38,131 bases of DNA, taken from Phycisphaerales bacterium. GTDB taxonomy: Bacteria > Planctomycetota > Phycisphaerae > Sedimentisphaerales > Anaerobacaceae. The notes under the pieces were generated by a model that was given only the letters and a program-made list of their open reading frames with translations, searched no databases and had not been told where the DNA came from. The first letter of the stretch is position 1. Each line of letters starts with the position of its first letter. The DNA is taken from NCBI GenBank assembly GCA_020346325.1, contig CP070782.1:4548803-4586933 (forward strand). Reading direction: 5' to 3'. A program made the position numbers and the translations under genes. Below, piece by piece: positions 1 through 38,131 of this stretch.

Positions 1-1166
1 AGTATGACCAGAGCCATGTCCCCGTCATCCAGCAGTATGAAGCGGTTGGCCACGCCGTACGGGCTTCGTATTCGTACGCGGGCATGTCCGATGTCGCCAT
101 GGAAACCGGTGACATCGACTACCAGAGCGCCGTGATGAGCCTCTGGGACAACAGTGTCAATCGCAAGTACTACGTCACGGGTGGCGTGGGCAGCGGTGAG
201 ACCTCCGAGGGCTTCGGGCCTGACTACTCGTTGCGTCACAACGCCTACTGCGAATCGTGCTCGAGCTGCGGCGAGATCTTCTTCCAGCACAAGCTCAACC
301 TCGCGTACCGTGACGCCAAGTATGCGGATCTCTACGAGGAGACGCTCTACAACGCGCTGCTGGGATCCGTTGATCTGGAAGGCAAGAATTTCTACTACCA
401 GAACCCGCTGGATACCTATCGACCGCGCTACGACTGGCACGTCTGCCCCTGTTGCGTGGGCAACATCCCTCGCGTGCTGCTCATGCTGCCCACCTGGATG
501 TACGTCAAAGACACCGACAGTATCTACATCAATCTCTTCGTCGGTAGCACGGTGACGATCGAAGACGTGGCCGGCACGGATGTCGAGCTGGTGCAGAAGA
601 CCGATTACCCCTGGAGCGGTAAGGTCGCTATCACGGTCAATCCGGTGGTAGCGAAGCGGTTCAATGTCAGGATCCGCGTGCCGGACCGCGATGTGAGCGA
701 ACTCTATACGGCTACACCGAATTCCGACGGGATCACCTCGATCGCGGTCAACGGTGCGGAGGTGACGCCTACGATCGAGAAGGGCTATGCCACGATCACA
801 CGCCAGTGGCGGGCCGGCGACAAGATCGAAATGGTGCTTCCGATGAAGGTCCAGCGGGTCAAGGGCAGTGACAAGATCGAGGCGACCAGCGGGCGCGTGG
901 CTCTGCGCCGTGGGCCTTTGGTCTACAATGTCGAACAGGTCGATCAAGATATCACCGAGGTTCTTGATCCTGGGGCGGTTTTGACTCCGCAATGGAAGGC
1001 CGATCTGCTGGGCGGTGTGACGGTCCTGGAGGGCGAGTGGGCGGATGGCTCGCCGCTGGTGGCGATCCCCAACTACGCCCGTGCCAATCGAGAACCCAGC
1101 AGTTCCGATCGTCGCGGCCGCGGTCCGCGGTCGGCGCGTTCCATCGTCTGGATGAAGGATCGGTGA
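1..1166 (+). CDS. GH127 beta-L-arabinofuranosidase-like glycoside hydrolase (DUF1680), 5' end cut by window
   Basis: The reading frame is open from base 3 and its first visible residues, with GHAVRASYSYAGM, match the inside of a GH127 catalytic domain, so the ATG at 84 is not the true start. GH127 enzymes remove terminal L-arabinofuranose from plant-type glycans using a zinc-bound cysteine nucleophile. Counted from the ATG at 84, the visible catalytic set is Glu42 (probable acid/base, in SEGFG), Glu57 and Cys59 (in YCESC), and the CPCC motif at 121-124, where Cys123 (bases 450-452) is the expected nucleophile. The C-terminal beta-sandwich ends in the usual IPNYARANR segment, followed by an Arg/Ser-rich stretch. 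About 360-390 residues are seen; the family is usually 600-700, so roughly the N-terminal 40 percent lies outside. It converges on a small membrane protein gene. The family is clear; the exact substrate is inferred. Confidence 0.9.
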   Translation, partial: YDQSHVPVIQQYEAVGHAVRASYSYAGMSDVAMETGDIDYQSAVMSLWDNSVNRKYYVTGGVGSGETSEGFGPDYSLRHNAYCESCSSCGEIFFQHKLNLAYRDAKYADLYEETLYNALLGSVDLEGKNFYYQNPLDTYRPRYDWHVCPCCVGNIPRVLLMLPTWMYVKDTDSIYINLFVGSTVTIEDVAGTDVELVQKTDYPWSGKVAITVNPVVAKRFNVRIRVPDRDVSELYTATPNSDGITSIAVNGAEVTPTIEKGYATITRQWRAGDKIEMVLPMKVQRVKGSDKIEATSGRVALRRGPLVYNVEQVDQDITEVLDPGAVLTPQWKADLLGGVTVLEGEWADGSPLVAIPNYARANREPSSSDRRGRGPRSARSIVWMKDR

Positions 1167-1204
1167 GGTTCGGGCCGAACTGATTTGCAGGAGGGCGCCG
1201 TGAT

Positions 1205-1432
1205 TCAATACACGGGAGGAACACGATATCCGTTGATGATGATCAGCGCCAGGCCCAGGATGGCCTCAAAGCCCATGAAGATATGAGCGCCCAGTCCGAA
1301 TGAGGTCACCCCGAGGAGGCTCAGGACCCAGACACTAATGAAAGCCAGTGGGATCTTGGGGCCGTCGAGAACCCAGAGGCGAATGGTGTAGAGCCAAAAA
1401 CCTACAAAGGCAATAGCCGCGAACAAGAGCAT
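1205..1432 (-). CDS. Small two- to three-span membrane protein of unknown function
   Basis: A 75-residue, strongly hydrophobic protein not assigned to a family. Three hydrophobic stretches are visible (about residues 2-19, 27-44 and 51-67), separated by short polar turns; the first turn carries a DGPK motif. The start is set by a clear Shine-Dalgarno sequence, GGAGG at 1440-1444 on the minus strand, seven bases before the ATG at 1432. An in-frame upstream start at 1489 would put the start inside a perfect hairpin and add an Arg-rich leader, so it is disfavoured. It lies downstream of the AraC regulator gene on the same strand, with a 139-base spacer holding a hairpin and a 14-base palindrome. 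It could be cotranscribed with the regulator. Function unknown. Confidence 0.6.
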   Translation of the reverse strand: MLLFAAIAFVGFWLYTIRLWVLDGPKIPLAFISVWVLSLLGVTSFGLGAHIFMGFEAILGLALIIINGYRVPPVY

Positions 1433-1468
1433 TTCTATGCCTCCGACGACTGGACGGCGAGAAGCGCC

Positions 1469-1487
1469 GCGCTGGCAGCGCCAGCGC
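1469..1487 (-). terminator. Perfect 8-bp hairpin between the AraC gene and the small membrane protein gene
   Basis: The arms GCGCTGGC and GCCAGCGC pair perfectly around a three-base loop. It lies about 85 bases after the AraC stop codon and 37 bases before the next start. There is no U-tract, so it could be a Rho-type end, an mRNA stabiliser or a leader structure. Confidence 0.3.
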
Positions 1488-1490
1488 ACT

Positions 1491-1504
1491 CATCTGTACA
1501 GATG
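1491..1504. promoter_or_regulatory. Perfect 14-bp palindrome, candidate operator
   Basis: CATCTGTACAGATG is its own reverse complement over all 14 bases. It lies upstream of the small membrane protein start and downstream of the AraC stop. A symmetric site of this length suits a dimeric helix-turn-helix repressor. No particular regulator can be named from the sequence. Confidence 0.4.
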
Positions 1505-1571
1505 CGATGGTCGGACAAAAAATCACCGCCAATATAGACTGATTTACGAAAAGGATCGACCGGCATCGCGA

Positions 1572-2480
1572 TCAGCGCATGGACTGGCGGTAGCGGGTGG
1601 GGGTGATACCCAGACGCTTCTTGAACTGGCGGTGGAAATAGTAGACGTTGGCATAGCCGACGCGCTGGGCAATCTCGTAACAGCGCAGGGACGTAAAGCG
1701 CAGCAGACGCTGGGCTGCCTCAAAGCGGAGATCCTGCTGGTACGCCAGGGGCGAGACGCGAAACGACTTCTTGAACGTACGAAACAGATGGCCCTTGGAG
1801 CAGTGGGACATCGCGGCGAGGTCTTCGGCGGTAATGGGCTCGGCGTAGTGTTCGTCGATGTACTGCTTGACCTGCAGAATAGGATTGTCCTGGGCGAGCG
1901 TCGCGCCGGCGAGCCTTTCGGTATAGCAGTGGGTGACAATCGTGTCGAACACGTCAGCCAGAGCCCGGTGGGCGTAGAAATCCGACATCGGAGACGGCCC
2001 CTGGAGATAGTCCATGATGCGGATCATAATCACGACCAACTCCTGGGTCGTGTCTCTGGACAGGTGCGGCTCGCTCAGGAGTCGGCCGCGGACCCCGGTG
2101 TAGATGTTCAGGATCTCCTCGAACGGCAGGGTGAGGGGCTTGCCGCTCTGCGTGTTGAAGGCGAAGGTGATTTCCGCATAGACGCTGGAGCGACGGTGGC
2201 TGACGAAGTCGTGGGATTGGCCTGGCGAGACGATGACCAACGTTCCGGGTTTGGCAGGGTGTTTCTTGCCTGATTTAATGTAGAACCCTGCTGATTGGGT
2301 GTAGAGCACGATGTGGTACAGGTCGTGCGTGTGCTCGCCAAAAGTTCTGGTGTCTCCGACGGGCCGGTCCTGATCCACCGCCGCGTGCACGAAACTTGGG
2401 AAATAGGCTTCGCGATCATGTAGAACCACGAGCGTCTTGGGCGTTGTGTGGCTTTGCTGGGCCTGTAGATAGCGAAGCAT
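1572..2480 (-). CDS. AraC-family transcriptional regulator with cupin-like sensor domain
   Basis: A 302-residue one-component DNA-binding regulator. The N-terminal part, about residues 15-150, has cupin-type features: a His-rich entry (FGEHTHDLYHIVLY) and a PGTLVIVSPGQSHDF strand pair, as in AraC/RhaS sensors of small ligands. The C-terminal 100 residues carry two helix-turn-helix units: the first around ITAEDLAAMSHCSKGHLFRTF, the second ending in the family signature VGYANVYYFHRQFKKRLGITP. Length is normal. The start follows a weak ribosome site; a candidate promoter is seen 60-100 bases upstream. It is divergent from the secreted LamG protein gene and near a GH127 gene, so control of local glycan-use genes is a reasonable guess. 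The ligand cannot be read from the sequence. Confidence 0.92.
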   Translation of the reverse strand: MLRYLQAQQSHTTPKTLVVLHDREAYFPSFVHAAVDQDRPVGDTRTFGEHTHDLYHIVLYTQSAGFYIKSGKKHPAKPGTLVIVSPGQSHDFVSHRRSSVYAEITFAFNTQSGKPLTLPFEEILNIYTGVRGRLLSEPHLSRDTTQELVVIMIRIMDYLQGPSPMSDFYAHRALADVFDTIVTHCYTERLAGATLAQDNPILQVKQYIDEHYAEPITAEDLAAMSHCSKGHLFRTFKKSFRVSPLAYQQDLRFEAAQRLLRFTSLRCYEIAQRVGYANVYYFHRQFKKRLGITPTRYRQSMR

Positions 2481-2548
2481 ATGTCACTATTGTGCAACAG
2501 AATATCATTTTTATGCATTTTTTCGTCGTGTATCTATTACGATAATAC

Positions 2549-2577
2549 AATATAGTCTATTTGGTGCGAGCAGACAA
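2549..2577 (-). promoter_or_regulatory. Candidate sigma-70-type promoter of the AraC gene
   Basis: On the minus strand, TTGTCT (2572-2577) and TATATT (2549-2554) are separated by 17 bases in an AT-rich stretch. This would start transcription near 2542, about 60 bases before the ATG. The small palindrome at 2535-2547 would lie at the start site, which would suit feedback control. Confidence 0.4.
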
Positions 2578-2601
2578 CATGCTGGCCCGCCGGCCTGCAT
2601 G
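2578..2601. promoter_or_regulatory. Interrupted palindrome, candidate operator or hairpin
   Basis: CATGC and GCATG form the outer arms and GGCC/GGCC the inner arms, with one T-T mismatch between them and a four-base centre. It abuts the -35 element of the candidate AraC promoter, a plausible place for a regulatory site. Confidence 0.3.
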
Positions 2602-2818
2602 AATCGGGTGTAACGTCGGGTCTTTGGGCAGAGAATCGAGGAGGAACAGGGGGGGCGGTTCTGCCCGAGACGAGGCCTCTTGAGGAGTGTCCGGCGCGGC
2701 GTATTTTGTGATGAGAAGGAGGATTCGGAGACGTTTATAGGCGCCTTTCCGGTTTCTTCATTCGGCAAGGCTTTACTCGGGCAAGGCAGAAATCTCAGTT
2801 CATCGAAGGAGGACGATC

Positions 2819-5773
2819 ATGCGCAGAAAACTCTTTATGACGGTGATGGTCGCAGCGGTGTTATCAGGCGGGTGGAACGCGACACAAGCTGCCGATCCGA
2901 GTCTGGTTGGCTGGTGGAAGCTCGATGACGGCGCCGGGACGGTCGCCGCGGACGCCAGCGGCCGAAGTGTGGACGGAGAGCTATTCGGCGACCCCGTATG
3001 GGACACAGAGGGGATCTTCGGCGGTAGCCTGCTTTTCGATGGAGTAGATGACTATATTTTCATCGACGGGCATTTTGAACTCCCTGAGTATACGATGGCC
3101 GTATGGTTCCGAGTCGACGAACCGGGCCAGCGTGATATTCTGTCTGCCTACGCCGTGGGGGTCCAGCATGGCATTCTGCTGGAGCTTCAAGCGGCCGGGA
3201 CGTTGCGTTTTCTTCATCGGTTCCCCTTGGGCACGGGGGGCGGAAACAATATCTACACGACGACCACCTATGATGACGGTGCTTGGTATCACGCGGCGTT
3301 CATGAAGTCCGCTGACGAAATCGCCCTCTACGTCAACGGGGAGGAGGTGGGTCGCATGGCTGACAACAGTACATTCGACCCCGGTGATTTCTTTGGGTTG
3401 GCCGTCGGCGTCCTCGACGATGAACGCGGCGCGGCCCGGCTCTTCCTGGGGGCGATGGATGATATCCGGGTTCACAACCGCGCGCTGACGCAGGCGGAGG
3501 TCCAGGGCATCATGCGCGGGGCTGGCTATGACACGGCAACGGATCCCGTTCCCGCTCACGAGACGACTGATGTCCCCCGCGACGTGGTTCTGGGGTGGAA
3601 AGCGAATGAGGCGGCCGTGGCCCACGACGTGTACTTTGGTGCCGCCTTCGACGACGTCAACGATGCTGATCGGGCCGATCCGAGAAGTGTCCTGTTGAGC
3701 GAGGGTCAGGTGGCGACGACCTTCGATCCTGGCCTGCTGGAATACGGCCAGACCTACTATTGGCGGGTCGACGAAGTCAATGCGCCACCGGAGAGCACCA
3801 TCTTCAAGGGCGAGATCTGGAGCTTCACCGTCGAGCCTTTCGCCTATGCGATCGAGACCATTGTGGCCACCAGCAATGGCACGTCCAGCGAAGACGTTGG
3901 ACCGGAGAATACGGTCAATGGTTCCGGCCTCAATGACGAGGACCAGCACTCCACCAATAGCAGTGACATGTGGCTGGTGAATCCGCCCGCCGACGGGTCG
4001 CTGTATATTCAGTTCGAGTTTGACAGGGTCTACAAGCTGCACGAGATGCTGGTCTGGAACTACAATGTGATGTTCGAAGCGGTGCTTGGTTTCGGTCTCA
4101 AAGACGTCACCGTGGAGTATTCCGTAGACGGCGCCGACTGGATGGCCTTAGGCGATGTCGAACTGGCTCAGGCAACGGCGACGCCTGCGTACACCGCTAA
4201 CACGACCGTTGATTTCGGGGGCGTGGGGGCCAAATACGTTCGCTTGACGGTCAATAGCGGCTACGGCGTCATGGGGCAATTTGGGCTGAGCGAAGTACGT
4301 TTTCTGTATGTCCCGGTGCAGGCCCGCGAACCTCAACCGGCCGACGGCGCGACAGACGTTGACGTGCTTGATGGGACGCTGGCCTGGAGAGCCGGACGCG
4401 AGGCGGCCGCCCATGAGATCTACCTTAGCGCTGATGAACTGGCCGTCATTGATGGTACGGCCCTGGTCGACACCGTGGACGCACCCACGCTGAACGTCGG
4501 TGATACGCTCGAACTGGCGCGGACCTATTACTGGAAGGTCAACGAAGTTGGTGAAGGCGGGGCCGGCGATGTCTGGGAAGGGGACGTCTGGAGTTTCTCC
4601 ACGCAGGCCGTGCTGGTGGTGGACGACTTCGAGAGCTACACCGACGATGAGGGCGATCGCATCTACGAAACCTGGGAAGATGGCTGGGTCAACGACACCG
4701 GATCGACGGTGGGGTATCTCGATGCGCCGTTTGCCGAGCAGACGATCGTTCATGGGGGCGGGCAGTCCATGCCACTGGCCTATGAGAACACCGGTGGCGT
4801 GACGATCTCGGAGGCTGTCCGCGCGTTCGCCGTGGCGCAGGATTGGACTGCTCACGGCATCAAGGGTCTGAATCTCTGGTTCTACGGCGATCCGTCCAAT
4901 ACCAGCGCAGAACTGTATGTGAAGGTCAATGGCAGCAAGGTGACCTTTGATGGCGACCCGGACAGCCTGTTCCAGGCGGCTTGGCAATTGTGGTATATCG
5001 ACCTGGACGACCTGGCCGGCGCCAATCTTGCAAGCGTCACAGAGCTAACGATTGGACTGGAAGGCGGCGAGGGCCTCCTTCTCATCGACGACCTGGCGCT
5101 GTCGCCGCTCGAGCGACAGTCCGTGACGCCGGTCGAACCCGATCCAGCCGGCATGGTGGCTCACTACGCCCTGGACGGCAATGCTGACGACAGCGTCGGA
5201 ATCCACTCCGGCACGCTCGTCGGCGAACCGACCTTCGAGGCAGGCCAGGAGGGCCAGGCGATCAAACTCGATGGCATTGCCGACTACGTGCAGGTCGAGA
5301 GCTCTTTCGACTTGCCGGTGTATTCGGCCTCGGTGTGGTTCCGGGTCGACGGTGGTACGGGGGAACGAGACGTTCTCTCGATTTACGACAACAACAGCGA
5401 CCATGGCATTCTGCTGGAAGTCCGCAATAACGGCGAGCTGCGCTACCTGCATCGTGCGCCGCTCGGCACAACGGGCGGCACGGATATCTATAGTGGCGGT
5501 GTCTACACCGACGGGAGCTGGCACCACGTTGGTTTGGTTAAGTCGGCCGAGACTGTGACGCTGTATATCGGCGGGCGGATTGCCGGTTCCGCGGCCGACA
5601 CGACCGAGTTCGGCCAGGCCCTGCAATACCTGCTGTTAGGGGTGCTGCGACACGACAGCCTGATCCGTTACCTGCCCGGCGCCATTGATGAGGTTTTTCT
5701 CTACGATCGCGCTTTGTCGCACGCGGAGATCGCCTGGCTTGCCGGGCGAAGGCTGCCTTTTGACAGCCAGTAA
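2819..5773 (+). CDS. Secreted multidomain LamG / discoidin-like / fibronectin-like protein
   Basis: A 984-residue exported protein with a signal peptide (MRRKLFMTVMVAAVLSGG, cleavage probably after TQAA, residue 25). Approximate domain order: LamG-type jelly roll 27-238; fibronectin-III-like module 242-338 ending in YYWRVDEVN; discoidin (F5/8 type C)-like domain 343-500 ending in KYVRLTVNSGYG; second fibronectin-like module 501-595 with YYWKVNEV; a carbohydrate-binding-like beta-sandwich 599-765 starting DDFESYTDDEG; second LamG domain 774-984. LamG and discoidin domains bind sugars or surface ligands; no catalytic domain is seen. The set is typical of large planctomycete surface proteins. 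A strong GAAGGAGG site precedes the ATG. The divergent AraC regulator may control it. The protein ends within the second LamG domain, with no PEP-CTERM-like sorting tail. Confidence 0.88.
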   Translation: MRRKLFMTVMVAAVLSGGWNATQAADPSLVGWWKLDDGAGTVAADASGRSVDGELFGDPVWDTEGIFGGSLLFDGVDDYIFIDGHFELPEYTMAVWFRVDEPGQRDILSAYAVGVQHGILLELQAAGTLRFLHRFPLGTGGGNNIYTTTTYDDGAWYHAAFMKSADEIALYVNGEEVGRMADNSTFDPGDFFGLAVGVLDDERGAARLFLGAMDDIRVHNRALTQAEVQGIMRGAGYDTATDPVPAHETTDVPRDVVLGWKANEAAVAHDVYFGAAFDDVNDADRADPRSVLLSEGQVATTFDPGLLEYGQTYYWRVDEVNAPPESTIFKGEIWSFTVEPFAYAIETIVATSNGTSSEDVGPENTVNGSGLNDEDQHSTNSSDMWLVNPPADGSLYIQFEFDRVYKLHEMLVWNYNVMFEAVLGFGLKDVTVEYSVDGADWMALGDVELAQATATPAYTANTTVDFGGVGAKYVRLTVNSGYGVMGQFGLSEVRFLYVPVQAREPQPADGATDVDVLDGTLAWRAGREAAAHEIYLSADELAVIDGTALVDTVDAPTLNVGDTLELARTYYWKVNEVGEGGAGDVWEGDVWSFSTQAVLVVDDFESYTDDEGDRIYETWEDGWVNDTGSTVGYLDAPFAEQTIVHGGGQSMPLAYENTGGVTISEAVRAFAVAQDWTAHGIKGLNLWFYGDPSNTSAELYVKVNGSKVTFDGDPDSLFQAAWQLWYIDLDDLAGANLASVTELTIGLEGGEGLLLIDDLALSPLERQSVTPVEPDPAGMVAHYALDGNADDSVGIHSGTLVGEPTFEAGQEGQAIKLDGIADYVQVESSFDLPVYSASVWFRVDGGTGERDVLSIYDNNSDHGILLEVRNNGELRYLHRAPLGTTGGTDIYSGGVYTDGSWHHVGLVKSAETVTLYIGGRIAGSAADTTEFGQALQYLLLGVLRHDSLIRYLPGAIDEVFLYDRALSHAEIAWLAGRRLPFDSQ

Positions 5774-5787
5774 GACGACGGGGACTG

Positions 5788-5822
5788 CCCAGGACTCGCC
5801 TCCTTCCAGCGCGAGTCCTGGG
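5788..5822 (+). terminator. Perfect 12-bp stem-loop after the LamG protein gene
   Basis: CCCAGGACTCGC (5788-5799) pairs fully with GCGAGTCCTGGG (5811-5822) around an 11-base loop, 15 bases after the stop codon. There is no run of T after it, so it is not a textbook intrinsic terminator, but position and stem strength suggest an mRNA 3' end or a processing/stability element. A weaker bulged stem (GGCCGTA/TACGGGCC) follows at about 5860-5883, before the next gene. Confidence 0.45.
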
Positions 5823-5950
5823 ACTGTAAAATCCCATCGGGGCGGTGGGGATATTGCACGGGCCGTACAAGGCGATACGGGCCAGGGTGATGCAGACGAC
5901 GCCGGCTTTGCCGGGCAGGGAGCACCAACGGTATTTGGAAAGGCAGAAAG

Positions 5951-6811
5951 ATGAAGAGCAAGGCGTTTACCTTGATCGAACTGCTGGTCGTCATTGCCAT
6001 CATCGCCATTTTGATGGCCATCATCATGCCGGCGCTGAACCTGGTGAAGAAAAAGGCCGCGACCACCGCTTGCCTGAGCAATACCAAGAACCTTTCCCTG
6101 GGCTGGTATATGTATCATTCCGACAACGACGGTCGGATCATGAGTTGTGAAGATACAGCGACGGAACCCGGCGGCAACTTCGTCGGTTGGTGCGGCGTCC
6201 CGCGCGACGAGAGCGGCGCTACACTGAGCAACACTCAGACGAGCCCGGCGGTGACGGACGAGGATGAAATCCGAGGAATCCAGCAGGGGGTCCTGTTTCC
6301 CTATGTCAAGGATCCCGATCTCTACCATTGCCCGGCCGACAATCAGCGCAAAAGTCTGTACGATGGGACCACGGTGTTTGTCTCCTATGGCATGCCTTAT
6401 TGTTTCTATCGAACGACGAACAGGGGCAGCGCCGACTACAACCTCCAAATTCGCCGTTTCGATGAGATTTCCCGCCCGTCGACGCGTTACGTCTTCGTCG
6501 AGAGCGCCGAGACGCGCAACTGGAATTCGAGCCACCATTTCGTCCTGGGGACGCCGGAACAGACCAACCTGGACGAATGGGGCTGGTGGGGGCCGATGGC
6601 GGTCAACCATGGGGACAGCAGCGTGCTGGGATTCTGTGACGGGCATTCCGAAGTCCGCAAGTGGCGGAACCGTTCCACGATCGACCGCGTCTACAAACTC
6701 ATCGACCAGGGGGTGACGACTTACGGTATTGAATATCCTCCCGCCGGAGAGACGGAAGACATCGATTATATGGCTAAAGGCTGGGCCTATCGCCACAAGC
6801 GTGGCAGATAG
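5951..6811 (+). CDS. Type II secretion-like pseudopilin (prepilin N-terminal methylation domain, H-x9-DG type)
   Basis: A 286-residue protein starting with a class III prepilin signal: short basic leader MKSKA, then FTLIELLVVIAIIAILMAII, with cleavage expected before Phe6 and the usual Glu at mature position 5. After the hydrophobic helix comes the globular part typical of planctomycete pseudopilins, with CLSNTKNLSLGWYMYHSDNDGR near residues 38-60 and, towards the end, HGDSSVLGFCDGHSE, which fits the 'H-x9-DG' tail of this expanded family. These proteins are processed by a prepilin peptidase and are thought to act in type IV pilus or type II secretion-like systems; individual roles are mostly unknown. 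No peptidase or pilus ATPase is nearby, so it is an orphan copy between two large exported proteins. Confidence 0.92.
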   Translation: MKSKAFTLIELLVVIAIIAILMAIIMPALNLVKKKAATTACLSNTKNLSLGWYMYHSDNDGRIMSCEDTATEPGGNFVGWCGVPRDESGATLSNTQTSPAVTDEDEIRGIQQGVLFPYVKDPDLYHCPADNQRKSLYDGTTVFVSYGMPYCFYRTTNRGSADYNLQIRRFDEISRPSTRYVFVESAETRNWNSSHHFVLGTPEQTNLDEWGWWGPMAVNHGDSSVLGFCDGHSEVRKWRNRSTIDRVYKLIDQGVTTYGIEYPPAGETEDIDYMAKGWAYRHKRGR

Positions 6812-6821
6812 AGCACTTTTC

Positions 6822-6830
6822 TGGTATAAT
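6822..6830 (+). promoter_or_regulatory. Candidate extended -10 promoter element for the CotH protein gene
   Basis: TGGTATAAT is a perfect extended -10 element (TGn plus TATAAT), 11 bases after the pseudopilin stop. No good -35 hexamer lies at the right distance, which extended -10 promoters tolerate. It would give a leader of about 130 bases before the ATG at 6969. Confidence 0.4.
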
Positions 6831-6968
6831 GACCGAGGAGGCATCGTTCCAGGGGATAATCGGTGCGCGGATTGTCTGGCATGTCGAGATGAGACACGGC
6901 CCGCTCTGGGGCGGCGCCTCCTGAGGTGCCAAAACCCTGCCAATCTCTGTTCTTTGGATTGTTGCTGA

Positions 6969-9900
6969 ATGCAGCTTCAAGTGATAGCTATCTTGTTCGG
7001 CGTGGTTTGCGTGTTGTCGCCGAGTGTGGCTGGGAACACTGCCCTGAAGATTGACTTCACGCCGATCGGCGGCTCTGTGGAGGCTGGTTTCGAGGCGTAC
7101 TACGCGGATCATGAATCGGCCGCGACCTTTACCGAGCAGAGCTACAGCGCGTTCGGGACGACGGTCTGGATCGTGCCTATCTGGCCAGGTAATCCTGCGC
7201 AGCAAGCGATGCAGATGATCGAACGTTCCTCCGGATCCGACTTGGTCATCGACTGGATTGGAACCGATGCGCGCGTCGACAATGCCGATTCGTTGGTTCT
7301 AATCGTCGCCGGGCTTTCGGAAGGGACGTATACGTGGACGTCCTATCACCACGATCCGCAGGATCAGACGGGGCTGTTCAGCGTGACGATCACGGATGCG
7401 GCCGGTTCGGTGACGGTGACCGACATTGACATCTCCAACGGCCCTTTGGCGACCGATGACATGACGAGGTTCAGAACCATCATTGTGTCCGATGGGACCA
7501 ATCCGGTCATGCTGTCCTTTGAGAACCAAGGATACCACCACGTCTCTGAAGCGTTCTTCGTGATGAATGCCCTGGTGCTGGAATCTCTCGATTCCGCCTC
7601 CGATGTGCCTCCCGGAGATGATGTTCCCGAGTGGCCCGCCGGAGACGTCGACGGCAGCGGACCGATGATTAGCGAATTCGTCGCCTCCAACCGCAAGGGC
7701 TTGGCCGACGGCGACGGAAACACACCCGATTGGATCGAGTTGTACAACCACGGCGCAGAACCTGTTTCCCTCGATGGCTGGTGCTTGACCGACGACGAAG
7801 ACAACCTTCGAAAATGGCCTTTCCCGCCAGGTACGCTGTTAGGGGCGGGGGGATATCTGGTCGTTTTCGCCTCGTCGCAGCCTGAGGACGACTACGTGGA
7901 TCAGCAGGGCTTCCTCCACACGAATTTCGCCCTCGACAAGGATGGCGAGTATCTTGCCCTGGTCGATGGCAGCGGGGGGGTCGTCCACGAGTTTGCCCCG
8001 GCCTTTCCGACTCAGGCAGCGGATACGTCCTACGGCATATGGCAGGGCCAGGAGCGATACTTCGAGCAGCCGACCCCGGGCAGCGCCAACCGCCAGCCAT
8101 TCCTCGGCCTTGTGGCCCGGACGGTCCACAGCCAGGCCCGAGGCTTCTACGATCAGCCCTTCGAACTTGAGATATCTTGCGACACACCCGGCACCGTCAT
8201 TCGCTATACGCTGGATGGATCGGAACCGACCGAGCAGACCCGACGACTGCACGATCCCAACGACCCCATTCTTATCACCACTACGACGCACGTTCGATCC
8301 CTGGCATCCAAGCCTGGCTGGCGCTCGGCGCCCGTGACGACGCACTCTTATATCTTCGTCGATGATGTGGCTCAGCAGCCCGCCGATCCTCCCGGCTGGC
8401 CGACGGACTGGGGCTATAGCTCCGACGCCGGAGCCATCGTTCCGGCTGACTACGAGATGGACCCGCGTGTGGTGAACAGCACGTTGCCCGGATACTCTAT
8501 GCGTGAGGCGCTGCTCGATATCCCCACGATGTCGATCTCGATGCACCCCGATGATTTCATCAGTGATGCCACCGGGATTTACGCCAATCCGCAGAGCCGT
8601 TGGGAACGCAAGTGCTCGGTCGAATACATCTTCCCGGATGGTGACAAAGGGTTCCAGTACGACTGCAAGGTCGAGATCCATGGAAACGCAAGCCGCCGAC
8701 CGTATCGTATGCAGAAGCATTCACTCCGTCTGACGTTTACGAGTCAGTACGGTCCATCGAAGTTGGAGTATCCGCTCTTTTCAGATTCCGATGTCGAGGA
8801 GTTCAACCAACTCGTGCTCCGGGCCAGCTTCACTGATTCCTGGGCGTTGGTGTCCTGGTCGTCGTCCACGCGGTATCGCCCGAACGATTCTCAGTACATC
8901 CGCGACGTCTGGATGAAGGACAGCCTGCGCGACATGGGGCAACCTTCGAGCCACGGCCGGTTCGTGCACCTTTACGTCAACGGTCTCTATTTCGGCATCC
9001 ACAATTTGACCGAACGCGTGGGAGAGGATTTCTTTGCCTCTCATCTGGGCGGCGCGCCCGAGGACTGGGAAGTCAACGAGGATCTCTCCAGCCCGCGTTC
9101 CCGCTGGAATGCCATGCTGGCGATCGATCCATCCACGCCTGCCGGCTACGCTCAAATGCAGGAGTACCTCGATGTCGAGAATTTCGCTGACTACATGCTG
9201 CTGCATTTCTATGCCGATGCCGAGGACTGGCCGCACCACAATGGCTATGCCGCGGTCAACGCGATCAGTGGGGACGGCAAGTATCGTTTCTTCGTCTGGG
9301 ACCAGGAGATTGTGCTCGATTACCATGGGCGGGCCGCTTCGCGCGTCGACAGCGCTGGCGGCGCCGGGGCCATCTTTCAGAAAATGCGCACCAGTACTGA
9401 GTTTCGCCTCTTGTTTGCGGATCGCGTGTACAAGCATTGCTTCAACGACGGCGCCCTCAGCATGACCGCCTCCCAGCAGCGGTATCTCACCCTGGCCAAC
9501 GAGATTGACAGGGCCATCGTGGCCGAATCCGCACGCTGGGGTGACACGCAAATGAGCACGCCTTATGGCAACGCCATCGAACAGCCCAGGATTGCGACTG
9601 ACATCAATGACAACCTCTATCCTCCCGCCCCGCACGGTCCGGACTATTACTTCACGCGGGAGGACTCATGGGTAGTCGAACGCGACAACGTTATCGACAA
9701 TTACATCCCTGCGATCCACGACACGGCCAACTCATATGCTTTGCTCAACGTGCTACGCGCCCGCAATCTCTATCCCGATATCGATCCACCTCGGTTCCAG
9801 ATTAACGGCGCATACCGGCACGGAGGGCTCGTCTCGGTTGGCGACCTGCTAACCATGGTCGATCCTGGCCAAACTGCAACTATCTACTACACGCTCGACG

Positions 9901-10643
9901 GCACCGATCCGCGCGCCCCCCAGACCGGCGGGACATTGAATGTACAGACCCTGGTTGCCGAAGATGCGGTCAAAGTCGTCTGGGTACCCACGACAGACAT
10001 CGGCCTTTCCTGGACGGGCGGGGCCGAACCATTCGATGACTCGGGTTGGACCAGTGCGATCCCGGCGATCGGGGAGACTTCCGGCGGCGTTGGCTACGAA
10101 CGCAACACCGGGTATGAATCGTTCATTGGCTACGATGTTGCATCAGAAATGTATGGCAACATGGAGGCGTGCTACATTCGCATTCCGTTTACGGTCGAGG
10201 CGCAGGACGTTGCGGGTTCCAACTTCATGCATCTGCGCATGCGCTTCGATGATGGTTTCGTCGCGTACCTCAACGGTACGCCTATCGCTTCGGCCAACGC
10301 TCCTGCCGCGCCGGCCTGGAACAGCGGGGCGACCGCCAGCCACAGCGATCTCTCCGCGCTTTCCTGGCAGACCTTCGACTGTTCCGCGGCCACCGGCAGC
10401 CTCCGAGCCGGCGACAATATCCTGGCGATCCACGGTATGAACGCAGGCCTGACGAGTTCCGATTTTCTGATCTCGGCCGAGTTGGTTGTTGGCGAGGATT
10501 TGCGCTCGGGTGAGCTGTCGCCCTCTGCGACGGCGTATACTGCCCCCATCCCTCTGACGGACAGCGCCCATGTCAAGGCACGCCTGTGGGGCAATGGCCA
10601 GTGGAGCGCCCTGAACGAGGCCGTGTACACGGTCAGTCCGTAG
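6969..10643 (+). CDS. Secreted LTD / chitobiase-like / CotH-kinase-domain protein
   Basis: A 1224-residue protein with a signal peptide (hydrophobic QVIAILFGVVCVLSPSVAG, cleavage near residue 22). Domains in order: an N-terminal beta-rich region to about 210; a lamin-tail domain about 230-340, with ISEFVASNRKGLADGDG and DWIELYNHG; a chitobiase/beta-hexosaminidase C-terminal-like module about 391-461, with TVIRYTLDGSEPT; a CotH domain about 515-840, with KVEIHGNASRR, YFGIHNLTERVGEDFF and RFFVWDQEIVLD; a second chitobiase-like module near 960 (TIYYTLDGTDPR); then a beta-sandwich to about 1185. CotH proteins form an atypical protein-kinase family; the acidic WDQE segment is the likely metal site, but activity is inferred. 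This LTD-CotH layout is common in Planctomycetes. The ribosome site before the ATG is weak. It sits alone in its transcript. Confidence 0.9.
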   Translation: MQLQVIAILFGVVCVLSPSVAGNTALKIDFTPIGGSVEAGFEAYYADHESAATFTEQSYSAFGTTVWIVPIWPGNPAQQAMQMIERSSGSDLVIDWIGTDARVDNADSLVLIVAGLSEGTYTWTSYHHDPQDQTGLFSVTITDAAGSVTVTDIDISNGPLATDDMTRFRTIIVSDGTNPVMLSFENQGYHHVSEAFFVMNALVLESLDSASDVPPGDDVPEWPAGDVDGSGPMISEFVASNRKGLADGDGNTPDWIELYNHGAEPVSLDGWCLTDDEDNLRKWPFPPGTLLGAGGYLVVFASSQPEDDYVDQQGFLHTNFALDKDGEYLALVDGSGGVVHEFAPAFPTQAADTSYGIWQGQERYFEQPTPGSANRQPFLGLVARTVHSQARGFYDQPFELEISCDTPGTVIRYTLDGSEPTEQTRRLHDPNDPILITTTTHVRSLASKPGWRSAPVTTHSYIFVDDVAQQPADPPGWPTDWGYSSDAGAIVPADYEMDPRVVNSTLPGYSMREALLDIPTMSISMHPDDFISDATGIYANPQSRWERKCSVEYIFPDGDKGFQYDCKVEIHGNASRRPYRMQKHSLRLTFTSQYGPSKLEYPLFSDSDVEEFNQLVLRASFTDSWALVSWSSSTRYRPNDSQYIRDVWMKDSLRDMGQPSSHGRFVHLYVNGLYFGIHNLTERVGEDFFASHLGGAPEDWEVNEDLSSPRSRWNAMLAIDPSTPAGYAQMQEYLDVENFADYMLLHFYADAEDWPHHNGYAAVNAISGDGKYRFFVWDQEIVLDYHGRAASRVDSAGGAGAIFQKMRTSTEFRLLFADRVYKHCFNDGALSMTASQQRYLTLANEIDRAIVAESARWGDTQMSTPYGNAIEQPRIATDINDNLYPPAPHGPDYYFTREDSWVVERDNVIDNYIPAIHDTANSYALLNVLRARNLYPDIDPPRFQINGAYRHGGLVSVGDLLTMVDPGQTATIYYTLDGTDPRAPQTGGTLNVQTLVAEDAVKVVWVPTTDIGLSWTGGAEPFDDSGWTSAIPAIGETSGGVGYERNTGYESFIGYDVASEMYGNMEACYIRIPFTVEAQDVAGSNFMHLRMRFDDGFVAYLNGTPIASANAPAAPAWNSGATASHSDLSALSWQTFDCSAATGSLRAGDNILAIHGMNAGLTSSDFLISAELVVGEDLRSGELSPSATAYTAPIPLTDSAHVKARLWGNGQWSALNEAVYTVSP

Positions 10644-10644
10644 A

Positions 10645-10663
10645 CGCCTGATTGGGCCAGGCG
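10645..10663 (+). terminator. Hairpin just after the CotH gene
   Basis: CGCCTG and CAGGCG pair around a seven-base loop, starting one base after the stop codon. No T-run follows. It probably marks or protects the 3' end of the CotH transcript, or depends on Rho. Confidence 0.35.
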
Positions 10664-10759
10664 AGATGGTCCGGGGATTCCGAACTTTGTGCCGTGGACC
10701 CCGTACGGGTTCAGAACGAGCGTCGATGGATACCAGGGAACTAGAGGCAGGAGAAAGCC

Positions 10760-11518
10760 ATGGAGATATTTTCGCTCGCGAACGAAAGAGCTATTGTCAC
10801 CGGTGGGGGATCGGGCCTGGGAGAGGCGATGGCCCGATGTCTGATTTCGGCCGGGGCTCGAGTGGTGGTTTCCGGCCGCCGGGAGGACGTGCTGCGCGAA
10901 GCTGCCGCCAGGTTGGGCGAGCGGGCCTCGTACGTAGTGCATGATGTGACGGATGAATCCCAGGTCGACCGCCTGGTTGCCACGGCAGCCCAGAAGAACG
11001 AGGGACCTGCGACGATTCTCATCAACAATGCAGGGGTACATCTGAAAAAGCCTGCGATCGATGAGACTTCCGAAGAATGGCGAAGATTGCTGAATGTCCA
11101 TGTGCTTGGCGCGATGGCTCTTACTCGGGCCGTGGCGTCTGAGATGCTCCAGCAGGGCAGAGGCTCGATCCTGTTTGTGACGTCGATGGCGGCGCTGTTC
11201 GGCGTTCCGGAGGTGGCCGCCTACTCGGCGGCCAAGTCCGCCATCCTGGGCCTCGTTCGAGGGCTGGCGTTAGAGTGGTCGGGACGCGGCGTGCGGGTCA
11301 ACGCCATCGCCCCCGGCTGGATCGATACTGCCATGTCACGCCGGGCGCTGGAATCCGACCCCGACCGCAAGGACAGGATACTCATGCGCACGCCCATGCA
11401 GAAGCTGGGTGAGCCCGAGGATGTCGGGTGGGCGGCGGTCTATGTGTGCTCGCCGCAAGCGAAGTTTGTCACGGGCCAGCAATTGGTGGTCGACGGAGGA
11501 GCGAGTATAGGATTCTGA
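10760..11518 (+). CDS. SDR-family NAD(P)-dependent oxidoreductase, probable fructuronate (D-mannonate) reductase
   Basis: A 252-residue classical short-chain dehydrogenase. Visible signatures: nucleotide-binding TGGGSGLG at 14-21, NNAG at 89-92, catalytic Ser142 (VTSMAA), Tyr155 and Lys159 (AYSAAK), and the C-terminal TGQQLVVDGG. These define an NAD(P)H-dependent alcohol/ketone oxidoreductase of normal length. An AGGAGA site precedes the ATG. The stop overlaps the next start by one base (TGATG), so it is translationally coupled to a mannonate dehydratase. In the hexuronate pathway mannonate is made from fructuronate by an oxidoreductase, and some bacteria use an SDR for this step, so the pairing makes fructuronate reduction the best guess. 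Sequence alone cannot exclude gluconate 5-dehydrogenase or another sugar-acid reductase. Confidence 0.9.
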   Translation: MEIFSLANERAIVTGGGSGLGEAMARCLISAGARVVVSGRREDVLREAAARLGERASYVVHDVTDESQVDRLVATAAQKNEGPATILINNAGVHLKKPAIDETSEEWRRLLNVHVLGAMALTRAVASEMLQQGRGSILFVTSMAALFGVPEVAAYSAAKSAILGLVRGLALEWSGRGVRVNAIAPGWIDTAMSRRALESDPDRKDRILMRTPMQKLGEPEDVGWAAVYVCSPQAKFVTGQQLVVDGGASIGF

Positions 11519-12576
11519 TGAAGATTGGACTCGGACTCTACCGGCATCAGCTCGATCGAGCGCATTTTGACTTTGCGCGGCAGTGCGGCGCGACGCACCT
11601 CGTCGTACACTTGGTCGACTATTTCGGGCAGGGCGACAACCCGCGTGACAACCAGCCCACTGGAGGCTTAGCAGGGTGGGGACGTGCGGGCGACCCCAGC
11701 CGGCTTTGGACAGTCGAGGAACTGCGGTCGCTCAAGCAGGAAATCAACGCCGCGGGGCTGGAGTTGGAGGCGATTGAGAACTTCGATCCGGCCCACTGGT
11801 ACGACGTTCTGCTGGATGGCCCGTGCAAGCAGCAACAACTCGAAAACCTCAAGACCATCGTCCGGCGTTTGGGGGGGGTCGGCATTCCGGTGATGGGCTA
11901 CAACTTCAGCATTGCGGGGGTCGCCAGTCGTATCAAGGGACCTTTCGCGCGGGGCAACGCAGTCTCGGTGGGGATGGACGGGGTCGACGAGACACCGGTG
12001 CCTTTAGGGATGGTCTGGAACATGGTCTACGACCGGGACGCGCCGGGAGGAACGCTGCCGGAGATCAGCCATGCCGAACTGTGGCGCCGATTGGAAGATT
12101 TCCTGGCAGCTCTGCTGCCGGTGGCGGAGGAGGTGGACGTCAAACTCGCCGCCCATCCGGACGATCCGCCCGTGCCGCGCGTGCGCCGCCAGCCGCGCCT
12201 CGTCTATCAGCCGGATATGTACCAGCGTATGATCGATCTGAATCCCAGTCCTGCCAATACGCTCGAATTCTGCGTGGGGACGTTGGCCGAGATGATCGAA
12301 GGCGATGTCTACGAGACTGCAGAGAGGCACAGCAAAGCGGGACGGATCGCCTATGTGCACTTGCGAAACATCACGGGCAAAGCGCCGCGTTATCGTGAGA
12401 CCTTCATCGATGATGGGGATGTAGACATCGCACGGGTCCTGAGCATACTCCTGCGAAATGGGTTTGACGGCGTCGTCATCCCCGACCATACACCCCAGAT
12501 GGCGTGTCAGGCTCCGTGGCACGCAGGCATGGCTCACGCGCTGGGCTTCATCCAAGGCGTACTGCGAGTAATGTGA
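11518..12576 (+). CDS. uxuA: Mannonate dehydratase (UxuA family)
   Basis: A 352-residue TIM-barrel enzyme that dehydrates D-mannonate to 2-keto-3-deoxygluconate in uronate breakdown. The conserved metal-ligand pattern His-Cys-His-Asp is present: His213 in LAAHPDDPP, Cys252 in FCVGT, His281 in YVHLRN, and Asp323 in IPDHTP. The family motif ETFIDDGDVDI is at 294-304. E. coli UxuA is near 394 residues; this shorter form is within the range of the wider family. The ATG at 11518 overlaps the SDR stop codon; a longer in-frame start inside the SDR gene is not credible. The product of this pair would feed KDG kinase and aldolase, which are not in the window. It is directly followed by a broken alkaline phosphatase. 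Confidence 0.93.
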   Translation: MKIGLGLYRHQLDRAHFDFARQCGATHLVVHLVDYFGQGDNPRDNQPTGGLAGWGRAGDPSRLWTVEELRSLKQEINAAGLELEAIENFDPAHWYDVLLDGPCKQQQLENLKTIVRRLGGVGIPVMGYNFSIAGVASRIKGPFARGNAVSVGMDGVDETPVPLGMVWNMVYDRDAPGGTLPEISHAELWRRLEDFLAALLPVAEEVDVKLAAHPDDPPVPRVRRQPRLVYQPDMYQRMIDLNPSPANTLEFCVGTLAEMIEGDVYETAERHSKAGRIAYVHLRNITGKAPRYRETFIDDGDVDIARVLSILLRNGFDGVVIPDHTPQMACQAPWHAGMAHALGFIQGVLRVM

Positions 12577-12611
12577 ACGAGGTTCACATTTGTGCTTGTC
12601 CAGCCGCAGGG

Positions 12612-13256
12612 GGCGGGTTGGTGACGACGACCTCGATCACGGGCGCCACGCCGGCGGCGTTTGCGGCCCACGAACCTTCACGCTCGAACAGTGCCCAGAT
12701 CGCGCAAGACTACCTGACACAAACCCGGCCGAACGTCCTGTTCGGTGGCGATGGGCTCATGTCCGGCGCTGCCCCTGCCGGATATACCGTGGTCAGCAGT
12801 GCGGCGGGGCTTCGGGCACTCGACACCGACAGCAGCGCCTTCGTTTCCGGTCAGTTCACCAGGGCTAACATGGCATACGAATTGGCTCGCACGTCGGTGA
12901 CGAGCGAGCCGCATCTGTCCGAGATGACCGCCGTGGCGCTGGATATCCTCGACAACGATTCCGACGGCTTCTTTCTCATGGTCGGGGGAGGGCGGATCGA
13001 CCATGCCGCTCACGCCAACGATCTCGAACGTACGGTTCAGGAGGTGCTGGAGTTCTCCCGAGCCGTGCAGACAGCCATGGATTAGATTACCAGCTCGGCG
13101 GCGCTCGACACGTTGGTGCTGGTTACGGCCGATCACGAGACTGGCGAGTTGTCTGTCACGCTTGATAACGGCGCTGGTTCGTACCCGGACGTCACCTGGG
13201 CGACTACCGGACATACCGGCGCCAGCGTGCCGATCTATGGATGGGGCTCGCTGTAA
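12612..13256 (+). pseudogene. Alkaline phosphatase (PhoA family) remnant, 5'-truncated, with internal amber codon
   Basis: The frame encodes the second half of a PhoA-type alkaline phosphatase. Similarity begins near LVTTTSITGATPAAFAAH and runs through DGFFLMVGGGRIDHAAHAND to the TADHETG and GHTGASVPIYG motifs. The N-terminal half, including the catalytic Ser, is absent; mannonate dehydratase lies directly upstream. Three signs show decay. There is no proper start. An in-frame TAG at 13083-13085 stands after AVQTAMD, where a Trp codon (TGG) is likely in relatives; the same frame continues with family-like sequence to TAA at 13254. The metal-binding Glu of the usual VEGG motif is Gly (bases 12984-12986, GGG). 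The other C-terminal metal ligands (Asp and His in RIDHAAH, Asp-His in TADHE, His in GHTG) remain, so the damage is probably recent. Confidence 0.85.
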
Positions 13257-13312
13257 TCGGGGCCGGCTTCGTGATCCTGTGCAGGCGGCGCCACAGTGTC
13301 GGCTGAGACCCT

Positions 13313-14860
13313 CTATCGATTGGTCTGCTGCACGGCGTACAGCGTCTTCATCGTGGGGATATAGACGACACCATTGGCGGCGACCGCACTGCCGGCGATG
13401 GGACTGTCCAGTTTGACCGTACAGAGGATCTTCTTGTCTTTATCGGCGGCTATGATCAGAAAGTCGCGGCGGCGCGTGCCGACGTAGACCTTGCCGTCGG
13501 CCACAAGGGTCGAGGCCCATACCTCACCATTGGATTCGTGGGTCCAATAGGGCTGGCCCGTCTCGGCATCCACACAATGGATGTTACGGCCGCAATCGGC
13601 GACGAAGGCCAATCCCTCGTAGATCGCCGGGGTCGAACAGCAGTGCATCTTGACGGGGTACGACCAAAGCTCACCCGTATCCGTGATGTCACCAGTTCCG
13701 GTCGCATCGATGCACTTGAGCCAGGCCTTCTCCTTGCCCCACCAGATATCGCCCCCGACGGTGACGTAAACGCGATTCTGGTAGAACACGGGCATACTCT
13801 TGATGTTGCTGGGGCTGACCTCACGGTTGCGGATGTACTTGTGGACATTCTCCTTCGGCGCCGTCGGGTCGCAGTCGAAACGCCACACACGCGTGAGTTT
13901 CTCGACGGTGCCCACGGGTGGCATCGCTCGAACCGGTTCAAAGGCGTAGACCATGCCATCTCCGCCGCAGAAGAAGACCAGCGTGCGGTCGCCGACTTCA
14001 CCCAACGCGGGTGACGACCAGGTGGAATGAAAGATGCGCGGCCCGATGTGTTCGTTGTCTTGGGCGACGAGTCGTCCGGTGGCTTTGTCCAGCACGATCA
14101 GGCTTGGTGCTTTGGGATTACGAAGCTCCTGGTGAGAGCCCTTGAGTCCGCTGTTGGTGTTGAGGTAGAGAAACTGCCCGTGGATCAGAGGAGAACAGTG
14201 GGCCGAATCGTGGGGAAAGAGTCCCAATTCGCTGGGGATGTCATAAACCCACAGAACGTCGGCGTCGGTCTCAAGCAGTTCAACCGCCCCGGTGCCGGGT
14301 GGGACAGCACGCCCGGCTTCATCCCGGTAGGGGCCGTCATTGCCATCGGCCAGGCCGTTCAGGTCGAGACATAGCACCTCATTGCGGTTGGTGACCATGT
14401 ACACGCGGTCGCCTTCGACCGTGGGAGGCGAACACATGCCGGCCTTGGGCCAGTCCTTATACCGGTCGTCCGCGAGTTTGGGGGCGATCAGTTGCCAGCA
14501 GAAGCTCCCATCGGACTCGTTGAGGCACAGCAGGATGCCACGGTCTCCTTTGTGTCGCGGATCGCGCGGATTCTCGTTGTTGGTGCCGATAAACACCTTG
14601 CCGGCCGCGACAATGGGCGTGGCCCAAGTCTGATTGCCCAGGCGGGCGGTCCATTTGATGTTCTTACCGGTTTCCGGATCGAAGCGGTTGGGCAGGCCCG
14701 TTTCGGCCGAGATCATGTTGCGCGAGTACTGTTGGCCCCATTGCGGGCAATCGGCGGCATGCGATACGCGCGCGCCAAATGCCAGAGGTATCGCCAGGCA
14801 GAAGAGAAGGTGACATCGCCGTTGGCGGGCAAGGCCCGAATGTGGTTGGGGGCAGGTCAA
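13313..14860 (-). CDS. Exported PQQ-like beta-propeller repeat protein
   Basis: A 515-residue protein with a basic N-terminus, a hydrophobic signal (CHLLFCLAIPLAFGA) and a likely cleavage after SHAA. The mature part is built of repeated four-stranded blades of the PQQ/quinoprotein type, with repeats such as TWATPIVAAGKVFIGT, CSPPTVEGDRVYMVT, STPAIYEGLAFVADCG and WASTLVADGKVYVGT. Such eight-bladed propellers are very frequent in Planctomycetes. Most lack a proven dehydrogenase activity, so a binding or scaffold role is as likely as PQQ redox chemistry. The start is a TTG at 14860: an in-frame TGA lies five codons upstream, no ATG or GTG lies between, and AAGGGA sits about eight bases before the TTG. 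It converges on the alkaline phosphatase remnant. Confidence 0.88.
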   Translation of the reverse strand: MTCPQPHSGLARQRRCHLLFCLAIPLAFGARVSHAADCPQWGQQYSRNMISAETGLPNRFDPETGKNIKWTARLGNQTWATPIVAAGKVFIGTNNENPRDPRHKGDRGILLCLNESDGSFCWQLIAPKLADDRYKDWPKAGMCSPPTVEGDRVYMVTNRNEVLCLDLNGLADGNDGPYRDEAGRAVPPGTGAVELLETDADVLWVYDIPSELGLFPHDSAHCSPLIHGQFLYLNTNSGLKGSHQELRNPKAPSLIVLDKATGRLVAQDNEHIGPRIFHSTWSSPALGEVGDRTLVFFCGGDGMVYAFEPVRAMPPVGTVEKLTRVWRFDCDPTAPKENVHKYIRNREVSPSNIKSMPVFYQNRVYVTVGGDIWWGKEKAWLKCIDATGTGDITDTGELWSYPVKMHCCSTPAIYEGLAFVADCGRNIHCVDAETGQPYWTHESNGEVWASTLVADGKVYVGTRRRDFLIIAADKDKKILCTVKLDSPIAGSAVAANGVVYIPTMKTLYAVQQTNR

Positions 14861-15306
14861 ATCAGTGTCCCTTCATATGGCCGCTCGGTTGCAGTGACGG
14901 AACATCCCGGAAGGCCTTGAGCGAGGTTCGAGGGACGGCCTACCCCATGACATCGATACGGGCCCCGAGACCGCTCACGCCGGGCTTTGTATCACATACC
15001 CAAATTCCATTCTACCGGTTCATTCTGACCGCCTCAAGCCAATACGTGACAAAGCCGGAGACCCCTACGGCCCCTCATTTGCTGAGAATAAGACGATTTT
15101 TGCCATGCTCGCGCTTGCTTTTTGGTGGGATGGTCGCGTACACTACGTACCGGACATGGTCTCTGGGCTTGGCGTTTAGCCTTGCGGGCTTCGATCTTGG
15201 AGATCTCAGGGGGCAGGATGGGAGACTTGGGGGGGAGAGAGTCAGAGCCTCTTTCGCTGCATGGAGGAGGCAAAGGTGTGGCATGGATGCTGAAAAGGAG
15301 GGCTCT
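14861..15306. other. Intergenic region between the PQQ-like gene and the HEAT-like gene
   Basis: About 450 bases between divergent genes. A long plus-strand frame runs through it, but its codons and composition do not look like protein, and the real plus gene starts at 15307. It contains a candidate minus promoter at 15009-15037 and, near 15106-15160, a T-rich stretch that might hold the plus promoter, which could not be fixed. Confidence 0.5.
15009..15037 (-). promoter_or_regulatory. Candidate promoter of the PQQ-like propeller gene
   Basis: On the minus strand, TTGAGG (15032-15037) and TAGAAT (15009-15014) are spaced by 17 bases. Transcription would begin near 15002, leaving a leader of about 140 bases before the TTG start. 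Confidence 0.42.
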
Positions 15307-15771
15307 ATGAAGCTTGAGAAAAGGGTGCCGTCCGGGCGAGAAAAGGACGAGGCGGCGATTGAGTTGCTCGCCAAGCTCCGAGAGAAACTGCATTCCGAAA
15401 ATGTCTCCACGGCCCGGCTGGCGGCCTTCAATCTGTCCTGGAAGCAGGAAGATGGTTTGGATATTTTCAAGGAGACACTCTTTGGCAATTTCTCCCGGAC
15501 AGCCAAGAAGGCGGCGGCCTACGGACTGCGCAGCATGAAGGGCCGGATGAAGAAGCTGGCTGTGGAAGTGCTCAACGAAGGCCTCAAACATCCCGACCGC
15601 ACTACGCGGGCTGCCTGTGAGAAAGCTCTGCTGCTCATGGCCGGTGGGACGCCGAAAAAGTCCGGTCCGCCTCGCCGACCCCGATCGGGAAAGCCGAGAA
15701 TTCGGTCGGTTTCCGGGAGAGGGGGACGCAGCAGCCGACCCAACTGGAGAGGCAGCGCTTCCAATCGATAA
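15307..15771 (+). CDS. Small HEAT-like helical protein with a basic Arg/Gly/Ser tail
   Basis: A 154-residue cytoplasmic-looking protein not assigned to a named family. Residues about 10-110 are predicted helical and resemble paired HEAT-type helices (for example TARLAAFNLSWKQEDGLDIF and TRAACEKALLLMAGG). The last 40 residues form a strongly basic tail rich in Arg, Gly, Ser and Pro (RRPRSGKPRIRS, SGRGGRSSRP), suggestive of RNA or DNA contact. The start at 15307 follows an AGGAGGG site at 15296-15302; another ATG at 15283 has no well-spaced site, and the long frame further upstream is spurious. The gene is followed by the convergent lepA gene. A nucleic-acid-associated role is inference from the tail only. 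Confidence 0.75.
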   Translation: MKLEKRVPSGREKDEAAIELLAKLREKLHSENVSTARLAAFNLSWKQEDGLDIFKETLFGNFSRTAKKAAAYGLRSMKGRMKKLAVEVLNEGLKHPDRTTRAACEKALLLMAGGTPKKSGPPRRPRSGKPRIRSVSGRGGRSSRPNWRGSASNR

Positions 15772-15819
15772 GCGAATCCTCGCTCGGCCGGGCGAGACGA
15801 GACCGCCAGCGGCGGTCCA

Positions 15820-17616
15820 TCAATCGCTGGTGTCGAGAACGCTCATGAAGGCCTTTTGAGGGACCTGGACTGACCCGACGCTCTTCATGCGCCGCTTGCC
15901 CTCCTTTTGTCTCTTGAGCACCTTCATTTTGCGCGTGACATCGCCGCCGTACAGTTTGGCCGTGACATCCTTACGGAAGGCCTTGATGGTTTCGCGGGCA
16001 ATGATCTTGCCTCCTATTGCCACCTGGAGCGGGATCTCGAACTGGTGCCTGGGAATGGCGCGGCGCAGCTTAATGATGAGCTTGCGGCCTCGCTGTTCGG
16101 CGTGGTCACGGTGGACGATCAACGAGAGGGCATCCACCGGTTGACCGTTGACGAGAATGTCGATCTTGACGAGGTTGGTGGCCTCGAAGGCCGTGAATTC
16201 GTAATCCATGGTGGCATATCCACGGCTGATCCCTTTGATTTGGTCGTAAAAATCGTAGACGATCTCCGCCAGCGGCGCCTTGTACTCCATCATCACCCGG
16301 GTGGGGTTGAGGTAATCGGTCTTGATCAGCTTGCAGCGGCGTCCCTCCGCGAGCTTCATGATGCCCCCGATGGATTCGGTGCTGGTGATGATTTCCAGGC
16401 GGACGAACGGCTCCCGCAACTCCTTGATATGGGAGCGGTCGGGTAACTCACTGGGCGATTCGATACGGCGGACCTCGTCGTCATTGGTGACCACTTCATA
16501 GCTGACGGTAGGGGCCGTCTGGACGATATCCACGTCGTTTTCGCGTTCCAGACGTTCCTGGATGATTTCCATGTGCAGCAGCCCTAGAAAGCCGCAGCGA
16601 AAGCCAAATCCCAGGGCGGGCGAGTTCTGCGGCGTGAAGGAGAAGCTGGCGTCATTGAGAGCCAGTTTCTCAAAGGCGGCCCGGAGCTTGGAGTACTCGG
16701 TGTTGTCGCCCGGATAGAAGTCGGAAAAGACCATCTGCATGGGCGGCTGGTAGCTCTTGAGTGGGTCGGGCGCCGGATTGGCGTCCTCGGTAATGGTTTC
16801 GCCCACGTTGACATCGGCCAGATTGCGGATGTTGGCAACGATATAGCCCACCTCACCGACACCCAATTCCTCCACGGGCGTCATCGTGGGTCGGAACTTG
16901 CCCAGTTCGGTGACGAGGTAGCTGCGGCCCTTGTGCATGAGCCGGATCTTCTGGCGGACCTTGAGGCTGCCGCTGAAGACGCGAACGTAGCAGATCACAC
17001 CACGATAGGGATCGCAGTGGCTGTCGAAGACGAGCGCACGCGTCGGCTCGTCGCTGCGGTCTTCCGGCGCCGGCAGCAGCTCGCAGACGGCGTCGAGCAA
17101 TTCCCCGATGCCCTGCCCGGTCTTGGCGCTGATGAGGAAACACTCATTGCGGCGGATGCCCAGCACATGCTCCATCTCCTCGGCGACGACTTCAGGTTGT
17201 GCCGCCGGCAGATCGATCTTGTTGATAATGCCCATGATCTCGACACCCGTCTCCACGGCCAAATAGGCGTTGGCGACGGTCTGGGCTTCCACTCCCTGGC
17301 TGGCGTCGACGATCAACAGGGCTCCTTCACAGGCCGCCAGGGCCCGCGAGACCTCGTAGTGGAAATCCACGTGCCCCGGCGTGTCGATCAGGTTGAGCAT
17401 GTACGTATGGCCTTCGTACTGGTATTCCATCGTTACGGCCGAAGCCTTGATGGTGATCCCGCGCTCGCGCTCGATGTCCATGTCATCGAGCAACTGCTCC
17501 TGGGCCTGGCGCTGCGTGATCGTCCCGGTCAGTTCCAGCATCCGATCGGCCAGCGTGCTCTTGCCATGGTCGATATGGGCGACAATAGAGAAGTTGCGTA
17601 TATGCCTCGTGTCCAA
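15820..17616 (-). CDS. lepA: Elongation factor 4 (LepA), back-translocating GTPase
   Basis: A 598-residue translational GTPase that binds the ribosome and assists initiation or rescues mis-translocated complexes. Visible are the P-loop AHIDHGKST, switch I around ERERGITIKASAV, DTPGHVDFHYEVS, NKIDLPAA, and the LepA-specific C-terminal domain with GGDVTRKMKVLKRQKEGKRRMK. Length is typical. The start is placed at TTG 17616, giving MDTRHIRNFSIVAHIDHGK as usual for LepA, with AAGGA (17624-17628) seven bases upstream. A GTG at 17646 would add ten residues and overlap hemW, so it is less likely. The site overlaps the hemW stop codon, so translation is probably coupled. Third gene of the rho-hemW-lepA operon. 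Confidence 0.96.
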   Translation of the reverse strand: MDTRHIRNFSIVAHIDHGKSTLADRMLELTGTITQRQAQEQLLDDMDIERERGITIKASAVTMEYQYEGHTYMLNLIDTPGHVDFHYEVSRALAACEGALLIVDASQGVEAQTVANAYLAVETGVEIMGIINKIDLPAAQPEVVAEEMEHVLGIRRNECFLISAKTGQGIGELLDAVCELLPAPEDRSDEPTRALVFDSHCDPYRGVICYVRVFSGSLKVRQKIRLMHKGRSYLVTELGKFRPTMTPVEELGVGEVGYIVANIRNLADVNVGETITEDANPAPDPLKSYQPPMQMVFSDFYPGDNTEYSKLRAAFEKLALNDASFSFTPQNSPALGFGFRCGFLGLLHMEIIQERLERENDVDIVQTAPTVSYEVVTNDDEVRRIESPSELPDRSHIKELREPFVRLEIITSTESIGGIMKLAEGRRCKLIKTDYLNPTRVMMEYKAPLAEIVYDFYDQIKGISRGYATMDYEFTAFEATNLVKIDILVNGQPVDALSLIVHRDHAEQRGRKLIIKLRRAIPRHQFEIPLQVAIGGKIIARETIKAFRKDVTAKLYGGDVTRKMKVLKRQKEGKRRMKSVGSVQVPQKAFMSVLDTSD

Positions 17617-17623
17617 ACTGCAT

Positions 17624-17628
17624 TCCTT
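17624..17628 (-). promoter_or_regulatory. Ribosome binding site that decides the lepA TTG start
   Basis: AAGGA on the minus strand lies seven bases before TTG 17616 and overlaps the hemW TAA stop (17627-17629). This favours TTG 17616 over GTG 17646 and indicates coupled translation. Confidence 0.6.
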
Positions 17629-18778
17629 ACAAACAGGAGAAATCACACAGTACTGAGTCGGCGACCGCCAGAGCGTTTCTGGTCAGGCGAACTCTGTCGT
17701 CACTGATTTCGATCAATCCACCGCGGTTATGTCGACGCAAAGGGACCTCGAACGCGCGCCGGAAGTCGACACCGGTGCAGCGCTCAAAAGCGGCCAGGTC
17801 GACCCCTTCGCGCGTGCGCAGATTCAGGACGGCCGTTTCACAGAGGCGCTCGTTGCGGTCGGGATGCGCGGACAGTTCATACGCGTCCGAGCCGGCTTCG
17901 ATCCTTTGTATGTACTGACGGATGTCCGCGAAGTTCACGGTTCGCCTGCCCTGCCAGTAAGAGCCGGCCGCCGGACCGATGCCGATGTACGGGCGGTTTT
18001 GCCAGTAGCCCTGGTTGTGCAGGCAGGCGTATCCCGACTGGGCAAAGTTTGAGATTTCATATTGAGCGAATCCGGCCGACCCCAGGAAATCGATGGCCAT
18101 CTCATACATGGCACGGTCGGTTTCCTCGTCAATGGTGCGGAACTGGCCCGCTCGTCTGGCAACCTCGAGCGGTGTGCCCGGCTCGTAACTCAGACTGTAG
18201 GCGGAGATATGCTGGACGCCGAGGGCGGCCGCCGATTGCAGACAGCGGCGCCACGAGACGAGCGTAGAACCGGGAATCGCGAAGACCAGGTCGATGCTCA
18301 CGTGATCGAATCCCAGTCTTTGAGCCACCCGGACCGATTCAATCGCCCGCTCGACGCTGTGACGGCGCCCGAGGAATGCCAGTTCTTTCGCGTGGAACGA
18401 CTGGACGCCCAACGAGAGGCGATCGACGCCATGGTGACGTAACATGGACACAACCCGCTCGTCGGTCTGTCCCGGATTGCACTCCACCGTGAATTCTTCC
18501 GGGGCGGGCCAACGTGCCTTGATCGCGGTAATGATCTCGGCCAACAGCTCGGGGGGCAGGCTGGTGGGGCTTCCGCCGCCGATGTAGACGGTGCGGACCG
18601 ACCTGACGTCCCGGTAGCGGTCAAGTTCCGCCAGCAGAGCCGCAACCAGAGAGCTCGGGTCGTGGCTGCGCAAGCGCTCTGAGTAGAAGCCACAGTATCG
18701 GCACTTTTCGTGGCAGAACGGCACGTGAAGGTAAAGGCCGGGGGTCTCGTCAGGCAGTGAAGCAGGGGACGGATTCAC
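17627..18778 (-). CDS. hemW: Radical SAM heme chaperone HemW (HemN-like)
   Basis: A 383-residue radical SAM protein. The cluster motif CHEKCRYCGFYS begins at residue 22, giving the CxxxCxxC that binds the 4Fe-4S cluster and SAM. It is followed by YIGGGSPTSLP, ECNPGQ, DRLSLGVQSF, and the HemW-type HNQGYW motif near residue 255. HemW proteins bind heme and pass it to target enzymes; they are often misnamed coproporphyrinogen III oxidase. Length matches HemW (about 380) rather than HemN (about 450). The start is a GTG, eight bases after the start of the rho stop codon, with no clear Shine-Dalgarno sequence, which suggests coupling to rho. A HemN-type oxidase cannot be fully excluded, but length and the HNxxYW motif favour HemW. 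Confidence 0.9.
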   Translation of the reverse strand: MNPSPASLPDETPGLYLHVPFCHEKCRYCGFYSERLRSHDPSSLVAALLAELDRYRDVRSVRTVYIGGGSPTSLPPELLAEIITAIKARWPAPEEFTVECNPGQTDERVVSMLRHHGVDRLSLGVQSFHAKELAFLGRRHSVERAIESVRVAQRLGFDHVSIDLVFAIPGSTLVSWRRCLQSAAALGVQHISAYSLSYEPGTPLEVARRAGQFRTIDEETDRAMYEMAIDFLGSAGFAQYEISNFAQSGYACLHNQGYWQNRPYIGIGPAAGSYWQGRRTVNFADIRQYIQRIEAGSDAYELSAHPDRNERLCETAVLNLRTREGVDLAAFERCTGVDFRRAFEVPLRRHNRGGLIEISDDRVRLTRNALAVADSVLCDFSCL

Positions 18779-18784
18779 GGGGCG

Positions 18785-19903
18785 TCAACTCTGAGCACTC
18801 ATGCTCTCCAGAAATTCCTCATTGGTTGGGTATTTCCGGAGCAGCTTGAACAAGGCTTCGGTAGCGCCGCGGCTGCCGTAGCCGGACAGCACCCGTCGCA
18901 AGGTGGTCAGGCCCCGGCTGTGGTCTTCACTGTAAAGGCGTGTCTCTTTGCGCGTCCCGCTGGCCGGGATGTCGATTGCGGGAAAGATCCGTGCCTCGGC
19001 CAGGGACCGATCCAGCACGATTTCACTGTTACCGGTACCTTTGAATTCTTCGAAGATCAATTGATCCATGCGCGATCCCGTATTGATCAGGCACGTGGCG
19101 ATGATGGTGATGGAGCCGCCGTTTTCGATGTTGCGGGCCAGTCCGAAGAGGCGGCGTGGGATTTCCATAACGCCGGCCTCCAGCCCACCGCTCATGGTGT
19201 GGCCGCGCGGTGCACCGCGCCGGCGGGTCCGATTGTTGAATGCTCGTCCCAGGCGCGTGAGACTATCGATCATCAGGACGATTTCGCGTCCGCATTCGAG
19301 TTCCGTCTGCACGTGGGCCAGCATCAGTTCCGCCAACTCGACATGTTCATCGGCCGTATGATCGCTCGTGCTGGCGACGACCTCAGCGCCTTCCACAGAT
19401 CGTCGAAAATGGGTCACTTCTTCCGGTCGCTCGTCGAGCAGCAGCACGATGATACGGGTCTCAGGAGAACTCTGGTGAATGGCCTGGACCATCTGCTCAA
19501 GCAGGATGGTCTTGCCGGCTTTCGGGGGCGAAACGATCAGCTGCCGCGTGCCCTTGCCGATAGGAGCGATGAGATCCACGATGCGCATGCTCTCCTGCCC
19601 GCACTGGCCCAGGTCAAAGCGCTCGTGGTGATCGATGGCAGTGAGATCCGCGAAGTGGGGACGCTGGCTGAACGCTTCCGGATCCAGCCCTCCCAGAGAA
19701 TCGACCGACACAAGTCTGGTTTTGCCCTTCTTGCGTTCGATTTGCCCCCTGACAGAAGCGCCTTCCGTCAGCGCCAGCCGACGGGCAAGGTCCGGCTGGA
19801 CCATCACCTGGTTGCGGTCCATCCGGTATGAGCGCTCGGCTGTGCGTATCGCATACTGTCGGTTGCCGACGTGTTTCAATATTCCAGTACTTGTATTGGA
19901 CAT
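18785..19903 (-). CDS. rho: Transcription termination factor Rho with atypical N-terminal RNA-binding domain
   Basis: A 372-residue hexameric RNA helicase that ends transcription. The ATPase core is well kept: Walker A APIGKGTRQLIVSPPKAGKT at about 112-131, Walker B IVLMIDSLTRLGRAFNN, Q-loop region TMSGGLEAGVMEIPRR, and the R-loop/arginine region GTGNSEIVLDRSLAEARIFP. The N-terminal part is short: the helical N-domain of other Rhos is missing, and the cold-shock-like primary RNA site lacks the usual GFGFLR motif, having NRQYAIR instead. The protein is about 50 residues shorter than E. coli Rho. GGAAGG is placed five bases before the ATG. First gene of a tight operon with hemW and lepA, with a strong promoter. 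A divergent Rho whose RNA preference may differ is likely; loss of function is not suggested, since the core is intact. Confidence 0.93.
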   Translation of the reverse strand: MSNTSTGILKHVGNRQYAIRTAERSYRMDRNQVMVQPDLARRLALTEGASVRGQIERKKGKTRLVSVDSLGGLDPEAFSQRPHFADLTAIDHHERFDLGQCGQESMRIVDLIAPIGKGTRQLIVSPPKAGKTILLEQMVQAIHQSSPETRIIVLLLDERPEEVTHFRRSVEGAEVVASTSDHTADEHVELAELMLAHVQTELECGREIVLMIDSLTRLGRAFNNRTRRRGAPRGHTMSGGLEAGVMEIPRRLFGLARNIENGGSITIIATCLINTGSRMDQLIFEEFKGTGNSEIVLDRSLAEARIFPAIDIPASGTRKETRLYSEDHSRGLTTLRRVLSGYGSRGATEALFKLLRKYPTNEEFLESMSAQS

Positions 19904-19961
19904 CGAAGCCTTCCACGAGAAATGGAGTCGTCAAGAACAAAGAGATTCGGAAAACGACGAT

Positions 19962-19989
19962 ATCATACCATAACGGAAGCTGTTGGCAA
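19962..19989 (-). promoter_or_regulatory. Promoter of the rho-hemW-lepA operon
   Basis: On the minus strand, TTGCCA (19984-19989) and TATGAT (19962-19967) are spaced by 16 bases, and the -10 is preceded by TGG, making an extended -10. Each hexamer differs from consensus at one base. Transcription would start near 19955, about 50 bases before the rho ATG. Confidence 0.62.
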
Positions 19990-20128
19990 ATGTTAACCTT
20001 GAGCGAAGCGTATGGAAATGTCGGGTGCCGGACGCCCGCAGTCGGGTACGGGGCCGATCTCTCCGTAAGGGCCCGCATTCGGGACCGTTCGTTCGGGAAC
20101 CGATTGTCCGCCTGGCGGCGGGAAGTCC

Positions 20129-20156
20129 TTGACAAGGTGCGCGAGCGGGATACAAT
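20129..20156 (+). promoter_or_regulatory. Promoter of the secreted protein gene at 20251
   Basis: TTGACA (20129-20134, perfect) and TACAAT (20151-20156, one change) are spaced by 16 bases. The start would fall near 20163, giving an 88-base leader. Confidence 0.6.
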
Positions 20157-20250
20157 CGATCACGAGGACAATGGAGGCAAGGGCGATGTAAGCCACCTTG
20201 CGGGTCCTGTGAGTGTTCATCAGTTTAGATTGCGATGGAGGAGGCATACG

Positions 20251-20874
20251 ATGAACCGTATGACTGTCTTTCTGTTGTGTGGCGCGTCTTTCAGCATCCC
20301 CTTTTTCGGTTCTCCGGCGCAGGCGGACCACGTTGGCCAGCCTCACGCGGTCGCCAGGGTGAAGCTCGACATCGCGGGCAGGGACGAAATCAGGACCGCC
20401 ATGTACAACTACATGGCCCAGGTCTTCCAATCATACGAGACCATGGAGCTGGTGGAGTCCGATCCGCAGTGGACGATCAAGATTGTCACGCTGGGGGCCG
20501 GCGATGGAGAGGGTCGCACCATGGCTATGGCGCTCTCGGTGGTGGTGCTGGAGCATGGCCCGCAGTTGGAAATGCTTCGCATTCTGACCCAGGCGTGGCA
20601 CTATATCCTCAAGGCCGGACTGCTCGACAAGGACCAGCCACTGGCAGTGGGAATGAGAAAGCTGGTGGCCAGTATCGATCAACTGCCCGAGACCGATGAC
20701 CTGACCACGCTGGTCCAGCACCGGATGTGCCTGATTCCGGTGGAGCAACTTGGGGAAGCTTGTCGTGACATTGTTGTGGGGTTCGACACCCGGTTGCTCC
20801 ATTCGTCCGGCACGAATCGTGGCAGTGTCACTGAGCAGACGAGTCGACCCGAAAGGGCTGTGGCATCGCCCTAG
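20251..20874 (+). CDS. Exported protein of unknown function
   Basis: A 207-residue protein with a signal peptide (MNRMTVFLLCGASFSIPFFG, cleavage probably after AQA, residue 25). The mature part looks like a mixed alpha/beta periplasmic protein with an early strand AVARVKLDIAGRDEIRTAMYN, then a region of regular hydrophobic pattern (MAMALSVVVLEHG, LEMLRILTQAWHYILKAG). No family is recognised. The ATG at 20251 is chosen because GGAGGAGG lies seven to eight bases upstream and a signal peptide follows; a longer in-frame opening from 19828 crosses two promoters and is rejected. A promoter at 20129-20156 fits. Only two Cys residues are seen in the mature part. Role unknown; a small envelope protein is likely. 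Confidence 0.75.
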   Translation: MNRMTVFLLCGASFSIPFFGSPAQADHVGQPHAVARVKLDIAGRDEIRTAMYNYMAQVFQSYETMELVESDPQWTIKIVTLGAGDGEGRTMAMALSVVVLEHGPQLEMLRILTQAWHYILKAGLLDKDQPLAVGMRKLVASIDQLPETDDLTTLVQHRMCLIPVEQLGEACRDIVVGFDTRLLHSSGTNRGSVTEQTSRPERAVASP

Positions 20875-20929
20875 TCGGTCTTCAGCGCCGGCGGAGGACG
20901 CAGACCGGCAAAATACGTATTGTCCCCAA

Positions 20930-20957
20930 TTGACAAGACGATGATCTCGGGTATAAA
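20930..20957 (+). promoter_or_regulatory. Consensus promoter with no gene downstream for 0.7 kb
   Basis: TTGACA (20930-20935, perfect) and TATAAA (20952-20957, one change) are spaced by 16 bases. No convincing coding frame follows until 21652, so it may drive a non-coding transcript starting near 20964. Confidence 0.5.
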
Positions 20958-21456
20958 CAACAGACGAGCCTGGGGACAGCGCGGTATGAGCTTCGTGTCC
21001 CCCGGAGGCAGTGGTGCGGGCGGCCGCCAGAAGCGCGAGCTTCAGTGGTCGAGAGAAGTTGGTCCACGGGTTACTTCCTATCATAGGAGGAGGCGCCATG
21101 GTGGCAGCCGCCAACGCCGATTCATTCCCTGATCGGGGATGGTTCTTGTCCCGTGATATCCCGCCGTATATCCGATGGCGCGGGCCATGGGCTTCGCGCT
21201 GTCGGGCGGGCATGTCCGTAGCGGAGGTTTCCAGGAGACCGAGGCGGTCAGGGTCCACGGGGCGCGGCGTCGGTGGAGTCTTCTGTACATGACCATCAGC
21301 CAATCGCATTTCGGATCGAGGTCGCAGTCGCTCAAGATCTTTTGAAGGGGAGATACATTGTTGTTGTTGCCGCCGGTGTCCCCTTGCGGGGCAGCGATGC
21401 GGCATGCACAGTGGAACAAGGATGGGTGACGGTATTTACCGGGTCCACGGAGGGAC

Positions 21457-21520
21457 GGGGCACTGCCCGGGCTTATGACCCTACCGGACGGCAGGGTCGT
21501 GCAGTCCTGGGCAGTGCCCC
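21457..21520 (+). other. Nested inverted repeat (64 bases), candidate RNA structure
   Basis: The outer arms GGGGCACTGCCC (21457-21468) and GGGCAGTGCCCC (21509-21520) pair perfectly over 12 bases. Inside, GACCCT (21477-21482) pairs with AGGGTC (21493-21498) around a ten-base loop. The nested symmetry points to a folded RNA or a two-part binding element. It lies about 40 bases before the protease promoter, and no coding frame explains it. Confidence 0.5.
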
Positions 21521-21558
21521 TGCTATGTCCAGCAGTGAGGCCGCCTGTCGATATGGTT

Positions 21559-21587
21559 TTGACAGACGGCGCCCGCATGCCTATGAT
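21559..21587 (+). promoter_or_regulatory. Promoter of the HtrA-like protease operon
   Basis: TTGACA (21559-21564, perfect) and TATGAT (21582-21587, one change) are spaced by the optimal 17 bases. Transcription would begin near 21594, some 58 bases before the chosen ATG at 21652. Confidence 0.65.
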
Positions 21588-21651
21588 GGTTCCCATCTTC
21601 GGAAGCAATCCCCGCGGTTGCTTGGACAGGTAGGAAATGGAGAGAACCGTC

Positions 21652-22797
21652 ATGGAACGAGGCCCTCATCGCGCAAACGCCGGGGCCCAGGCCAATCACA
21701 GCCGTGGGCTACTGCTGTTGCTGATCGCCTTGGTCATCGTGTCGCTCTTCTGGCAGATCAAGCCCTGGCTCTTCGGCGTGCACGACGAGAATGCTATGCC
21801 GCGTGCCATTACGCCCCGCGGAGAGCTGGCGGGCGATGAGAAGAGCACGATTGAGCTGTTCAGACGCGTGTCGCCCTCGGTGGTATATATCACCAGCATC
21901 GCGGTGCGCCGCGATTACTTCAGTCTCAGGGCCATGGAGATTCCGCAGGGCACGGGCTCCGGATTTGTCTGGGACGCCAACGGTTACATTGTCACTAATT
22001 TTCACGTAATCAAAGACACCCAGGCGGCGCCTCAAGTGACCCTGGCCAATCATTCGACCTACAAGGCGCAACTGGTCGGCGTGGCTCCCGATAAAGACCT
22101 TGCGGTCCTGAGGATCGACGCGCCGAAGAGCCTGTTGCCCGCCATCGCCATTGGCACCTCTGCCGACCTGGAGGTCGGGCAGAAGGTCTTCGCCATCGGG
22201 AACCCCTTCGGCTTCGACCAGACGCTCACGACGGGTGTCATCAGCGGGCTGGGCCGGGAGATCGAGTCGGTCACCCGCCGTCCGATCGAAGGGGTGATCC
22301 AGACGGACGCTGCCATCAATCCAGGCAACTCAGGCGGGCCGCTGCTCGACAGCGCCGGCCGTGTTATTGGCATCAATACCGCGATCTTCAGCCCTTCCGG
22401 AGCCTATGCCGGCATCGGTTTCGCGGTTCCGGTGGATGTGGTCAACCGTCTCGTCCCCCAGATCATCCGCAACGGTCATGTGCGCAAAGCGGGACTGGGC
22501 GTAAGAATTGCCCCAGATTCGGCCGCCAGACGACTGGGGGTGGAAGGGGTCATTGTTATGGGATTAACGCCGGGGGGGGCGGCCGACAGGGCCGGTGTAG
22601 TTCCGATGCGGTACGATGCCCGAGGCAACGTCGTATTTGGCGACCTGATCGTGGGCGTTGACGACGAGACGGTGCGCGATTCGCGCGATCTGTTTCGGAT
22701 TCTGGATGCTCGCGAGGTGGGAGACACCGTCGAGTTGACCGTGCGCCGCCAAGGCCGGGAGATAAATCTGAATGTGACGCTGCAGGCAATGCCGTGA
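21652..22797 (+). CDS. Membrane-anchored HtrA/Deg-type serine protease with PDZ domain
   Basis: A 381-residue S1C serine endopeptidase that degrades or processes misfolded envelope proteins. Residues about 19-35 form one uncleaved membrane anchor (GLLLLLIALVIVSLFW), followed by a short linker. The protease domain, about 65-260, has the catalytic triad His118 (NFHVIKD), Asp149 (DKDLAVLRID) and Ser227 (NPGNSGGPL), with the oxyanion region and GTGSGFVWDANGYIVTNFH intact. One PDZ domain follows (about 280-375), with GLGVRIAP and the GDLIVGVDDE loop. The single PDZ and N-terminal anchor resemble DegS more than DegP. ATG 21652 is preferred because GGAGAG lies seven bases upstream; ATG 21637 is possible and adds five residues. 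The stop overlaps the next start. A regulatory DegS-like role is inference. Confidence 0.9.
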   Translation: MERGPHRANAGAQANHSRGLLLLLIALVIVSLFWQIKPWLFGVHDENAMPRAITPRGELAGDEKSTIELFRRVSPSVVYITSIAVRRDYFSLRAMEIPQGTGSGFVWDANGYIVTNFHVIKDTQAAPQVTLANHSTYKAQLVGVAPDKDLAVLRIDAPKSLLPAIAIGTSADLEVGQKVFAIGNPFGFDQTLTTGVISGLGREIESVTRRPIEGVIQTDAAINPGNSGGPLLDSAGRVIGINTAIFSPSGAYAGIGFAVPVDVVNRLVPQIIRNGHVRKAGLGVRIAPDSAARRLGVEGVIVMGLTPGGAADRAGVVPMRYDARGNVVFGDLIVGVDDETVRDSRDLFRILDAREVGDTVELTVRRQGREINLNVTLQAMP

Positions 22798-23627
22798 TGG
22801 AGAGGCGGTTCTGGACGTTCTCGGGCGGCGATGGGCCGACGCGTGAATCGCGGCGAGAGTCGGAGGGGGCGTCGCCTGAGCTCTTTGTCGACGTCCACTG
22901 CCACTGTCTTCCAGGTCTGGATGATGGCCCGGAGGACCAAAGCGGCGCGCTGGCTCTCTGTGAAGCCCTGGCGGCCGACCGTATTGCCACCGTCGTCGCG
23001 ACGCCGCATCAACTGGGACGGTATGATGGCAGGTGTCGGGCGCCCCAGGTTCGACGGGCTGTCGCACAGTTGAACCGGTGTCTCCAGGAGGCTCATGTCC
23101 CGCTGACCGTTGTTCCAGGAGCCGATGTCCGACTCGACGAGCGCATCGTCGATCTGCTGCAGTCTGATGGGATTCTCACCGTGGGCGACAACGGCCGATA
23201 CCTGATGCTGGAATTGCCGCATGAGATCTTCGTTGATCCCAGTGTGCTCATGGCGGCACTGGCCCAGAGCGGCGTGGGGGCTGTTGTCACGCATCCCGAG
23301 CGTCACTCCTTCCTGGCCCGGGACCCGCAGCATGTTCGTCAGTGGGCCTCGTGTGGGGTCGCCTTACAGATTACAGCGGCCAGTTTTCTCGGCGAGTTCG
23401 GCTGGCACAGCGAGCGAGCGGCCTGGGATTTCCTGCACGAACGTCTGCCGGTTCTGGTGGCGACGGACGCCCATGACACCGTTCATCGACCGCCTCGGAT
23501 GACCGAGGCCTACAATTTGCTCGTTCATCATCTGGGGGGGCGTGCGGCGGACATCCTGTGTGTCGAGAACCCCCGGCGGCTTCTGGCAGGGCAGGACTTG
23601 CTCCGTCTGGGTGACGAAGCCCTGTGA
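22797..23627 (+). CDS. PHP-type tyrosine-protein phosphatase / exopolysaccharide regulator (CpsB/YwqE family)
   Basis: A 276-residue metal-dependent phosphatase of the PHP superfamily. Metal-binding motifs are in order: DVHCHCLPGLDDGP near residues 33-46, ATPHQ near 69, THPERH near 165, and TDAHD near 223. Together they match CpsB/Wzb-like manganese phosphatases, which dephosphorylate BY-kinases controlling capsule or exopolysaccharide export. The ATG overlaps the protease stop (TGATG); a GTG one codon earlier is also possible. The first 30 residues are Arg-rich and variable. Placement before a UDP-sugar dehydrogenase fits a surface-polysaccharide role. No cognate kinase is in the window, so the target is unknown. 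Confidence 0.87.
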   Translation: MERRFWTFSGGDGPTRESRRESEGASPELFVDVHCHCLPGLDDGPEDQSGALALCEALAADRIATVVATPHQLGRYDGRCRAPQVRRAVAQLNRCLQEAHVPLTVVPGADVRLDERIVDLLQSDGILTVGDNGRYLMLELPHEIFVDPSVLMAALAQSGVGAVVTHPERHSFLARDPQHVRQWASCGVALQITAASFLGEFGWHSERAAWDFLHERLPVLVATDAHDTVHRPPRMTEAYNLLVHHLGGRAADILCVENPRRLLAGQDLLRLGDEAL

Positions 23628-23837
23628 GTGGGGCGACAGCCATGCTGTATCGACCGGGACTTGCGATTGCCGCTGTGATTTTTCTTGTCAGGAGGTTATT
23701 CAGATTCCATACTATCGCGTTGTCAGTGCTGGTTCGGATGGACTTGGGGATCTGGGGTGCCGCTGAATCCTCCGCGTGTGTCGGCCGGTGTGAAGGATCC
23801 AGTCTGGTGATGATAGCTTTAGGATAGGGAGGTCTTC

Positions 23838-25154
23838 GTGGGCAAGCGCAGTAAGACACATCCGGGAGAGACGACCGTTTCCGTAGGTATTGTGGGCTTG
23901 GGGTACGTGGGATTGCCGCTGGCGCGCGAATTCTGCGAAGGTGGCGCGACAGTCCTGGGCTTCGACATCAATCCGCGGACCGTTTCGCTGATCAATCGCG
24001 GCCGCAGCCCCATCAAGCACATTATGAACGCGACCATGGCCGAGATGATCCGGTCGGGCCGGTTCCGTGCCACGGAGGACATGCGTCAGCTTTCCAAGCC
24101 GGACGCGATTCTCATCTGTGTCCCGACGCCGCTGACGAAGAACCGCGAGCCGGACCTGCAGTACGTCGAATCCACGTGTGTGACGATTGCCAAGTATCTG
24201 CGCAAGGGACAACTCGTTGTTCTGGAAAGCACCACCTATCCCGGCACGACGCGCGAGGTCATGTTGCCGATGCTCGAAGCGTCTGGACTTAAAGTCGAGA
24301 AGGATTTTTTCCTGGCCTATTCTCCCGAGCGTGAGGACCCGGGCAACAAGAGTTTCCAGACGGCCACGATCCCGAAGGTCGTCGGTGGCTGTGGTAAGGA
24401 AAGCCTCCGTCGAGCCCTGGAAGTTTATCGGTATGCCATCGAAACGTTGGTCCCGGTGGAGACGTGCGAGATTGCCGAAGCGGCCAAGATTCTTGAGAAC
24501 ACCTACCGCTGTATCAACATCGCCCTGGTTAACGAACTGAAGATGCTCTTCGACCGCATGGGAATCGATGTCTGGGAGGTCGTCCGGGCGGCCAGCACGA
24601 AGCCGTTTGGCTTCAGCGCCTTCTATCCCGGCCCAGGGCTGGGTGGGCACTGTATCCCCATCGATCCGTTCTACCTGACCTGGAGGGCACGCCAGTACGG
24701 GCTGCCCACGCGGTTCATCGAGTTGGCCGGCGAGATCAACACGAGCATGCCGGAATATGTAGTCCAAAGAACCGCCGACGCCCTCAACGACCGCCGCAAA
24801 AGCCTCAAGGGCTCGCGCATTCTGGTGTTGGGACTTGCCTACAAGCCGGACATCGATGATGTGCGCGAATCGCCCTCGCTCGAACTGATCGAACTGCTCA
24901 AGGCCAAGGGAGCGAAGGTCGATTACAACGACCCCTATATCCTGCAGACGCACAAGCAGCGCGAATACAATCTCAAGATGAAGAGCAAGCCGCTGACGCC
25001 AAGGATGCTGGGCAGTTACGATGCCGTGCTGATCGCCACGAACCACAGCGACTACGACTATCCTGCGGTCGTCAAGCATGCCCAACTCGTCATCGACACT
25101 CGCAACGCCACGGCGGCAGTGCGGGCCGGACGCAAGAAGATCGTGAAGGCCTAG
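23838..25154 (+). CDS. UDP-sugar 6-dehydrogenase (UDP-N-acetylglucosamine/UDP-glucose dehydrogenase family, WbpA-like)
   Basis: A 438-residue NAD-dependent enzyme that oxidises C6 of a UDP-sugar to the uronate in two steps. Domains: N-terminal Rossmann fold with GLGYVGLP (20-27) and DIN; central linker helix; C-terminal UDP-binding domain. The catalytic Cys272 is in GLGGHCIPIDPFYL; Lys217 and Asn221 in EAAKILENTYR fit the usual active-site set. GHCIPIDP with YLTWRARQYG is closer to WbpA-type UDP-GlcNAc/UDP-ManNAc dehydrogenases than to UDP-glucose dehydrogenases, but this is a judgement from motif, not a test. The start is a GTG with AGGGAGG five to six bases upstream. It follows the CpsB-like gene after 210 bases. 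The product would be a precursor for surface polysaccharide. Confidence 0.93.
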   Translation: MGKRSKTHPGETTVSVGIVGLGYVGLPLAREFCEGGATVLGFDINPRTVSLINRGRSPIKHIMNATMAEMIRSGRFRATEDMRQLSKPDAILICVPTPLTKNREPDLQYVESTCVTIAKYLRKGQLVVLESTTYPGTTREVMLPMLEASGLKVEKDFFLAYSPEREDPGNKSFQTATIPKVVGGCGKESLRRALEVYRYAIETLVPVETCEIAEAAKILENTYRCINIALVNELKMLFDRMGIDVWEVVRAASTKPFGFSAFYPGPGLGGHCIPIDPFYLTWRARQYGLPTRFIELAGEINTSMPEYVVQRTADALNDRRKSLKGSRILVLGLAYKPDIDDVRESPSLELIELLKAKGAKVDYNDPYILQTHKQREYNLKMKSKPLTPRMLGSYDAVLIATNHSDYDYPAVVKHAQLVIDTRNATAAVRAGRKKIVKA

Positions 25155-25184
25155 GCTTGGTTGTTGCCCGGGCCTCTCGCTCAA

Positions 25185-25970
25185 TCAGCGCTCGACACAG
25201 TAGGCCGCAAAGAGCGAACAACTCACGCGGGGACCATTGTAGAAGTCCAGCACGCGAAAGGGCGAGAGGAGGATCGCTTTCAGGGCGGTCACGCGCCGTG
25301 TGGCCGGAGTTCTGTAGTAGACGGCGCACCCAAGACGGCTGATGAGCCCGGTGCTATAGCTGTGGCAGATCACGCGGCCGCCGATCTCGGCAAAGAGGGC
25401 GTTGAGTTCCTCAATGCGATAGCCGCTTCTAACATGCCCGATCTTCTGGTGAAACGCCGAGCCGAAAACACGCTCGTAATTGGGCGTAGGGACGGAAACC
25501 AGGCAGAGGCCTCCGGTGCGGAGCGCGGGGCGAATATCTCTCAGGAGGGCTTCAGGGGCCTCAATGTGCTCCAGCACGTCCGCCAGGATGACCATGTCCC
25601 AAGCCTCAGCGCCAAGCGACGCGATGTGGCTGGCATCGCTGCGGAGAAACTGGAGATCGCGATCCAACTCGAGAACTTGGGCTAGCCGTCTGGCTTTCTC
25701 CAGGCCTTCGGGATCGATGTCGAGGCCGAGGTAGGAGAGAGTGACTCCCTCACGCCGGGCCAGTCGAGCCAATTCGAAAGCATTGACCCCGTCGCCGCAG
25801 CCGACCTCGAGCACCCGGCAACTCGATCCCGCCTGAACGTGGTCTCGGAAGAAACCCAGGATCGGTTTCAGTCTGAGATGTGTGTGCAGATCGAGGGTGC
25901 CTAGGCAGCGGATGACCAGAGCCGAGAGTCTATTTCCGGAGATACGGGAGTATGCACTGCCGATTGGCAT
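25185..25970 (-). CDS. Class I SAM-dependent methyltransferase
   Basis: A 261-residue methyltransferase. The SAM-binding motif I VLEVGCGDGVNAFELA is at 53-68, with LGLDIDPEG at 81-89, RSDASHIASL at 110-119, and motif IV DMVILADVLEHIEAPEALL at about 125-143. The C-terminal part has a cap-like region (NALFAEIGGRVICHSYSTG) often seen in methyltransferases acting on sugars, lipids or polyketides; the substrate is not identified. A longer frame to 26435 overlaps the pseudopilin gene in another frame and is rejected. ATG 25970 is preceded by AGAGGA with a ten-base spacer. It converges on the UDP-sugar dehydrogenase and lies downstream of a pseudopilin; a sugar-modifying role is only a guess from position. 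Confidence 0.85.
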   Translation of the reverse strand: MPIGSAYSRISGNRLSALVIRCLGTLDLHTHLRLKPILGFFRDHVQAGSSCRVLEVGCGDGVNAFELARLARREGVTLSYLGLDIDPEGLEKARRLAQVLELDRDLQFLRSDASHIASLGAEAWDMVILADVLEHIEAPEALLRDIRPALRTGGLCLVSVPTPNYERVFGSAFHQKIGHVRSGYRIEELNALFAEIGGRVICHSYSTGLISRLGCAVYYRTPATRRVTALKAILLSPFRVLDFYNGPRVSCSLFAAYCVER

Positions 25971-26143
25971 AAGCCAAAGATCCTCTGTCCTCACCGACCT
26001 GGTCCGGTGGTTTCTGTCTGTCTGGCTGAGATCCTTCGAGACTGCGACTCGGGAGGAACGCCGGGCCCACGATAGTCGATCCTGTGGGCACGAGCAAGGA
26101 TTTGCATCGGCAGCAGGGGCCGCGCCAGTGCGAAGACCGCCGA

Positions 26144-27073
26144 TCAGCGCAGTCCAACGCGTGGCACGTAGAACGTCCCCGGCCCCGTACCCGGTGGATA
26201 GGGATCCCCGGTCTCCGGCCGTATGATCACGTACATGGCGCGGGTGTCGGCAGGTGTGCAGGACTCGACGTGTCCATCCACGTGTCCGGCGTGGAGCTTG
26301 ATTCGCAAGCGGCGCAGTTCTTCTGTGGTTTCGTTGCCCGGTGTCGACCAGAACGAGGCTGAGATCGACGTGACATCCACGATTTCCGCGTCGCTGAACT
26401 GCTCGCAACTGCCGTAAGCAAGCCGGTTGCGCCAATGGTCGTAGCCCAGATAGTCACTGACCACGACGGAGCTTTCCCGGTATCCGCGTGCCGGACCGTT
26501 GGGCCCACGAAAGAGCCCTTTGTCTTCGCCGCGGTAGCCCACGTAGTTCCAGTACAGGCAGTACGTGCCAAACATCGCATCGGGTACCGTCAGTGTTTCC
26601 GGATGATCCCAATTGTCTCCCGCGTCCCACGCTTCCTGGCGATAGCGGTACGCCTGCGGGCCGTTCGGACAGAACATGACGTCGGCATCGGCGATGTAGG
26701 GGTGCAGATAGGCACTGACCGAGCGCGAGAGCCCCGGCGCCCGCTGAAGATATCCGGTCAACATGTTGGGGGCCTGCCAGTTCCAACGGTCTTCGACACC
26801 GACGGTGGCCACCGAGGGGGGATAGCGATTGGAGTTGTCAGCCGCGAACGTGTTCACGGCCATCGTGATCTCGCCCAGACGCCGTATACCTATGGTGGCG
26901 CGCGCCTGTCGGCGCGCCTTACCCAGGGCCGGCAGCAGCATGCCCATGAGCGCCGAAATAATGGCCAGCACGACCAGTAGTTCCATCAACGTAAAGCCAC
27001 TCTTGGTGCTGACGCGCAGAACGGAAGCTCGCTTCGGAGCTATACCGCAACACTCTCGCAACGTTCCGCGCAT
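26144..27073 (-). CDS. Type II secretion-like pseudopilin (prepilin N-terminal methylation domain)
   Basis: A 309-residue pseudopilin. A basic leader of about 26 residues (MRGTLRECCGIAPKRAS...) ends in the class III signal GFTLMELLVVLAIISALMGM, with cleavage before Phe and Glu at position 5. The leader is unusually long for a prepilin signal and contains two Cys; a shorter start cannot be excluded. The C-terminal half carries planctomycete pseudopilin features: YIADADVMFCPNGP, several Trp/Tyr strands, and HAGHVDGHVE near 275, a relaxed H-x9-DG-like tail. It is a distant relative of the pseudopilin at 5951, not a close duplicate. It has its own promoter (27115-27143). The minus-strand methyltransferase follows after about 170 bases. 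No secretion ATPase or secretin is nearby. Confidence 0.9.
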   Translation of the reverse strand: MRGTLRECCGIAPKRASVLRVSTKSGFTLMELLVVLAIISALMGMLLPALGKARRQARATIGIRRLGEITMAVNTFAADNSNRYPPSVATVGVEDRWNWQAPNMLTGYLQRAPGLSRSVSAYLHPYIADADVMFCPNGPQAYRYRQEAWDAGDNWDHPETLTVPDAMFGTYCLYWNYVGYRGEDKGLFRGPNGPARGYRESSVVVSDYLGYDHWRNRLAYGSCEQFSDAEIVDVTSISASFWSTPGNETTEELRRLRIKLHAGHVDGHVESCTPADTRAMYVIIRPETGDPYPPGTGPGTFYVPRVGLR

Positions 27074-27114
27074 CTTGCGTTCCGCACTTCAAAGATTCCC
27101 ACCTCGCGACCATT

Positions 27115-27143
27115 ATCATAGGCCGATCCACGCGCGACGTCAA
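27115..27143 (-). promoter_or_regulatory. Promoter of the pseudopilin gene
   Basis: On the minus strand, TTGACG (27138-27143) and TATGAT (27115-27120) are spaced by the optimal 17 bases. Transcription would start near 27108, about 35 bases before the ATG at 27073. Confidence 0.58.
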
Positions 27144-27213
27144 GGTCCATTTCGATCGCTTCGGTCTCACCGGCACTCCTGAAGGGGTGGGTTGCCTTCC
27201 GCCATGGCAACGA

Positions 27214-27247
27214 GGCGGGACCGCAGTTGTCTCACTGCCATCCCGCC
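27214..27247 (-). terminator. Two-part hairpin after the beta-helix gene
   Basis: GGCGGGA pairs with TCCCGCC (7 bp), and inside it GCAGT pairs with ACTGC (5 bp) around a six-base loop, with a two-by-two internal loop. It lies about 135 bases after the beta-helix stop codon in the transcribed direction and has no T-run. It may be a terminator helped by Rho, or a repeat-type element; copies elsewhere in the genome would decide. Confidence 0.4.
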
Positions 27248-27381
27248 CCCCAGATCGTGATGCCGCATTCGGCTCCGCCGCCTGCGAAGGCGGGCATCAC
27301 TCGGTCAGACCGCCGGTTCTGCTTGGCAGTCGCAACACGCGGCCGGACCGGGTCTTCCGCCCTCTAGACTACGATCTTATC

Positions 27382-30300
27382 CTAGTCTTCCCCTTCCATC
27401 ATGGCCCGCGCCCACTCGGTCCATTCGGTCATGTTACCGCTCGAATCACGCGCTCGAACACGAAACAGTAAACCTTGGCCAGTCCGTCCCACGAGAACGG
27501 TATAGGTGCGTTCGACCTGCCAGCCGCTGTCGAAGTCGCTTAGATCGCATTCGAAGAAGTACTCTACCGGGCCATCCGGAGAGACCACCTCGGCGGCCGT
27601 CATCTCGACGTAGTAATCGGAGGCCCCACCACCGCCGTGTACCTCATGGGGTTGCCCGTCAATGTCCCAGCGTGGCGGATTGGGCTGCAAGGAGTTCGTT
27701 GTGGCCGGCGTCGATCCCGCTCGCCCGGGCAATTCCTCCAGCCACTGTTCGTTGAGAATGTCCAGGTCATTGCCATCGACGATGCCATCGCGGTTGATGT
27801 CGCCCCGCAGAGGCCATTCGCTCAAACTGGCTTCCGGCGTGCCCCCAAAGGCACCCATGTTAATCCGGGCGCCGTTGGGCATGCGCTCGGCGCCGGGGCT
27901 GAGCCACGGATTGCCTGCGTCCACACAGGGACTCGTTACCTCATCGAAGGCCCACAGACCAAAGTTCGGCACGAAGCGTCCTCTCTCGGACAACAGGTGA
28001 TAGTCGCCGTTGGCCACATCGGCAAACAACGGATCTACCCGGATGTTGCCCTCGCCCTCGCTTCCCTGTTCGATACAACTGTAAGTCGCCGTGCAATCGA
28101 AGAGATCGCCGTCGAGGTTGTCCCACAGGATACAGTTGCTGATGTCGGGGACGGCACCGGCGTAGGCGGCGATGCCAAATTCATTGTTGGCCAGGGTCAT
28201 GTTCCGGATGGTGGGGGAGGTGCCCGCGATGAAGATGCCCACGTCACAGTTCTGGATCGCCAGGTTCTTTAGAATGCTGGTGCTGCGTTCGGCCGTGTAG
28301 AACGACACCCCGTAGCCGCCGGGTGCCTCCAGGACCGCGCCGCCCTTGGAGCCGGCCACGGTGATGGCTTTGCCGTCGAAGTTGATTTCCTCGGTGTAGA
28401 TGCCGGGCAAAACCACCACGGTGTACCCATCGCTGGCCGCCTCGATGCCTCTCTGGATAGTGGCAAACGCGTGACGAGGGCTGTATCCTTCCTGAGCATC
28501 ATCCCCATACACCGCATCGACATAGTAGTTGTAGGGTCCGTCGAACTCGTAGGCCCCCATATCAACCTTGGCGTTGACGACGCGCGGCTGTCCGGCCAGG
28601 TCCGTGGTCACCCATTCCGGCAGGAGGACTCTGCTTCCGGCGTCGATACACGGCGAGCCCACCGATAGCCGCAGGTCGTCGTCCAATGTTCCCGGCACGC
28701 CATCGGCGCCGGCCGGATCGTGAAGGCGGGGGTCAGCGTTGATGCTCCCCTGGCCGTAGCCACCACCGCGAACGTCGCTGTAGGCGATGTCGATCTGAGC
28801 GAAGGAAGAGCCTTCCACCACCGGAGTTTCTTCCCACAGGATGCAGTTGGAGAACTGCGCGGTGCTATTCGCCCAGCCGTAATAGGCATTGCCTCTCTGG
28901 GAGGCGTGGTTGGCTGTGAACGTACACCCGGTGATGGTCGTGGAAGCTCTGCTGCTGACAGCATTGACGGCTGCCCCAAGTTTGGCCGTGTTGCCGCTGA
29001 AGAGACAGTTGACCAGTAACATCTCTCCCCTTCCGGAGGCTGCTCCGCCGAAGCCTGCCGCGTTGCCGAGGAAGCGACAACTGGTGACGGTGGTCAATGT
29101 TGCGGCGTTGTAGAGCGCGCCGCCTTGTCCATCGGGGCCATCATCCTCCTGTTCATCGGTTTCGGTCTCGCCGCCCCGGCCACGCGACCGCGAACCGGCC
29201 TCGTCATTCGGATCAGCCTCAACTGTCGCACCGGCCCCGTAGGCGTCGAAGGCGATGTTGGCCCAAAAGGTGCAGCCTGTCAGACTGGGATTGCACTCGC
29301 CCGCGCTGTAGAAGGCGCCCCCGCTATGAGCAGAATTCCGCTCGAAATAGCAATCGGTCAGTACCGGATCGCTCAAAAACGTATTGTACACGGCCCCGCC
29401 GGACGAGCCGACCGCCTGGTTGCCGACGAAGGAGCAGCCCGTCAAGTGCGGATTGCTGGCGACGCAGGCGATGGCACCACCGGCAGATAGCTGCCCTATG
29501 CCGATCGTCATGTTGCCCGTGAACGCGCAATCGATCAACGTGGGAGTGCTTTGCCGCAACAGCACTCCGCCCCCATAACTCCAGGCCTCGGCGTGGTCGG
29601 CCAAGGCGATGTTCTCCACGAACGAACAGTCCTGGAAGGTGGGACTCGCATCTTCACAGGCCGCGCCGGAACCTCCCGAGGCGCCGGCGTTCGAGGCGTG
29701 GGTGGTATTGCGGTAGAACGTACACCGAATGAATCTTGGACTGGCCAACGTGATGAGGGCACCGGCACCGTCCGTAGCGGGATCGGCAGTAGGGTACGGA
29801 GGTGAGGACGTGTCCCCCCGCCGAGTTCGAGCGACCCCGGCGTTTACTCCGAAGCCTCGTCCGCCTGTAATGGTAAAGCCGTCCAGTACGCTGCTGTCCG
29901 TGACGCCAAAGGCCGTGACGACGGTATGGCAATTGTCGACACGTCTCCCATCCTTTACGAAATCAGTGAGGCCCTGCCATTCGAGGTTTTCCAGATCGGC
30001 GTCATTGCCGCGCAGATCACCGGTGAGAATGCTCGGGTAGGCTTCCACATTGCGGGCGTCCGGACGAGGATGGCCGTAGCCGCCGTAGCCGCCCCTTATC
30101 ACGACCGCTTCCGGCATGCGAAACGTCTCATCCACGCCGTCGCGCGAGGTCTGGATGTACCGATTATCGCCCGAACGAAGGATGACCGTCCGCTGGTCTG
30201 GTCTATAAGTGCCCTGAGCGACGCGAATTTCGTCACCGGCCGTGGCGCTTTCGAGGGCGTTCTGGAGACAGATGTAGGCGTCCGTCCAGTTGGAACCATT

Positions 30301-30420
30301 GTTGGCGCCGGGGGCCTGACCGTCGACGTAGATGATCCTGTCCGCCAGCACGGCATGGCTCATCCATGTCAGTAGAAGCAGGCTGGTCGCGACGCGTTGT
30401 AGAGTCCTTCTGTTCTCCAT
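27382..30420 (-). CDS. Exported right-handed parallel beta-helix protein with dockerin-like and Fn3-like C-terminus
   Basis: A 1012-residue protein with a signal peptide (VATSLLLLTWMSHAVLA, cleavage near residue 26). Mature part: a first DUF1565/pectate-lyase-like start (IIYVDGQAPGANNGSNW), then many turns of parallel beta-helix marked by repeats such as FIRCTFYRNTTH, FQDCSFVENIAL, LIDCAFTGN, LTGCSFVGN. A strongly acidic/Arg-Gly insert about 402-435 (ETETDEQEDDGPDG) interrupts the helix. A second DUF1565-like start (YYVDAVYGDDAQEG) lies near 630, with more turns to about 830. A dockerin-like calcium loop pair is at about 868-893 (GDINRDGIVDGNDLDIL), and an Fn3-like domain closes the protein. 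Such helices bind or cleave polysaccharide; no lyase active site is identifiable. Start preceded by AAAGGAG. It lies 53 bases after the sigma fusion gene and may be cotranscribed with it. Confidence 0.87.
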   Translation of the reverse strand: MENRRTLQRVATSLLLLTWMSHAVLADRIIYVDGQAPGANNGSNWTDAYICLQNALESATAGDEIRVAQGTYRPDQRTVILRSGDNRYIQTSRDGVDETFRMPEAVVIRGGYGGYGHPRPDARNVEAYPSILTGDLRGNDADLENLEWQGLTDFVKDGRRVDNCHTVVTAFGVTDSSVLDGFTITGGRGFGVNAGVARTRRGDTSSPPYPTADPATDGAGALITLASPRFIRCTFYRNTTHASNAGASGGSGAACEDASPTFQDCSFVENIALADHAEAWSYGGGVLLRQSTPTLIDCAFTGNMTIGIGQLSAGGAIACVASNPHLTGCSFVGNQAVGSSGGAVYNTFLSDPVLTDCYFERNSAHSGGAFYSAGECNPSLTGCTFWANIAFDAYGAGATVEADPNDEAGSRSRGRGGETETDEQEDDGPDGQGGALYNAATLTTVTSCRFLGNAAGFGGAASGRGEMLLVNCLFSGNTAKLGAAVNAVSSRASTTITGCTFTANHASQRGNAYYGWANSTAQFSNCILWEETPVVEGSSFAQIDIAYSDVRGGGYGQGSINADPRLHDPAGADGVPGTLDDDLRLSVGSPCIDAGSRVLLPEWVTTDLAGQPRVVNAKVDMGAYEFDGPYNYYVDAVYGDDAQEGYSPRHAFATIQRGIEAASDGYTVVVLPGIYTEEINFDGKAITVAGSKGGAVLEAPGGYGVSFYTAERSTSILKNLAIQNCDVGIFIAGTSPTIRNMTLANNEFGIAAYAGAVPDISNCILWDNLDGDLFDCTATYSCIEQGSEGEGNIRVDPLFADVANGDYHLLSERGRFVPNFGLWAFDEVTSPCVDAGNPWLSPGAERMPNGARINMGAFGGTPEASLSEWPLRGDINRDGIVDGNDLDILNEQWLEELPGRAGSTPATTNSLQPNPPRWDIDGQPHEVHGGGGASDYYVEMTAAEVVSPDGPVEYFFECDLSDFDSGWQVERTYTVLVGRTGQGLLFRVRARDSSGNMTEWTEWARAMMEGED

Positions 30421-30473
30421 GACCTTCGCTCCTTTCTCGTCAACGTGCTCGCCGCGTGGGCTCTCCGTTGCCG

Positions 30474-32348
30474 CTACGGCGTTATCAATCGCTCCAGCCA
30501 GAATCCGGGAATCTGCTGTCTTCGCGTTGAAGCGACTCTGACGCTGGCCGGGATGGTATACTGTGCGTCTGTCTCGTCAGGAATGTCCCGAAGATATGCG
30601 AAACGAAGCTCACCTTGAGGAGTCGATTCCCCGGCGCTATCCGTGCGGAAGCTGATCGTCTCGATCACATCGGCTTCCATGTCCACGGCATAGACCAGCG
30701 TAACATCGTTCGCGTACACGGTGATTATGGTGCGCGCGGCATCGTGGTCGTAGGTGGTTTCGAACGGCAGTTCTCGCTCCGCGGCGTCACGCCGGATCGT
30801 ATCGACGCAGTGCAGACCCATCCAGGGACGCAGCAAGCCTTTGAAGACGCTGCCCCCGGCACCTCGCCCGGCGATCAGGCCGGCCCGATCGTAGATGACG
30901 GCCCCGGTCGGTGTATCTACAAACGTTTCACCGCCATCCACCCTGATCTTCAGCCACGGATACTCGGCCCGGGCCGAGGCGTGGACAAACGGCAGACGCC
31001 CCATGCCCGATACGGAGCGGCCGCCGACGCGACCGGTGATCTCGAAGTAGGTCCAGCCGCGCTGGTGCATGGCATCGCGGTGGTCGACCACCGGTATGCT
31101 TTCCGGCCAGCCGACCTGGAAGTACTCCTCCTCCAACACATTGAGATGGCGGTCGATGCGCCAGATGTTGCTGCCTCGTTCGCCTTGATTGTTACAGATG
31201 ACCAACAGTCCGTTGCGATGGCGGCTGGTCAGTTCCATATCGGTCGGGTGTCCTTCGATGCGTTCGAGGAAATCGCTCAGCTGGCGACTGTCCGTGGGCA
31301 AGCGCGTGACACTCAGATCCGGCTTCCAGACGCGATAGTTGTTGATGTGGATGGTGTCGCTCTGATCGTCGAAATGATAGTTGGCGTACTGATTCTGGAG
31401 GATCTGACAGACCGGGTTCCGGCCGTCCGCGTCGGCTTGAACCAGACGCTGCATGACGGCGCCCTGATCGCCCTCGGGGAAGTAGTACCAGTATTCCTGC
31501 TTGGCCGTCGCATCCAGGTGCAGCGGACTGGCAGGCAGGGCGTGCCCCTGGTGGGGACGCGCGCCCAAGATCGCCCTGACGCGGGCGGGCTCCACGGCTA
31601 CCGATGCGACGGCAAGACTGCCGGCCGCAGCCAACGCGATCAGACCGGTCTTGCCCGTGGTGGCCCCCACCAGGGCAGCCACCGGGCCCACCTGTAGGGT
31701 CGCGCCGGTCACGGCGACCTGGGCCGCGCTGACCTTGCTGGTGGCGGTCATTTTGCCGAATGCTACCAGGGCCAGCAGGAGCGAACCTTTGCGCAGGCCG
31801 TAAGCCGACAGGCGACGGGCCAGGAATTTCTTGGCTCGGTAGAACGAGGCGCGGGCCCCGATCTCCGAGCAGCCCATCAGCTTGGCGATTTCCGCATAGG
31901 ACAGGTGGTCGTAGCAACGCATGGTGAGGATGGCGCGGTGGTGAGGCGCCAGTTGTGAGACCGATTGGGCGACGATCTGCTTCAACTCTTCGGTGACGAC
32001 CTCCGAGAGCGTATCGTCGTCCGCGACGGGCCGGGGTTCGTAGCCGGTTTCCGAGAAGTTGCGCGTCTGACGTCGCCAGAGCTTGCCGTAGTGGTTGCGG
32101 GTCTTGTTGGTCGCGATCCCGTAGAGCCAGGGCCAGAACGTTTCAGCCTTCCGCAGTTTTCGAAGAATTCTGAGCATTTCCAGCATGGTCTCCTGCACGA
32201 TGTCCTGGGTGAGGTCCTCGTTGAGCGTCAGTCGCAACACGTATTCATGCAAACGAACCCTCGCCGTCTTGGCCAAGTCACTGAGACTGTCCTTGTCGCC
32301 AAGCTGTGCCTTCTTGACCAATACAATGTCATTGTTCTGGTGAGACAT
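30474..32348 (-). CDS. ECF sigma factor fused to a membrane segment and a large C-terminal domain
   Basis: A 624-residue protein. Residues about 8-92 are sigma region 2 (LRLTLNEDLTQDIVQETMLE, ETFWPWLYGIATNKTRNH) and about 118-180 are sigma region 4 with a clear helix-turn-helix (DHLSYAEIAKLMGCSEIGAR). Normal ECF sigma factors end there (about 180-200 residues). Here follow a hydrophobic, Ala/Gly/Val-rich stretch (188-253, with GKTGLIALAAAGSLAVASVAV as a likely membrane span) and a C-terminal domain of about 345 residues, beta-rich, with no recognised family. Planctomycetes are known for ECF factors with long C-terminal extensions, which can act as built-in regulators. A membrane-tied sigma that senses the envelope and controls its neighbours is plausible. 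It is placed just before the beta-helix gene on the same strand. The ribosome site is weak. Confidence is high for sigma, low for function of the C-terminal part. Confidence 0.88.
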   Translation of the reverse strand: MSHQNNDIVLVKKAQLGDKDSLSDLAKTARVRLHEYVLRLTLNEDLTQDIVQETMLEMLRILRKLRKAETFWPWLYGIATNKTRNHYGKLWRRQTRNFSETGYEPRPVADDDTLSEVVTEELKQIVAQSVSQLAPHHRAILTMRCYDHLSYAEIAKLMGCSEIGARASFYRAKKFLARRLSAYGLRKGSLLLALVAFGKMTATSKVSAAQVAVTGATLQVGPVAALVGATTGKTGLIALAAAGSLAVASVAVEPARVRAILGARPHQGHALPASPLHLDATAKQEYWYYFPEGDQGAVMQRLVQADADGRNPVCQILQNQYANYHFDDQSDTIHINNYRVWKPDLSVTRLPTDSRQLSDFLERIEGHPTDMELTSRHRNGLLVICNNQGERGSNIWRIDRHLNVLEEEYFQVGWPESIPVVDHRDAMHQRGWTYFEITGRVGGRSVSGMGRLPFVHASARAEYPWLKIRVDGGETFVDTPTGAVIYDRAGLIAGRGAGGSVFKGLLRPWMGLHCVDTIRRDAAERELPFETTYDHDAARTIITVYANDVTLVYAVDMEADVIETISFRTDSAGESTPQGELRFAYLRDIPDETDAQYTIPASVRVASTRRQQIPGFWLERLITP

Positions 32349-32451
32349 CCTTCACTATCTATTATGTCTTGTGGGAAGGGGTGATGTGACGCGATTAGGA
32401 TGTTTTTTGCGTTTTTCCCGCGAATCGTGTTGATTCGGGCCGTCGGTCAGT

Positions 32452-34968
32452 TTACGGGGCGTCCGAAATGAGGGTCCGCAGCAACTGGAACTCCAGTTCG
32501 TAGACGTTGCGCAGCGCGGCATCAGGTATCACATTGCCCGTGACGCCCATCTTCGCGTCGGTGAAGCGGCTCCCGAAGCCCACCACGGTCACGGTTCCGG
32601 CCCCGAGACGAGCCGTCGCGGCCACGGGCCGGGCCTCGATCCGGATCAGCGGCGTGCCCCCTTGGATTTCGCAGGCGGTTTCGGCGGCAACACCGCCGGG
32701 CCAGCCTTCGGGTGTCTCCAAGCGCCCGGTCAACTGGGCCGATCGGTCGATGCGCAAGTCGAACGGATGCAGCAGAGCGTTGGCTGTCGAGTCGGTGTTG
32801 GCGGGTGAATCGACGATGAGTACTTTGCCGCCGGCCTCGACATAGTCCACCAGCCCCTGGCGGAAATCGACCGCAACCTCTCGGTTGGGGTACAGCAGCA
32901 CGAGCGCGTCGCCTGCAAAGGCCGCGCGGTCTGCGCGGCGTGAGGTGAAATAGCCGAGTCGCAGGATCCATCGCTCGAAGATGCCGAAGCCATCTTCCGC
33001 TCCGGCGATGAAACCGCTCTCGGAAAGCGGGCCATCGCAGACCGTCCGATCGATGACGACGTGCGTGAGGGGCCGCTTGGCTTGAGGCACTGGCATCGCC
33101 GCTCGATGGATACCGTTGGCGATGGCCCCGGCTGCACTGACGCCGAGCAATCCAGCGCTAAGCAAAATGAACCAGCCGCCCGACTGGCCGCGTGCAGCGA
33201 CAAGGGCGCCAAACAGGAGCAACCCGCCCAAGGCCACCAGTAGCGGGCGTGAGTCTGAGCTTGGGTTGCGGTGGTTGAGCCACTGCAGCATGCCCAGCAT
33301 CAGTTCGGCTTTGCCCGGCTCGAACGTCGAGAAATTGGAGAAAATCGTCGAGTCACCAAAGGCGGCCACCCGTCCGGCTCCGTACGGTGTCGTCCAGAGT
33401 TGGGTAAAGGCCCCGTAGCGTGCTTCGGCCCGGTCCGTCACCTGCGGATAGTAGTTGCTGGCGTGGTAATCGGCCGGTAGACCCCGCAGACCGCGCGCCG
33501 CGATGGCGGCACACCCTGCGTTCATACCCGGATCGATGGAACACGCCACGGCGAAATCGAGCGGCGGCAGGTGCTGGACGATCGGATGCGGCACGGCAGG
33601 GCGATGATACAGTTGATTGAAAGTGGTGTCGATATCGAACAGGCAGTCGTAGCGGAAGCGAAATCCGAAACGCGCGGCAATGTCGTTGAGATAGGTCCCC
33701 GTGTTGAAAACATTGGTGTGCTCGCCGATCAACAGCAGCCCTCCACCATCGGCAACGAAGCGTTCGATCTGATCGATCTCTGCGGAATTGTACCGGGCGG
33801 TAGGGACCTTGACGATCAGGACGTCGCACTCGGTAAGGGTATCGGCGTCGATCGGTGTGTGCAGACGACCCATATCATAGAAGCGGGAGCAGTAATCGTA
33901 GATACAGGCGTAGTTGTAGCCCGATTCCTGCCCGTACCAGTTGGGATCGTAAGGCCGGTCGGTACGCTCCCAGGTGGAGCGGTGTTCATCGACCCAAATG
34001 CGGCCTTGCTTCGCGGGGCCTGAAGGCTCCCATACCAGCGAGAGAGTCAACACCAGCGATCCGATGAGAGCCAGGGCCGTCGGAACCATGCGCCTGGACC
34101 AGACCGCGTGTGGCGTCTGAATCGATCCGGCCACAACCGGTGGAGGCATTCGGATGAACCGCAGGGCCAGCAGGACCGGTCCGATCAACAGGGCCAGGTG
34201 AACCCACAGGCTCCAGAATTGATTCATCAGCACCAGGGGCGTGTTGTAGTCGGTGCGCAAGGCTCGGTGCATGAAGATAGCGATCAGCAGAGCCGCGCGG
34301 ACGGGCAGCCACAGAGCGACCGAAACGATCAGTATCGAGACCGATGACAAAAGCTGCCGCGTCGACTTGCCCCGGGCGTTTAGCGTCGGCACTCGCAGGC
34401 AGACCAGCGCAACGCCTCCTGTGAGGAATGCGAATGTCACCGGGTCCAACAGGAGCTCCCAGGTGGCACCGAGCTGATGAACGCGGCGGATCGAGTGTAG
34501 GGCCAGCGACGTGCCGTCGAGTGCCGCTTGTATCCCCAGCAGGTGTGCGGCGCCATGGAGGATCTGCGGCAATCGCCAGGGCAGTTCATGAGACCGCGCG
34601 GTGAAGGCTTCGTAGGCAAGCAGGGCCAGGGCCTGCACCGCGAGAACCGAGCCGGCGGTCAGAGCCGCCGCGCCGATTCGCCCGGGCCAGTGGCGCCGAA
34701 TCGGTGCCGCCGAGATAAGCAAGCCGACGAAGAGCAACAGGACCGCCGCTCGATAGGGCCAGGGGACCAGCAGCAGGGGGGCAATCAGCAGCGCTGCCGC
34801 GACGATCAAATCGCTGCGCTTGGGCTTGCGCAAAGGGAAGTCGAAGAGAAAGCACGTGCCGACACCGACCAGCACCGCCCAGACGATCCAACGGGGATCG
34901 TGGTAAGTGCCCAGGCTCGCCAGCCAGGACGCACTCAACAGTGCCAGACCGAGCCAGACGCGTCTCAT
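32452..34968 (-). CDS. Polytopic membrane protein with two GATase/DUF4350-like domains (second of a pair)
   Basis: An 838-residue protein. The N-terminal 330 residues have about seven to nine membrane spans. A first soluble domain follows (about 335-600) with LIVKVPTARYNSAEIDQIERFV, GGGLLLIGEHTNVF and GRVAAFGDSTIF. Two more spans come next (LLVALGGLLLFGALVAA, GGWFILLSAGLLGVSAAG), and a second similar domain closes it (ALVLLYPNREV, GGKVLIVDSPANTD, GTVTVVGFGSRF). Such domains resemble the DUF4350/GldG-type, class I glutamine amidotransferase-like fold, and lack a visible catalytic Cys. ATG 34968 is set by GAGGAGG (34976-34982) seven bases upstream; a start at 35052 would add an Arg/Gly leader over the neighbour. 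It overlaps the upstream gene by four bases (ATGA), so the two are one unit. Role unknown; envelope- or ABC-system-related by analogy to gliding auxiliary proteins. Confidence 0.78.
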   Translation of the reverse strand: MRRVWLGLALLSASWLASLGTYHDPRWIVWAVLVGVGTCFLFDFPLRKPKRSDLIVAAALLIAPLLLVPWPYRAAVLLLFVGLLISAAPIRRHWPGRIGAAALTAGSVLAVQALALLAYEAFTARSHELPWRLPQILHGAAHLLGIQAALDGTSLALHSIRRVHQLGATWELLLDPVTFAFLTGGVALVCLRVPTLNARGKSTRQLLSSVSILIVSVALWLPVRAALLIAIFMHRALRTDYNTPLVLMNQFWSLWVHLALLIGPVLLALRFIRMPPPVVAGSIQTPHAVWSRRMVPTALALIGSLVLTLSLVWEPSGPAKQGRIWVDEHRSTWERTDRPYDPNWYGQESGYNYACIYDYCSRFYDMGRLHTPIDADTLTECDVLIVKVPTARYNSAEIDQIERFVADGGGLLLIGEHTNVFNTGTYLNDIAARFGFRFRYDCLFDIDTTFNQLYHRPAVPHPIVQHLPPLDFAVACSIDPGMNAGCAAIAARGLRGLPADYHASNYYPQVTDRAEARYGAFTQLWTTPYGAGRVAAFGDSTIFSNFSTFEPGKAELMLGMLQWLNHRNPSSDSRPLLVALGGLLLFGALVAARGQSGGWFILLSAGLLGVSAAGAIANGIHRAAMPVPQAKRPLTHVVIDRTVCDGPLSESGFIAGAEDGFGIFERWILRLGYFTSRRADRAAFAGDALVLLYPNREVAVDFRQGLVDYVEAGGKVLIVDSPANTDSTANALLHPFDLRIDRSAQLTGRLETPEGWPGGVAAETACEIQGGTPLIRIEARPVAATARLGAGTVTVVGFGSRFTDAKMGVTGNVIPDAALRNVYELEFQLLRTLISDAP

Positions 34969-37592
34969 GGCTGGACCTCCTCGGCCGGAACGTCCTGGGC
35001 GGGCGCGCTGCCTGCGGAATCCGCCGGGCTTTGCAGCGCCGGAGGAAGCCACATCGGCCCGTCGTGCAGGAGCGTGATCAGCCAGCGCCAGAAGTCGGCG
35101 TTCTCACGCAGTCCTTCGAAAGGCTGGCCGTTTTCCTGTTCGAGGTTCTTGTTCATCGCGAAGCCCGTATCGCCCACGAAGAGCACCTTGCCAGCGCCGA
35201 CACGTCGCAGCATGGCCACCGGCTGATTGTCGCGTCCATAGGCGATTGTCTGTGCGTCCGGATCGGTGCAGCGAACGGGCCAGGCCGCATGGAAGCGTAC
35301 GTAGACTCGGCGACTGTCTGACTCCAGATAGGGCGATTTGAAATGCCCCAGAGGGGTCGGTTCTATTGAATCATTGGTGCCGAATCCAAATCCGAACCGC
35401 CGCAAAAGAGGCTCGTTGCCCTGGGCCTCGTCGTAGCCGACGTTGATGACGAAGAGGCCGCCGCTATTGACAAACTCTGCGATCGCATCGATCTCGGCCT
35501 CGGTAAACGCGCGGGTCGGGGCGATGGAGATCAGCAGTCCTGCCTTCTCGAGACGCGCCGATGTCAGCTCGGGCAAAACCAGGGTCAGATAACCATTGCG
35601 CATCAAGGTCAGTGCCAGCCCGCCGATCCCGTCGCCGCGCCACGATTCGCCACTGCAGGCGTTTAGATGCGAAGCGTCGATGTAGGCCAGATGGTTGGGA
35701 GATGTCGCGCGGCCGTCGGGCAGCACGTTGCCGGCTGCCACGGTGATCTGTTGGCAGATCACGACCGCGGCGGCCAGACCCAGGACAACCAGGATCGTGC
35801 GGGCGAGACTGGAGCGCCAGCAGAGCAGCGCTGTGAGGAAGGCGCCAGCGAGCACGCCCAACAGTTGACGCCACCAGGGGTGCGCCTTGTCGGCTGACGC
35901 CGCCAGATAGGCGAAGAGGCGGGAGGTGAAAACGTGCGACGTCACTTCGATGGCGTTCTGCAGACTGGAGGTATCGCCAAACGCGACAACCCGACCCTTA
36001 CCGAGGGGCTGTTCGGCCGCTAGGACTACATCGCCTAGGAGTTCACCGCTATCATAGCGACCGTTGCCCATCATGGCGCGGTCGCTCGCTTCGTCGCCCG
36101 GATCCGCCCAGCCCCAACGCCCGACCAGCAGTGGCCGAGCGGGCCAGCGCGTCCGAACCGAGGCGCCGATGACCACGCCGAACTGATTGCGGTCGTCCGG
36201 AATGCCGGTGGTGATGGGATGGCTCAGGGATTCGTAGGAATGCAGCCAGCCTCCGACGGCAAACGTGGCCGAATCGAAACGGATGCGCAGCGCCGTCGGC
36301 GCCAGCACTTCGTTGAAGCGATTGCTGCCGTTCGGATCGATCTCCGTATGCTCGCCCATCAGCAGCAGCGACCCGCCTTGTCGCACGAAATCGTGGATGC
36401 GATCCAACTGGCCTTCGGCCCACGGCTTGTCGGGGTTCAGCAGGACGAGTGCGTCGGCATCCTGAAGATCGTCGGCCGATAGTTCCGGCGAAACCACGCT
36501 TGTGGCGCCCAGGCTCTCGACGAAGACCGGGAGCATGCCGTACATGCCACTCGAGAGTCGGCCGTAGGAGCCATGCGTCGGTTTGAGCCAGTTGAGGAAG
36601 CCCTTTTCGTAGAACACGATTCTCTTGCCGGCGAGATCGAGTGGATTCGTAAAGAGCGTGGCGATCACCGGCACCAGGATCGCCATCGAGAGCGCCGCCC
36701 CACCCAGGGCCGCTCGGGCGCGGAACGAGGGGACCGCCTGGCCCGCGGGTTCACGGTCTACGGTGGGGCTCCAGGCTGTCCAGCGTACCATGGCGCCAGC
36801 GATCACCAAATGGATCAATGCCGCGACGGCCGGCGCGTTCCAAGGCAAAGCTTCATGAAGCCATCGCGCCAGCGACCAACCGGTGTGGTCGGCCGGCTCG
36901 GGAAGGGCCGCCAGGAGATTCGGCACGTAGGCCAAACCGATCAGATAGACGAGATGCCCGCCTGCGATCGCGACGAAACCGCAGAGGGCACGCGCTCGGC
37001 GCGGCGGCTTCGTGTAGTGCAAAGAGAGGGCCCAGAAGATACTCATGACGAGCAGGAAGTCGAGCCCTGCGAAGGTCGCGCCCACGCGGAGCGGGGCTGC
37101 CAGGACGTCTCCCAGCGTCCCGATGGAACGACCGATCCGGTCGGCGAGCAGCCAGACCCACGGGATGGATGTGCGCGCAAGAACATAGAGGCCGAACACC
37201 GCCACCGCGGTGGCAGCAGCAAGAAACGGGTTTCTGCCCTTGTCATCGTTCAGGAAGGCGAGAAAGGCCAGAGCCAATGCTGCCGCCAGAATGTTCACGG
37301 GCAGAGCGGGCAACATGACCAGGTACGCGGCCGGAATCGCCACGATCGGAGTGAGCAGCATGCGCAGCGCCGGTCGCAGGGTGCCGATTCCGGGGGCCAG
37401 CAACGCGGCGCCGAGGGCGATCAGGGTCAGCGCCCGACGCAAGGGGTGGGCCAACAGCCCGGTCGATCCGGCGGCGATCCACGCGCCCGCCAGGCAGGCC
37501 AACAAGGCCAGCACGGTCCCGAACGCGGGCGGCAGACAAGTCACGTGCCCCGGGGCTCGCTGTTCGCATTGTTCCTGTTCTGGCGTGTACAC
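34965..37592 (-). CDS. Polytopic membrane protein with two GATase/DUF4350-like domains (first of a pair)
   Basis: An 875-residue protein with the same layout as its downstream neighbour. The N-terminal 325 residues hold about eight or nine membrane spans. A soluble domain (about 330-580) has LSADDLQDADALVLLNP, GGSLLLMGEHTEID and GRVVAFGDTSSLQ. Two spans (LLGVLAGAFLTALLCW, ILVVLGLAAAVVICQQ) lead to a second soluble domain with GLLISIAPTRAFTEAEIDAI, GGLFVINVGYDEAQG and GKVLFVGDTGFAMN. It ends in an Ala/Pro/Ser tail. The start is a GTG with AAGGA nine bases upstream. The shared pattern (span block, domain, two spans, domain; GEHT and GDT/GDS turns at matching places) shows the pair arose by duplication. 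Function unknown; the stacked domains may bind a ligand or a partner ATPase. Confidence 0.78.
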   Translation of the reverse strand: MYTPEQEQCEQRAPGHVTCLPPAFGTVLALLACLAGAWIAAGSTGLLAHPLRRALTLIALGAALLAPGIGTLRPALRMLLTPIVAIPAAYLVMLPALPVNILAAALALAFLAFLNDDKGRNPFLAAATAVAVFGLYVLARTSIPWVWLLADRIGRSIGTLGDVLAAPLRVGATFAGLDFLLVMSIFWALSLHYTKPPRRARALCGFVAIAGGHLVYLIGLAYVPNLLAALPEPADHTGWSLARWLHEALPWNAPAVAALIHLVIAGAMVRWTAWSPTVDREPAGQAVPSFRARAALGGAALSMAILVPVIATLFTNPLDLAGKRIVFYEKGFLNWLKPTHGSYGRLSSGMYGMLPVFVESLGATSVVSPELSADDLQDADALVLLNPDKPWAEGQLDRIHDFVRQGGSLLLMGEHTEIDPNGSNRFNEVLAPTALRIRFDSATFAVGGWLHSYESLSHPITTGIPDDRNQFGVVIGASVRTRWPARPLLVGRWGWADPGDEASDRAMMGNGRYDSGELLGDVVLAAEQPLGKGRVVAFGDTSSLQNAIEVTSHVFTSRLFAYLAASADKAHPWWRQLLGVLAGAFLTALLCWRSSLARTILVVLGLAAAVVICQQITVAAGNVLPDGRATSPNHLAYIDASHLNACSGESWRGDGIGGLALTLMRNGYLTLVLPELTSARLEKAGLLISIAPTRAFTEAEIDAIAEFVNSGGLFVINVGYDEAQGNEPLLRRFGFGFGTNDSIEPTPLGHFKSPYLESDSRRVYVRFHAAWPVRCTDPDAQTIAYGRDNQPVAMLRRVGAGKVLFVGDTGFAMNKNLEQENGQPFEGLRENADFWRWLITLLHDGPMWLPPALQSPADSAGSAPAQDVPAEEVQP

Positions 37593-37669
37593 GCGTGGAT
37601 TATCCTTGAGTTGTCGGCGCCGGGCAACCGCAAAAGCGGAGGCACGCCGCGCCTGTCAGTAGGATCCAT

Positions 37670-37704
37670 CCACCGTTTCGTCGGTGGTTTCAGCCGAACC
37701 ACCG
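37670..37704 (-). other. Three-arm inverted repeat able to form alternative hairpins
   Basis: CCACCG (37670-37675), CGGTGGTT (37682-37689) and AACCACCG (37697-37704) are mutually complementary, so the middle arm can pair with either side (6-bp or 8-bp stem). It lies between the Cys-Pro gene stop and the next gene start on the minus strand. It may be a terminator or a switch-like leader. No T-run is seen. Confidence 0.4.
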
Positions 37705-37734
37705 TCGCCACGACTCTCTCTGCGAGAAGTGCCG

Positions 37735-38131
37735 TCAATTCTGTGCCACAGCCACCGCCAGGTAGTCAGCGACGGTCGGGCACGGGGCCTCCACGGCCGG
37801 GCACGGCTCGATCGCGGTTTTGCTCAGCAGTATCTGGCAGGTCGCCGGACACTTTGTCTTCACGGGCGGACATTTGGTTTCGGTCGCGGGACAGCGAGTC
37901 TCCGCGGGCGGGCACTTGGTGACAGACACCGGACATTGGGTCTCCGTCACGGGACATTTGGTCTCGACCGCCGGGCAACTGGTCTCCTGGGCCTGGCAGG
38001 TCGTCTGGGTCATGGGACATTTGGTTTCCACGGACGGACACTGGGTCTCGACCACTGGACAGGCCGTCGCGCTGGTCGGGCATTGCGTTTCCGTCGTCGG
38101 ACACTGGGTCGCCACCGCCGGACATTTGGTT
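37735..38131 (-). CDS. Cys-Pro heptad-repeat protein, N-terminal part cut by window edge
   Basis: The frame is open to the window edge; a GTG at 38115 is not a real start because the repeat continues past it. The visible part is 131 residues. At least 13 consecutive heptads of the form CPxxxTx (examples CPTTETQ, CPVVETQ, CPAVETK, CPVTETQ) are encoded by 21-base units at 37852-38124. One unit has CQ instead of CP. After the array come CPATCQILLSKTAIEPCPAVEAPCPT and the short tail VADYLAVAVAQN. Cys every seventh residue beside Pro, with Thr at position 6 and Lys/Gln/Arg at 7, suggests an extended rod with cysteines in a line, good for disulfide links, metal binding or lipid/heme attachment; none is proven. 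No known family is recognised. It lies 142 bases upstream of the paired membrane-protein genes. Confidence 0.7.
   Translation of the reverse strand, partial: TKCPAVATQCPTTETQCPTSATACPVVETQCPSVETKCPMTQTTCQAQETSCPAVETKCPVTETQCPVSVTKCPPAETRCPATETKCPPVKTKCPATCQILLSKTAIEPCPAVEAPCPTVADYLAVAVAQN
37852..38124 (-). repeat. Thirteen tandem 21-base repeat units encoding Cys-Pro heptads
   Basis: Thirteen diverged 21-base units lie head to tail without gaps and stay in frame, each beginning with a Cys codon followed (in all but one) by Pro. Synonymous differences between units mean the array is old and kept by selection on the protein rather than a fresh DNA expansion. It continues at least two codons to the window edge. 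Confidence 0.85.

Follow-up and report, generated by a model that had tools for sequence, protein, structure and literature searches.

An early finding cited in a passage of PMC3035269 describes a planctomycete envelope as protein rich in proline and cysteine and stabilised by disulfides. In the literature we found, the named candidates for this Cys/Pro-rich material are the YTV-domain proteins, which are Cys-rich, exported and present in planctomycete cell-wall preparations, and which have been reported from Planctomycetales only (PMC8567305). On the membrane side, DUF4350/GldG-like proteins are predicted to take part in a secretion or membrane-remodelling complex and are encoded beside S-layer and Ig-like proteins (PMC5898192). 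Here we describe a locus of a Phycisphaerales bacterium, contained in a stretch of 38,131 nucleotides (the window), in which a gene for a Cys-Pro heptad protein stands beside two genes for large membrane proteins, A and B. The new element is a linked GldG-like pair set beside Cys-rich exported repeat proteins. These array proteins are like the YTV proteins (PF07639) in being Cys-rich exported planctomycete proteins; they differ in having another repeat and no Pfam YTV match, and a YTV profile search of 89 genomes of the window's GTDB family gave 0 matches, control genomes being equally silent. By sequence, the heptad protein is apparently a second Cys-Pro repeat protein, unrelated to YTV. The disulfide beta-helix antifreeze proteins of insects and the minicollagens of cnidarians likewise have regular Cys/Thr or Cys/Pro repeats that disulfides hold in place; the likeness lies in the regular Cys repeats, no sequence relationship was found, and we take it as a lead only.

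The window holds the end of the heptad gene (table 1). A minus-strand frame (38130..37738, stop codon at 37735-37737) encodes 131 residues (TKCPAVATQCPTTETQ...TKCPATCQILLSKTAIEPCPAVEAPCPTVADYLAVAVAQN*), the first 95 of which form gapless C-P-x-x-x-T-x heptads with 14 C-x6-C steps, Pro occupying position 2 and Thr position 6 in 93% of steps each. In 20,000 codon shuffles of the fragment, the number of C-x6-C steps averaged 1.97 and reached a maximum of 8, against 14 in the real sequence, and other open frames across the same DNA were without comparable repeat support. All units of the window are distinct (13/13), and the identity between units is 0.67, 0.69 and 0.45 at codon positions 1, 2 and 3, respectively; because third-position identity falls below that of the first and second positions, selection acts at the protein level. 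Cys, Pro and Thr also make use of all their synonymous codons across 743 units from 21 loci. After the linker, the fragment ends in CPAVEAPCPTVADYLAVAVAQN, and the same ending of the cap, with its two further Cys seven residues apart (C110 and C117), is present in orthologues. A sequence-only reading of the window had recognised a gapless CPxxxTx array under protein-level selection, and both the shuffle test and the codon usage bear this out. The heptads are real, with two refinements: positions 37735-38131 hold the 3' end of a minus-strand gene, not its start, and the last ~36 codons are linker and cap rather than array.

Table 1. Features of the array gene and of the paired membrane protein genes in the window
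Feature	Coordinates	Strand	Evidence
3' end of the CP-heptad gene, 131 codons and stop	37735..38130	(-)	ORF listing
Heptad array C-P-x-x-x-T-x, 14 Cys at seven-residue steps	37846..38130	(-)	Shuffle test, orthologue alignment
Variable linker ATCQILLSKTAIE, array to cap	37807..37845	(-)	Orthologue alignment
Conserved C-terminal cap PCPAVEAPCPTVADYLAVAVAQN, consensus CPxVxxxC[PL]TVADYLA	37738..37806	(-)	Invariant C110 and C117 in orthologue alignment
Membrane protein A, 875 aa, ~9 hydrophobic segments; DUF4350, ABC_transp_aux, IFT52_GIFT, weak GldG	34965..37592	(-)	Pfam, NCBIfam, hydropathy, co-occurrence
Membrane protein B, 866 aa, ~10 hydrophobic segments; DUF4350, ABC_transp_aux	32452..35052	(-)	Pfam, hydropathy, conserved order array-A-B

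The repeat was also correctly judged to belong to no recognised family. Pfam gave none for the window fragment (E up to 0.01) or for six array proteins of other lineages (E up to 1), no NCBIfam family covers the array, the sole match in a PDB sequence search was a weak one to granulin (E=0.056), and we found no description of a CP-heptad repeat in the open-access literature.

The array had been said to run out of the window, and it does so because a 100-N scaffold gap begins directly past the last base (L006 8935-9034). The window sits within a single 6.5-Mb scaffold, on which a second array piece (L007) lies 1.9 Mb away, with 87% identity over 267 bases; this piece encodes a signal peptide, a DUF7901 domain, a GEVED domain, another DUF7901 domain and 28 heptad steps, and then meets a 100-N gap. 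In four genomes of the same genus (L184-L187), one gene combines an N-terminal part like that of L007 (55-65% identity) with the array and the cap, in the order signal peptide, DUF7901, GEVED, DUF7901, ~23-35 heptads, linker and conserved C-terminal motif, and the window's two membrane proteins come directly after it. Since these relatives carry both parts as a single gene, the window fragment and the L007 piece are almost certainly one gene split at its repeat. We rejected the presence of two separate array genes in this genome, as the same-genus relatives have one and the pieces are complementary halves. The domain assignments in L007 are well above the Pfam cut-offs (DUF7901, 280 bits vs 24; GEVED, 64.9 bits vs 24.4), and the orthologues L186 and L191 likewise pass the gathering scores of both families, whereas signal peptides were judged by eye in the full-length homologues. 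What had been taken for a small ORF before the membrane proteins is the C-terminal end of a multidomain protein of ~1,200 residues. Frameshifts, a missing start or a loss of the Cys positions in homologues had been named as findings that would speak against the repeat protein; the full-length homologues have an intact frame that begins with a signal peptide, and the Cys are invariant in the orthologue alignment.

Assembly breaks inside such arrays also occur in other genomes of the family, and 100-N gaps were seen to coincide exactly with arrays (G000:C1, L006, L007). The 6.5-Mb contig is a scaffold whose gene order is unreliable wherever it spans a gap of this sort. Genes of this kind are probably under-reported, since assemblies break at the arrays. 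As a separate observation, the window also encodes an exported right-handed beta-helix protein (27382-30420, minus strand), whose C-terminal motif FRVRARDxSGNxTEW recurs past the array gap in L007.

Following the suggestion of the sequence-only reading that the pattern be sought more widely, we found that arrays recur in scattered planctomycetes and in a few members of a neighbouring phylum. With Thr required at position 6, they were identified in 22 of the 89 family genomes, the reversed pattern giving 0. In a sample of the phylum, 9 of 392 genomes match the Thr6 pattern, seven of which are true array carriers from seven families; G194 and G256 were left out, as their matches look like chance or DNA repeats. 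Of 289 genomes sampled from the phylum to which an Akkermansiaceae MAG belongs, 3 match, that MAG being one of them. Searches with the bare CP heptad yield mostly low-complexity DNA repeats, nearly all of which are cleared by the Thr6 requirement. Viral contigs gave 22 matches (19 with short open arrays, 3 without), and their arrays consist mostly of near-identical units, as is typical of DNA tandem repeats.

Array length ranges from 11 to about 80 units across loci, unit blocks are duplicated within some arrays, and several array proteins have an odd Cys total. The associated domains vary as well: L149 (58 steps) and L284 (about 70) consist of a signal peptide and an array with no other domain recognised, in L304 the array is fused to a dockerin domain, and in L285 to a borderline lamin-tail domain (34.1 bits, cut-off 34.3). 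G114, the genome of L304, holds a further heptad-like array on another contig (L305), with an Ig-like tail seen by eye and no Pfam match. In L089 (2617-3237, plus strand), a cytochrome-c-like tail comes after the array and has CSCH where CxxCH would be expected; this tail matches no Pfam cytochrome family, and the NCBIfam matches of L089 (E=0.01 at best) fall far short of their cut-offs.

In the window, A and then B come downstream of the array gene on its strand; as annotated, the reading frames of A and B overlap by 88 bases. Across the 21 compared loci and L284, A comes after the array gene on the same strand, at a distance that is mostly no more than about 430 bases (L089 has 731), and B nearly always after A; no neighbouring gene other than this pair is conserved in all of the compared loci. 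The pair is present in 22/22 array genomes of the family and in 2 of the 67 array-less ones (G481 and G477, the contig of the latter ending just upstream of the pair), which corresponds to a Fisher test p of about 7e-19 over the 89 genomes, ignoring phylogeny; by genus, arrays occur in 7/45 and the pair in 8/45. Beyond the family, the linkage extends to the planctomycetes G050, G041 and a JAPLNA MAG (L089) and to G721 from the phylum of the Akkermansiaceae MAG; in G041 only A stands beside the array, where the contig ends, and in G103 array and pair are adjacent and divergent. As to whether the repeat protein always lies beside the paired membrane proteins, co-occurrence is near-complete in the family and the linkage recurs in other lineages, but array and pair are apart or on separate contigs in seven genomes (G430, G540, G491, G046, G542, G114 and G822), and in G080, which has an array, we found no pair. 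G481 carries a distant version of the pair, situated directly downstream of two neighbouring Cys/Thr-rich proteins (L253, G481:C1, 9986-10999 and 11270-12241, minus strand; 45 and 42 Cys), which share a common N-terminal part and carry TCxGxx repeats with a period of about 6. Judged from this genome, the pair may work with Cys-rich repeat proteins at large.

Both A and B exceed the Pfam gathering score of DUF4350 (PF14258; 68.4 and 52.7 bits, respectively, vs 30.4). The GldG model (TIGR03521) matches A at 18.2 bits (E=7e-4), against an NCBIfam equivalog cut-off of 389.85, and does not match B: the pair is GldG-like in one domain, and is not GldG. Its likeness to the described GldG/DUF4350 proteins (arCOG01314) lies in the DUF4350 and ABC_transp_aux (GldG-type) regions. 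The pair differs from them in being much larger, with about 8 N-terminal hydrophobic segments, and in being encoded as two proteins; moreover, we noticed no ABC ATPase/permease or vWA/AAA partner next to the pair, which has the Cys array as its partner. We also considered whether A and B are exosortase-like in their N-terminal membrane part, and rejected this for lack of a family match and of a conserved Cys.

Of the 743 units, 97% have Thr6 and 91% have Pro2, and the units prefer C at position 1, V/I/T at 4, E/D at 5, T at 6 and Q/K/R at 7, an alternation resembling that of an extended strand with Pro after it. Two observations bear on a possible disulfide beta-solenoid like that of the antifreeze proteins. 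AlphaFold2 arrived at no confident array structure (pLDDT of 56 from 10 sequences and of 44 from a single sequence). Unit types recur about every 2.7 units (~19 residues), with a pooled peak at the edge of significance; once duplications are removed, 5 of 19 arrays reach p<0.05 where about 1 is expected. This superperiod is suggestive; we do not claim it and keep it out of the argument.

The repeat, its conservation at the protein level, the signal peptides seen by eye, the linkage and the co-occurrence define a module, from which we infer disulfides, a rod shape and a role of the pair in export or anchoring. We favour, with a probability of roughly 0.55, a Sec-exported, disulfide-stabilised stalk or coat that is assembled or anchored by the GldG-like pair. 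Counting against it are the low AlphaFold2 confidence for the array, the genomes in which array and pair are separated or the pair was not found, and the odd Cys totals of several proteins. Export of the repeat protein, already suspected from the sequence alone, is supported by the signal peptides of the full-length homologues, which place the array outside the cytoplasm, presumably by way of Sec. Regularly spaced Cys outside the cytoplasm would normally oxidise. Here they would form disulfides inside the rod, between neighbouring chains, or both, while Pro2 and the near-invariant Thr6 would hold the heptads extended, so that the array could act as a stiff stalk or coat strand keeping the N-terminal domains off the cell. 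Since DUF4350/GldG-like proteins are predicted to work in a secretion or membrane-remodelling complex, the pair may export, assemble or anchor the array protein, bringing it to the surface or holding it there, perhaps through recognition of the cap or of the array.

The array might instead be a mere spacer or stalk, with the DUF7901/GEVED region doing the work and the pair playing another role in the same regulon. The lineage-dependent partner domains (DUF7901/GEVED, dockerin in L304, borderline lamin-tail in L285) and the variable number of units agree with this, but L149 and L284 are array-only proteins still beside the pair, which indicates that the array itself is the common factor, and we consider the spacer explanation unlikely. 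A thiol store, in which the Cys arrays bind soft metals or serve as an extracellular redox buffer, would suit the very high Cys content and regular spacing, and the CSCH of the L089 tail could hint at redox work; however, the heptad is without His, CxxC or CxC, Pro2 and Thr6 are kept more tightly than a metal site requires, the L089 tail has no Pfam cytochrome match and no metal-handling gene was noticed among the scanned neighbours of the locus, so that this function seems distinctly improbable. Being the best-kept residue after Cys and lying two residues ahead of the next Cys, Thr6 could also be a site of glycosylation or other modification, the array then being a mucin-like or thioether-modified polymer; yet Ser replaces it in only 6/743 units, a better fit to a structural beta-branched residue than to an O-linked site, and no neighbour gene besides the pair is conserved across all compared loci, and we give such a polymer very little credence. 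Finally, although duplicated blocks, assembly breaks and viral-contig heptads with near-identical units recall a by-product of DNA tandem repetition, this origin is already contradicted by the distinct window units with their freely varying third bases, the intact frames with signal peptides and the conserved genomic position.

Coming back to the disulfide-stabilised stalk or coat, the linked pair could be the assembly machinery of the array protein, and the gene set points to what may be an undescribed cysteine-bonded surface structure with an assembly machinery of its own. In a bolder and more doubtful form, which we put forward tentatively, the pair of GldG-like polytopic proteins would be a dedicated two-component assembly/secretion system, lacking the ABC partners of GldG, by which several planctomycete lineages and at least one other phylum turn Cys-Pro-Thr heptad proteins into a disulfide-locked fibre or coat outside the cell. 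The gene set makes the question of Cys/Pro-rich surface material and its placement concretely testable.

The window further encodes an ECF-type sigma factor (30474-32348, minus strand) with Sigma70 regions 2 and 4, a long C-terminal part and one hydrophobic segment; an ECF-type sigma factor also comes after the A/B pair in L185 and L186, of the same genus.
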